NCBI GenBank assembly: GCA_029978085.1
Contig: JAPOJV010000007.1
Coordinates: forward strand, 1-48,775
From: a bacterium
GTDB taxonomy: Bacteria > Planctomycetota > Planctomycetia > Pirellulales > UBA1268
Length of the DNA stretch: 48,775 nucleotides
Reading direction: 5' to 3'
Position numbers and translations under genes: made by a program. Positions 1 to 48,775 of the stretch are shown in pieces. Position 1 is the stretch's first letter. Each line of letters opens with the position of its first letter. Below the pieces are notes generated by a model. The model did no database searches and was not told where the DNA came from. It worked only from the letters and a program-made list of their open reading frames with translations.

Positions 1-70
1 GGGCAGGGACGCAGGCGGAATTGCCGAGCCAGCGTGCACGATGTACGCTCAACTCACCAATCACAGCGAT

Positions 71-141
71 TGGGGAATGGTGTAACGGTAGCACGACTGG
101 CTCTGAACCAGTTAGTCTAGGTTCGAATCCTAGTTCCCCAG
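71..141 (+). tRNA. tRNA-Gln, anticodon CTG
   Basis: The segment folds as a standard cloverleaf. The acceptor stem pairs TGGGGAA (71-77) with TTCCCCA (134-140), and G141 is the discriminator base. The anticodon stem ACTGG/CCAGT encloses loop CTCTGAA, so the anticodon is CTG (103-105), which reads CAG glutamine codons. The T arm carries the usual GGTTCGAATCC. The first pair is T-A, as is usual for tRNA-Gln. CCA is not encoded; GCT follows. It stands alone with no other tRNA next to it. Confidence 0.97.
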
Positions 142-480
142 CTTTTCCCTCACGCGCCGGGGGCTGGCCTCGAAGCGTCGCGGCCCCGATTTCATCCATC
201 AAAACAGATGGATTCTGTGCGGCGGCTATTCGGCCGCCGCGGCGCTGAAAACGCGTTGCGCTACCTCGGTACTCCCTTGGAGCGATTTCGCGACGGTGCT
301 ACCGATGCGCGTTTGGGTTGACGCGCCCGCGGCTCATGGGACAGGCAGCGGTTGAGGAGCTCGGCGGGAGACGGCCGCCCAGATCAGCCGCAGGCGGCTG
401 GCCGGCGGGATTGGGGCGAACGCGATTTTGCGTCTGAACGGGGATTTTTGCTGTTTTTGGCCCGTAGGGCGGGGCGATGT
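142..480. other. gene-free stretch after the tRNA with two adjacent hairpins
   Basis: I see no convincing gene here. Two perfect hairpins lie side by side: ATCCATC (194-200) pairs with GATGGAT (207-213), and GCGGCGGC (219-226) pairs with GCCGCCGC (233-240). Neither is followed by a T run. They could end or process the tRNA transcript. The rest, 241-480, shows nothing I can assign. Confidence 0.5.
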
Positions 481-523
481 ACTAGTCTTCTACTAAAACA
501 GGGCAAATTAGTAGATCGCTAGT
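481..523. promoter_or_regulatory. inverted repeat at the start of the Fic gene
   Basis: TCTACTAA (489-496) is the exact reverse complement of TTAGTAGA (508-515). Outside these arms, ACTAG (481-485) pairs with CTAGT (519-523). The dyad is AT-rich in a GC-rich region and ends 14 bases before the proposed ATG at 538. It could be an operator for the winged-helix end of the Fic protein, or an RNA hairpin controlling translation. Its function is inferred from position only. Confidence 0.55.
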
Positions 524-537
524 TTTTGGGTACGGCC

Positions 538-1887
538 ATGAAAATCCCTGAAATTCCGCCGCCATTCGCTGAGTTGATGCGGGAGGTATCGCCGGAACGA
601 TTTGCGGAACTCGCCATGCAGGCCAGGTCCGCGCCCGGCCGCGCCGAGTATTTGCATTGGGACAGGCTGCGCCGCCTCCCTGCACCGGAAGGTCTTACGC
701 ACCGCGAATGGTGGCTCACGATCAAGGTGGCTCGTCACGATGGCCTGAGGGCCGTCGCTCTGGCTGATGCCACCGGCCAGCCGTTTCGCTTCTCTGTGCC
801 CGAAGGAGCGCTGGAGGCGCTCCACGCTATTGATCTCTGCACGGCAGGCACTTTTGGCGCGGGCGGAAAAGTCGGTGTGCCGGGGCAGGTCCTCAGCCTG
901 GAAAACCGCAACGTGTTTCTTGCGTCTTCGCTGATGGAGGAGGCTATCACGTCAAGTCAACTCGAGGGCGCAGTGACCACGCGAAAGGTTGCGGCCGAGA
1001 TGATTCGCACGGGTCGCAAGCCGCGGGACGTGAGCGAGAGGATGATTTTGAACAACTACCGCACCATGCAGCGGATACGCGAACTCAAGGACTTAGCGCT
1101 GACGCCGGAACTCGTGTTCGAAGTGCATCGAATGGTCACTGATGACACGCTCGACGATTCAACAGCTGCGGGGCGCTTTCGCCGCCCAGACGAGAAGATC
1201 GTCGTGAGCGGGGAGTATGGAGAAGTCGTTCATACGCCGCCAATCGCCACGGAGTTGCCGAAGCGAATGGCCCTGATGTGCGACTTTGCCAACAACGTGA
1301 CGCCAGATGCGTTTGTCCATCCGGTCGTTCGCGGAATCATCCTTCATTTCTGGCTTGCGTTCGACCATCCCTTCGTCGACGGAAACGGGCGAACGGCACG
1401 AGCGCTGTTTTATTGGTCAATGCTGCGACAGGGCTACTGGCCGTTCGAGTTCATTTCGATCTCACACATTCTGCGGAAGGCTCCGATCAAGTACGTCCGG
1501 TCATTCCTCTACACCGAGACGGACGACAACGATCTCACGTACTTCGTCGTTGCCCAGGCTGACGTAATCATTCAGGCGTTGCAGGAGTTGTCGACCTACA
1601 TCGACCGAAAAACGGCCGAGGTGAGGGAGGCTGAATCAACGATCCGCTCGCTTGATTTGTTCAACCACCGTCAGTCCGCTCTGATCATCGAGGCGGTCAA
1701 AGCGCCTGGGCGGCGGTACACAATCAAGGAGCATCAGAACTTGCACGGAGTGGTGTATCAGACGGCCCGAACCGATCTGCTGGATCTTGCCAACCGAGGA
1801 GTTTTGGAACTGAAGAAGAAGGGGAAAGAGTTGGTCTTTCGGGTGCCCAGCGACATCGGCGAACGACTCAAGTGGCTGGAAGGCTGA
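538..1887 (+). CDS. Fic family protein with C-terminal winged-helix-like region
   Basis: Fic enzymes usually transfer AMP from ATP to a hydroxyl side chain of a target protein. This 449-residue protein has the complete catalytic motif, HPFVDGNGRTAR at about residues 277-288. It also carries its own inhibitory motif SSQLEG (about 139-144, with the Glu that blocks ATP), in front of the Fic core, which is the class II arrangement. The last 80 residues contain a helix-turn-helix-like stretch (IKEHQNLHGVVYQTARTDL), as in Fic proteins with a DNA-binding tail. The ATG at 538 is preferred; an in-frame TTG at 526 is possible. No clear ribosome site is visible. The gene has visibly lower GC than its neighbours and stands alone beside a tRNA, which suggests transfer. 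The target is unknown. Confidence 0.9.
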   Translation: MKIPEIPPPFAELMREVSPERFAELAMQARSAPGRAEYLHWDRLRRLPAPEGLTHREWWLTIKVARHDGLRAVALADATGQPFRFSVPEGALEALHAIDLCTAGTFGAGGKVGVPGQVLSLENRNVFLASSLMEEAITSSQLEGAVTTRKVAAEMIRTGRKPRDVSERMILNNYRTMQRIRELKDLALTPELVFEVHRMVTDDTLDDSTAAGRFRRPDEKIVVSGEYGEVVHTPPIATELPKRMALMCDFANNVTPDAFVHPVVRGIILHFWLAFDHPFVDGNGRTARALFYWSMLRQGYWPFEFISISHILRKAPIKYVRSFLYTETDDNDLTYFVVAQADVIIQALQELSTYIDRKTAEVREAESTIRSLDLFNHRQSALIIEAVKAPGRRYTIKEHQNLHGVVYQTARTDLLDLANRGVLELKKKGKELVFRVPSDIGERLKWLEG

Positions 1888-2047
1888 GGTCGATCCCGAT
1901 TTTTGGGCGCCCTGATGAGGTGGGGCCTCCGCTACCTCGGCTTCCGGCACCACGGGCAACGGCTCGATCTCCACGATGAGCTCGGCGGCGGTGATGCAGG
2001 CTCCGGCGCGTGGCCATCGGCCGCACGACCGGCTGGCCGGAGCGTCG

Positions 2048-3031
2048 TCAGACAGCGTGGCGGATCTCGTGGGATGCCCGGGCGAGCCGCGCCTCGACCA
2101 TCATCCGGGCGACATCGGGCATCTGGTAACGGGCCTGCCAGCCGAGCTTTTCGCGGGCACGCGCGGGGTCGGCGCGGCCGCAGGTGAGTTCCGTCGGGCG
2201 AACGAGGCGTTCATCGTGACGGACGTAGGGCCGCCACCGCAGGCCCACGGCCGAAAATGCGGCGGCCACGAACTTCTCGAGCGAATGGGTCCGCCCGGTC
2301 GCGATCACGAGGTCTTCGGGCTGCTCCTGCTGCAGCATGCGATGCATCGCCACGACGTACTCCGGCGCCCAGCCCCAGTCCCGCTGCACCGTGAGATCGC
2401 CGAGCGAGAGCGTCTGCTGCTCGCCCGCCGCGATGCGGCAGGCCGCGGCCACGATCTTCTGCGTCACGAACCGCTCCGGCCGGAGCGGGCTCTCGTGATT
2501 GAAGAGAATTCCCGTGCAGGCGTGGAGCGAATAGGCCTCGCGATACTGTGCGACCTGCCAGAAACTCGTCGCCTTGGCGATGCCATACGGGCTGCGCGGC
2601 TTGATCGACGTCTCTTCGGTCGCCGGGGTGATGCCGGTGTTGCCGAACATCTCGGAACTGCCCGCGTTGTAGAGCCGGATCGGAGCCTTGAGGATGCGGA
2701 TCGCCTCCAGCAGGTTCACGATCCCGACGACGATGCTCTCGAAGGTCTCCACCGGCTGCTCGAACGACACGAACACCGAGGTCTGACCGGCGAGGTTGTA
2801 GACCTCATCGGGAGCCTCCTCCGCCACGACCTTGATGGTGGAACGGAAATCCACCAGCGACATCGATCGGATCGTGATCTCGTCGCGAATGCCGAGGGCT
2901 CGCAGGCCGTCGAACCGGCCGACCGTGGCATCGCGGCTCGTGCCGACGACCTTGTAGCCCTCGGCGAGCAGATGGGCCGCGAGGTAGGCGCCGTCTTGGC
3001 CGCCGATGCCGGTGATGAGCGCCGTCTTCAT
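2048..3031 (-). CDS. gmd: GDP-mannose 4,6-dehydratase
   Basis: This NADP-dependent short-chain dehydrogenase turns GDP-mannose into GDP-4-keto-6-deoxymannose, the first step toward GDP-fucose and related surface sugars. The 327-residue protein begins with a Rossmann fold (ALITGIGGQDGAYLAAHL, residues 4-21). It has the catalytic S/E group in NAGSSEMFG (122-130), Y149 and K153 in YGIAK, and the family block FNHESPLRPERFVTQKI (177-193). It is slightly shorter than many Gmd proteins. The ATG at 3031 gives a start right at the Rossmann strand, so I prefer it over upstream in-frame starts. No fucose-synthesis partner is adjacent. The gene is divergent from the cyclase gene; a 7-bp hairpin (3087-3105) lies between them. 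Confidence 0.9.
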   Translation of the reverse strand: MKTALITGIGGQDGAYLAAHLLAEGYKVVGTSRDATVGRFDGLRALGIRDEITIRSMSLVDFRSTIKVVAEEAPDEVYNLAGQTSVFVSFEQPVETFESIVVGIVNLLEAIRILKAPIRLYNAGSSEMFGNTGITPATEETSIKPRSPYGIAKATSFWQVAQYREAYSLHACTGILFNHESPLRPERFVTQKIVAAACRIAAGEQQTLSLGDLTVQRDWGWAPEYVVAMHRMLQQEQPEDLVIATGRTHSLEKFVAAAFSAVGLRWRPYVRHDERLVRPTELTCGRADPARAREKLGWQARYQMPDVARMMVEARLARASHEIRHAV

Positions 3032-3194
3032 GCGGGGAGGGTAGCAAGGCCGGCGAGGGAGCAAAACGCCAGTCACGCAGGATGAAGCAGGCCTCTCGGG
3101 CCTGCACCGGTCACTTCGCAATCGCCGCCAGTTCGCGACTGCCGATCGGCTTCTTCGCTTGGGGGTGGACGCCATGCCGCGGTAGGCTGGCGAC

Positions 3195-4253
3195 ATGGAA
3201 GAACCCACGCACCGCGTGCTGCTCGTCGACGATCAGGCCATGATCGGCGAGGCCGTGCGTCGGCTCGTTCGCGACGAGCCCGATATCGCCTACGAATGCT
3301 GCCGCGACGCGGAGACAGCCTTCACGCTGGCCGAGACGTTCCGCCCCACGGTGATCCTCCAGGACCTCATGCTGCACGATGTCAGCGGCCTCGACGTCGT
3401 GCGGAGGCTGCGCTCGCTCCCAGCCACGGCCGCGATTCCGGTGATCATGCTCTCCGCCCGCGACGAGCCCGTCGTCAAGGCCGAGCTGCTCGGCGCGGGG
3501 GCCAACGACTATCTCGTGAAGCTGCCCGACCGGATCGAGTTGATCGCGCGACTCCGCGTGCACTCGGAGGCCTACCTGCGGCTGCTCGAACGGAACGCGG
3601 CGTTCGCGGCGCTCGAGCGGGAGCGGGAGAAGTCGGAGCGGCTGCTGCGCAACATCCTTCCGGAGACGATCGCCAGCCGGCTCAAGGACGGGCAGGCGAC
3701 GATCGCGGAGAGCTTTCCTGCGGTCACGGTGCTCTTCGCCGACCTGTGTGGCTTCACGGACTTTTCGCAGCGGGTCGATGCCCGGCATCTCGTGGGGCTG
3801 CTCGACGAGATCTTCTCGGCGTTCGATCGACTCGCCTTGGGGCTCGGCGTGGAGAAGATCAAGACGATCGGCGACGCCTACATGGCCGTGGCCGGGCTGC
3901 CGGAGCCGCGGGTCGATCACGCCGACGCGATCGCCGAGATGGCGCTCGGCATGCTCGACGCCTTTCGCGACGTGATGCAGGCCCGGGGGCTGTCGCTCGA
4001 GGTGCGGATCGGCGCCCATTCAGGCCCGGTGGTCGCCGGCGTCATCGGCCGGCACAAATTCAGCTACGACCTCTGGGGCGACACCGTCAATATCGCCAGC
4101 CGCATGGAATCGCATGGCGAGCCGTCGCGGATCCATGTCTCGGCGGCCACCCGGGATCTCCTCGGCGACCGCTACCGGTTCGCCGACCGCGGCGCCGTGG
4201 CGATCAAGGGCAAGGGCACGATGCCGACGTTCTTCCTGCTCGGCCGGGCCTGA
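3195..4253 (+). CDS. response regulator-class III adenylate cyclase fusion
   Basis: The N-terminal receiver domain (1-120) has acidic residues D12/D13, phospho-acceptor D57 and K109. A short coiled linker (about 125-160, with LRNILPETIASRLKDG) leads to a class III cyclase domain (about 175-350). The cyclase looks active: metal-binding D183 (FADLCGFTDFS) and D227 (IGDAYM), adenine-selecting K223 and D296 (LWGD), and transition-state N299 and R303. It should therefore make cAMP from ATP under control of phosphorylation by an unknown histidine kinase, none of which is adjacent. No membrane segment is seen, so it is probably cytosolic. It converges on corA with only two bases between the stop codons. 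Confidence 0.9.
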   Translation: MEEPTHRVLLVDDQAMIGEAVRRLVRDEPDIAYECCRDAETAFTLAETFRPTVILQDLMLHDVSGLDVVRRLRSLPATAAIPVIMLSARDEPVVKAELLGAGANDYLVKLPDRIELIARLRVHSEAYLRLLERNAAFAALEREREKSERLLRNILPETIASRLKDGQATIAESFPAVTVLFADLCGFTDFSQRVDARHLVGLLDEIFSAFDRLALGLGVEKIKTIGDAYMAVAGLPEPRVDHADAIAEMALGMLDAFRDVMQARGLSLEVRIGAHSGPVVAGVIGRHKFSYDLWGDTVNIASRMESHGEPSRIHVSAATRDLLGDRYRFADRGAVAIKGKGTMPTFFLLGRA

Positions 4254-4255
4254 GG

Positions 4256-5356
4256 TCAGTACCAGCGTTTCAGCCAGCCGCGCCGCCAGAACAGGAGCAC
4301 CATTCCTGCCGTGGTGGCCAGCATCATCCCGATCGCCACGACCGCCCCGTAGCGGTAGTTCAAGAGCGGCATGTTCCACGGAGACGCCGTGTTGAAGTTC
4401 ATCCCGTAGAACCCGGTGATGAACGTGAGCGGCATGAAGATCGTGGCGATCACCGTCAGCACCTTCATCACGTCGTTCATGCGATTGTTGAGGCTGGCGA
4501 GATAGATGTCCCGCAGGTCGCTGCCGATCTCACGAAAGCTCTCCATGAGATCGAGCAGCTCCATCGTGTGGTCGTAGGAGTCGCGGAAGTGGGCGCGGGC
4601 ATGGTCGCCTACGAATCGGGTCGGCTCGCGGCCGAGGGCGTGGAGCACGTCGCGGGTCGGCCAGAGGGCCCGGCGGAGCGTCATGAGGTCGTTCCGCACG
4701 TCGTGGATCTTTGCCAGCGACTGCCGCGACGGGGCTTCGAGCGCCTCCTCCTCCAGGGCCTCGAGTCGGTCGCCGAACTGCTCCAGCACCGGGAAATAGC
4801 CGTCCACGACGGCATCGAGCAGCAGGGCGCAGAGGTGATCGGCACCGAGTTCACCGAGCTTTGTGCGGCCGGCACGGATCCGCTGCCGCACGCCGTCGAA
4901 GGCGTCGCTGGCCGTGCGGCCCCGAAACGTGATGACGTAGCGGTCGCCCAGGAAAATACCGACCGGATCGGTGACCACGACATCGCCGTCGAAGCGGGCC
5001 GTGCGCACCGCGATCAGCACCTGGTGGCCGAAGACTTCCACCTTGGGCCGTTCGTCGGGCGTGACCGCGTCTTCGAGTGCGAGCTCCCCGATCTCGAAGA
5101 TACCGCCGATCCGGCGGATGGTGTCGAGGTCGTCGAGCCCCTCGACGTCGATCCAGATCACCCGCCAGCGATCCCGGCCGCCGGCCAGTTCGTCGATCCT
5201 CGTGATCGTCGACTCGTGCACGCCCTGGCCGTCGCAGGCGATCATCCGCAGGACGGTGGGCTCGCCGGCGGCCGCCATGGCTGGGGGGCGATCGAAGGCC
5301 GACAGGCCGCTGCGGCCCCGGCGGATTCGGCGGCGACGATGCTTGCGCTGGCCCAT
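4256..5356 (-). CDS. corA: CorA-type magnesium transporter
   Basis: CorA is a pentameric inner-membrane channel for Mg2+ (also Co2+ and Ni2+). The 366-residue protein has the usual layout: a large soluble domain (about 40-285) with long helices, then two C-terminal membrane segments. The selectivity motif GMN is at 318-320 in FITGFYGMNF, and the protein ends with the basic tail RRGWLKRWY. The N-terminal 25 residues are very Arg-rich, so a downstream start is possible. The gene is divergent from the ATP synthase operon, with about 50 bases between the two starts, where both promoters would have to lie. Confidence 0.93.
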   Translation of the reverse strand: MGQRKHRRRRIRRGRSGLSAFDRPPAMAAAGEPTVLRMIACDGQGVHESTITRIDELAGGRDRWRVIWIDVEGLDDLDTIRRIGGIFEIGELALEDAVTPDERPKVEVFGHQVLIAVRTARFDGDVVVTDPVGIFLGDRYVITFRGRTASDAFDGVRQRIRAGRTKLGELGADHLCALLLDAVVDGYFPVLEQFGDRLEALEEEALEAPSRQSLAKIHDVRNDLMTLRRALWPTRDVLHALGREPTRFVGDHARAHFRDSYDHTMELLDLMESFREIGSDLRDIYLASLNNRMNDVMKVLTVIATIFMPLTFITGFYGMNFNTASPWNMPLLNYRYGAVVAIGMMLATTAGMVLLFWRRGWLKRWY

Positions 5357-5407
5357 GGCACCTTCTCTGCCTGTCGGAAGAACGAACAGCGTATGCTACT
5401 CCGTTGC

Positions 5408-5623
5408 ATGGCTCGGCAGCGTCAGGGATCCCCGATCGGTGAGGCTGTGGTGTGGGTGTCCCGCATCACGGCGATCGGCCTGGCCATGTTTCTGCCGGGG
5501 GTGGCTGGAGGCTGGCTCGACAGCCGCCTCGGCACCCGGTTTCTCGGTCTGGCCGGACTGGCCCTCGGCTTCTCCGTGGCGATCGCCTGGCTCGTGCAAC
5601 TGCAGCGGAGGAGGAGCGGGTGA
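5408..5623 (+). CDS. AtpZ-like small membrane protein of the ATP synthase operon
   Basis: This 71-residue protein has two hydrophobic segments (about 14-35 and 44-64) separated by the short loop GGWLDSRLGTRF, the pattern of AtpZ, the small protein often encoded first in F-type ATP synthase operons. AtpZ and AtpI are thought to help ring assembly or Mg2+ supply. The start is ATG at 5408. Its stop overlaps the GTG start of the next gene (GTGA), which indicates translational coupling. Assignment rests on size, topology and position rather than a diagnostic motif. Confidence 0.75.
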   Translation: MARQRQGSPIGEAVVWVSRITAIGLAMFLPGVAGGWLDSRLGTRFLGLAGLALGFSVAIAWLVQLQRRRSG

Positions 5624-6069
5624 GCGGCGGGCGGCAGAGCAGGGCGTGGACGCTGGGCGGGGCCGCGGTACTCGTCGCCGTATGGGCGTCGGGGCTGGCG
5701 ATCGCGGCCGCCTGCGGTGCGGTCGAACTGCCGTGGAAGGGAACGGTCAGTGTCGTGGCGGCAGTCTGTCTCGCGGGCGCGGTCGGGGGCTGGCTCCTGG
5801 CTCGGCTGGGCGATCGGCTGGCGGCGAATCCCTCGGCTGGCCGGCACGGGCTCGCCGTCGCCGTGGGGCTCGGCGGGGTCGCGGTGCGGCTCCTGCTGCC
5901 GCTGGCGATGCTGGCCTGGTTGCGGTCCACCGCTGGGGGGGCGGCGCCGGCCGGGGCCGATCGCGTACTCCTCGGACTGTATTTATCGCTGCTTGCCACC
6001 GATATTGTGTTGACCATCATAGGACGGGCGGGATCGGCGCCCGGCCGCGGCCACAGCGGAGCGAATTGA
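5620..6069 (+). CDS. AtpI-like membrane protein
   Basis: A 149-residue protein with four hydrophobic segments, lying between the AtpZ-like gene and atpB, where atpI (ATP synthase protein I) normally sits. AtpI acts as a helper in assembling the c-ring. The start is taken as GTG at 5620 because it overlaps the preceding TGA and precedes the first hydrophobic segment. Sequence similarity to AtpI is not obvious by eye, so the name is positional. A 105-base gap follows before atpB. Confidence 0.65.
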   Translation: MSGGRQSRAWTLGGAAVLVAVWASGLAIAAACGAVELPWKGTVSVVAAVCLAGAVGGWLLARLGDRLAANPSAGRHGLAVAVGLGGVAVRLLLPLAMLAWLRSTAGGAAPAGADRVLLGLYLSLLATDIVLTIIGRAGSAPGRGHSGAN

Positions 6070-6174
6070 CGCCCGCAGGCTGCATGCCACACACTGCCGT
6101 TCCCGGCCGGCTGCACCGTCGGCCACGACCTACCGTTCGCTGCTCCGTTCACTGTTCGAGGAACCGCGGTTTCG

Positions 6175-7209
6175 ATGTCCGCCCACAACCCGATCTATCA
6201 CCTCAAAGACGCCTACTACTTCGAGGTTCCCAAGGCGCTCTGGCGACAGAACTGGCAATCGCTCGACGACGTCCCGCAGTTCCTCCGCGATGGCCGGCCC
6301 GACATCACCGACGTCGCGGAATTCAACGCGGCGATGGACGGCAAGATTCTGATTCCGCAGCCATTCGGCACGCTCGACAGTCTGTACGAGAAGAAGACGG
6401 GCTTCTGCATCTCCAAGTACATGATTCTGGAGGTGGCGCTCGCGCTGTTTCTGCTGTTCGTGTTCACGCGGCTGGCAGGCCGGCTGCGGGGTGGGAGCCC
6501 GCCCAAGGGGCGGATCGCCAACCTGTTTGAAGCGATCATCCTGTTCGTGCGAGACCAGATCGCCCGGCCGGCGATCGACAGTCATGACCACGACCACGAT
6601 CACGGCCATGCCGACGGCCATGGCGGCCACGCGGCCGCGCCGGGCCATGCGGTGGCCCACGCCGCCCGCGAGCACCACGACGGCGACAGGTTCGTCCCGC
6701 TCCTGCTGACGCTGTTCTTCTTCGTGCTCGGCTGCAACCTGCTCGGGATGGTGCCCTGGGCAGGGTCACCGACGGCGTCGTTCTCCGTGACGCTCGCCCT
6801 TGCCGGCGTGACGCTGGCCACGGTGGTGGTGGCCGGCATGCGGCAATTCGGGTTCTTCGGCTTCTTCGGCAATCAGGTGCCGTCGATGGACCTGCCGCTG
6901 CCACTGGCGATCGTGCTCAAGCCGATGATCTTCGCGATCGAGATGCTTGGGCTCTGCATCAAGCACCTGATTCTCGCGGTCCGGCTCCTGGCGAACATGG
7001 TGGCCGGGCATCTCGTGCTGCTCGGCATCATGGGCATGATCACCGCCGCCGCGAGCTATTCGATGGGCATGTGGGCCACCGTCACCGGTATCAGTGTCGT
7101 GAGCTGTACGCTGTTCAGCGTGCTCGAGCTCTTCGTCGCCTTCCTGCAGGCCTACATTTTCACATTTCTTTCCGCCCTCTTCATTGGCGCGTCGGTGCAC
7201 CAACATTAG
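6175..7209 (+). CDS. atpB: F-type ATP synthase subunit a
   Basis: Subunit a forms the proton half-channels beside the c-ring in the membrane. The essential arginine is R270 in LILAVRLLANMVAGH. The 344-residue protein is longer than usual (about 240-270). The additional length is an N-terminal region of about 80 residues before the first membrane segment (83-100) and an insertion between the first two membrane segments (about 101-172). That insertion carries a histidine-rich stretch (about 137-168) with 11 His in some 33 residues. A GAGGAA ribosome site precedes the ATG at 6175. Confidence 0.95.
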   Translation: MSAHNPIYHLKDAYYFEVPKALWRQNWQSLDDVPQFLRDGRPDITDVAEFNAAMDGKILIPQPFGTLDSLYEKKTGFCISKYMILEVALALFLLFVFTRLAGRLRGGSPPKGRIANLFEAIILFVRDQIARPAIDSHDHDHDHGHADGHGGHAAAPGHAVAHAAREHHDGDRFVPLLLTLFFFVLGCNLLGMVPWAGSPTASFSVTLALAGVTLATVVVAGMRQFGFFGFFGNQVPSMDLPLPLAIVLKPMIFAIEMLGLCIKHLILAVRLLANMVAGHLVLLGIMGMITAAASYSMGMWATVTGISVVSCTLFSVLELFVAFLQAYIFTFLSALFIGASVHQH

Positions 7210-7287
7210 GCTTGGCCCTCCCGAATTGTTCGTCTTGGTTCCATTTTCGTATTCCCTTGCCTCGTATTTCAGGAGATTGACCCCGTC
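7210..7287 (+). promoter_or_regulatory. T-rich leader with strong ribosome site before atpE
   Basis: This 78-base gap is markedly T-rich and poorer in GC than the operon around it, and ends with AGGAG at 7271-7275. In Escherichia coli a U-rich sequence before atpE boosts translation, so that the c subunit is made in excess of the other subunits. A similar role here is an inference from composition and position. Confidence 0.5.
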
Positions 7288-7608
7288 ATGATGCGTTCGC
7301 TTTTCTCTGCTCGCACGCTCACTGCTCTCGCCGCCTTCGCCGTCGTGGCGTTCGGTGCCGACCTCGCCCTGGCCCAGGAGGCCGCTGCGGCCGGCGGTCG
7401 GTCGCTGATCGAGTTCACCACGCCCTTCGCAGTCGGCCTCGTCGTGATCGGTGCGGCGCTGGGCATCAGCAAGCTCGCCTCCGCCGCCTACGAGAGCATG
7501 GCCCGTCAGCCCGAGGTGTCGGGCAGCATCCAGACGGCGATGATCATCGCGGCGGCCCTCATCGAAGGCTTCACGTTCTACGCGCTGTTCATCTGCTCGA
7601 CGAAGTGA
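7288..7608 (+). CDS. atpE: F-type ATP synthase subunit c with signal-like N-terminus
   Basis: Subunit c forms the rotating membrane ring. Residues 40-106 are the usual two-helix hairpin: helix 1 (FAVGLVVIGAALGISKLAS), polar loop RQPE (73-76) and helix 2 with the ion-binding E93 in ALIEGFTF. A Gly follows that Glu, and helix 1 lacks the Gln typical of sodium-type rings, so proton coupling is likely. The protein starts with about 30 further residues resembling a cleavable signal peptide (charged start, hydrophobic core, ALAQ near 27-30). The first of two tandem ATG codons is used; the second, at 7291, is equally possible. Confidence 0.95.
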   Translation: MMRSLFSARTLTALAAFAVVAFGADLALAQEAAAAGGRSLIEFTTPFAVGLVVIGAALGISKLASAAYESMARQPEVSGSIQTAMIIAAALIEGFTFYALFICSTK

Positions 7609-7748
7609 TCGCGCGTCGTCACAGGGCCCTTGGGTCTTGTGACGTGCCGGGGCGGCCGGTGGCGGAGCGCGGGGGCGCGACGCCACCGGCCCCGCCCCCG
7701 GCTCGGTTGCCCGCCCCTGACAGTTGCTCGAGACCCGGAGATTTCGCC

Positions 7749-8438
7749 GTGTTCCTTCCTCGCCGTGTCCGTCGCCCGCTCGCCTTGCTCGCCTGCATCC
7801 TGACGATCGGCTGCGCCTCGGTGCCGTTCGCCTCGGCCAGCGCTGCCGATCCTGCCGTCGCTCATGGCCATGCCGACGACCATCACACCGAGATCGGCCA
7901 CAACCCGCCCGCGGGCACGAGCCAGAAGGACTTCGAGAGCCCGGCCTGGTTTCAGACCGACCTTGCCGTCTGGTCGTTTGCCACGTTTCTTCTGCTTTTG
8001 GCGCTCCTCACGAAGTTCGCCTGGAAGCCGATCATGGAAGGGCTCGACAAACGGGAGCAGGGCATCGCCGACACGATCGCGGCCACGCAGGCCGCCAACG
8101 ATGACGCCCGGCGGCTGTTGGCCTCGTATGAACGGCGGCTGGCCGAGGCGGCCGACGAGGTTCGCGGCATGCTCGACGAAGCCCGCCGCGATGCGGATGC
8201 CACGAGGCAGGCTATCGTGGCCGAGGCTCGCAAGGCCGCCGAGGATGAAAAGAACCGGGCCCGTCACGAGATCGGCCTGGCCAAGGACGACGCCCTCTCG
8301 CAGATCGCGGAGCGGGCGGGCGAACTCGCCGTGCAGGTGGCAGGCAAGTTCCTGACGGCCAAGCTCGGACCGGATGATCAGGCCCGACTGGTGCGGGATT
8401 CCGTGGCCAGCATCACGACCACGCCGAGTGTCAACTGA
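7749..8438 (+). CDS. atpF: F-type ATP synthase subunit b with long N-terminal extension
   Basis: Subunit b is the peripheral stalk holding the catalytic head to subunit a. The protein is 229 residues from the GTG at 7749, which has GGAG eight bases upstream. It has a signal-peptide-like start (PLALLACILTIGCASVPF), a His-rich stretch (AVAHGHADDHHTEIGHN), one membrane segment (about 75-95, VWSFATFLLLLALLTKFAW) and a long charged Ala/Glu/Arg coiled coil to the C-terminus. Ordinary b subunits are about 160 residues and begin close to the membrane segment. A longer in-frame start exists further upstream but lacks support. Confidence 0.92.
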   Translation: MFLPRRVRRPLALLACILTIGCASVPFASASAADPAVAHGHADDHHTEIGHNPPAGTSQKDFESPAWFQTDLAVWSFATFLLLLALLTKFAWKPIMEGLDKREQGIADTIAATQAANDDARRLLASYERRLAEAADEVRGMLDEARRDADATRQAIVAEARKAAEDEKNRARHEIGLAKDDALSQIAERAGELAVQVAGKFLTAKLGPDDQARLVRDSVASITTTPSVN

Positions 8439-8464
8439 GAGCCCCCGCCGCGGTGCCGCCAACG

Positions 8465-9115
8465 ATGAGCCACACTTCCCCCACTTCCGGATCGTCCGCC
8501 GCTATCGGTGACGACGCGCCCATCGACATCGCGGTGGAGCGGGTGGCCAAGGTCTATGCCCAGGCGATCATCGAGGCGGCCGATCGCAAGAACTGCCGCC
8601 GAGATGTGCTCGACGAGTTGACGGCGCTCGTGCGGGACGTACTGCCGAAGGTGCCGCAGGCGGCTCAGATGCTTGCCTCGCCCAAAGCGGCTCTGGAGCA
8701 CAAGGCCGCCCTCATCGACCGGATGACGGCCGGCCGCATGCAGCCTACGACAGCCCATTCGCTGCACGTGCTCGCCCGCCACGGTCGCCTCGACATTCTC
8801 GCCGACGTCGTGGCCGCAGCCCGGCGCCGGGCCGATGAGCTGGAGGGCCGCAAGCCGGCCACATTCACGACCGCCGTGCCGCTCGATGCCGCCGATCAGG
8901 CGCGGCTCGTGGCCGAAGTCGAGCGGGCCGTCTCCACCAAACTCGCCGCGACCTTCGTCGTCGATCCCGCCGTGATCGGCGGGCTGGTCGTGCGCATCGC
9001 CGATACCGTCTATGACCAATCCGTCGCCACGAGCCTCGTGCGGCTCGGGCAGCGGCTGAAGCAGAGGAGCATTCATGAAATTCAATACGGACGAGATCGC
9101 CTCAGTTCTGCGTGA
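8465..9115 (+). CDS. atpH: F-type ATP synthase subunit delta
   Basis: The delta subunit caps the catalytic head and joins it to subunit b. The 216-residue product shows the OSCP/delta layout: helical N-domain ([36 protein letters not shown]), then the C-terminal part with the conserved ending [18 protein letters not shown] before about 30 more residues. The ATG at 8465 is chosen; a GTG four codons upstream (8453) is an alternative, and neither has a clear ribosome site. The 3' end overlaps the start of atpA by 41 bases. Confidence 0.92.
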
Positions 9116-10622
9116 GGAGATTTCCCGGTTCGAGTCAGGCATCGACGTCCGCGAGGTCGGCCGCGTCCTCGAGGTGGGCGACGGCATCGCGCGGGTCTGG
9201 GGTCTCTCCGGCGTGATGGCCGGCGAAATGGTCGAATTCCCCGGCGGCATCACCGGCCTTGCCTTCAATCTCGAGGAAAACTCCGTCGGCGTGATCATCC
9301 TCGGCGACTACCTCAAGGTGACCGAGGGCGACGAGGTGAAGAGCACCGGTCGGCTGCTCTCGGTGCCCGTGGGCGATGCGGTGGTCGGCCGCGTGCTCGA
9401 TCCGCTCGGCAATCCGCTCGACGGCAAGGGGCCGGTCGTCACCGACCTGCGTCGCCCGGTGGAATCGCTCGCTCCCGGCGTGGCCGAGCGGTCGCCCGTG
9501 CGCGAGCCGATGCAGACCGGCATCAAGGCCGTCGATGCGATGACGCCGATCGGCCGCGGCCAGCGCGAGTTGATCATCGGCGACCGCAAGACGGGCAAGA
9601 CCGCGATCGGCATCGACGCGATCATCAACCAGAAGAACAGCGGCGTGAAGTGCTTCTACGTCGCCGTGGGGCAGAAGGACTCGTCGGTCGCCGTGGTCAT
9701 CGACACGCTCCGCAAGTATGGGGCGATGGACTACACGACGGTGATCGTGTCCGGCGCCAGCACGGCGGCCCCGCTGCAGTACATCGCGCCCTACTCGGGC
9801 ACCGCGATGGCCGAGCACTTCATGTACAACGGTCAGCACGCCCTCATCGTGTATGACGATCTCTCGAAGCAGGCCACCGCCTATCGCCAGCTCTCGCTGC
9901 TCATGCGGCGGCCGCCGGGACGCGAGGCCTACCCGGGCGACGTGTTCTACGCCCACAGCCGCCTGCTCGAGCGGTCTGCCAAGCTCTCGAAGGAGTTGGG
10001 GGGCGGTTCGCTCACCTCGCTGCCGATCATCGAGACGCTCGAGGGCGAAGTGTCGGCCTATATTCCGACCAACGTGATCTCGATCACCGACGGCCAGATC
10101 TATCTCCAGCCCGACCTCTTTTTCGCTGGCCAGCGGCCCGCCATGAACGCCGGCATCTCGGTGTCCCGCGTGGGTGGTGCCGCCCAGACGAAGGCCATGA
10201 AGAAGGTTGCCGGCGGCCTGCGTCTCGACCTCGCGAGCTTCCGCGAGCTCGAGGCCTTTGCCCAGCTGGGCACCGATCTCGACGCCGCCACCCAGCAACG
10301 GCTCGACCGCGGTTACCGGATGGTGGAGCTGCTCAAGCAGGGGCAGTTCGCGCCGATGGACGTGGTGGATCAGGTGCTGAGCATCTACGCCGGCACTCGT
10401 GGCCATCTCGACGAGGTGAAGCGAGACGAGGTCGCCGACTGGGAGAAGGGCTTCCTCACGTTCGTCCGTGACCAGGTGCCCGAGCTCCGCAAGCGGATCG
10501 ATGAGTCGAAGGAACTCGACGCAGAGAGCGAGCGGCAGCTGGAGGCTGCGATCGCCGAATACAAGCGGCAGCGGGCCGCGAAGGCCGGTGGCGAGGCTCG
10601 CCAGTTGGCCGGGGCACGCTAG
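9075..10622 (+). CDS. atpA: F-type ATP synthase subunit alpha
   Basis: Alpha alternates with beta in the soluble F1 head and binds a non-exchanging nucleotide. The 515-residue protein is of normal length. It has the beta-barrel start ([19 protein letters not shown]), Walker A GDRKTGKT (169-176), the VYDDLSKQA block, the [20 protein letters not shown] block, and [10 protein letters not shown] carrying the conserved Arg near the catalytic site. A GAGGAG ribosome site lies inside the end of atpH, so the two genes are translationally coupled. Confidence 0.98.
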
Positions 10623-10675
10623 CAGTCGGGATCGCACGTCGCACGCTGAACATCGCACGCTGAAAGTCGCAGAGC

Positions 10676-11557
10676 ATGGCAAAGGCCCGGGCACTCGATC
10701 GTCGCCGCAAGTCGGTGAAGAACATCCGCAAGATCACGCGGACGATGGAACTCATTGCCACCGCGCGGTTCAAGAAGGCAATGGATCGCTCGGTCGCCGC
10801 CCGTGACTACACGAAGCAGTTGGCGAAGATTCTCGAGAACATCGGGAGCGTGGGGGCGGACGTCTCGCATCCGCTTCTCGAGGTCCGGCCCACGCGGCGC
10901 ACGGCCGTGCTCGTGCTCACGGGCAACCGCGGCCTCTGCGGTGGCTACAACTCCAACATCGTCCGGCAAGCCGTGGCCCTGCTCGGCCAGTGGAAGAGCG
11001 AGCAGGTGCCGGCCCACGTGACGGTGTCGGGCAAGCGGGGCATCTCGGCCCTCAAGTTCCGCGGTATCGACATCGCCGAGCGACATACGACGTTCGAAGA
11101 CAAGCCCGAGTTCGCGGCGGTGGCGCCGATCGGACGGGCCTATCTCGATGCCTACGCCGCCGGTCAGATCGATCGGCTCGATGTCGTCTACACGAAGTTC
11201 CACTCGATCGCGAAGCAGGAGGCGATCACCGAGACGCTGCTCCCGCTCGCCCCGCCCGAAACGTCTGCCGGCGGCACGAAGGCCAACCTGGCGTCCGATG
11301 AATACGAGTTCTATCCATCGGCGGCAAGCATCCTCGAGGAGATCCTCCCGGCGAGTTTCCTGTCGCGGCTCTTCAAGTGCTTCCTCGATGCAGCCGTCAG
11401 CGAGCAGGTGGCGCGGATGGTGGCGATGAAGGCCGCCACCGAGAACGCCGGCGGGCTGATCAAGAGCCTGTCGCGGCAGTACAACCGCGCCCGTCAATCA
11501 CAAATCACCGGCGAAATCATGGAGATCCTCGGCGGCGTCGAGGCTCTCAAAAAATAA
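10676..11557 (+). CDS. atpG: F-type ATP synthase subunit gamma
   Basis: Gamma is the rotating central shaft. The 293-residue protein has the conserved N-terminal helix (RRKSVKNIRKITRTMELIAT), the LTGNRGLCGGYNSNI block, and the matching C-terminal helix (ARMVAMKAATENAGGLIKSL, then RQSQITGEIMEILGGVEAL). Length and both coiled-coil ends are typical. It lies between atpA and atpD, as in the standard operon order. Confidence 0.97.
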   Translation: MAKARALDRRRKSVKNIRKITRTMELIATARFKKAMDRSVAARDYTKQLAKILENIGSVGADVSHPLLEVRPTRRTAVLVLTGNRGLCGGYNSNIVRQAVALLGQWKSEQVPAHVTVSGKRGISALKFRGIDIAERHTTFEDKPEFAAVAPIGRAYLDAYAAGQIDRLDVVYTKFHSIAKQEAITETLLPLAPPETSAGGTKANLASDEYEFYPSAASILEEILPASFLSRLFKCFLDAAVSEQVARMVAMKAATENAGGLIKSLSRQYNRARQSQITGEIMEILGGVEALKK

Positions 11558-13018
<1,461 letters not shown>

Positions 13019-13046
13019 TCCCCGCACCGCCCCCGAGTGACTTCCC

Positions 13047-13475
13047 ATGGCCGACGCCAAGCAATCCGGTTCGATCCGCTGCGTCATCACGACGCCGGAG
13101 ACCACCAGCCTCGACACCCACGCCCGCTCCGTCGTGCTACCGCTCGACGACGGCGAGCGTGGCGTGGCCCGCGGCCACACGCCGTTCATCGGCCGGCTCG
13201 GTGCCGGCGAGGTGCGGGTGATCGGCGAGCAGGGCGCCGGTGGTGAGGCCGTGCGGCGGGTGTTCGTGGAGGGGGGCTTTGTGGAGGTGAGCCACGGCGT
13301 CGTCTCCGTGATTACCCAGCGGGCCGTGCCCGCCGAAACCCTCGACCAGGCCGCGGCCAAGGCCGACCTCGAGCGGATCGCAGCGAGCCGGGCCACGGGC
13401 GACGAGGCGATCGCCACGAAGCTCCGCGAACTCGAGACCGCCCGCAAGCTTGTCCGCACGGCGTCGCGGCGGTAG
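13047..13475 (+). CDS. atpC: F-type ATP synthase subunit epsilon
   Basis: Epsilon sits on the rotor and can brake ATP hydrolysis. The 142-residue protein has the N-terminal beta-sandwich (about 10-95, with DDGERGVARGHTPFIGRLGAG and VFVEGGFVEVSHGVVSVI) and a C-terminal helical pair (100-142, DQAAAKADLERIAASR onward). It is the last gene of the ATP synthase operon; a strong hairpin lies 20 bases downstream. Confidence 0.93.
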   Translation: MADAKQSGSIRCVITTPETTSLDTHARSVVLPLDDGERGVARGHTPFIGRLGAGEVRVIGEQGAGGEAVRRVFVEGGFVEVSHGVVSVITQRAVPAETLDQAAAKADLERIAASRATGDEAIATKLRELETARKLVRTASRR

Positions 13476-13495
13476 CCAGAATCGCGGCTTCTTTC

Positions 13496-13526
13496 CGTAG
13501 GCTGGTCACTCCGTGACGGGCCTACG
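13496..13526. terminator. hairpin after the ATP synthase operon
   Basis: CGTAGGC (13496-13502) pairs with GCCTACG (13520-13526), and inside it GTCAC (13505-13509) pairs with GTGAC (13513-13517) around TCC. No T run follows, so it is not a classic rho-independent terminator, but it sits 20 bases past atpC. Read on the minus strand, it matches a hairpin at 23078-23104: same loop (GGA) and same GCCTACGG tail, with a changed but still paired stem. Confidence 0.5.
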
Positions 13527-13549
13527 TGTGTCCTTCAATGGACTTGTGA

Positions 13550-13682
13550 GGGGCTGCCCATGCCCCGGGAGCCGGCGTATGCCGCCGAGCGCAGCCAGGA
13601 TGGCGGAGCGAAGGCGGCATCCGAGCGAGCGTAGAACAGGATGTTCGTAGCGAGCGTCCGGCGACGGGGCATGGGCAGCCCC
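13550..13682 (+). repeat. dispersed structured element, copy A
   Basis: The ends are perfect 18-bp inverted repeats: GGGGCTGCCCATGCCCCG (13550-13567) and its reverse complement (13665-13682). Inside, ATGCCGCC (13579-13586) pairs with GGCGGCAT (13613-13620). A first small hairpin is GCC-AGGAT-GGC; a second is GAAC-AGGAT-GTTC (13634-13646). It lies between the convergent atpC and cheB genes and ends 30 bases before the cheB stop. Four related copies exist in the window. I see no open frame that fits a gene. Confidence 0.9.
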
Positions 13683-13711
13683 GAACGTCAACGCACAACC
13701 GTGATCACAGA

Positions 13712-14782
13712 TTATGCCCGCGGGGAGCGGCGGGTGAGTGCCTTCATGATCGCGGCCGGGATGTCGGGGAGCGGCACCGTGTGGTCGACGACGCCGAGTT
13801 CGACGGCGGCGCGGGGCATGCCGTAGACGACGCAGGTCGATTGGTGCTCGGCGATGGTCGTGCCGCCGGCGCGGCGGATCGCCTGCATGCCGATCGCGCC
13901 GTCACTCCCCATGCCGGTGAGGAGTGCGGCCACGGCGTGGCGGCCGGCGGCTTCCGCCGCCGACCGAAAGAGCACATCGACGGCCGGACGGCAGTGATGG
14001 ATGGGGGGCGTCTTGAGCAGCTTGGTGCGATAGGCCCCACCCACGAATTCCACGGCGAGATGGAAGTCGCCGGGAGCGATGACGCAACTGCCGGACCGGA
14101 GGATGCCGCCGTCGGTCGCCTCGCGCACGTCGAGGCCGGAGAGGGCGTTGAGCCGCTCCGCGACGACCCGGGAGAAGTAGGCGGAGATGTGCTGGACAAC
14201 GGCGATCGGCGGCAGGCCCTGCGGAAACCGCGGCAGGAGCGTGCGGAGCGCCTCGACGCCCCCGGTCGAGCCGCCAATGACGATGATCTGGCGACTGTCG
14301 AACGGTGCGCCTGGCGCGGGCAGCGGAGGCGATGCGGCGGGAGCCTGTTCGGCGGGGTGGCGACGGCCCACGCCGGCAGCCGCGGCGGCCTTCACATGGT
14401 AGGCGAGGCGGTCGGCGAGGGCGCCGATCGACATCGTGCCGTCGGGCTTGGCCAGCACGTCGACCGCGCCCGCCTCGACGGCGTCCATGGCCGCCTGGGA
14501 GCCGTGCTGGGCGAGCGAACTCACCACCACCACCGGCAGCGGATGGTGCTTCATCAGGATCCGGAGGAACGTGAGCCCGTCCATCCGCGGCATCTCGAGG
14601 TCGAGCGTGAGCACGTCGGGGTCGAGTTGCTCGATCTTCTCACGGGCCACATAGGGATCGCAGGCCGATCCCACGACCTCGATCTCGGGATCGCGGCCGA
14701 GCGCCTCCGTGATGGCGCGGCGGACGAGCGCCGAGTCGTCGACGACGAGCACGCGGATCGGGCGGGCAGGCTGGGATGTCAT
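13712..14782 (-). CDS. cheB: chemotaxis protein-glutamate methylesterase/deamidase CheB
   Basis: CheB removes methyl groups from receptor glutamates (and deamidates glutamines) to adapt signalling. The 356-residue protein has a receiver domain with phospho-acceptor D61 (VLTLDLEMPRMDG) and a C-terminal esterase domain with the triad S172 (GGSTGG), H198 (VQHIS) and D294 (GMGSDGAIG). A linker of about 30 residues rich in Ala and Pro joins them. The ATG at 14782 places the receiver strand at residue 9; upstream in-frame starts add only low-complexity sequence. It is the last gene of the cheA-cheW-mcp-cheR-cheB run, 16 bases after cheR. Confidence 0.95.
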   Translation of the reverse strand: MTSQPARPIRVLVVDDSALVRRAITEALGRDPEIEVVGSACDPYVAREKIEQLDPDVLTLDLEMPRMDGLTFLRILMKHHPLPVVVVSSLAQHGSQAAMDAVEAGAVDVLAKPDGTMSIGALADRLAYHVKAAAAAGVGRRHPAEQAPAASPPLPAPGAPFDSRQIIVIGGSTGGVEALRTLLPRFPQGLPPIAVVQHISAYFSRVVAERLNALSGLDVREATDGGILRSGSCVIAPGDFHLAVEFVGGAYRTKLLKTPPIHHCRPAVDVLFRSAAEAAGRHAVAALLTGMGSDGAIGMQAIRRAGGTTIAEHQSTCVVYGMPRAAVELGVVDHTVPLPDIPAAIMKALTRRSPRA

Positions 14783-14798
14783 GCTGCGCGGCTCCACA

Positions 14799-15641
14799 TC
14801 ATGCCGGCCGCCGGTAGATGCCCGGTCGTGCCGTCTCGAAGCGATGGGCGAGGCCGAGCAGGCTCTCGGCATGCCCCACGAAGAGATAACCGCCCGGTGC
14901 CAGCTGGTCGAACAGTCGGGCCACGAGCTCCTGTCGCGAATCGACGTCGAAGTAGATCATCACGTTGCGACAGAACACCACGTCGAGGCCGCGGGGCACG
15001 GGATAGGCCGGCTGGAAGAGGTTGACATGCTCAACCGTCACGTGCCGCCGGATCTCGGGCTTGAGCCGCACGCACCCCTCCCGTCGGCCAAACCCCTTAC
15101 GAAAGTACCGCGGCAGCAGGCCGGGGTCGGGGAGCTTGACCTTGTCGGCGTCGTAAATCCCGAGGCGGCAGCGGTCGAGCATGCGGCGCGAGATGTCGGA
15201 GGCATGCACCTCCCAGGTGAAGCCTGGCTGCTGGCGGGTCTGCTCGGCCATCACGATGGCGAGCGAATACGGCTCCTCACCCGATGCGGCGGCGGCCGAC
15301 CAGACCTGCAGCGGGCGGGCTGCCGCGACGGCCCGGGCCGCGAGCGCCGGCAGGAGTTCATGAGAGAGGATGTCGAAGTGGGCGGGCTCGCGAAAGAACT
15401 GGGTGTGGTTCGTCGAGATCAGGTCGATGAGCGTGCCGATCTCGTCGTCGGCGCCGGGGCGGCGGAGGAGTTCGCAGTAGTCGTCGAACGACGCACAGCC
15501 ACGCATCTCGAGATGGCGGGCCAGCCGGCCCGCCACCAGCGCCCGCTTGTCTGGGCCGAGCCGGATGCGGCTGCGGTCGTAGACGAGCCCTGCCAGGAAG
15601 GCGAAGGTTGCGGACGAGAGTTCCGCCTCGGAGAAGGGCAT
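14799..15641 (-). CDS. cheR: chemotaxis receptor methyltransferase CheR
   Basis: CheR adds methyl groups from S-adenosylmethionine to receptor glutamates. The 280-residue protein has the helical N-terminal domain (FLAGLVYDRSRIRLGPDKR, LISTNHTQFFREPAHF) and the methyltransferase domain with the SAM loop SAAAASGEEPYSLA and the conserved VFCRNVMIYFD block near the C-terminus. Length is normal. It precedes cheB by 16 bases and follows a receptor gene by 51 bases, so all probably share one transcript. Confidence 0.95.
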   Translation of the reverse strand: MPFSEAELSSATFAFLAGLVYDRSRIRLGPDKRALVAGRLARHLEMRGCASFDDYCELLRRPGADDEIGTLIDLISTNHTQFFREPAHFDILSHELLPALAARAVAAARPLQVWSAAAASGEEPYSLAIVMAEQTRQQPGFTWEVHASDISRRMLDRCRLGIYDADKVKLPDPGLLPRYFRKGFGRREGCVRLKPEIRRHVTVEHVNLFQPAYPVPRGLDVVFCRNVMIYFDVDSRQELVARLFDQLAPGGYLFVGHAESLLGLAHRFETARPGIYRRPA

Positions 15642-15692
15642 GGGATGGCGTCAGCGGCGGCGGGCGACCTCGTGAAAGGCCGCTCGTGCCGG

Positions 15693-17300
15693 TTAGAAGT
15701 CCTTGAAGTGACGGTCTTCGGCGTCGGCCATGCCGGCGGCGTCGCCGGGCATCGGGATGCGGACGGCGGTGGCGGGGAGACGGGCGGGCCGAGGGAGGGG
15801 GGCCGGCTGCGGGGCGGGGGCCACCTGCCGCGTGGTGGGAGCCGCGGCTGACCGCTTCACGGCGGCAGCGGTGGAGACGAGCGACCGGAGCCACTCCACG
15901 TGCTCCCGCATGAGCTGCGACTGGCTGGTGAGCTCGGCGGCCGCGCTCGCGCCTTCTTCGGCCCGGGCAGCGTTCTCTTGGGTGACCGTGTCGAGTTCCG
16001 ACATCGCCGTGCCGATCTGGCCGATTCCCTGCGACTGCTCACGGGCGGCGGTGGCGATCTCGGCCACCAGGGTGTCGGCTGCGGTGATCTTGGCGGCGAT
16101 CTCATCCAGCGAGGCGCCCACGCGATCGCAGCTCTCGCCGCCGTGACGGCTGCTGGTGATGGCCGCCTCGATCTTGGCCGCCGTTTCGCGGGCGGCCGCG
16201 GCACTCCGCTGGGCCAGCGATCGCACCTCGTCGGCCACGACGGCGAATCCGGCACCGGCCTCTCCAGCTCGGGCAGCCTCGACGGCGGCGTTGAGGGCGA
16301 GGATGTTGGTCTGGAAAGCGATCTCGTCGATGTCTTTGACGATCTTGGCCACCTCCGCGCTTGAGTTCGCGATCGCCTGCATGGCCGCGTTCATGTCGAC
16401 CATTGTGCGGGCGCCCGCCTCGGCGGCGGTGCGGGCCTGCAGTGCCAGTTCCTTGGCTTGGGAGGCATTGCCGGCCGTGCTGCGGATCATGGCCGACATC
16501 TGCTCGAGCGCCGTGCTCGTCTCGGCGACGCTCGACCCCTGCTCGCTGCAGCCGGCGGCCACCGTCTGGCTGATCGTGGCAAGCTGCCCGGAGGCCGTGG
16601 CGGCCTGCGCGGCGCCATCCTCGAGCGTGTCGGAGATCGTGTGGAGCACGCGACTGGTCGAGCGAATCACGCCGGCGCCAAGCAGCACCCCCAGGAGCGA
16701 TGCCAGGCCGACTGCCGAGCCGATCACGAGAAAGCTGCCGCGAACCGTGTCGCGTGCGGCAGCCACCGCGCGGCCAGCCAGCGTGACGTTGTATTCGATG
16801 TTGGTCTTGAAGAGGTCGATGCAGGCCTGGGCTGTGTTGTCCACGTCGCTCCGCATCAGCACGCGAGCCTCCGGCTCTTTGCCCTGCGCGAGCAGGTCGA
16901 ACACCCGGCGGGCCTCGGCGAGAAATGCGTCCCGGGCCGCTCGGGCGTCGGCGAAGATACGGCGATCCTCCTCGTCACTGATCAGTGACTGGTACTCGTC
17001 GCATTGCCGCGACCCCTCGGCCACCGCGCGGTCGAAGCTCGTGCGGGCGGCGGTTGCCGCCGTCGCGTCGGCGTCGGCTGCCGCGAGCAGGGCGGTTCGC
17101 AGGGACTTCATGACCACGTAGTTGTGTTCGATGATGTCGCTGAGCGTGATCACCGACGGCAGGGAGTTCCCCGACAGTGTGGCGACGTGTTGGTTGATGC
17201 CGGTGATCCGCCAGAGCGAAATGGCCCCGAGGACGAGGCCGGTGAGCACCAGGGCGGCCAGGCCGAGGGCGATGCGGCGGGGGATGGTGAGCGTGTTCAT
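15693..17300 (-). CDS. methyl-accepting chemotaxis protein with C-terminal CheR-docking-like tail
   Basis: A transmembrane chemoreceptor of 535 residues. The first membrane segment is at about 10-30. A helical sensing region of about 150 residues follows, resembling the four-helix-bundle type. The second membrane segment is at about 188-212, and a long cytoplasmic coiled coil has the hairpin tip around [20 protein letters not shown], which contacts CheA and CheW. After the signalling domain comes a Pro/Ala-rich linker of about 45 residues ending in HFKDF. Start ATG 17300 directly precedes the first membrane segment. No clear HAMP domain is recognisable. It lies between cheW (10 bases) and cheR. 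Confidence 0.93.
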
Positions 17301-17310
17301 GGATGGTTCT

Positions 17311-17805
17311 TCAGGCATGCTCCCGGTCGGCCCGGGCGATGGCTTCGAGGTCGATGAGGGTGGTGACGCCGGAACCGGCACGTGCCATCCCGGTGATGAA
17401 GCGGGTGTCGATCGCGGTACCGAAGTCGGGCGGCGGCACGAGGTCCTCTGCCGAGTAGGCAGCCACTTCCTCGACGCCATCGACGATCACGCCGTAGGGT
17501 CGGCTGCCGCCGGTTGCTGCGGCGACCTGGGTGACGACGATGCAGGTGCGGTCATGATCGACGGGGTCGGGGAGTCCGAACCGGATACGGAGATCGACGA
17601 CGGGGATGACCTTGCCCCGCAGATTGATCACGCCGCGCACGTAGGGCGGCATCGAGGCGACCGGCGTGATCGGGCAGAGGCGGATGATCTCGCGGACCAC
17701 GAGCACGGGCATGCCATACGACTCCCGGCCGAGTGTGAACGCGAGGTATTTGCCGGGCTGGGCGGTCGCCGGGGCGCCGGGCTGTGCTGGGGCTGATGGA
17801 TTCAT
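17311..17805 (-). CDS. cheW: chemotaxis coupling protein CheW
   Basis: CheW links receptors to the CheA kinase. The 164-residue protein is one CheW domain (about 18-160), with typical blocks [37 protein letters not shown] and VIVDGVEEV, after a short Ala/Pro-rich start. It begins 24 bases after cheA and ends 10 bases before the receptor gene, consistent with one operon. Confidence 0.95.
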
Positions 17806-17829
17806 AGGTACAGTCTAGGTCGCGGTTCG

Positions 17830-20094
17830 TCAGGCTGCCGATCCGGCGGCGTTCGGCTTGAGCCGCACGAGGGCATTCGTGTCGAGGATCAGGCCGACGC
17901 GGCCGTCCCCCAGGATGGCGGCCCCGGCGAACCCACGCCGGCCGGTGAAGGTTTCGCCGAGGTTCTTGATGACCACCTCCTGCTTGCCGAGCAGGTCATC
18001 GACGAGGAGGCCACGGCATTCCTGGCCCGCCTCCACGACCACGACAATTCCGTCGGCCGGCGTGGCTGCCCGCGGCGTCACGCCAAAGTGCTGGCTCAGT
18101 CGCAGCAGGGGCACGAGCCGGCCACGGACGTTCACGAGTTCCCCCCGGCCATGCACCGTGGTGACGTCTCCCGGGAGCGGTCTCAGGGACTCGCGGACGG
18201 AGAGTGTAGGCACGACGAACCGCTGGTCGCCGATGGCCACCAGCAGCCCCTCGATGATCGCGAGCGTGAGCGGAATGAAAATCGTGAACGTGGTTCCGGC
18301 CCCAACCGTCGAGTCGATCTCGATCTTGCCGCGGATGCCGTCGATGTTGCGCCGGACGACATCCATCCCGACTCCCCGACCCGAGAGCCCCGTCACCTGC
18401 TCGGCCGTCGAGAAACCAGCCGCGAAGATCAACTCGAGGGCTTCGCGATCGTCGAGCACGGTGTCGGCGTCGATGAGGCCGCGGTCGATGGCCTTGCGGC
18501 GAAGCTTCACTGGGTCGAGTCCACGGCCGTCATCCGCGATGCGAATGACGACGAAGCCCCCTTGGTGGAAGGCCGAAAGCCGAATCGTTCCGGCGGGTGG
18601 CTTGCCGGCGGCTTCACGGGCTGCCGGCTGTTCGATCCCATGGTCGATCGCATTGCGGATCATGTGCACGAGCGGATCACCGATCTGCTCGATCACGGTG
18701 CGGTCGAGCTCCGTCTCCTCTCCCTCCAGCACGAGTTTCACGTCCTTGCCGAGCTCGGCGGCAGTGTCACGGACGAGCCGTGCCATCTTCTGAAACGTGC
18801 CCCGGATCGGCACCATGCGCAGACCCATCGCGGTCCGTTGGAGGTCGGACGTGATGCCCCGCAGCCGCCCGAGCGCACGGGCGAGGTGCTCGTCGGCAGC
18901 TCGCTCGGACGTCGCGCCCTGGACGACCATCGACTGGGCGATCACGAGCTCGCCCACGAGGTCGATCAGCCCGTCGAGCTTGTGCGTGTCGACGCGGATC
19001 GACGCCCCGGCTGTCGTCATCGGCGCTGGAGGGGTGGCCGGTGCAGGGGCGGCCGGTGCGGGTGGCGTGGTGGGCTCGGGACCAGGCGGCGGAGCAGGCG
19101 GGGGTGGGGGCGGGGCCGCAGCCTGCTCGACGGCAACGGTCGTCCGTGGCGAAGGCAGCGGTTCCGGGGCCTGGCCTCGGGCAGCCTGCGGGGCCGGGGC
19201 GGCCGCGAGGATCGTCGTGACCGCTTCGATAATCGCGGGCACCGGCAGGCTCAGCGATCGGCCAGTTCCGATGCCCTCGATCTGCCGTGCCATCTCGTCC
19301 ACGAACCGGGCAAAGCAATCGGCGGCCGCCAGGATCACGTCGATTGCGTCACGGTCGAGGCTGCGGCCGCCGCGTCGGGCCGCATCGAGAAGCGATTCCA
19401 CTTCGTGGGCGAGCAGGTGCAATTCCGCGAGCTTCATGACCGCGGCATTGCCCTTGAACGTATGGAACGCGCGAAACACGGTCGCGAGCGTGTCGGGATC
19501 TTCGCGGTTTGCCTCCAGCACGAGCACGCCCTGCTCGATGTCGCGGAGCAAATCCTGCGACTCCGCGCAAAACAGCTTCACGAGTTCGGGATCGGAATCG
19601 TGGGGCAGCACGGCCACGTCCTGGCAGCTCGCGGGATCGTCGAGGACGAGGCGACGAGATGCGGCTGGTGCCGTGGCTGCGGAGGGCGCTGCCGACGGCT
19701 GGGAATGCGGCCGTCCGTCCGACGCACGGGGAGTGGCAGCCGGCATGGCCTCGAGAGACGGCGGCACCGGTGGCAGCGGCTGGCTGCGCTCCCAGGCCGT
19801 GACGGCCTCTTCCATCCACGTGTGCCAGGTGGCGAGCCAGTCGGCGATGGTGCCGACGGCGGTCGGATCCGCGGTGGAGAGTCGCCCTGTGCAATCGCCG
19901 CCCCTCGTGAGCAGGTCGCGAATTGCCTGGGGAGCCGCGTTGCCCACTGCGTTGAGCTCGGCCACCAGGCCGGCGAGCACTGTGCCAGCCGATCCTCCGC
20001 CCGCACGTGCCAGATCCAGAAATGCCATCTCCAGGCCGACCCGCTGGAGCAGGCGGCGGGCGACGGCGGGGGGGGAGGCGGATTCCGGCGGCAT
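17830..20094 (-). CDS. cheA: chemotaxis histidine kinase CheA
   Basis: CheA phosphorylates itself and passes the phosphate to CheY- and CheB-type receivers. Order of parts in this 754-residue protein: an extra N-terminal helical region (1-110); a phosphotransfer domain with H211 in FRAFHTFKGNAAVMKL; a Pro/Ala-rich linker (about 300-362); the dimerisation domain; the ATP-binding domain with N box HMIRNAIDHGIE (near 477-488), then DDGRGLD and GLSGRGVGMDVV; and a C-terminal CheW-like domain (about 615-750). An AGGA ribosome site lies eight bases before the ATG at 20094. It heads the cheA-cheW-mcp-cheR-cheB run and is divergent from a second receptor gene. Confidence 0.96.
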   Translation of the reverse strand: MPPESASPPAVARRLLQRVGLEMAFLDLARAGGGSAGTVLAGLVAELNAVGNAAPQAIRDLLTRGGDCTGRLSTADPTAVGTIADWLATWHTWMEEAVTAWERSQPLPPVPPSLEAMPAATPRASDGRPHSQPSAAPSAATAPAASRRLVLDDPASCQDVAVLPHDSDPELVKLFCAESQDLLRDIEQGVLVLEANREDPDTLATVFRAFHTFKGNAAVMKLAELHLLAHEVESLLDAARRGGRSLDRDAIDVILAAADCFARFVDEMARQIEGIGTGRSLSLPVPAIIEAVTTILAAAPAPQAARGQAPEPLPSPRTTVAVEQAAAPPPPPPAPPPGPEPTTPPAPAAPAPATPPAPMTTAGASIRVDTHKLDGLIDLVGELVIAQSMVVQGATSERAADEHLARALGRLRGITSDLQRTAMGLRMVPIRGTFQKMARLVRDTAAELGKDVKLVLEGEETELDRTVIEQIGDPLVHMIRNAIDHGIEQPAAREAAGKPPAGTIRLSAFHQGGFVVIRIADDGRGLDPVKLRRKAIDRGLIDADTVLDDREALELIFAAGFSTAEQVTGLSGRGVGMDVVRRNIDGIRGKIEIDSTVGAGTTFTIFIPLTLAIIEGLLVAIGDQRFVVPTLSVRESLRPLPGDVTTVHGRGELVNVRGRLVPLLRLSQHFGVTPRAATPADGIVVVVEAGQECRGLLVDDLLGKQEVVIKNLGETFTGRRGFAGAAILGDGRVGLILDTNALVRLKPNAAGSAA

Positions 20095-20211
20095 GATTCC
20101 ATCCTAGCTCGAAAATCACGGGGTCGTGTGCCGTGTTGCCCCCCAGTCCGGAGGGTGGCCACGCCGGCCGAGAATGCGACCTAGACTTGGCCACACCTGC
20201 GGGAGCGGTCC

Positions 20212-21672
20212 ATGAATACGATGCGGCTATTGAAACTGATGACACTCGGGCCCGTGCTGGGGCTCGTCGCGTTGGCCCTTTTGGCCTTCTTCAATCAGGC
20301 GGGGCTGAATCGGGCCCATCTCAATCGCTATGAGTCATACCGGCTCGCCCATGAGCTCCGCCGCAGTTCTGACGAGCTCACTCGGCTCGCCCGCACCTAC
20401 GTGGTGACCGGCGACGCGGCCCACGAGCGGCAGTACTGGCAGGTCCTCGCCGTGCGAAACGGCACCGAGCCCCGCGCGGACGGCCGTCGCGTATCACTTC
20501 GAACGCTCATGGAGCAGCAGGGCTTCACGCCTGACGAGTTCGCCTGTCTGAAGCGGGCCGAAGACAACTCCAACGCGCTCGTCACGACCGAGACGAGCGC
20601 CATGAACGCCGTCAAGGGGCTGTTTGCCGACGGGCAGGGGGGCTACACGAAGCACGGCGAGCCCGATCCAGACTTGGCTCGACGGATCATGCATGACGAG
20701 ACGTATCACGACGACAAAGACGCGATCATGAGGCCGATCGGTGAGTTCGAGCAGCTGCTCGACCAACGGACCGCGGCCGCCGTCGCCGCCGCCCGCCGCC
20801 GCAGTGATCTGCTCATGGCCTTGGTCGTGGGCGTGGCGACATTGGCGGCCGGAATGATCTGGCTGGCCATTCGGAATCACGCCCGCTCCGTCCGACACGC
20901 GATCGACGAACTCTCGACGACCGCCGCAAACGTGAACGCAGGGGCGGCGCAGGTGGCTGCGGCGAGCCTGTCGCTGGCCCAGGGCACGGCAGAGCAGCTC
21001 GCTGCAGTTGAGGACAGCACGCGGGCTGCCCGGACAACCAGCGGAATGGCCACCGACAACGCCCGTCGCGCCCGGGAGGCGAGCGAACTCGTCGGCCGCG
21101 AGCAGGAACAGTTTCATGCCGCGGCCGGCCTGCTCACGGAGATGGTCGATGCGATCGGCGCGATCGACGGGGCGGCGACACGAATCTCATCGATCAACAA
21201 GGTGATCGACGAGATTGCGTTTCAGACCAACATTCTCGCCCTCAACGCCGCCGTGGAGGCGGCCCGGGCCGGTGAGGCCGGGCTTGGCTTCGCGGTCGTG
21301 GCCGACGAGGTGCGCAGCCTCGCGCAGCGGTCGGCGCAGGCGGCCCGCGAAACGGCGACCCTCATCGGCGAGTCGCTCTCCCGGTCGCAGGCGGGGCGCC
21401 GCAAGATGGCGGAAGTCACCGGGGCGATCGACGCGCTGGCCGAGCGATCGGCCGCGGTTCGCGTGCTGGTTGACGAGGTCGATACCGGGAGTCGCGAGCA
21501 GCACCGATCCGTCGAGCGGATCGGCACCGCCCTGCAGCAGATCGAGCAGGTCACCCAGGAGGCTGCCTCGGGGGCCGAGGAGGGCTCGGCCGCCGCCGAG
21601 GAACTCTCCGCGCAGGCCGGCAGCCTGATGGACGTCGTCGGTGTGCTTCACCGAATGGTCGGGCGAGGCTAA
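20212..21672 (+). CDS. methyl-accepting chemotaxis protein, divergent from cheA
   Basis: A second transmembrane receptor, 486 residues. The first membrane segment is at about 6-27, the periplasmic part about 28-195 (helical, with [20 protein letters not shown]), the second membrane segment about 198-218, then the cytoplasmic coiled coil with tip [20 protein letters not shown]. The region after residue 230 ([20 protein letters not shown]) leads directly into the signalling coil with no clear HAMP domain. Unlike the first receptor it ends in VLHRMVGRG, with no linker or docking-like tail. Its stop overlaps the convergent cysE stop by four bases. Confidence 0.94.
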
Positions 21673-22670
21673 ATCTGCCAGTCGATGCCCGGCTCGGGGG
21701 CTTCACCCCGCATGCGGAGCTTGGGCTTCTCCAGCACGACGGTGGTGTGCGGGTCGACCGACCGTGTGAGCCAGACGTTGCTGCCGATCACGGAATCGTG
21801 GCCGATGACGGTGGCGCCGCCGAGCACGGTCGCGTTGGCGTAGATCACCACGCGGTCTTCGATCGTCGGATGACGCTTCGTGCCCCGCACCAGATGCCCA
21901 TCGGCGTCGGTCTGGAACGACAGCGCGCCGAGTGTCACGCCCTGATAGAGCTTCACGTGGCTGCCGATCTCACAGGTCTCACCGATCACCACGCCCGTGC
22001 CGTGGTCGATGAAAAAGTGGTCGCCGATCGTGGCGCCTGGATGGATGTCGATGCCGGTGCGGGCGTGCGACCACTCGGCCATCATCCGCGGGATGAGCGG
22101 CACGTCGAGACGATGGAGCAGGTGGGCCAGCCGGTGGATCGTCACGGCCTCGAGGCCCGGATAGCAGAAGATCACCTCGTCGAGCGTGCGGACGGCCGGA
22201 TCGCCGTCATAGGCCGCCTGCACGTCGGTGGCCAGCACGCGTCGCAGATCCGGAATCCGCTCCAGGAACTCCACCGCCTTGGCCTGACCAAGCGCCTCGA
22301 AATCAGCCTCCTCGGTGCAGTGCTGCACGGCATCGGGTACGGCCGGCAGTTCGACCCCCTGCTCGGCGGCCAGCCGCTGTGCGGAGAGGCTGTGCCGCAG
22401 GGCCCGGCCAATCTGTGTCGTCAGCTTGTCGTGCAGGCCGTCGACGAGGTCGCCGACGTGGTAGGTCACGTTGCCGAGGTGAAGGTTCTCCCGCCGCCGG
22501 TAGCCCGGGTAGAGAATCTCCTTGAGGTCCTCGCAGGCCGCGATGATCGACTCGTAGTTCGGGAGTGGGCAGTGCCCGAGGTAGTTGATCGTCGGGACGT
22601 CCTGATACGTCTCGACGATCCGCCGCGTCAGTTCGGGCAGCTGCTCCTTGATCCGCACGTCGGTGGCCAT
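21669..22670 (-). CDS. cysE: serine O-acetyltransferase
   Basis: This enzyme acetylates L-serine with acetyl-CoA, the first step of cysteine synthesis. The 333-residue protein has a helical N-terminal domain and a C-terminal left-handed beta helix of hexapeptide repeats, with the catalytic block [20 protein letters not shown] followed by [11 protein letters not shown] and VLGGATVIG. It is longer than the 270-residue enterobacterial form, mainly at the N-terminus, as in some related bacterial enzymes. ATG at 22670 is preferred because upstream codons are low-complexity. It is the last gene of the minus-strand run; a 630-base gene-free gap with repeats B and C separates it from hisA. Confidence 0.93.
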
Positions 22671-22869
22671 GGCATCGATGGTAGAGGCGGGCCGGAACCC
22701 CGGCAAACAATGCCCTCGTCCATCGGCGGGCCGGAGGGCCGGAATTGAGGGTTGTTCGGCGTATCGGGCCACTCTCCCGCTGATTCCGGAAGGCCAGGAA
22801 ACCCGGGCTGACCCTGCGGCCGCCGGGGGCTGGTGGTGGACGTCGGGCGGCCGCACGAAGGGCCGCCGG

Positions 22870-23005
22870 CTCGGGAGTGCCCACGCCCCATCGCCGGACG
22901 CTCGCTACGGCATCCATGCCTTCGCTCGCTCGATGCTGACTGCGCTTCGGCATCCTGCCTGCGCTGGTCAGCAACGCCGGCTCCCGGGGCATGGGCACTC
23001 CCGAG
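22870..23005 (-). repeat. dispersed structured element, copy B (reverse)
   Basis: The ends are 20-bp inverted repeats with one mismatch: CTCGGGAGTGCCCACGCCCC (22870-22889) against 22986-23005. In the reverse orientation it carries the same parts as copy A: TGCTGAC pairs with GTCAGCA, a hairpin GGC-AGGAT-GCC, and a hairpin GGCA-TGGA-TGCC (22909-22920). It starts about 200 bases upstream of cysE and forms an inverted pair with copy C. The bases between cysE and this copy (22671-22869) show nothing else I can assign. Confidence 0.88.
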
Positions 23006-23045
23006 CCTTCCCGTATTTGTATTGAGGAGGCCCGACGCTCGGTGT

Positions 23046-23104
23046 GGGCCTGTCACGGCGCGACAGGCCCATTTGCAGCCCGTTGCGGAGCAACGGGCCT
23101 ACGG
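23046..23104 (+). other. two strong hairpins between repeat copies B and C
   Basis: GGGCCTGTC (23046-23054) pairs perfectly with GACAGGCCC (23062-23070). GCCCGTTGC (23078-23086) pairs perfectly with GCAACGGGC (23090-23098) around loop GGA, and CTACGGGTCTTTT follows. The second hairpin with its GCCTACGG tail is the same kind as the hairpin after atpC. The short T run could make it a terminator on the plus strand, but no plus-strand gene precedes it. No gene lies in 23006-23134. Confidence 0.6.
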
Positions 23105-23134
23105 GTCTTTTCGCCTGACGCGGTTGTCCCAGGA

Positions 23135-23265
23135 GGGGTTGCCGGTGCCCTCGAGCCGGCGTTGGCGGCAAGCGAAGGCAGGATGCCGAGAGCGCAGCCG
23201 CCATCGAGCGAGCGAAGGACAGGATGTCCGTAGCGAGCGTCCGGCGAGAGGGCACCGGCAACCCC
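23135..23265 (+). repeat. dispersed structured element, copy C
   Basis: The ends are perfect 18-bp inverted repeats, GGGGTTGCCGGTGCCCTC (23135-23152) and its reverse complement (23248-23265). Inside, TGGCGGC pairs with GCCGCCA, then hairpins GGC-AGGAT-GCC and GGAC-AGGAT-GTCC (23217-23229). The stem sequences differ from copy A but stay paired. It ends 36 bases before the hisA stop codon. Confidence 0.9.
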
Positions 23266-23300
23266 GACCCACGCAAGACGTCCGACTCACTCGGCGCCAC

Positions 23301-24017
23301 TCACTCGCCGGCGGCGGCGAGCGCGGCGGGGAGGGTGACGGCGCCTGCGTAGAGGGCCTTGCCGACGATGCAGCCGGCGGCGCCGATCTCGGCCACGCGG
23401 CGGATGTCGTCGGCGTTCGCCACGCCGCCCGAGGCGATGACGGGCAGCGGTGTGGCGGCGATCATCTCACTGAGTGCCGGAAGGTTCGGGCCCGAGAGCA
23501 TGCCATCGGTGGCGATGTCGGTGTAGACGATCGCGGCGAGCGGAAGATGGGCGTGTCGCTGGGCGATCTCGACGGCGCGTGCGCCGCTCGTCTCCAGCCA
23601 GCCGCGGACGGCGACGCGGCCGTCACGGGCATCGAGGCCGAGCACGATGCGGCCAGGGAATTCCTCAGTCAGCGCGATGAATGCGTCGGGCTCCTCGACC
23701 GCGAGGCTACCGATGATCACACGGCTCACGCCCGCGGCGAGATAGGCGGCTGCGGTATCGCGCGACCGTACGCCGCCGCCGAGCTGGCAGGGCAGGCCCG
23801 TCGCCGTCACCATTCGGCCCACGAGGTCGGCCTGCACTGGCGTCCCGGCCTTCGCGCCGTCGAGATCGACGATGTGGAGACGCCTGGCGCCAGCGGCAGC
23901 AAAGCTGCGGGCCATGGCCACAGGGTCCTCGCCGAACACCGTCTCGCGGTCATAGTCGCCCTGGAGGAGCCGCACGCAGCGTCCCCCACGCAGATCGATC
24001 GCGGGCCAGAGTTCCAT
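23301..24017 (-). CDS. hisA: phosphoribosyl-formimino-AICAR ribotide isomerase
   Basis: HisA catalyses the fourth step of histidine synthesis, an Amadori rearrangement. The 238-residue TIM barrel has the catalytic Asp pair in PAIDLRGG (residue 7) and YTDIATDGM, phosphate-binding glycines in QLGGGVR and ASGGV, and the standard start MELWPAIDLRGGRCVRL. ATG 24017 has GGAG about ten bases upstream; a TTG five codons earlier is less likely. It follows hisH by 44 bases. Confidence 0.95.
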   Translation of the reverse strand: MELWPAIDLRGGRCVRLLQGDYDRETVFGEDPVAMARSFAAAGARRLHIVDLDGAKAGTPVQADLVGRMVTATGLPCQLGGGVRSRDTAAAYLAAGVSRVIIGSLAVEEPDAFIALTEEFPGRIVLGLDARDGRVAVRGWLETSGARAVEIAQRHAHLPLAAIVYTDIATDGMLSGPNLPALSEMIAATPLPVIASGGVANADDIRRVAEIGAAGCIVGKALYAGAVTLPAALAAAGE

Positions 24018-24061
24018 CGAGAGAGTCTCCAATCAGGCTGAAGGCGGTGGGGAGGCGGGTG

Positions 24062-24670
24062 TCAGGCGGAGGCGAGGAAGGAGCCAAGCAGATCGAGACC
24101 GAGACGTTGGCTATTCTCGGGGTGGAACTGCGTGGCGAAGAGCCGCCCGCGGCGGACGGCCGAACAGAACGGGCCGCCGTAGTCGGTGACGGCCGCGACG
24201 ATCGACTCGTCCCGCGGCTGCGCGTGATACGAGTGCACGAAATAGAAGTAGCCGTTGTCAGCGACGGGCGGCCGGGCGGCCGTCGCACCGCGCCACGACA
24301 CGGTGTTCCAGCCCATGTGCGGCACTTTCAATTCCGGGGCGATGTCGAATCGGGCGACGTCCCCCTCCAGTAGGCCAAGCCCGGCGTGCCGGCCCCCTTC
24401 CCAGCCCGTCTCGAAGAGGAGCTGGAGGCCCATGCAGATGCCGAAGAACGGGCGGTCGGCTCGAACATGCGTTTGGATCGGCTCGACCAGGCCCCGGGCG
24501 TCGAGTTCCCGCATCGCATCACCGAAGGCGCCCACGCCGGGGAGCACGAGCCGTTCGGCGGCGGCGACGACGTTGGGGTCGTCGGTGATCGTGGCGGTGG
24601 CACCGAGCCGCTCGAACGCCTTCTGCACGCTCCGCAGGTTGCCGCTGCCGTAATCGACGATGGTGATCAT
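24062..24670 (-). CDS. hisH: imidazole glycerol phosphate synthase, glutaminase subunit
   Basis: HisH splits glutamine and feeds ammonia to HisF in histidine and AICAR synthesis. The 202-residue class I glutamine amidotransferase has the nucleophile Cys in FFGICMGLQLLFE and the His/Glu pair in FATQFHPENSQ. The usual Lys after HPE is Asn here. It starts with MITIVDYGSGNLRSVQKAFE, matching the family start. hisA follows on the same strand; hisF is not in the window. Confidence 0.95.
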   Translation of the reverse strand: MITIVDYGSGNLRSVQKAFERLGATATITDDPNVVAAAERLVLPGVGAFGDAMRELDARGLVEPIQTHVRADRPFFGICMGLQLLFETGWEGGRHAGLGLLEGDVARFDIAPELKVPHMGWNTVSWRGATAARPPVADNGYFYFVHSYHAQPRDESIVAAVTDYGGPFCSAVRRGRLFATQFHPENSQRLGLDLLGSFLASA

Positions 24671-24701
24671 CGCCCGATCATACCCGGCTCGCGGGCCGCG
24701 G

Positions 24702-25556
24702 TCACGGTGCGGCGGTGGCGGCCACTTCCGGATAGACGACGAGCTCCATGCGGCGGTTGCGGGTGCGGCCCGCGGCCGTCGCATTCGAGACCAATGGATG
24801 GTTGGAGCCGTGGGCGACGAGAAACAGCTGTGCCTCCCGGAGACGCGTGCGGGTCGTGAAGAAGTCGAACACCGCCGCAGCCCGGGCGGCCGTCAGTTGA
24901 TGCGGCGACGCCCAGGCGGCGTTCACCAGCGGCTCGGTATCGACGTGCCCCTCGATGCCGATGAAATGGCCGGGATAGACGCGATCGAGTTCGCTGGCGA
25001 CCTGCGTGAGAATCGCCGCTCCGCCTGGCAGAAGGTTCGCCGTGCCCGGCTCGAAGAGCCGCTCGGCCTGGATGTCGAGTCGCACCACCGCGCCGTCGAA
25101 GCGGGTATCCGCACCCGTGATCGCGAGTTGGCCCATCGCCGACCCGAGCGTCGTCGACGGTGTCGCCGCGGCAGGTGCTGCAGGGACGCCCGTATCGCCC
25201 GCCGCTGGTGGCATGCCAGCGGAGCGGACCTGGGCCAGTTGTGTCGACGTGCTTGCCAGCTGATCGCGGAGCGCCGCGATCTGATCCTGCATGAGCTGCG
25301 TCTCCTGCCGGCTCCGTTCGAGCGATGACGCGAGCGACCGGCCATCGAGATCGGCGTACGACGGGGCAGGGGGCACCGCCGAGGTCTGCGGGAGCATATG
25401 CGCGGGCGTGGCGACTCCGGGCGGCGGCTCCAGGTTGAGTGGGCCAGCCGGCGGCGCGGTGCGAAACGGGTTATTCGCGCAGCCGCCGGCCCCGATCGTG
25501 ATCGCGACCGCGATCACGACGGCCCGACCGCCGCCACCATTCGGCCCATACACCAT
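24702..25556 (-). CDS. OmpA-family lipoprotein, probable peptidoglycan-binding
   Basis: This 284-residue protein begins with a signal segment (VVIAVAITIGAGG) followed by C26, a plausible but weak lipoprotein site. A Pro/Ala-rich stretch and a short coiled coil (SLERSRQETQLMQDQIAALR, about 80-105) lead to a C-terminal OmpA-like domain (about 155-280). The domain keeps FEPGTANLLPGG, GHVDTEP, LTAARAAAVFDFF and GRTRNRRMELVV, the residues that normally bind diaminopimelic acid in peptidoglycan. It would link the outer membrane to the wall. The upstream 145 codons in frame are low-complexity, so ATG 25556 is used. Confidence 0.85.
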   Translation of the reverse strand: MVYGPNGGGGRAVVIAVAITIGAGGCANNPFRTAPPAGPLNLEPPPGVATPAHMLPQTSAVPPAPSYADLDGRSLASSLERSRQETQLMQDQIAALRDQLASTSTQLAQVRSAGMPPAAGDTGVPAAPAAATPSTTLGSAMGQLAITGADTRFDGAVVRLDIQAERLFEPGTANLLPGGAAILTQVASELDRVYPGHFIGIEGHVDTEPLVNAAWASPHQLTAARAAAVFDFFTTRTRLREAQLFLVAHGSNHPLVSNATAAGRTRNRRMELVVYPEVAATAAP

Positions 25557-25658
25557 GCGCGAATCCCTGCCTTGGGGGGCGGGGATGATAGGGAGCGGGC
25601 ACAAGCCCGGCAATATCGGCCGCAGGCTGCAAATGACAATGTATTCGTACGTGGAGCT

Positions 25659-25770
25659 GGTCGGGGGTCGCGCGCAGCCGCCGGTGAATTTTGACTGCCA
25701 GAGTTGGCGGACCACATCAGTTGAGCATGAGACGTCAAAATCCGCCGGCGGCGAGCACGTGCCCCCGACC
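25659..25770. repeat. long imperfect inverted repeat after the prepilin peptidase gene
   Basis: The outer arms GGTCGGGGG (25659-25667) and CCCCCGACC (25762-25770) are perfect. The inner arms, 25677-25695 and 25734-25752, match at 17 of 19 positions (left arm begins GCCGCCGG, right arm begins GTCAAAA). A small hairpin GCCA-GAGT-TGGC lies in the loop. The structure starts 34 bases past the stop of the minus-strand prepilin peptidase gene and could end or stabilise its message. It is not obviously a copy of the A-E element. Confidence 0.7.
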
Positions 25771-25803
25771 GGCGGCGCATACGAGTTGGGGATCGAGCAC
25801 TCG

Positions 25804-26916
25804 TCAGCCCCCGCGGATGCGGCGGAGCACGAACAGGCTCGCAGCCGTGAGGACGACGACGGCGGCGGCCACGAGGGCAAGTTCGCCCGGCCGGTCGAAC
25901 GTGGCGGCGGTACGTTCCCAGATCGGCCGCCATGCCACGACGACGACGACCGCCGCGAGGCACAGGCTCGGGCCGAAGGGGAGTTCGTTCTCACGGTGCA
26001 GGATGACCTGCAGCAGGCCGTGGGCGAGCCCGATGAAGACGGCGAGAAAGCAGATGAGCACGCAGGCCTGCCAGCCGAGCCATGCGCCCACCATGGCCAT
26101 GAGCGTCACGTCGCCGAGCCCCATCGCCTCCTGGCCGAGGGCCCGCGAGGCTCCTTCGCGCGTGAGCCAGACGAGGCCGGCGGCCACGAGCATGCCCGCG
26201 AGCGAGGCCAGGAGACCGAGCCAGTGGTCGCCGCCGCGCCACCAGGCGATGCCGACGAGGGCGGCACCGCAGGCGAACACGAGCCAGCGAGGATCGAACA
26301 CGACGGGCTGGTTGTCTGTGGCCTCCGCGGGCGCCGTGCAGAGCCACCACCAGACCGCCAGGGCCGCGAGTGCGGCGACGAGGCCCGTCGCGACCGGCCA
26401 GGGAGCGAGCCACTCTGGCGGCGGCGATCCTCGCAGTGGGCCGAATGCGCCGAGGATGTCGGGGGTCAGCTGCGGAGCCGCATACGAACGGATCAGTTCG
26501 CGGCCCACCGGCAGCATGGTCGCTGGCTCGAACGTCGTCGCCATGAGGCCGAGGAGCACGCCGGGGACCGTGACGCAATCGGGGATCACGCGGTGCCGAA
26601 AGTCGATCCACGTCGCTGCGGCCAGGAGCGTCATCAGGACCACGTGGGCGGTGTATCTGGCCCCGAGCATCTGTTCGGCAGCGCGATCGCTGGCGAGAGC
26701 AGCTGGGAGTTCGCCGCGGCGGTAGGTTTCCCACCACCAGAGGGCGACCGCTGCGGTGACGAATGCGACCTCGATGCCGCGGCGTGCCGTCGGCGCGGTG
26801 TCCGGCCCGGGGCCGACGAGCCGGCTGACGATGAACGTGAACAGCCGCGCGCCGACTGCCGCCAGGACGGCGACGAACAGCCAGTGCCAGAACGGTGGGG
26901 CGGCTGCGGCGATCAT
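25804..26916 (-). CDS. prepilin peptidase (A24 family, type IV leader peptidase)
   Basis: An inner-membrane aspartyl protease that cuts the leader of type IV pilin or type II secretion pseudopilin precursors. The 370-residue protein has about eight hydrophobic segments and both catalytic motifs: D105 in TWIDFRHRVIPD and D269 in GLGDVTL. The distance between the two Asp residues (164) is larger than usual. The N-terminal methyltransferase part with its zinc cysteines is absent. Its ATG overlaps the stop of aroK by four bases (ATGA). No pilin gene is nearby. Confidence 0.88.
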   Translation of the reverse strand: MIAAAAPPFWHWLFVAVLAAVGARLFTFIVSRLVGPGPDTAPTARRGIEVAFVTAAVALWWWETYRRGELPAALASDRAAEQMLGARYTAHVVLMTLLAAATWIDFRHRVIPDCVTVPGVLLGLMATTFEPATMLPVGRELIRSYAAPQLTPDILGAFGPLRGSPPPEWLAPWPVATGLVAALAALAVWWWLCTAPAEATDNQPVVFDPRWLVFACGAALVGIAWWRGGDHWLGLLASLAGMLVAAGLVWLTREGASRALGQEAMGLGDVTLMAMVGAWLGWQACVLICFLAVFIGLAHGLLQVILHRENELPFGPSLCLAAVVVVVAWRPIWERTAATFDRPGELALVAAAVVVLTAASLFVLRRIRGG

Positions 26917-27452
26917 CGGCCGTCTCCTCCGCGTGCGGCGAGCCAGTGCACGATCCGGCCCGCGATGGCATCTGGTGGCTCTGCCCCGGTATCGAAGGCC
27001 ACGTCGGCGCATTCCGTGTAGAGCGGCAGGCGAGCCGCGAGCGCCGCCTCGACCTCAGCGAGAGGGTCGGCAGCCGTGAGCGCCGGCCGCCGGTCGCGGG
27101 TGGTCGGGTCGGCGGCAAGCCGGTCGCGGATGACGTCGGCCGAAGCCGTGAGCCAGACCACCGGCCGGCCCGACTCGCGGAGGAGCCTGCGATTCTCGGG
27201 GCGGAGCACGACGCCTCCACCTGTGGCCAGCACACCGCGAAACGAGCCCAGGAGGTCGGCCAGGATCTCGGCCTCGGCATCGCGAAAGGCCGGCTCGCCG
27301 CGATCGCGCACGACCGCGGCGATCGTGGTGGCGAGCCGTGACTCGAGGACGGCATCGGCGTCGATCCAGTCGCATCCGAGCCGTGCCGCGACGATCGCCG
27401 CGATGGTCGACTTGCCCGTGCCTCGATAGCCGATCAGTGTGACCCGCGGCAT
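26913..27452 (-). CDS. aroK: shikimate kinase
   Basis: Shikimate kinase phosphorylates shikimate at the 3-hydroxyl, the fifth step of the shikimate pathway. The 179-residue protein has Walker A GYRGTGKST (8-16), the DWIDAD shikimate-binding block, the LATGGGVVLRPE block, and the lid region with Arg residues (TTRDRRPALTA). It begins 10 bases after aroDE and overlaps the next gene by four bases, so it belongs to a tight operon. Confidence 0.95.
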   Translation of the reverse strand: MPRVTLIGYRGTGKSTIAAIVAARLGCDWIDADAVLESRLATTIAAVVRDRGEPAFRDAEAEILADLLGSFRGVLATGGGVVLRPENRRLLRESGRPVVWLTASADVIRDRLAADPTTRDRRPALTAADPLAEVEAALAARLPLYTECADVAFDTGAEPPDAIAGRIVHWLAARGGDGR

Positions 27453-27462
27453 TGGGAATCCT

Positions 27463-28971
27463 TCAGACAGGCTGCTTGGCCGAGGCGGTGGCCCGCTTGA
27501 GAGCCTCCCGCATCACCTCGTGCCGCGGTTCGACGCCGTGCCAGATGCGGAATTGGATGGCCGCCTGCCGCACGAACATCTCGACGCCCGTGACGATCCT
27601 GCAGCCGATCTCCCGCGCCTGCTTGATCAGGAGCGTGTTCTCGGGGTTGTAGACCGTGTCGAACACGACCATGTAGGACCGCAGGTGCTCCTTGTCGAAG
27701 GGGGTCTCGTCCACGTTGGGGTGCATGCCGACTGGCGTCGCGTTGATCACGCAGTCATAGGGAAGGCGATAGCGTGAATCCCAGTCGATCGCCTTGCAGC
27801 CGACCTCGCTGGCGATCTTCTTGGCGCGATCGAGCGTGCGCGAGGCCACCGTCACCTCGACTCCCTTTTGCCGCAGGCCGAATGACACGGCCCGGGCCGC
27901 ACCGCCGGCTCCGAGGACGAGGGCCGTCTTCACGCCGAACCCGCCGCCGGGCGGCTGCTCCTGATCGGCAAGTGCCGCCTCGAGGCTCTCGACCGCGGCC
28001 GTGGCATCGGTGTTAGCTGCCGAGATCCCACCGGCGGCGAACGAGAGCGTGTTTGCGGCCCCGATCGACTGCACGAGCGGATCCTGGATGACGCAGTGCT
28101 TGAGCACGGTCTCCTTGTGAGGGATCGTCACGCTCAGGCCGGCCAGTGGCCAGCGGCCGGCGTTCGCCAGGAACTCGTCGATCTGCTCGGCCGGCACGCG
28201 GAAGGGCACGTAGACGGCGTCGATGCCGGCTGCGGCGAGGGCGGCGTTGTGTACCACCGGACTCAGGCTGTGGCCCACCGGATCTGCCACCACGCCGTAG
28301 ATCTTCGTGGTCTGCGTCAGCGAGTCGAAGCGGTACATGTCGCGCATCTGTCGCCAGCCGATCTGGCCGGGCGCGAGCACGCGGTCGTCGTGAAACGTCG
28401 CGAAGGTGAACGGGGCGCCGGCCCGACCGGCCAGAATCCGGGTCGGCACGCCGATGTCGCCCATGCAGAGGCCGACGGTGGGTATCCGGCTGGCGTGCAC
28501 CATCTCCAGCATCCGCAGGTTGTCGGTCGGATGGTTGGCCATCGCGGCGATCTTGACGACGTCGGCATTGAGCTCGGCGAGCCGCTTGTGGAGGAGCGTG
28601 AGGTCGGCGGGGGTCTTCTGAAAATCATGGTGACTGACGATCCGCTTCGTCTTGCCATACCGCGGCACCTTGGCGGCGATGTCGTCCTCGAGATCGACGT
28701 AGTCGGCCCCCTCGACGATCGCCGTGCGAAGGAGCATGAGTCGATCCTCTTCGGACTTCTCCCAGCGGCCACCATCGGCGACTCGCCGGCACGTGACGAT
28801 CACGGGGCAGGGCCGCTCGGCGAGGAGCCGTTTCACCTGCACGTTGCCCTGGATGTAGTCGAGCCGCAGTTCGACGAGCGGCACGCCGTTCTCCGCCAGG
28901 TGGCGGTGCTCCGCGATGACGTGTCGATGCCGGCCGCGGCCGATGCTGACGCAGATCATGGTCGTCGCCAT
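27463..28971 (-). CDS. aroDE: bifunctional 3-dehydroquinate dehydratase/shikimate dehydrogenase
   Basis: One 502-residue protein carries two successive shikimate-pathway enzymes. Residues 1-215 are a type I dehydroquinase with catalytic His in SHHDF (114-115) and the Schiff-base Lys K140 (DVVKIAAMANHPTD). Residues 222-500 are shikimate dehydrogenase with VADPVGHSLSPVVHN, the catalytic Lys in TIPHKE, the Asp in AANTDATA, the NADP-binding loop LVLGAGGAARA, and VINATPVGM. The order AroD-AroE is that of the plant fusion and is known in some bacteria. It lies seven bases after mutL and ten before aroK. Confidence 0.96.
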   Translation of the reverse strand: MATTMICVSIGRGRHRHVIAEHRHLAENGVPLVELRLDYIQGNVQVKRLLAERPCPVIVTCRRVADGGRWEKSEEDRLMLLRTAIVEGADYVDLEDDIAAKVPRYGKTKRIVSHHDFQKTPADLTLLHKRLAELNADVVKIAAMANHPTDNLRMLEMVHASRIPTVGLCMGDIGVPTRILAGRAGAPFTFATFHDDRVLAPGQIGWRQMRDMYRFDSLTQTTKIYGVVADPVGHSLSPVVHNAALAAAGIDAVYVPFRVPAEQIDEFLANAGRWPLAGLSVTIPHKETVLKHCVIQDPLVQSIGAANTLSFAAGGISAANTDATAAVESLEAALADQEQPPGGGFGVKTALVLGAGGAARAVSFGLRQKGVEVTVASRTLDRAKKIASEVGCKAIDWDSRYRLPYDCVINATPVGMHPNVDETPFDKEHLRSYMVVFDTVYNPENTLLIKQAREIGCRIVTGVEMFVRQAAIQFRIWHGVEPRHEVMREALKRATASAKQPV

Positions 28972-28978
28972 CCTCCGT

Positions 28979-30790
28979 TCAGGTGCGCCGAAACTGGCGG
29001 TCGAGCTCGTGTCGTGACAGCGTCAGCGACGTCGGCCGCCCGTGCGGGCAGTGGTGCGATTCGCGGACCAGTCGGCGATCGCGGACGAGCGCATCGACCT
29101 CCGCCTGGGAGAGCGGGTCGCCCGCCTTGATCGCCGCTTTGCAGGCCAGACCGTGGAGCACCTCGTCGACGAGCAGCGAGGCGGCCCGACCCGGAGCCGC
29201 CGCGACGGCTGCCAGTCGGTCGAGCGCCTCGCGGACGATCGCGGCCGCGGGAGTGTTGCCCGCCAGCACCGGCTTCGAGGTCACGATCACCGTCGTGCCG
29301 CCGAACGGCTCCACCTGCATGCCGGCCTGCTCCAGCGTCGCCGCGTGTTCCTGCACCAATTCCAGCTCCGCGGGAGAGAGATCGATCCGTTCCGGGACGA
29401 GGAGTCGTTGCACGTCGAGGCCACCCCGCTCCACCGCCGCCTTGAGCCGCTCGTAGAGCACCCGCTCGTGGAGGGCGTGCTGGTCGATCACCTCGATGCC
29501 GTCGCCAGCCTCGACGATGAGATACCGATTATGCATCTGCACCGCCCGCTCGTCTGCGGCGGCGGCCGATTCGGCCTGCTCCCAGGCCGGGACCGCATCT
29601 CGGCCGGCGGTCCAACTCGCGGGTGGGGACGAGTCAGGCGTCGAGGGACGCGATGGAAACGGCACGAACCCCGGTGTGGGCCGCCCGGCTGGTGGGGCCT
29701 GCTCGACGACAGGCTCGTCGGCCCACAGCCGGCTGCTCGTGGAGGCGGGAGGGGCCAGGGCAACGGGGGGTTTCAGCCGCGCCGTCATGTCGTCGGCCAG
29801 GAACCGCGTGCGCAGCGCGGCCAGCACGAGCCGATAGAGCCGCGACGGCTCGCGGAACCGCACCTCCATCTTGGCAGGGTGCACGTTGACATCGACCGCG
29901 TCGGGCGGAATCGCGAACTGGAGGAACACGATCGGCTGCCGGCCGGAGAGCAGCATGCCGCGGTAGGCCTCCTGCACCGCATGCAGGATCGAGCGATCGC
30001 GAAACGGCCGTCCGGCGACGAACAGGTGCTGGAGCCGCGTGCCCGCCATGTCGTCCTCGGGCCGCCCCACGAACCCCGACACGGCGATGTCACCGTCGGA
30101 TGCCTCGACCTCGAGCAGCCGGCTGCCGAGTGCCTCGCCGTAGAGATCGGCAATCCGCCGCCGCCACGAGTCGGTGGCAGGCAGGTCGTGCACGCGGCGG
30201 CCGCGCGACGTGGCCGCGTTGTGCGTGAGCGTGAAGGCCACGCCCGGATGGGCGAGCGCCGTCCGGACGAACGCCTCGGACGAATGCGACCACTCCGTCT
30301 GGGCTGCGCGGAGAAAGGCCCGGCGCGCCGGCACGTTGCCGAAGAGCTGATGCACCTCCACGGTCGTGCCCACTCCGCAGCCCTCGGGCACCACCTCACC
30401 CACGCGTCCGCCGTCGACCGTGATCGACGCACCGGCCGCATCGGCCGTGCGAGAGCGGATCACGAGCCGCGACACCTCGCCGATGCTCGCGAGCGCCTCG
30501 CCCCGGAAGCCGAGCGTGCCGATTCGTTCGAGGTCTTCGGCCACCCGCAGCTTGCTGGTGGCATGCTGGGCGATGGCGAGCGGCAGGTCGTCCGGCGGGA
30601 TGCCGCAGCCGTCGTCGGACACCCGCACGAGCGCCACGCCTCCCTGCTCGAGCGCGACGTCGATCCGGGTGGGGCCCGCATCGAGCGCGTTCTCGAGGAG
30701 CTCCTTCACGACGCTCGCCGGCCGCTCCACGACCTCGCCGGCGGCGATGCGGTTGACGACCGCAGGCGGCAGTTTCTGGATCCGCGGCAT
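28979..30790 (-). CDS. mutL: DNA mismatch repair protein MutL, endonuclease type
   Basis: MutL links mismatch recognition to strand removal. The 603-residue protein has the GHKL ATPase motifs (ENALDAG near 33-39, DDGCGI near 59-64, TLGFRGEAL near 92-100), a Pro-rich linker (about 340-410) and a C-terminal dimerisation domain. That domain has DQHALHERVLYE (436-447), the metal-binding nuclease motif of MutL proteins from bacteria lacking MutH, and a CPHGRP motif near the end. It therefore probably nicks DNA itself. Its ATG shares one base with the stop of the preceding regulator gene (TGATG). Confidence 0.96.
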   Translation of the reverse strand: MPRIQKLPPAVVNRIAAGEVVERPASVVKELLENALDAGPTRIDVALEQGGVALVRVSDDGCGIPPDDLPLAIAQHATSKLRVAEDLERIGTLGFRGEALASIGEVSRLVIRSRTADAAGASITVDGGRVGEVVPEGCGVGTTVEVHQLFGNVPARRAFLRAAQTEWSHSSEAFVRTALAHPGVAFTLTHNAATSRGRRVHDLPATDSWRRRIADLYGEALGSRLLEVEASDGDIAVSGFVGRPEDDMAGTRLQHLFVAGRPFRDRSILHAVQEAYRGMLLSGRQPIVFLQFAIPPDAVDVNVHPAKMEVRFREPSRLYRLVLAALRTRFLADDMTARLKPPVALAPPASTSSRLWADEPVVEQAPPAGRPTPGFVPFPSRPSTPDSSPPASWTAGRDAVPAWEQAESAAAADERAVQMHNRYLIVEAGDGIEVIDQHALHERVLYERLKAAVERGGLDVQRLLVPERIDLSPAELELVQEHAATLEQAGMQVEPFGGTTVIVTSKPVLAGNTPAAAIVREALDRLAAVAAAPGRAASLLVDEVLHGLACKAAIKAGDPLSQAEVDALVRDRRLVRESHHCPHGRPTSLTLSRHELDRQFRRT

Positions 30791-32208
30791 CAGGACAGTT
30801 GATACTCTTTGATTTTTCGATACAGCGTTCGCTCACCGATGCCGAGCAGTTCCGCCGCCTGCTCCCGATTGCCGCCGGTGAGCTTGAGGGTCTCGGTGAT
30901 GAAGATCCGCTCGACCTCTTCCAGCGGCCGCCCCACGAGCGACGCGATCCCGGCCGAGCCGTCGGGCTGCACGGGCGTGGCGGCCGGCGTCGCCGGCTCG
31001 AGCTCCAGCGGCAGGTCGTCGACGTCGAGCGTCTCGTCGCAGTCGACCACCACCATGCTTTCGATCACGTTGCGGAGCTGACGCACGTTGCCTGGCCAGG
31101 GAAACGATCCGAGCTTCGTGCGGGCGGCGAGCGACACGCCCTTGATCGTCTTGGCGTGCCGTTTCGCGAACTGCTTCACGAAGTGCTCGATCAAGAGCGG
31201 GATGTCGCCGGACCGGTCCCGGAGCGGCGGGATTCCGATCGTCACCACCTTGAGGCGGTGGTAGAGGTCGCTGCGGAAGCCGCCGCCGGCGATCGCCTCC
31301 TCGAGGTTGCGGTTCGTGGCCGAGAGAATCCGCACGTTCACCCGCACGGGCGTGTTGGAGCCGACGCGGGTGATCTCGCCCGACTCCAGCACCCGCAACA
31401 GCTTGATCTGCGTGGCCATCGGCATGTCGCCGACTTCGTCGAGAAACAGCGTGCCGCCGTTGGCATACTCGAACTTGCCGACCCGATCGCTGGAGGCGTC
31501 GGTGAAGGCCCCGCGGACATGCCCGAACAGTTCGCTCTCCAGGATGTTCTCGCTCAGGGCCGCGCAGTTGAGGGCCACGAACGGCTTGTTCTTTCGAGGG
31601 CTGTTCTGGTGGATGGCCTGGGCGACGAGCTCCTTGCCCGTGCCCGTCTCGCCCTGGATCAGCACCGTGGCATCGGTCGGGGCGATCCGCTTGAGCCGCT
31701 CGATCAGCCCGAGCATCTGCGGGCTCGAGCCGACCACGCCTTCGAAACCGAATTTTTCATCGAGCCGTCGGTTGAGTTCGAGGTTCTGCCGCCGCAGCCG
31801 GGTGCTCTCGGCCGCCTTCTCGACGGCGGTCCGAAGATGGCCGAGGTCGAGCGGTTTCTGCAGGTAGTTGAAGGCGCCCTGCTGCATCGCCGACACGGCC
31901 GACGGAATCGTGCCGTGGCCGGTGACCACGATCACCTCCGTTTCGGGCGAGGCCTTCTTGGCCCGCGCGAGGATCTCGAGGCCGCCGATGTCGGTCATCA
32001 TCAGATCGGTGACGACGATGTCGAACGTCTCCTGCTCGATCCGGCGGGCGCCTTCGCCGCCGCTCCCCACCACCGTCACGTCGTGCCCCAGCCGCGACAG
32101 TCCCTCACCCATCGTCCGTGCATGCACGATGTCGTTGTCGACGACGAGCACCCGCATCGGCGCGGAGCCGGCGGATGAACCAGAATCTTTCGCGGAAACG
32201 CCTGTCAT
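30790..32208 (-). CDS. sigma-54-dependent response regulator (NtrC type)
   Basis: A 472-residue activator. The receiver domain has D24/D26 and phospho-acceptor D68. The AAA+ domain (about 155-390) has Walker A GETGTGKE (186-193) and Walker [13 protein letters not shown]. The C-terminal helix-turn-helix is Fis-like ([20 protein letters not shown]). The sigma-54-contacting loop reads GAFTDA (233-238) instead of the usual GAFTGA. Its start overlaps the kinase stop by four bases; MRVLVVDND (ATG at 32157) is an alternative start. It is the likely partner of the kinase just upstream. Target promoters cannot be named from this window. Confidence 0.94.
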
Positions 32209-32984
32209 GACCGCGATCGTACGAAGCCATGCGGCCTACCGTCCAGTTGCGGCGGCAGGCGGGGAGGCGCGGGGAGCCAGATCGTGAGCTTCGTGCCGCG
32301 GCCGGGCGCCGTCTCGATGTCGATCGTGCCGCCGTGGGCCTCGACGATCTTGCGGGACGTGGGGAGGCCGAGGCCGGAGCCCCCCTGCTTCGTCGTGTAG
32401 AAGGCCTGGAACACCTTGCCGAGCGTCTCGGCATCCATGCCCGGACCGGTGTCGATCAGTTCCAGCATGACGCCGAGGCCCGACGGCCGCGTGCGGACGA
32501 CGAGCTGCCCGCCCCCCTCCATGGCCTGCACGGCGTTGAGGAGCAGGTTGAGCACGGCGGAGCGGAAGGTCTCGCGGTCGATCCGGACCGCAGGCAGCTC
32601 GGGATCGAGGTACCGCACGATGTCGACGCCCGATTCGGCTGCCCGCGGGGCGAAGAAGTCGAGCAGCTGCTCGAGCTCGGCGTTGAGGCTGCCGGGCTCG
32701 AGCGTAAGCGACTCCTGCCGGGCGAAGTCGAGAAAGTCGCCGAGCAGCTTCTGGAGCCGGTCACATTCCTGCCGCACGAGCTCGATCTTGGCCCGCGCCC
32801 GGCGATCGCGGTGCTTCGTGGGCGATTCCGGATCCTCGCCCGCGAAATCCTCGGCGAGCAGCTCCATGTTGAGCCGGATCGTCGAGAGCGGATTGCGGAT
32901 CTCGTGGGCGAGGCCGCCCACGAGAGCCGCGAACTCCGCATATGTCTCCGCCCGCGAACGGGCCGACTCATCGTCGGGCGCCAT
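32205..32984 (-). CDS. soluble sensor histidine kinase
   Basis: A short, 259-residue kinase with no membrane segment and no recognisable sensor domain. It has the phospho-acceptor H box [17 protein letters not shown] (about 23-39), N box [14 protein letters not shown], and ATP-lid glycines in DTGPGMD and [19 protein letters not shown]. It should phosphorylate the adjacent sigma-54 regulator, whose start it overlaps by four bases. With only about 20 residues before the H box, its signal must come from a partner protein or metabolite. A 68-base gap separates it from pnp. Confidence 0.93.
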
Positions 32985-33052
32985 GGCCGTCTCCGCCGGA
33001 TAAAGTTCGGGGAAGTCGGATCAGCGTCGGGCTGCAGGGGACGGGGCCGGCC

Positions 33053-35182
33053 TCACGTGGGCTGGCCGCCGCCCGCCTCCTCGCGAATCACCGCCTTGCG
33101 GCTGAGCTTCACGCGATCCTGGTCGTCGACCGCGATCACCTTCACCCGCATCGTGTCGCCGATCTTGCAGAAGTCGGCCACGCTCTTCACGAACTCGTCG
33201 GAGAGCTCGCTGACGTGGCAGAGGCCGTCCTTGCCAGGCACGAGCTCGATGAAGGCACCGAAGTCCTTGATGCTCGTCACGCGGCCCTCGTAGATCCGCC
33301 CGATCTGGATCGATGCGGTGAGCGCCTCGATCTTGGCCATGGCCGCCATCGCCCCTTCGGAGTCGTGGCTGGCCACGGTGACCGTGCCGTCGTCCTCGAC
33401 CTCGATGCTGGCACCGGTCGATTCCTGGATCGCCCGGATCGTCTTGCCGCCGGGGCCGATGAGCAGGCCGATCTTCTCGGGGTTGATCTGCGTGCGCAAC
33501 AGACGCGGTGCCCACGGCGAGATCTCCGGCCGCGGCCGGCGGATCGCCGAGAGCATCGTTCGCAGGATCTCGAGGCGGGCGTCACGCGACTGCCGCAGCG
33601 TGGCCTCGATGATCGCCGGCGAGATGCCGTCGATCTTGAGGTCGAGCTGGATGCCGGTGATGCCGTTCTGCGAGCCGGCGATCTTGAAGTCCATGTCGCC
33701 GTAGTGGTCTTCGTCGCCGATGATGTCGGTGAGGAGTACCCACTGGCTTTCCGACTGCTTCACCAGGCCGACGGAGATGCCCGCCACCGGGTGCGAGATC
33801 GGCACGCCCGCGGCCATGAGGCCCAGCGTGGCGGCGCACACGCTCGCCATCGAGCTCGAGCCGTTCGACTCGAGGATGTCGGAGATCACGCGAATCGTGT
33901 AGGGGAAGACATCGGGCTCGGGGAGCACGGGCTTCACGCTCCGCTCGGCCAGGGCACCGTGGCCCAGCTCGCGGCGGCCCGGGCCGCGGATCGGCCGCAC
34001 TTCGCCCACCGAGAACGAGGGGAAGTAGTAGTCGAGCATGAACTTCTTCGAATACTCGTCGATCAGGCCGTCGACACGCTGCTCGTCCTTGCCGGTGCCG
34101 AGCGTGATCGTGACGAGCGACTGCGTCTCGCCGCGCTGGAAGAGCGCCGAGCCGTGCACGCGGGGGAGCAGGTCGACCTCGCAATGGAGCGGCCGCAGGC
34201 TCTTGTAATCGCGGCCGTCGGGCCGCTTGCCCTCGAGGATCAGCTCGCGGACCGCCTGCTCTTCCAGGGCGTGCCAGACATGCGCGAAGTCGGCGTCGCT
34301 CACGCCGCCAGCCGCACCCGGCTTGAAGCCGAAGGCCGGCTCGGTCGGGGCGACCTCGGCCTTCGCCTTCTCACGCAGCTCTTTCACCGCCTGACCCCGC
34401 TCCTGCTTGCCGGCGATCGCCTTGGCGGCCTTCAGCCCCTGGAGGTAGCCGGTGGTGAGCCGGCTGCGGAGGGCGGAGTAGTCGGCCAGCACGTACTCCT
34501 TCTTCGGCTTGCCCGCCTTGCGGACGAGTTCCTCCTGCATCTCGCAGAGCACGCGGATGATGCGGTGGGCCTCGTCGAGGGCCTGCAGCATGCGGTCTTC
34601 GGGCATCTCGCGGGCGAAGCCCTCGATCATGAGGATCGCGGTGGGGCTGCCAGAGACCACGAGGTCGAGATCGCTCTCCTCGAGCTGATCTTGCGTGGGG
34701 AACGGCACGAAGCGACCGTCGATCTGCGCCAGCCGCACGCTGCCGAGCGGACCGCGGAAGGGCAGGGGGGAGATGCAGAGGGCGGCCGAGGCGCCGTTCA
34801 TCGCGAGCACGTCGGGATCATTTTGCTTGTCGGCGGCCAGCACGTTGGCCTGCACCTGGACCTCGTCGTAGAAGCCCTCGGGGAAGAGCGGCCGAATCGG
34901 CCGGTCCATGAGGCGACTGGTGAGCGTTTCCTTGAGGGTCGGTCGGCCTTCCCGCTTGAGGAAGCCGCCCGGGAACTTGCCGGCCGAGGCCACTCGCTCG
35001 CGGTAGTCGCAGGTCAGCGGGAAGAAATCGATGCCCGCGCGGGGGGCGCCGGTTGCGGCAGCCACGAGCACGACGGTTTCGCCGTAGGAGACGAGCACGC
35101 TCCCGGCGGCCTGCTTGGCCAAAAAGCCGGTCTCGATCGCCAACACATGATCCCCGATCTGCCGTTCAACGCGCTGCTTCAC
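33053..35182 (-). CDS. pnp: polyribonucleotide nucleotidyltransferase (PNPase)
   Basis: PNPase degrades RNA from the 3' end using phosphate, as a trimer and often within the RNA degradosome. The 709-residue protein has two RNase PH-like domains separated by a helical domain (about 230-310). A KH domain (IGLLIGPGGKTIRAIQESTG, about 560-580) and an S1 domain (GRIYEGRVTSIKDFGAFIEL, about 625-690) follow. It follows rpsO in the same orientation, the widely conserved rpsO-pnp order. The length is normal. Confidence 0.97.
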   Translation of the reverse strand: MKQRVERQIGDHVLAIETGFLAKQAAGSVLVSYGETVVLVAAATGAPRAGIDFFPLTCDYRERVASAGKFPGGFLKREGRPTLKETLTSRLMDRPIRPLFPEGFYDEVQVQANVLAADKQNDPDVLAMNGASAALCISPLPFRGPLGSVRLAQIDGRFVPFPTQDQLEESDLDLVVSGSPTAILMIEGFAREMPEDRMLQALDEAHRIIRVLCEMQEELVRKAGKPKKEYVLADYSALRSRLTTGYLQGLKAAKAIAGKQERGQAVKELREKAKAEVAPTEPAFGFKPGAAGGVSDADFAHVWHALEEQAVRELILEGKRPDGRDYKSLRPLHCEVDLLPRVHGSALFQRGETQSLVTITLGTGKDEQRVDGLIDEYSKKFMLDYYFPSFSVGEVRPIRGPGRRELGHGALAERSVKPVLPEPDVFPYTIRVISDILESNGSSSMASVCAATLGLMAAGVPISHPVAGISVGLVKQSESQWVLLTDIIGDEDHYGDMDFKIAGSQNGITGIQLDLKIDGISPAIIEATLRQSRDARLEILRTMLSAIRRPRPEISPWAPRLLRTQINPEKIGLLIGPGGKTIRAIQESTGASIEVEDDGTVTVASHDSEGAMAAMAKIEALTASIQIGRIYEGRVTSIKDFGAFIELVPGKDGLCHVSELSDEFVKSVADFCKIGDTMRVKVIAVDDQDRVKLSRKAVIREEAGGGQPT

Positions 35183-35256
35183 TGTCGTTCCCTTTCGTGC
35201 CTTCGATCTCGCGGCGGCTGCCTCTGCAGCGCTGCGAACGTGCCGTCACCATGGTC

Positions 35257-35275
35257 CGGGAGCGACATGCTCCCG
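35257..35275. terminator. hairpin between rpsO and pnp
   Basis: CGGGAGC (35257-35263) pairs with GCTCCCG (35269-35275) around a five-base loop. It lies in the 202-base gap between rpsO and pnp, where other bacteria carry an rpsO terminator and RNase III sites for pnp autocontrol. No T run follows on the minus strand, so its role is uncertain. Confidence 0.35.
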
Positions 35276-35384
35276 CCATCCTCGCTCCGTGCGGTTCCGG
35301 CCCATCAGTGGGCGAAACTCGCACCAATCAACGCCATCCACGGCCAATCTCCGGAGAGGACCACGCCCTGACGGGCACGGTGGA

Positions 35385-35654
35385 CTACTTCCGGATCTCC
35401 AGCCGCTTGATGATGTCGAGATACCGCTGCGGCGCGACGCGCTTGAGATAGTCGAGAAGCCGGCGGCGCCGGCTCACCATCTTCAAGAGACCCCGCCGGC
35501 TGGCGAAGTCTTTGGAGTGCTTCTTGAAGTGATCGGTCAGATCGGTGATCCGACCGGTCAGCAGGGCGATCTGGATCTCAGCAGATCCGGTGTCGGCGGT
35601 AGCCCGCCGGTGAGCGCCAATCAACTCTTGCTTGCGTTCTTTCGTGAGCGTCAT
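35385..35654 (-). CDS. rpsO: 30S ribosomal protein S15
   Basis: S15 binds 16S rRNA and helps assemble the platform of the small subunit. The 89-residue length is exactly that of the family. Recognisable blocks are TGSAEIQIALLTGRI, LTDHFKKHSKDFASRRGL and MVSRRRRLLDYLKR. The start is ATG at 35654 (MTLTKERKQELI), six codons inside a longer in-frame opening. The gene precedes pnp, as expected. Confidence 0.97.
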   Translation of the reverse strand: MTLTKERKQELIGAHRRATADTGSAEIQIALLTGRITDLTDHFKKHSKDFASRRGLLKMVSRRRRLLDYLKRVAPQRYLDIIKRLEIRK

Positions 35655-35781
35655 CAGCCGAACTCCACCCACCTGTGGGTGGCGTGATTGTTTGGATTGA
35701 GGATTCTTGAGGGCCGAAGTCTATCCGGGGAGCCCCGGATTGCAAACCGGAGCCGTTCTCGTGCCTGGTTTTCGCGAAGGT

Positions 35782-36771
35782 TCAGCGGCTCGGCCGGCGG
35801 CCGACGCCGTGGGGGGTGTGCACCACGTTCCAGGCCAGCCCGAGTTTCTCGAGCACCAGGATCGCCCAGTAGGTGACGTCGACCTCCCACCACTTGTGGC
35901 CGTGCTTGGCCATCCGCTGGTAGGCGTGGTGGTTGTTGTGCCAGCCCTCGCCGAACGCGAGGAGGCCGACCCACCACAGGTTCCGGGAGTCGTCCGTGGT
36001 CTCGTAGTTGCGGTAGCCCCACATGTGGGTCGCCGAGTTCACGAACCAGGTGACGTGGAACACGATCACCATCCGCACGGCGAGGCCCCAGAGCAGCCAC
36101 GAAATTCCCACGTCGCGACCGTACAGCGACCAGCCGCTGGCCAGCAGCGCGGCACCGATCAAGAAGTGCCAGAGCAGGAACGTCTGATGGAGGAACCGCA
36201 CGCCCCGGTCGCGGGCCAGGTCGGGGGCCCACCGCTTTGCACGCGCTGCAGTCTCCTCGGGCGTATGCAATGGGAAAAGCCAGAGCATGTGTGACCAGAG
36301 GCCGCCGTCGCGCGGCGTGTGGGGATCGCCATCCTGATCGCTGAAGGCATGGTGCTTGCGGTGGTTCGACACCCAGTCGAGCGCGGATCCCTCGCCGGAG
36401 ATGCCGCCGAGAAAGGCGAAGAAGAAACGCACGGGTGCGTAGGTCTGGAAACTGCCGTGCGTGAGCAGCCGGTGGTAGCCGAGGCAGACGCCCAGGCCGC
36501 CGGTCACCCAATACAGCACGAGGCAGATCGCAAGTCCCGACCATGTGAAGTAGAAGGGGGCGAAGAGTGCGGCGAGGTGGACGCCGCCAATCCAGAGCAC
36601 GACGGGCCAGTCGAGCTTGAGCGAGCCGTTCGTGCCGGGCTCGGTTTGCAGCGACTCGCCGTCCGCATCGCCGTCGATGCCCGTGCACGGATCGATGACC
36701 GCGGAGCGGCCGAACTCGAGGTCATCGGCCGGCGTCGAGGGAGCAGCGGTGAGTGTGGCAGGGGGCGTCAT
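35782..36771 (-). CDS. acyl-CoA/fatty acid desaturase (delta-9 type)
   Basis: A membrane di-iron enzyme that inserts a cis double bond in fatty acyl chains and so adjusts membrane fluidity. The 329-residue protein has the three histidine boxes HRLLTH, HRKHH and HNNHH in the right order, with hydrophobic pairs (about 55-95 and 190-250) between them. About 50 N-terminal residues before the first membrane segment are of low complexity. It is a single gene with no lipid-synthesis neighbour. Whether the substrate is acyl-CoA or a lipid-bound chain cannot be read from the sequence. Confidence 0.92.
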   Translation of the reverse strand: MTPPATLTAAPSTPADDLEFGRSAVIDPCTGIDGDADGESLQTEPGTNGSLKLDWPVVLWIGGVHLAALFAPFYFTWSGLAICLVLYWVTGGLGVCLGYHRLLTHGSFQTYAPVRFFFAFLGGISGEGSALDWVSNHRKHHAFSDQDGDPHTPRDGGLWSHMLWLFPLHTPEETAARAKRWAPDLARDRGVRFLHQTFLLWHFLIGAALLASGWSLYGRDVGISWLLWGLAVRMVIVFHVTWFVNSATHMWGYRNYETTDDSRNLWWVGLLAFGEGWHNNHHAYQRMAKHGHKWWEVDVTYWAILVLEKLGLAWNVVHTPHGVGRRPSR

Positions 36772-36921
36772 GGGGGCGGTTCCATCGCGGAAGGGGGAGG
36801 CCGGGCAATGGGCTGCCGGGCGGTGGGCTGTAAGACTTCACTACTCTGACGACCGGAGGCGGTTTTGCCACCTGGAAGCCGTCCATTTTCGGTCGGGCGA
36901 GTGTCAAGAACCGGTCAAATT

Positions 36922-38196
36922 TCACTCGACCCGGCCGCCGGACCGCGGCAGGATCGACATCAGCCAGGCGCCGGGGCCCGTCGCCGGCACGAATGCGGCG
37001 CCCGGAGGTGCCAGGAGCCACGCGAGGCGATCGACGGGAAATCCGCCGGGCGGCGGATCGATGATCGACCCTCCACCGACGATCGCCAGACTGCCGCCGA
37101 GCGCTGGCGTTGCGTCGGGCGCGGCTCGGAGTTCTGCGCCTCGGTGATCGATCCACAGTCGCCATCCCGCCGCATCGAACGCCCGTCCACGGCCGTCGGA
37201 CAGTCCGTAGGCCGGGCCGGGACGGCAGCCGAGCGTGCCCACGAGCGAGTCGAGCAGTCGCTGCTCCAACCGGCCGCGGCTGGCCGTGCAGGCGATGTTG
37301 CAGGCTTCGATCCGGCCGCCCGACCAGCGCAGATCATCGACCGCGATCGTCGCTTCGCCCGCGGCACCTCCTGCGAGGGCCGCCGTGCAGGCGGCGAGAT
37401 CGACCCGGTCGATGAGGCCGTGGGCCGTGCCGCTCCACCCGGTCGCGTCGTAGGCCGCGCGAACCCTGCCCGTGACGACGGCCTCGTCGCCAGCATCGCA
37501 GCCCGAGAGCGGTGTGCCGCCGGCGCAGGCCACGAGAATCGGGAACGGCAGCGGGCGGCGGCAGTCACCATCGATCTCGAACCGCACGGCCGTCTGCCGT
37601 GCGTCGCGATCGCCAGCCGTGCCGGCGTCGATGCGGCGCAGGATCTTCACCTCGTCATCGGAGCCGGAAGACGTGGGCCTGACGATCCGCACCGCCCGAT
37701 CGCCCGCCTGCACCACGCACTCGATCCGCAGCGGCGAAGGATCGTCGCCGCTGCCGGCCGGCGTGTCCCAGGCGAAGTCGGCGATCTCGACCACGCAGTT
37801 GCGATCGAACCGAGCGCCGCGGTCCAGCCATTCGCCGGCAACCGAGGCGAGCACCGCCGCGCCGGCGGCATCGCACCGCAGGCGGTCGATGCGGAATCGC
37901 ACTTCGGTGGCAGCCGTCTCCACCTCGATGAGCGGCACGGTCAGGGCCGGTCGGCCGTCGCTCGTCGCCAGTACGCACTCGCGGCCGCGGATCACGCCGG
38001 GCCGCGGGTGCTCGATCGCAGCCACGGTCAGTGGAAGCCCCACCTGCCGCTGCCAGGCGAGCCGCACCGCGTCGCGATGCATGCCTGACCGCCGGTGCAC
38101 GGCCCACGCTCCGAGCCCGAGACAGGGGAGAACCACGAGCAGCACGAAGGCCACCCTGGCCCGCGCGATCCTGGCGGCGGAGCGTGCGACGAACAT
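36922..38196 (-). CDS. membrane-anchored protein of unknown function
   Basis: I do not recognise this 424-residue protein. It has one hydrophobic segment near the start (AFVLLVVLPCLGLGAWAVH, about 16-34) after an Arg-rich leader, so the bulk should face the periplasm. The rest is rich in short beta-like stretches with Asp, Arg and Ala and several scattered Cys residues. It ends in RSGGRVE. Codon use and GC match its neighbours. It lies between aroC and the desaturase gene, on the same strand as both, with about 50 bases to aroC. A beta-rich periplasmic role is only a guess. Confidence 0.75.
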   Translation of the reverse strand: MFVARSAARIARARVAFVLLVVLPCLGLGAWAVHRRSGMHRDAVRLAWQRQVGLPLTVAAIEHPRPGVIRGRECVLATSDGRPALTVPLIEVETAATEVRFRIDRLRCDAAGAAVLASVAGEWLDRGARFDRNCVVEIADFAWDTPAGSGDDPSPLRIECVVQAGDRAVRIVRPTSSGSDDEVKILRRIDAGTAGDRDARQTAVRFEIDGDCRRPLPFPILVACAGGTPLSGCDAGDEAVVTGRVRAAYDATGWSGTAHGLIDRVDLAACTAALAGGAAGEATIAVDDLRWSGGRIEACNIACTASRGRLEQRLLDSLVGTLGCRPGPAYGLSDGRGRAFDAAGWRLWIDHRGAELRAAPDATPALGGSLAIVGGGSIIDPPPGGFPVDRLAWLLAPPGAAFVPATGPGAWLMSILPRSGGRVE

Positions 38197-38247
38197 CCCT
38201 GTTCCTGCAACGTGTGGTTCTGGTGACGCGACGCGGGCCGGCCGGCG

Positions 38248-39387
38248 TTACCGGCTCCGGGCGAGGTCGTGGTAGAGCTGCCAGCGAGCCTGCATTTCCT
38301 CGACGCTGTCGCCGCCGAACTTGTCGATGACCGCGGCCGCAACCTCGAAGGCGACGACGCTCTCGATGATCACGCTGCACGCGCTCACGGCGCATACGTC
38401 GCTCCGCTCGTAGGCCGCCTCTTCGGCCTCCTTAGTCCGCAGATTCACCGACCCGAGCGGCTTGCGAAGCGTGCTGATCGGCTTCATGGCGGCCCGCACG
38501 ACGAGCGGCTGGCCATTGGTCATGCCGGCCTCGAGGCCGCCGGCGTTGTTGGTGGGCCGCGTGAAGCCGAGCTGGGGCGAGTCGCGTAATGCGGAGTCGT
38601 AGTGGATCGGGTCGTGCACCTCCGAGCCGCGGCGCCGGGCCGCCTCGAAGCCCATCCCGATCTCCACGCCCTTGATCGCCTGCACCGCCATCACCGCCTG
38701 GGCGAGCCGGCCGTCGAGCTTGCGGTCCCATTGTGCGTGGGTGCCGAGGCCGATCGGCAGGCCGTCGACCCGCACTTCGACCACGCCACCGAGTGTGTCA
38801 CCTTCCTTGCCGATGCGGTCGATGAGCGTGGTCACTTCGGCGTCGCGCTCCGGGTGCAGCGAATAGATGGCGCTCGAATCGCGGACCGCCCGCAGGTCTG
38901 GCAGCGAGCCGGCCCGATCGCCGAGCACCACGCCACCGAGCTCGGTCACCCAGCCGGCCACCTCGATGCCGAACACGGCGAGGAGTTGGCGGGCGAGTCC
39001 GCCGGCGGCGACCCGAGCGGCGGTCTCGCGGGCGCTGGCCCGCTCGAGCACGGCCCGCACGCCACCGAGATGCTTGATCGAACCAGGCAGATCGGCATGG
39101 CCGGGCCGCGGGCGATCGACGTCGTCGAGCCGCTCGAGCTTGGCGTCCTTGTTGATCACCTCGAGCGCCAGCGGGCTGCCAAGCGTGGTGCCGCGCCAGA
39201 GACCCGAGAGAAACGTGACGGAGTCGGTCTCGATCCGCTGGCGACCGCCACGGCCGTAGCCCCCCTGTCGCCGCACGAGTTCGGCGTCGATCGCGGCCTT
39301 GTCGACCGTTAGTCCGGCCGGAAAGCCGTCCACGAGGGCGACGAGGGCGGGGCCATGGGATTCACCGGCGGTCCAGTAGCGGAGCAT
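38248..39387 (-). CDS. aroC: chorismate synthase
   Basis: This FMN-dependent enzyme makes chorismate from EPSP, the last shared step to aromatic amino acids. The 379-residue protein begins with LRYWTAGESHGPALVALVDG and has RRQGGYGRGGRQRIE, SARETAARVAAGG, GMGFEAARRRGSEVHDP, TNNAGGLEAGMTNGQPLVV and the ending block around SDVCAVSACSVIIE, all standard signatures. It is separated from the other shikimate genes of this window (aroDE, aroK) by about 9 kb. Confidence 0.96.
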   Translation of the reverse strand: MLRYWTAGESHGPALVALVDGFPAGLTVDKAAIDAELVRRQGGYGRGGRQRIETDSVTFLSGLWRGTTLGSPLALEVINKDAKLERLDDVDRPRPGHADLPGSIKHLGGVRAVLERASARETAARVAAGGLARQLLAVFGIEVAGWVTELGGVVLGDRAGSLPDLRAVRDSSAIYSLHPERDAEVTTLIDRIGKEGDTLGGVVEVRVDGLPIGLGTHAQWDRKLDGRLAQAVMAVQAIKGVEIGMGFEAARRRGSEVHDPIHYDSALRDSPQLGFTRPTNNAGGLEAGMTNGQPLVVRAAMKPISTLRKPLGSVNLRTKEAEEAAYERSDVCAVSACSVIIESVVAFEVAAAVIDKFGGDSVEEMQARWQLYHDLARSR

Positions 39388-39789
39388 TGCGGGCAGGGGG
39401 GGTTAAGGCTTGGGGTGTCGCTCCAGAGTCTAGTTGGCGAATTCGGCCGGCCCTAGAGCGGATCTCAGGTCATGAATCGCCGGCTCGGGGGCGGTACAAG
39501 TCTCGTCGCGGAACCTCGAAGACTCGGTTCAAATGCTCCTCGAGCTTGCACCGACCCCCTCACCTACCACTGCCCGCGTCATGGTCGGCGGGGTGCCGGT
39601 CAGCCGGCGGTAAACCCTCCGTCGCTCGCTTCGGGATTCCTCCGGCACACCGGGTACCCAGTGGTCCACACACAGCTACGGATATCCCTGCGCTCGTCCT
39701 CCGGGTTCCCCGACCGTCTGCCCTCCCGCTGTGCCTCAGGGCAGGTGGCGACTCGTGGCGTCGGACAATCTGCTCCGAGATCGCGAGTG
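39388..39789. other. 402-base gap between aroC and purC without a recognisable gene
   Basis: No open frame here fits a gene. Read on the minus strand it holds palindromic stretches, for example the 10-base palindrome CTGGGTACCC near 39652-39661, and the text GAAGCGAGCGACGG, which recalls the AGCGAGCG text of repeats A-E but without their paired arms. It may hold a structured RNA or a decayed repeat; I cannot decide which. Confidence 0.4.
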
Positions 39790-40707
39790 TCACGCGACCG
39801 GCGTGGCGCCCGTGAGCAGGCGGCAGGCTTCGAGGTATTTGTCGCGGGTCTTGGCGACGATGTCGGCGGGGAGAGCCGGCGGCGTGCTTGCCTTGTCCCA
39901 GTTGCTCGCTTCGAGCCAGTCACGGACGAACTGCTTGTCGAACGAATCGGGCACGCGGCCCGTGCCGGCCGCCGCGGCGGGCCAGAACCGGGAACTGTCG
40001 GGCGTGAGCACCTCGTCCACGAGCAGGAGCGTGCCGTCTGGCAGGCGGCCCCACTCGAACTTCGTGTCGGCTAGGACGATGCCCCGCGTGGCGGCGTGTT
40101 CGGCGCCTCGCGAGTAGACGTCGAGGCTCTTGTCGCGGAGCGTGGCGGCGAGGTCGGCACCGATCCGATCGGCCATCAGGTCGAACGATACGTTCTCGTC
40201 GTGACCGCTCGCGGCCTTGGTCGCCGGCGTGAAGATCGGGGCGGGCAGACGACCTCCCGGCGCGAGCCCCGGCGGCAGCGGCACGCCGCAGACCGTGCCC
40301 GTCGTGCGATACTCCGCCAGACCGGAGCCGGCGAGCCAGCCACGAACGACGCACTCGAACGGGATCACTTCGGCGCACCGCACGAGCATCGTGCGGCCGC
40401 GGAGTGGACCGCGGTCGATCGACGCGGGCAGCCCCATCGCATCGACATCGGTCGTGAGCAGGTGGTGCGCGATCGGGGCGGGGCCGCGGGAGAGCAGGTC
40501 GAACCAGAAGGCCGAGATCGCCGTCAGCACCTTCCCCTTGTCGGGAATCGGTGTCGGCAGGATCCAGTCGAAGGCGCTGATCCGGTCGGTGCTCACGATC
40601 AGCATCACGTCGCCGTGGCTGTCGGACGTGAAGCGATAACAGTCGCGGACCTTCCCGCGAAAGGGCGTGCCAAGCGGCAGATTCGTTTCAGTGACAGCGT
40701 CGTTCAT
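39790..40707 (-). CDS. purC: SAICAR synthase
   Basis: PurC joins aspartate to CAIR using ATP in purine synthesis. The 305-residue protein, of the longer eukaryote-like and mycobacterial size class, has GKVRDCYRF near the start, STDRISAFDWILPTPIPDKG, the ECVVRGWLAGSGLAEY block, GIVLADTKFEWG and LLLVDEVLTPDSSRFW. ATG at 40707 is chosen over an earlier in-frame start six codons upstream. It stands alone, with the inverted pair of repeats D and E upstream of its start. Confidence 0.95.
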   Translation of the reverse strand: MNDAVTETNLPLGTPFRGKVRDCYRFTSDSHGDVMLIVSTDRISAFDWILPTPIPDKGKVLTAISAFWFDLLSRGPAPIAHHLLTTDVDAMGLPASIDRGPLRGRTMLVRCAEVIPFECVVRGWLAGSGLAEYRTTGTVCGVPLPPGLAPGGRLPAPIFTPATKAASGHDENVSFDLMADRIGADLAATLRDKSLDVYSRGAEHAATRGIVLADTKFEWGRLPDGTLLLVDEVLTPDSSRFWPAAAAGTGRVPDSFDKQFVRDWLEASNWDKASTPPALPADIVAKTRDKYLEACRLLTGATPVA

Positions 40708-40777
40708 GGGGGTTGTTCTACGCATTCTCCGCAGGCTGGGCCAGAGTCGATTTGCGTGGCCTCAACTCGTGCATAAC

Positions 40778-40916
40778 GGCTCGGGGTTGCCATGCCCTCT
40801 CGCGGACGTTCGCTGCGCCCATCCTGGGCTCCGCTCTCTGCGTGTCCGCTGCGCTTCGGCATCCATGCCTGCGCTTGCTCCCCCAGCCCGCTCGAGGGCA
40901 CGGGCAACCCCGAGCC
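40778..40916 (-). repeat. dispersed structured element, copy D (reverse)
   Basis: The ends GGCTCGGGGTTGCC (40778-40791) and GGGCAACCCCGAGCC (40902-40916) form the inverted repeat, with one extra base on one side. In reverse orientation it has hairpins GGCA-TGGA-TGCC and GCCC-AGGAT-GGGC (40817-40829). The middle helix seen in the other copies is not kept, so this is the most diverged copy. It starts 70 bases upstream of purC and forms an inverted pair with copy E. Like copy B, it is followed by CTTCCCG and an ATT. Confidence 0.85.
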
Positions 40917-40942
40917 TTCCCGCATTGAACTGAACGGGGGGA

Positions 40943-41084
40943 GGCTTTGGGCTGCCCATCCCCTCGAGACGGCGTATGCCGCCAAGCGCAGGCAGGATGC
41001 CGGAGCGCAGGCGGCATCCGAGCGAGCGAAGGACAGGATGTCCGAAGCGAGCGTCCGGCGAGAGGGCGTGGGCAGTCCGAAGCC
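40943..41084 (+). repeat. dispersed structured element, copy E
   Basis: The ends form a 23-bp inverted repeat with four mismatches (40943-40965 against 41062-41084). Inside are ATGCCGCC pairing with GGCGGCAT, and hairpins GGC-AGGAT-GCC and GGAC-AGGAT-GTCC (41031-41043). It ends 43 bases before the stop of dnaE2. Together with D it fills most of the 420-base gap between dnaE2 and purC; nothing else is seen in that gap. Confidence 0.88.
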
Positions 41085-41126
41085 GGTGCGTGCGAGTTGA
41101 GGCCGGTCGGACTGGTCGCAGGGCGC

Positions 41127-44100
41127 TCAGCAGAAGTCGCGGGACATGCGGGGGAGGGCGCCGGCGGTGGATGGCTCGGGACGGATGGCTGTGGCTGATT
41201 CGAGCCGGGTCGATACCACGTGCACCACGGCGCCGCGGCGCTGGATCCGGCCGTGTACCACGAGCACGGCTGCGCGGCGGGCGGCCAGGTCCGCCGCCTC
41301 CCACACATGCGGGTGCACGACGATGTTGGCGGCGCCGGTCTCGTCTTCGATCGTGAGGAAGATCATGCCCTTCGCCGTGGCCGGTCGCTGCCGCGTGAGC
41401 ACGATGCCGGCCACCTGCACGCGCCGGCCCTCTGGCAGGCCGACCGCCTCGGCGACGGTCGCCACACCGGAGACGGCCAGCCAGTCGCGATCGAATTGGA
41501 GCGGATGGGCCGTGAGTGAGAGCCCCGCGGTGCGATAGTCGGCCACCACCTCTTCTTCCGGCGAGAGCAGCGGCAGGAGGTCGCCGTCGTCTTCGTCGTC
41601 GTCATCGAGGTCGTCGAGCAATGGTCGGCTGTCGGGCCGCTCGAGGCAGCGCATCGCCTCCCAGACCGCCCGCCTGCGGTCGAGACCGAGTGAGGCAAAT
41701 GCGCCGGCGCGGGCCAGATGCAGTAGTGCCTCGCGGTCGAGTCCGGCGCGGCGGGCCAGCTCCCGCGGGAGTCGAAAGGGGCCGTCGCGGCGGGCGGTTT
41801 CGATCCGTCGCCCCGCCGCCTCGCCCAGGCCATACACCTGTTCGAGCCCCAGCCGGATCGCCGGCTGTTTGTCGGGATCAGCCTTCAGCCGCCCCTCGAG
41901 CGTCGCATGCCAACGGCTCGCGTTGACGTCCACGGGCAATACCTTCACGCCATGCGCCTTGGCGTCGCGGACGAGCTGGGCGGGCGCGTAGAAGCCCATC
42001 GGCTGGCTGCCGAGCAGGGCGGCGGTGAAGGCGGCTGGATGGTGATGCTTGAGCCAGGCCGACACATAGACGAGCAGGGCGAAGCTCGCCGCATGTGATT
42101 CCGGAAAGCCATATTCCCCGAAGCCACGGATCTGTCCGAACACCTGCTCTGCAAACTGCTGCGAGAGGCCCCGCGCGAGCATGCCGTCGATCAGCTTGCG
42201 GCGAAATTCCTCGATCAGCCCCGGCCGCCGCCAGGCCCCCATCGCCCGCCGGAGTTGATCGGCTTCGCCCGGCGTGAAGCCCGCCGCCACGACCGCCAGC
42301 CGCATCGCCTGCTCCTGAAAGAGCGGCACGCCGAGCGTCTTCTCCAGCACCTCGCGGATCGCGTCGTTGGGGTACGTGACCGGATCCTCGCCCGCCCGCC
42401 GCCGCAGGTAGGGATGCACCATGTCGCCCTGGATCGGCCCCGGCCGCACGATCGCCACCTCGATCACGAGGTCGTAGAAGCAGCGCGGCTGGAGCCGCGG
42501 CAGCATGCTCATCTGTGCCCGGCTCTCGATCTGAAACACGCCTACCGTGTCGGCCCGGGAGATCATCTCGTAGACGGCCGGATCCTCGGCCGGCACCGTG
42601 GCGAGCGACAGTCGCGGCCCTCCGGCTCCGGCCACGAGGTCGAAGGCCCGGTGGATCGCCGACAGCATGCCCAGGGCGAGGCAGTCGACCTTCAGGATGC
42701 CGAGTTCGTCGAGGTCGTTCTTGTCCCATTGCACGATCGTGCGGCCATCCATCGTGGCCGGCTGGATCGGCACGAGGTCGGAGAGCGGGCCGCGGGTCAT
42801 CACCATGCCGCCGACGTGCTGGCCGAGATGCCGCGGAAAGCCGACGAGGCTGCCGACGAGCGCCGCGAGTCTCGTGCACGCGTCACTCGCGGGATCGAGC
42901 CCCGCCTCGGCCAGCCTCGTCGGCAGATCCTCCACGCCGTCGCCCGCGTCGAGCGCCCCGGCGATCCGATCGACTCGGTCGAGCGAGAATCCCAGCGCCT
43001 TGGCGACGTCGCGAACGGCCGACCTCAGGCGATACGAGATCACCTCGGCCGTCATCGCCGCCCGCTCGCGGCCATAGGTGGCGTAGATGTATTGGATCAC
43101 CTCCTCGCGGCGATCGTGCTCGAAGTCGATGTCGATGTCGGGAGCCTCGCGGCGCTCGCGGCTCACGAACCGCTCGAAGAGCACGTTCATCCGTGCAGGG
43201 TCCACCGACGTGATGCCCAGGCAGTAGCAGACCGCCGAGTTGGCCGCCGAGCCTCGGCCCTGGCAGAGGATGCCGCGGCGACGGGCGAATCGCACGATGT
43301 CGAACACGGTGAGGAAATAGGCCTCGTATCCGAGTTCGGCGACGAGCCCGAGTTCGTGGGCCACCAGCTCACGAACCTTCTCCGGAATACCGTCGGGATA
43401 CCGCTGCGCGGCTCCCTTCCAGGCGAGGTGGGCGAGGTGCTCGCGGGCGGTGCGACCCGGCGGCACGGTGGCCTCGGGGTATTCGTATCTCAGTTCGTCG
43501 AGCGAGAACGTGCACCGGCCGGCGATCTCCACCGTGCGTTCGAGGGCGCCAGGCAGGGCCGCGAACCGGTCCGCGATCCGCCACCGCTCGTGCAGATGCC
43601 GCTCGCCATTGGTCAGCAGTTGGCCGCGGATCGCCTCCACGGTGCTTCCGAGTCGCACGGCAGTGAGCACGTCGGCCAGGGCCAATCGGGCCCGCTCGTG
43701 GTAGCGAACGTCGCCGGCCGCCGCCACGGGCACGCCGGCATGCCGGGCCACGCGGGCGAACTCCCGCAGGCGATCGTCGTCATCTCCCTCGAGCGCCACC
43801 TCCGCCAGCGCCCAGAGCCGGTCGTCGAACACACTCCGCCAGTGGGCGAGGTGCTCGATCGCCGCTTCCTGCCCGCCTGTCACCATTTGAACTGTCGGCC
43901 GAACTGCCAGCCGATCGTGGCAGCCTGATGGCTGCGCGATCGCGGCCAGCGGCACGCCTGCCAGCAGGCCGCCGGCATGCGCCGCGATGTCGTCGAAGGT
44001 GAGGATGCACCGCTCCGATTCCGCGCCACCGCCTTCCTCTGCGGCCCGGGCGTAGCCGCGGGTGAGCAGCCGGCAGAGGTTGGCGTAGCCCGTGCGATCG

Positions 44101-44369
44101 GTCGCCCAGACGACGAGCGGCGCGGCGTCGCACGGCTCGAGGTGCGTGCCCACGATCAGCTTGAGCCCTGCCTGCTTGGCCGCGGCATGCGCCCGCACGA
44201 TGCCGGTGAGCGTGCTCTGGTCGGTGATCGCCAGCGCCTCGTAGCCGAGTGCGGCGGCCGTCTGCACGAGCTCCTCGGGATGCGATGCGCCGGTGAGAAA
44301 CGTGAAGTTGCTCGTGCAGTGCAGTTCGGCATATCGCGGTTCCATCAGGCTTCCTCCTGTGCCAGTCAT
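41127..44369 (-). CDS. dnaE2: error-prone DNA polymerase DnaE2 (ImuC)
   Basis: DnaE2 is the polymerase of the SOS mutasome and copies damaged DNA with ImuA and ImuB. The 1080-residue C-family protein has the PHP domain (AELHCTSNFTFLTGASHPEE), the palm with catalytic acids in APDIDIDFEHDRR, the GSAANSAVCYCLGIT block, the fingers (ESRAQMSMLPRLQP, then FPESHAASFALLVYVSAWLK) and an OB fold near 980-1070. Two ATG codons, at 44369 and 44345, each have their own AGGAGG ribosome site; the first is used here. It lies 13 bases after imuB and is the last gene of the cassette. Confidence 0.95.
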   Translation of the reverse strand: MTGTGGSLMEPRYAELHCTSNFTFLTGASHPEELVQTAAALGYEALAITDQSTLTGIVRAHAAAKQAGLKLIVGTHLEPCDAAPLVVWATDRTGYANLCRLLTRGYARAAEEGGGAESERCILTFDDIAAHAGGLLAGVPLAAIAQPSGCHDRLAVRPTVQMVTGGQEAAIEHLAHWRSVFDDRLWALAEVALEGDDDDRLREFARVARHAGVPVAAAGDVRYHERARLALADVLTAVRLGSTVEAIRGQLLTNGERHLHERWRIADRFAALPGALERTVEIAGRCTFSLDELRYEYPEATVPPGRTAREHLAHLAWKGAAQRYPDGIPEKVRELVAHELGLVAELGYEAYFLTVFDIVRFARRRGILCQGRGSAANSAVCYCLGITSVDPARMNVLFERFVSRERREAPDIDIDFEHDRREEVIQYIYATYGRERAAMTAEVISYRLRSAVRDVAKALGFSLDRVDRIAGALDAGDGVEDLPTRLAEAGLDPASDACTRLAALVGSLVGFPRHLGQHVGGMVMTRGPLSDLVPIQPATMDGRTIVQWDKNDLDELGILKVDCLALGMLSAIHRAFDLVAGAGGPRLSLATVPAEDPAVYEMISRADTVGVFQIESRAQMSMLPRLQPRCFYDLVIEVAIVRPGPIQGDMVHPYLRRRAGEDPVTYPNDAIREVLEKTLGVPLFQEQAMRLAVVAAGFTPGEADQLRRAMGAWRRPGLIEEFRRKLIDGMLARGLSQQFAEQVFGQIRGFGEYGFPESHAASFALLVYVSAWLKHHHPAAFTAALLGSQPMGFYAPAQLVRDAKAHGVKVLPVDVNASRWHATLEGRLKADPDKQPAIRLGLEQVYGLGEAAGRRIETARRDGPFRLPRELARRAGLDREALLHLARAGAFASLGLDRRRAVWEAMRCLERPDSRPLLDDLDDDDEDDGDLLPLLSPEEEVVADYRTAGLSLTAHPLQFDRDWLAVSGVATVAEAVGLPEGRRVQVAGIVLTRQRPATAKGMIFLTIEDETGAANIVVHPHVWEAADLAARRAAVLVVHGRIQRRGAVVHVVSTRLESATAIRPEPSTAGALPRMSRDFC

Positions 44370-44382
44370 CGCTTCCTCCTCT

Positions 44383-46191
44383 TCAGGCAAACACACCATG
44401 CAGAAACCAGGCCCCGTCTTTCAGTCTGCGAAAGAGCCAGAACCGCCCCCCCGTCTCCGTCTCGACCACGTAGTAGTCGCGCCGCACGATCGGCCCCCGC
44501 CACCAGGCCGTCTCGATTCGCTCCGGCCCGTGGGACTGCGCGACGCGATGCACCTGTCCCGCCAGCCGGAAGCGGAGCGGCGGCCGGCGCTCCGCAGCTG
44601 GGTCGATGGCGGCCACCGCCACGAGGTCGGCCTGCAACGGCTCGATCCGCACCGGCCGGGCTGGCATCCAGATCGGCCGCCGGCCGGCCAGCCGGAGTGG
44701 GGCACCAGCCGGCGGGCCGCCGCGGCCGGCTCGATCGCGGTGGGGAGTCACTGTTGGCCGGGCGTTGGCATCGGCCGGCGCAGCGGCAATCCAGGCATGC
44801 TCTGGCTGGGCATCGGCAACCGACCGTGGCTCGAATACCGCATCTCGGCCCAGCCTGCCCGAGAGCCGATCGAGCAGCATGTCGACGGCTGCCGTCCGGT
44901 CGGCCGATGTGTCGCGTGTGCCGGTGCCGTCCGTGGCATCGGCAAAGAGGGCTCGCTGACGACAGGCCGCCGCTCCGGCTGCCACCACCTCCACGACGAC
45001 GCCGTCGAGCTCCCGGGGGAGCCGCAGGCGGCCGAGTCGCAGTTGCACGAGTTCCAGGAGATGACGGGTCGAGAGGCTCGGCCGAAAGAGGCCGATGTCG
45101 ACCACGGTGGGCGCGGACGTGGCCATCCCCATGCCCGCCGGAGGTTCCAGCCGCACCTGCAGCGCCAGCACACCCTCGCCGCGGGCGGCCAGTGGCGACA
45201 CGCAGCCGGCCAGCAGGTGTTCGAGCACGGCTGCGAGCATGTCGTCGGTGAGCGTGGCCGTGGGGATCGGCAGCTCGAACGCATGCGACATCTGCGGCAA
45301 GGACTCGCTGCCGGTGCTGCAGGCCAAGGGCTCGGCCCGTGTGCCCGTGAGCTGCGCCCGCCGCAGGCCGAGCGTCGCCGGGAATCGGGAGGCCAGACTT
45401 TTGGCCGACAACTTGAGCACGCCACCGACCGAATCGATGCCCACCTCGCGGAGCGCCGTCGTCGTGGCCGGATCGAGCCGCAGCGCCGCCAGCGGCAGGC
45501 CGGCCAGTAGCACAGCCTGCTCGCCGGCCGGCACGACCGCCCACCGCCGCGGTCGCCGCCGGGGCGGCCGCGGCGAGGCTGTGGCCACATCGTTCGCGAG
45601 CAGGTGCGTGTGATGGGCGGCAGCCCAGGCCGCTCCGGGCGTGTCAGCGATCGCGGCCCGGGCATGCAGCCCTCGAGCCGCGAGCGTCCAGGCGGTCGTG
45701 CGGACGAGCATGCTTTCGCCGCCGAAGAAGCCTGCCGTGCCCGTGACATCGAGGAACAGGCAGTCCGGCGCTGCATGAGGGTCGGCGTCCGGTCCGCGGG
45801 CACTACGGGCTGCGTCATCGACCGTCGCGATCGCGACGGCTGGCGAGAAACGGCGGCACCAACGGGCCACGCGTTCGAGCGCGGCCCGATCGGCGGCCGG
45901 ATCATCAGTCACGACCTGGGCCACGTGGCAGGCTCGCGAGCCATACGTGAGCGCCAGCAATGCCATCGCCTCGGCCAGCGACGTGCCGGCCGGAATTCGC
46001 AGGGCATGCCCAGACCGCACTCCGCTGGCAGCCTCACGTGGTGCATCGGCCCAGGCCCACGATGCCACGGTCATCACGCCGCGCCGCTCCCGCCGGCAGA
46101 CGAACACCGGCACGGTCCGCCATTCTGGATGCTCACGCAGACGGCGCTGCACAGGCCACCGCGGTAGCCAGATCGTCATGAAGCGAGACAT
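44383..46191 (-). CDS. imuB: ImuB, Y-family polymerase-like protein of the SOS mutasome
   Basis: ImuB resembles Y-family DNA polymerases but usually lacks catalytic acids; it acts as a hub joining the beta clamp, ImuA and DnaE2. The 602-residue protein starts MSRFMTIWLPRWPVQRRL, a typical ImuB beginning where an active polymerase would have a DxD-type strand. It also has CLFLDVTGTAGFFGGESML and the helix-hairpin region (REVGIDSVGGVLKLSAKSLA). The C-terminal tail ends in YYVVETETGGRFWLFRRL. ATG 46191 is used; ATG 46179 is possible. It overlaps imuA by 16 bases. Confidence 0.93.
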   Translation of the reverse strand: MSRFMTIWLPRWPVQRRLREHPEWRTVPVFVCRRERRGVMTVASWAWADAPREAASGVRSGHALRIPAGTSLAEAMALLALTYGSRACHVAQVVTDDPAADRAALERVARWCRRFSPAVAIATVDDAARSARGPDADPHAAPDCLFLDVTGTAGFFGGESMLVRTTAWTLAARGLHARAAIADTPGAAWAAAHHTHLLANDVATASPRPPRRRPRRWAVVPAGEQAVLLAGLPLAALRLDPATTTALREVGIDSVGGVLKLSAKSLASRFPATLGLRRAQLTGTRAEPLACSTGSESLPQMSHAFELPIPTATLTDDMLAAVLEHLLAGCVSPLAARGEGVLALQVRLEPPAGMGMATSAPTVVDIGLFRPSLSTRHLLELVQLRLGRLRLPRELDGVVVEVVAAGAAACRQRALFADATDGTGTRDTSADRTAAVDMLLDRLSGRLGRDAVFEPRSVADAQPEHAWIAAAPADANARPTVTPHRDRAGRGGPPAGAPLRLAGRRPIWMPARPVRIEPLQADLVAVAAIDPAAERRPPLRFRLAGQVHRVAQSHGPERIETAWWRGPIVRRDYYVVETETGGRFWLFRRLKDGAWFLHGVFA

Positions 46192-47003
46192 GCCGCACCT
46201 CCTGTCGCAAAGGCCCGCGGCAGACCTCGCCGCAGCGCCGCCTCGCCGGGCCGCAGCAGGTCGAGCACGATATCGACCGGGCCTGTGGCCGCGCCGCTGC
46301 GGCCATTCCATGCGCCTCCCACGACCTCCACTCGCAGCGACCGTTCCGTGACCGCTGCATCCGGTGGCGAGGGCAGGGGAGTGACCGCGATCCTGGCCTC
46401 GGCCCACGATGGCTCGCGCCGCGCCGCTTCTGGCCTCACGAAGAGCCCCACGGCGCCACTCGATCGCGCGGCCAGCTGCCACCGCCGCATGGCGGTGGTC
46501 CACTGCTGGAGTGCATGGCCGCGGGCGGGCCGCTCTTGCCCGCTCCACAGGGCAGCCATCCGCGGCCAGGCCAGAACCGCCGCCACGCCGCTGCACCGCA
46601 GGGCCTGATCGATCGCCCAGATTTCATCATCGTCGCCCGCTGGGCGGGCCACGATGAGCCGCGGCTCATCCTTGCCGGGGTCGCTCTGCCGGGCCAGCCA
46701 GGGCATGAGGGCGGGCGGATGAAACCAGCCGCGGCGATCGACCACGACGATCGTCCGTGCCGACGACGCGGCTGCGAGCCGGCAGGCGACCAGGCCGGCC
46801 AGCGTCGTTGCCCCGCTGCCCTCGCCGCTGGCGAGCCACTCGATCAAGCTGCCGCGACGGACGCCGCCGCCGGGAAGCTGGGGGTCGAGCCGCCGCAGCC
46901 CGCTCGACACCACCTCGCGGTCGTGGGTGTGCCGCTGCAGCTGTTCGGCGTCGACCACGCCCTCTGTCAGCAATGCCAGCCCTGTCGATCCGAATGTCAC
47001 CAT
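46176..47003 (-). CDS. imuA: ImuA, RecA-like protein of the SOS mutasome
   Basis: ImuA is a RecA/SulA-related protein needed for damage-induced mutagenesis with ImuB and DnaE2. The 275-residue protein shows a RecA-like core: SSGLRRLDPQLPGGGVRRGS, then a degenerate Walker A (GEGSGATT, lacking the usual Lys), TIVVVDRRGWFHP, and a C-terminal beta stretch (RSLRVEVVGGAWNGR). It is the first gene of the imuA-imuB-dnaE2 cassette. A palindrome resembling an SOS operator lies just upstream. Confidence 0.88.
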   Translation of the reverse strand: MVTFGSTGLALLTEGVVDAEQLQRHTHDREVVSSGLRRLDPQLPGGGVRRGSLIEWLASGEGSGATTLAGLVACRLAAASSARTIVVVDRRGWFHPPALMPWLARQSDPGKDEPRLIVARPAGDDDEIWAIDQALRCSGVAAVLAWPRMAALWSGQERPARGHALQQWTTAMRRWQLAARSSGAVGLFVRPEAARREPSWAEARIAVTPLPSPPDAAVTERSLRVEVVGGAWNGRSGAATGPVDIVLDLLRPGEAALRRGLPRAFATGGAACLAS

Positions 47004-47026
47004 GACACATGCCTCCGATTCGGTGT

Positions 47027-47042
47027 GTGTACGAGCGTACAG
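47027..47042 (-). promoter_or_regulatory. putative LexA-type SOS operator upstream of imuA
   Basis: On the minus strand the site reads CTGT-N8-ACAC, one base from the gamma-proteobacterial LexA pattern CTGT-N8-ACAG. It contains the perfect dyad TGTACG-CT-CGTACA (47028-47041). It is 23 bases from the imuA ATG and 57 from the start of the divergent caspase-like gene, so it could control either or both. LexA control of such cassettes is known in other phyla; here it is inferred. Confidence 0.6.
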
Positions 47043-47099
47043 TATCCGGGGCGGGCCCGGGCGTCAAGTAGCGGGTGGCCGGGGTATGCTGGGGGCACA

Positions 47100-48215
47100 A
47101 TGGCGCTTGTGCCCCGCTTTTTCGTCGTCCTCTGCCTGGTCGTCGGTTGCCTGCCGCGTGCGGCAACGGCGGCTGAGTCCGTCGCGCTGCCCGCCGATTT
47201 CACCGCGTTTCAGCAGGACACTTCCCCCAGCGTGCGGGCTGCCCGGCCGATGGCCGACAAGCACTGGCGGCAGATCGAACCGGCCCTCTATCACCTCGCC
47301 ATCCAGCACGCCGATTGCCTCGACTCGCTGTCGCCGGCCGACCGGATCGCGACACTGGCGTCCCTGGTCGGATTCATCGATCGGGTTCGCACTGCCCACG
47401 CGGCTCGGCCCGTGCTCGCTCCCGGCCGCACTGTCGTCGGCCTGCTCGACCCCGCCCGCGGGCTCGATCCGAAGGAGATCACCGCCATTGCCACCGTCTA
47501 TGGCGGCACGCCCACCGTCTTCAAACAGGACGCCGCCGGCGAGACGATCGCCTCCGTAGCGGATGACTTTCTGGCGGCGGTTCGCGCCGCAGCCGCCGCC
47601 GATACGCCTGCGACGATCGTCGTGCTCGGCCACGGACTGCCGACGGAGATTCAGAGTTATTCGATTCGCTTCGAGCGGCTCGCTGCGGCGCTCCTTGACG
47701 GTGCTGCCCGCACGGACTCAGCCACCGCAGCGACTCCCACCGTCGATCTCGGCCGCATCGTGCTCGTCTGCGACGACTGCTTCAGCACCGACTTCCTGAT
47801 CAACCTCTGCGGAGAGATCGCGGCGGAATGTCGCCGCCGCGGCCAAAGACTCGTGTCGCTGCCGATCTGCATCGCGGGGACGAACCGCGATTGCGTCGGC
47901 CACGCCGACGTGGGGGAAAAGTTCGTGCCGCACTTCTGGAAAGACGTGATCGAACTCTTCTACGTGCGGCGGCCGCGGCCCGAAGCCGTCACGCTCGGCG
48001 ACTTCTTCGAGAAGGTCGACAACATGATGTATGGCTACGGCCGCGCGCCGACTGTCGGCCGTGACGGGAGCGTGAGCTACCGGCTCGTCGATCCGACGCA
48101 GTGCCAGGATCCTGTCGTACTGGTGCCGCTCGACGAGACCGAAGTCGCCGAACTCCGCACGATCCTCCGGCTCCCCGCCGACGCCCCGCTCCCGGGCTGG
48201 CTCGACATCGGGTGA
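47100..48215 (+). CDS. secreted protein with caspase-like (clan CD) His/Cys signature
   Basis: A 371-residue protein beginning with a signal peptide (FFVVLCLVVGCLPRAATA, about 7-24). A hydrophobic strand ending in H178-G179 (TIVVLGHGL) is followed about 45 residues later by another strand ending in D226-C227 (RIVLVCDDCFST). This His-Gly/Asp-Cys pair after strands is the catalytic layout of clan CD cysteine peptidases (caspases, legumain, gingipains). The rest shows no other domain I know. It starts 97 bases from imuA, facing away from it. No other protease or inhibitor gene is adjacent. Peptidase activity is an inference from a short motif. Confidence 0.6.
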   Translation: MALVPRFFVVLCLVVGCLPRAATAAESVALPADFTAFQQDTSPSVRAARPMADKHWRQIEPALYHLAIQHADCLDSLSPADRIATLASLVGFIDRVRTAHAARPVLAPGRTVVGLLDPARGLDPKEITAIATVYGGTPTVFKQDAAGETIASVADDFLAAVRAAAAADTPATIVVLGHGLPTEIQSYSIRFERLAAALLDGAARTDSATAATPTVDLGRIVLVCDDCFSTDFLINLCGEIAAECRRRGQRLVSLPICIAGTNRDCVGHADVGEKFVPHFWKDVIELFYVRRPRPEAVTLGDFFEKVDNMMYGYGRAPTVGRDGSVSYRLVDPTQCQDPVVLVPLDETEVAELRTILRLPADAPLPGWLDIG

Positions 48216-48227
48216 CCTGCCGCCGAA

Positions 48228-48775
48228 TCAGGGCGTCGGCTTCGGAGCAACACCAAACGTGTCGATGTAGACGAGGTCGGCCACCGAGCCCTCGTCGGTC
48301 CAGAACCGGGCTCGGATCGCGTAGAGCTTGTCAGGCTCGACCACGCAGGCGAACGGCTCCCGGTACTGCACGCTCGGATTGAGCTGGTAGCGGCCGGCGC
48401 GGAAGTCCTCGTTGGAGGCGAGCAGGTTCCGCTTGTGCACGATGGGTCGCGGGCTGCCATCACCGTCGTTCCAGTCGAACCAGGGCACGGCCGGCTCTGT
48501 GTCCGCGGCGGATGCCTTGTCGCCTTCGCGGGCGAACGGGGCGATTTCGACGATCGAGATTTCGAGGCCCACGTCGCGCGACTCCGGCTCCTTCGCGTAG
48601 CGCGGCGTGATCGCCACCTTGCCCACGTTCTTGAGCAGCACATCGACGTTGAGCAACGCCTTCCCCTGCGGCAGCTGGCTCACGGCCGGGGAGACGGTGA
48701 CCTCCATCGTCGGGTCGTGCGTCCGCTCAACGGTGAAGTTGGTGTAGGTCCACCAGGCCGCGACCACGATGGCGA
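48228..48775 (-). CDS. membrane-anchored protein of unknown function, 5' end outside the window
   Basis: The reading frame stays open to the window edge, so this is the C-terminal part (about 182 residues). It begins inside a hydrophobic stretch (AIVVAAWWTYTNF), probably the end of a membrane anchor, followed by a periplasmic domain. That domain has MEVTVSPAVSQLPQGKALLN and DVLLKNVGKVAITPRYAKEP, a pattern that looks like a beta-sandwich. I do not recognise a family. A GTG at 48767 could be read as a start but lies within the hydrophobic segment, so truncation by the window is more likely. It converges on the caspase-like gene, with 12 bases between them. Confidence 0.7.
   Translation of the reverse strand, partial: AIVVAAWWTYTNFTVERTHDPTMEVTVSPAVSQLPQGKALLNVDVLLKNVGKVAITPRYAKEPESRDVGLEISIVEIAPFAREGDKASAADTEPAVPWFDWNDGDGSPRPIVHKRNLLASNEDFRAGRYQLNPSVQYREPFACVVEPDKLYAIRARFWTDEGSVADLVYIDTFGVAPKPTP

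Follow-up and report, generated by a model that had tools for sequence, protein, structure and literature searches.

A lineage-restricted planctomycete protein family with a predicted caspase-type fold and export signal, encoded beside the imuA-imuB-dnaE2 cassette

The metacaspases and orthocaspases (C14, PF00656), the legumain-type peptidases and ligases (C13) and the caspase-like (RNC) domain (PF14538) of Raptor, the eukaryotic TOR scaffold, are the described members of clan CD that come closest to the protein presented here. The clan's core, as given in an excerpt of PMC4357240, consists of strands 1-4 and helices 1-3, with the catalytic His placed after strand 3, then three short strands and helix 3, and the Cys after strand 4; bacterial metacaspases with an N-terminal helix, possibly a signal peptide, are also on record (a passage of PMC3501461). 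The imuA-imuB-dnaE2 SOS mutagenesis cassette is described, in a passage of PMC3323433, as LexA-regulated whenever present. In the planctomycete DNA analyzed here (the window, i.e., the whole stretch of 48,775 nucleotides of contig JAPOJV010000007.1), this cassette has a caspase-like gene as its physical neighbour, although on the opposite strand, and an earlier note made from the sequence alone had linked that gene to DNA damage. The reading favoured here, at a probability of roughly 0.7, is that of a secreted or periplasmic clan CD cysteine peptidase, transcribed from its own promoter and located beside imuA through synteny, not through a shared damage response. The gene and its product have the following features:

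47100-48215, plus strand: predicted exported caspase-fold protein of 371 aa, the coordinates including the stop codon (open reading frame, relatives, alignment, AlphaFold2 model, VIA-align)
47100-47174, plus strand: predicted signal peptide, residues 1-25, with a putative cleavage site ...AATAA/E (hydrophobic stretch of KD 3.20 and an AxA-like site)
47631-47633, plus strand: codon of H178, the predicted catalytic His, directly after strand 171-176 (invariant in 51/51; DSSP of the model)
47772-47780, plus strand: codons of D225, D226 and C227, the last being the predicted catalytic Cys, directly after strand 220-225 (invariant in 51/51; DSSP of the model; hhalign puts C227 on the C14 Cys)

The gene runs from the ATG at 47100 to the TGA at 48215, whereas the start at 47003 previously given for it is in fact the start codon of imuA. 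As dN/dS against the 89%-identical relative L070 is 0.18 and the His/Cys pair is invariant in all of the 51 aligned members, the frame is not a chance one. VVLGHG and LVCDDCFS, the motifs from which a caspase-like protein had been proposed, are present in that order and carry H178 (within TIVVLGHGLP) and C227 (within IVLVCDDCFS), and the conservation expected of this pair is borne out: both residues were kept in 39 of the 39 rows with a letter there in a first alignment of 41 rows, and H178, G179, D225, D226, C227 and S229 are unchanged throughout the 51 members, whose identity with the window protein goes down to 40%. Export, likewise proposed before, is predicted by hydropathy, as a hydrophobic N-terminal stretch is seen in 43 of the 48 aligned rows possessing an N-terminus (a hydropathy count, with no signal-peptide predictor, that omits the truncated rows L094, L108 and L114), and the start codons of the five remaining rows (L076, L085, L090, L095 and L103) may be misassigned. 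As a prediction, then, the protein is caspase-like and secreted. A terminator-like hairpin with a T-run at 47092-47115 spans the start codon of the gene, and both its stem and its T-run are disrupted in L070, the nearest relative.

AlphaFold2 models of the window protein (pLDDT 88.1, pTM 0.86) and of the distant member L116 (about 40% identical; pLDDT 84.0) both possess strands 1-4 and helices 1-3 of the clan CD core, as defined in the same excerpt of PMC4357240, and both match solved clan CD structures, so that the caspase fold put forward in the earlier note has gained the support of structure prediction. For the window model, VIA-align gave Z 15.3 for a peptide asparaginyl ligase, 15.1 for Raptor, 14.4 for metacaspase 9 (AtMCA-IIf), 14.3 for caspase-6 and 14.2 for MALT1 (rmsd 3.1-3.6 across 180-198 residues, mainly within residues 108-345), the best 50 rows going down to Z 13.5. 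The L116 model returned the same clan CD groups at Z up to 13.8, with Raptor ranking first and prolegumain at 13.4, and no family from outside clan CD appeared among the best 50 rows of either model. Since rows at most 1 Z apart count as tied, no clan CD subfamily can be singled out as the nearest. Foldseek placed caspase-4 first for the window model, with lyases among the next rows and no E at or below 0.001. The model's topology is b1-a1-b2-a2-b3-(H178)-three short strands (179-180, 183-184 and 189-190)-a3-b4-(C227), in which H178 and C227 follow the very strands that carry the pair in caspases, and H178 is followed by the invariant G179; that both residues occupy the fold's catalytic positions is thus supported at the level of the models.

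The distribution of the gene is narrow. It was matched in 42 of the 79 genomes searched, namely in 41 of 48 from its own taxonomic family (in a few merely as fragments) and in one of 31 from other families, the latter match being weak (E 1.7e-4, 120 residues, three stops). When 392 genomes were drawn evenly from the phylum and five candidates scored in each, so that remote kin may be missed, only the genome of origin and one 50-position match (E 2.7e-4) came up. A search of genome contigs gave 50 loci with the gene, all of them MAG records with planctomycete titles, and among viral contigs 25 stretches fit a pattern, none of which was confirmed as a relative. No Pfam or NCBIfam family matches the window protein, and when 28 members were compared with Pfam, seven families were hit by one member each (best E 0.0051), none of them a clan CD peptidase. 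Going by its predicted fold, this is a new, lineage-restricted, exported family of clan CD, which would thereby gain an unrecognised family from a phylum where C14 metacaspases occur as well. Two genomes hold two copies each, one beside imuA and one elsewhere (G010, L070 and L088; G017, L036 and L163), the copy beside imuA in G017 being a fragment at a contig end.

The cassette and the elements between it and the caspase-like gene are as follows:

41127-44399, minus strand: dnaE2, error-prone polymerase (NCBIfam PRK05672, 1404.8 bits)
44383-46191, minus strand: open reading frame of 602 aa with homologues in place, which we take to be imuB
46176-47003, minus strand: imuA (NCBIfam ImuA at 80 bits, under the cut-off of 150; position in the imuA-imuB-dnaE2 cassette)
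47026-47047, minus strand: apparent LexA-type operator around a core palindrome, 47028-47041 (lies across the predicted imuA -10; lexA and recA have related upstream sites)
47039-47067, minus strand: predicted imuA core promoter, TTGAC at 47067-47063, a 17-nt spacer after the hexamer, and TACTGT at 47044-47039 (GTCAA in 29/29 rows)
47085-47090, plus strand: TATGCT, a possible -10 for the caspase-like gene, whose ATG follows after 9 nt (suggested by its letters and position; not scored by the promoter scan)

The gap between the divergent starts (47004-47099, 96 bp) contains a single perfect TGTACGAGCGTACA (47028-47041), which occurs in none of 100 dinucleotide shuffles of the window. Across the planctomycete family, the motif reads TGTACG-N2-CGTACA followed by GTAT and lies over the predicted imuA -10, as it does in the window judging by TTGACG, 17 nt and TACTGT, a core promoter that a simple promoter scan did not score. 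A 22-nt matrix built from 28 linked loci and the window places the operator upstream of imuA in 29/29 rows (scores of 25.1-35.3, in-sample by construction), each with GTCAA (read as TTGAC on the strand of imuA) no more than 30 nt downstream. As the sites upstream of lexA (L124, 5.9) and recA (L129, 13.1) outscore all positions of the window apart from the operator (at best -1.6; a shifted reading of the operator itself scores 3.9), the LexA motif finds support, and the operator, on the strength of its sequence, looks LexA-type. TGTACG-N2-CGTACA beside imuA, together with the related sites at lexA and recA, represents an SOS motif that can be tested in this planctomycete group.

Might LexA co-repress the caspase-like gene through this operator as well, making an exported protease part of the SOS response at least where imuA adjoins? 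Proximity speaks for it: an imuA match lies within the fetched stretch in 28 of the 50 loci, to which a re-check adds L104 (29/50), whose contig begins inside imuA (an N-terminal part that matches the ImuA proteins of relatives at best E values of 5.0e-7 to 6.0e-7), and the two genes are divergent in all of these 29 same-stretch pairs, just as had been described for the window. In 22 of the 28 linked loci the imuA match is at most 362 nt from the gene (96 bp in the window), with the operator 32-230 nt from the caspase-like ATG; in the window and L070 it ends 52 nt before the ATG, so that LexA could still touch the gene, and a passage of PMC6950475 tells of claims that E. coli undergoes SOS-linked death with caspase-like activity. 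The operator, however, follows imuA in its position, over the predicted -10, and it is its distance to the caspase-like gene that varies. In the six linked loci with 1.3-3.2 kb between the imuA match and the gene, it remains with imuA, and none of these six caspase-like genes has it at 400 nt or less; nor does any of the 18 unlinked loci with upstream sequence (L104 being counted as linked and three further loci without upstream sequence being left out). Furthermore, seven of the 41 gene-bearing genomes of the family, several of them incomplete, have no detected imuA.

Twelve further imuA regions were fetched, one of them with just 17 nt upstream, which left 11 for testing: the matrix scores at least 16.0 in ten, and the weakest, G022 at 14.1, falls inside the shuffle range of the linked-locus scan (up to 14.4). 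In six of the 11 (G013, G014, G022, G026, G035 and G042), the 1.9-2.5 kb upstream of imuA are free of the caspase-like gene; G002, G011, G021 and G041 have only 381-1487 nt of contig upstream of imuA, and a copy beyond its end is possible; and G017 has the gene fragment beside imuA. The operator is thus kept with imuA and not with the caspase-like gene's own promoter, and because it overlaps the predicted imuA promoter and follows imuA when the genes separate, it would act for imuA. A shared SOS promoter was rejected on the same two grounds; of the earlier description, the 96-bp gap and the SOS-like operator within it stand, and the sharing does not. We consider co-repression by LexA unlikely, and the caspase-like protein is probably not an SOS effector.

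Going by its upstream letters, the gene probably has its own promoter near the ATG, and we would expect no induction by damage. Of 23 close rows, 17 have a -10-like hexamer at most 60 nt from the ATG, and in ten of the 17 it is 6-10 nt away; mononucleotide shuffles averaged 4.9 such rows and never exceeded 10 across 500 sets. The sole -10-like hits of L083 fall inside the operator, and a stricter scan, by its own rule, detected no promoter.

The persistence of the pair is matched by that of genes at the other end of the cassette. Beyond dnaE2, the window has aroC and purC (38248-40725), a place kept in most of the testable loci: 21 of the 50 loci have a DnaE2 match, followed by PurC in 14 and AroC in 10, and five of the seven PurC-less loci have at most 15 bases beyond dnaE2, i.e., PurC is present in 14 of 16 testable loci. 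PurC is a purine enzyme, for which we know of no role in the mutasome. The order aroC-purC-dnaE2-imuB-imuA is a stable block with the caspase-like gene at its edge, and the gene lying beyond the latter in the window was found in 0/21 of the DnaE2-bearing loci; as the control loci were drawn by the caspase-like gene, what the control tells concerns the block and not genomes at large. Because the unrelated purC beyond dnaE2 is about as persistent, the pairing of the caspase-like gene with imuA looks like ordinary synteny.

Co-occurrence points the same way. Among the 48 genomes of the family, many of which are incomplete, 34 have both genes, seven only the caspase-like gene, five only imuA and two neither, and the presence of one is not associated with that of the other (Fisher p = 0.60). 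Where both are present, they lie within 1 kb in 21 genomes, at 1-4 kb in three, at 615 kb in one and on different contigs (some at contig ends) in nine. In other families, imuA is matched in 20/31 genomes (G073 only at E 6.7e-4), 19 of which have no match to the caspase-like gene, the 20th, G070, having the weak one. On a tree of the members, the label "close" needs seven changes and the five basal members are unlinked (midpoint root; L104 carries a wrong "unlinked" label). Of the proteins that flank the gene, twenty from 15 loci, linked as well as unlinked (frames picked mechanically), gave matches to an amidohydrolase, F5/8-type C, ceramidase, a PolX-like protein, FtsX, Gfo/Idh/MocA, AcrB (4/20) and others, with three lacking any match; no single partner recurs in most of these loci. 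Among the paper titles listed in a literature search, none concerns a caspase-like gene beside imuA. In view of the purC/aroC control and the co-occurrence table, conservation of the pair was rejected as proof that the two genes are functionally linked, and they look like long-standing neighbours rather than partners. With the operator following imuA and absent near separated genes, the proposed link to DNA damage finds no support; a tempting yet unsupported connection of the bacterial response to DNA damage with a caspase-like protein is thereby removed.

In the secreted or periplasmic peptidase that we favour, a helical N-terminal region (approximately residues 34-100) would precede one domain of caspase/haemoglobinase fold (108-345). 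H178 would activate C227 for peptide-bond cleavage. For the specificity, the metacaspase TbMCA2 offers a parallel in its Asp211 (in an excerpt of PMC4357240), which suggests that D225, an invariant residue two positions ahead of the Cys, may line S1 and favour a basic P1. The same His and Cys could, alternatively, serve a transpeptidase or ligase, or the fold could be that of a binding or scaffold protein, for which it can be said that a peptide asparaginyl ligase and Raptor, itself a scaffold, score best and that no peptidase profile matches. The six residues kept without exception are, however, active-site-like, and we regard a caspase fold without a protease role as decidedly unlikely.

As to the named relatives of this presumed peptidase, the C14 peptidases resemble it in predicted fold and in the order of the active site (His-Gly, then Asp-x-Cys-x-Ser), but the protein has no PF00656 match, and its helical region and a conserved C-terminal part lie outside the C14 profiles; the legumain-type enzymes share the fold and no sequence match. 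Neither the Peptidase_C14 (PF00656) nor the Raptor_N (PF14538) profile finds anything in the genome of origin at E <= 10 or in the 28 members, which places the protein in neither family by profile, and a PDB sequence search gave no match (best E 1.1, to lipases). With hhalign, planctomycete C14 domains (13 of 27 matches used) aligned over no more than 14 columns, those surrounding the Cys (P 0.005), and two Raptor sequences over 151, where GHG meets GHG and DDC meets YDC (P 0.052, not significant); we treat both as sequence leads only. A place among the homologues of metacaspases or Raptor is not supported by sequence, the profile and PDB searches being without a match and the hhalign results short or non-significant. 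In the listed rows of the window model only Raptor rows (5wbk excepted) extend to residue 371, with five Raptor rows reaching 389-392 and two metacaspase rows 383-386 for L116; set apart from Raptor, the protein has the non-significant hhalign P, no PF14538 hit in the genome and Z scores within 1 of other clan CD families. Were the protein an exported, catalytically intact bacterial relation of the caspase-like domain of Raptor, found in a single planctomycete family, it would show the role of that fold before it became a TOR scaffold, but we find this highly improbable.

Apart from the cassette, a perfect TGTACGTGCGTACA of 14 bases is found at G000:C245:671-684 (L127), inside the open reading frame L127:589-1005 and some 20-30 nt before the start of a presumably RelE-like protein (MMFRIAYAAGVADDLRRM...). 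With a matrix score of 16.5 on the other strand, this site is a possible SOS-type operator before a toxin-antitoxin gene.
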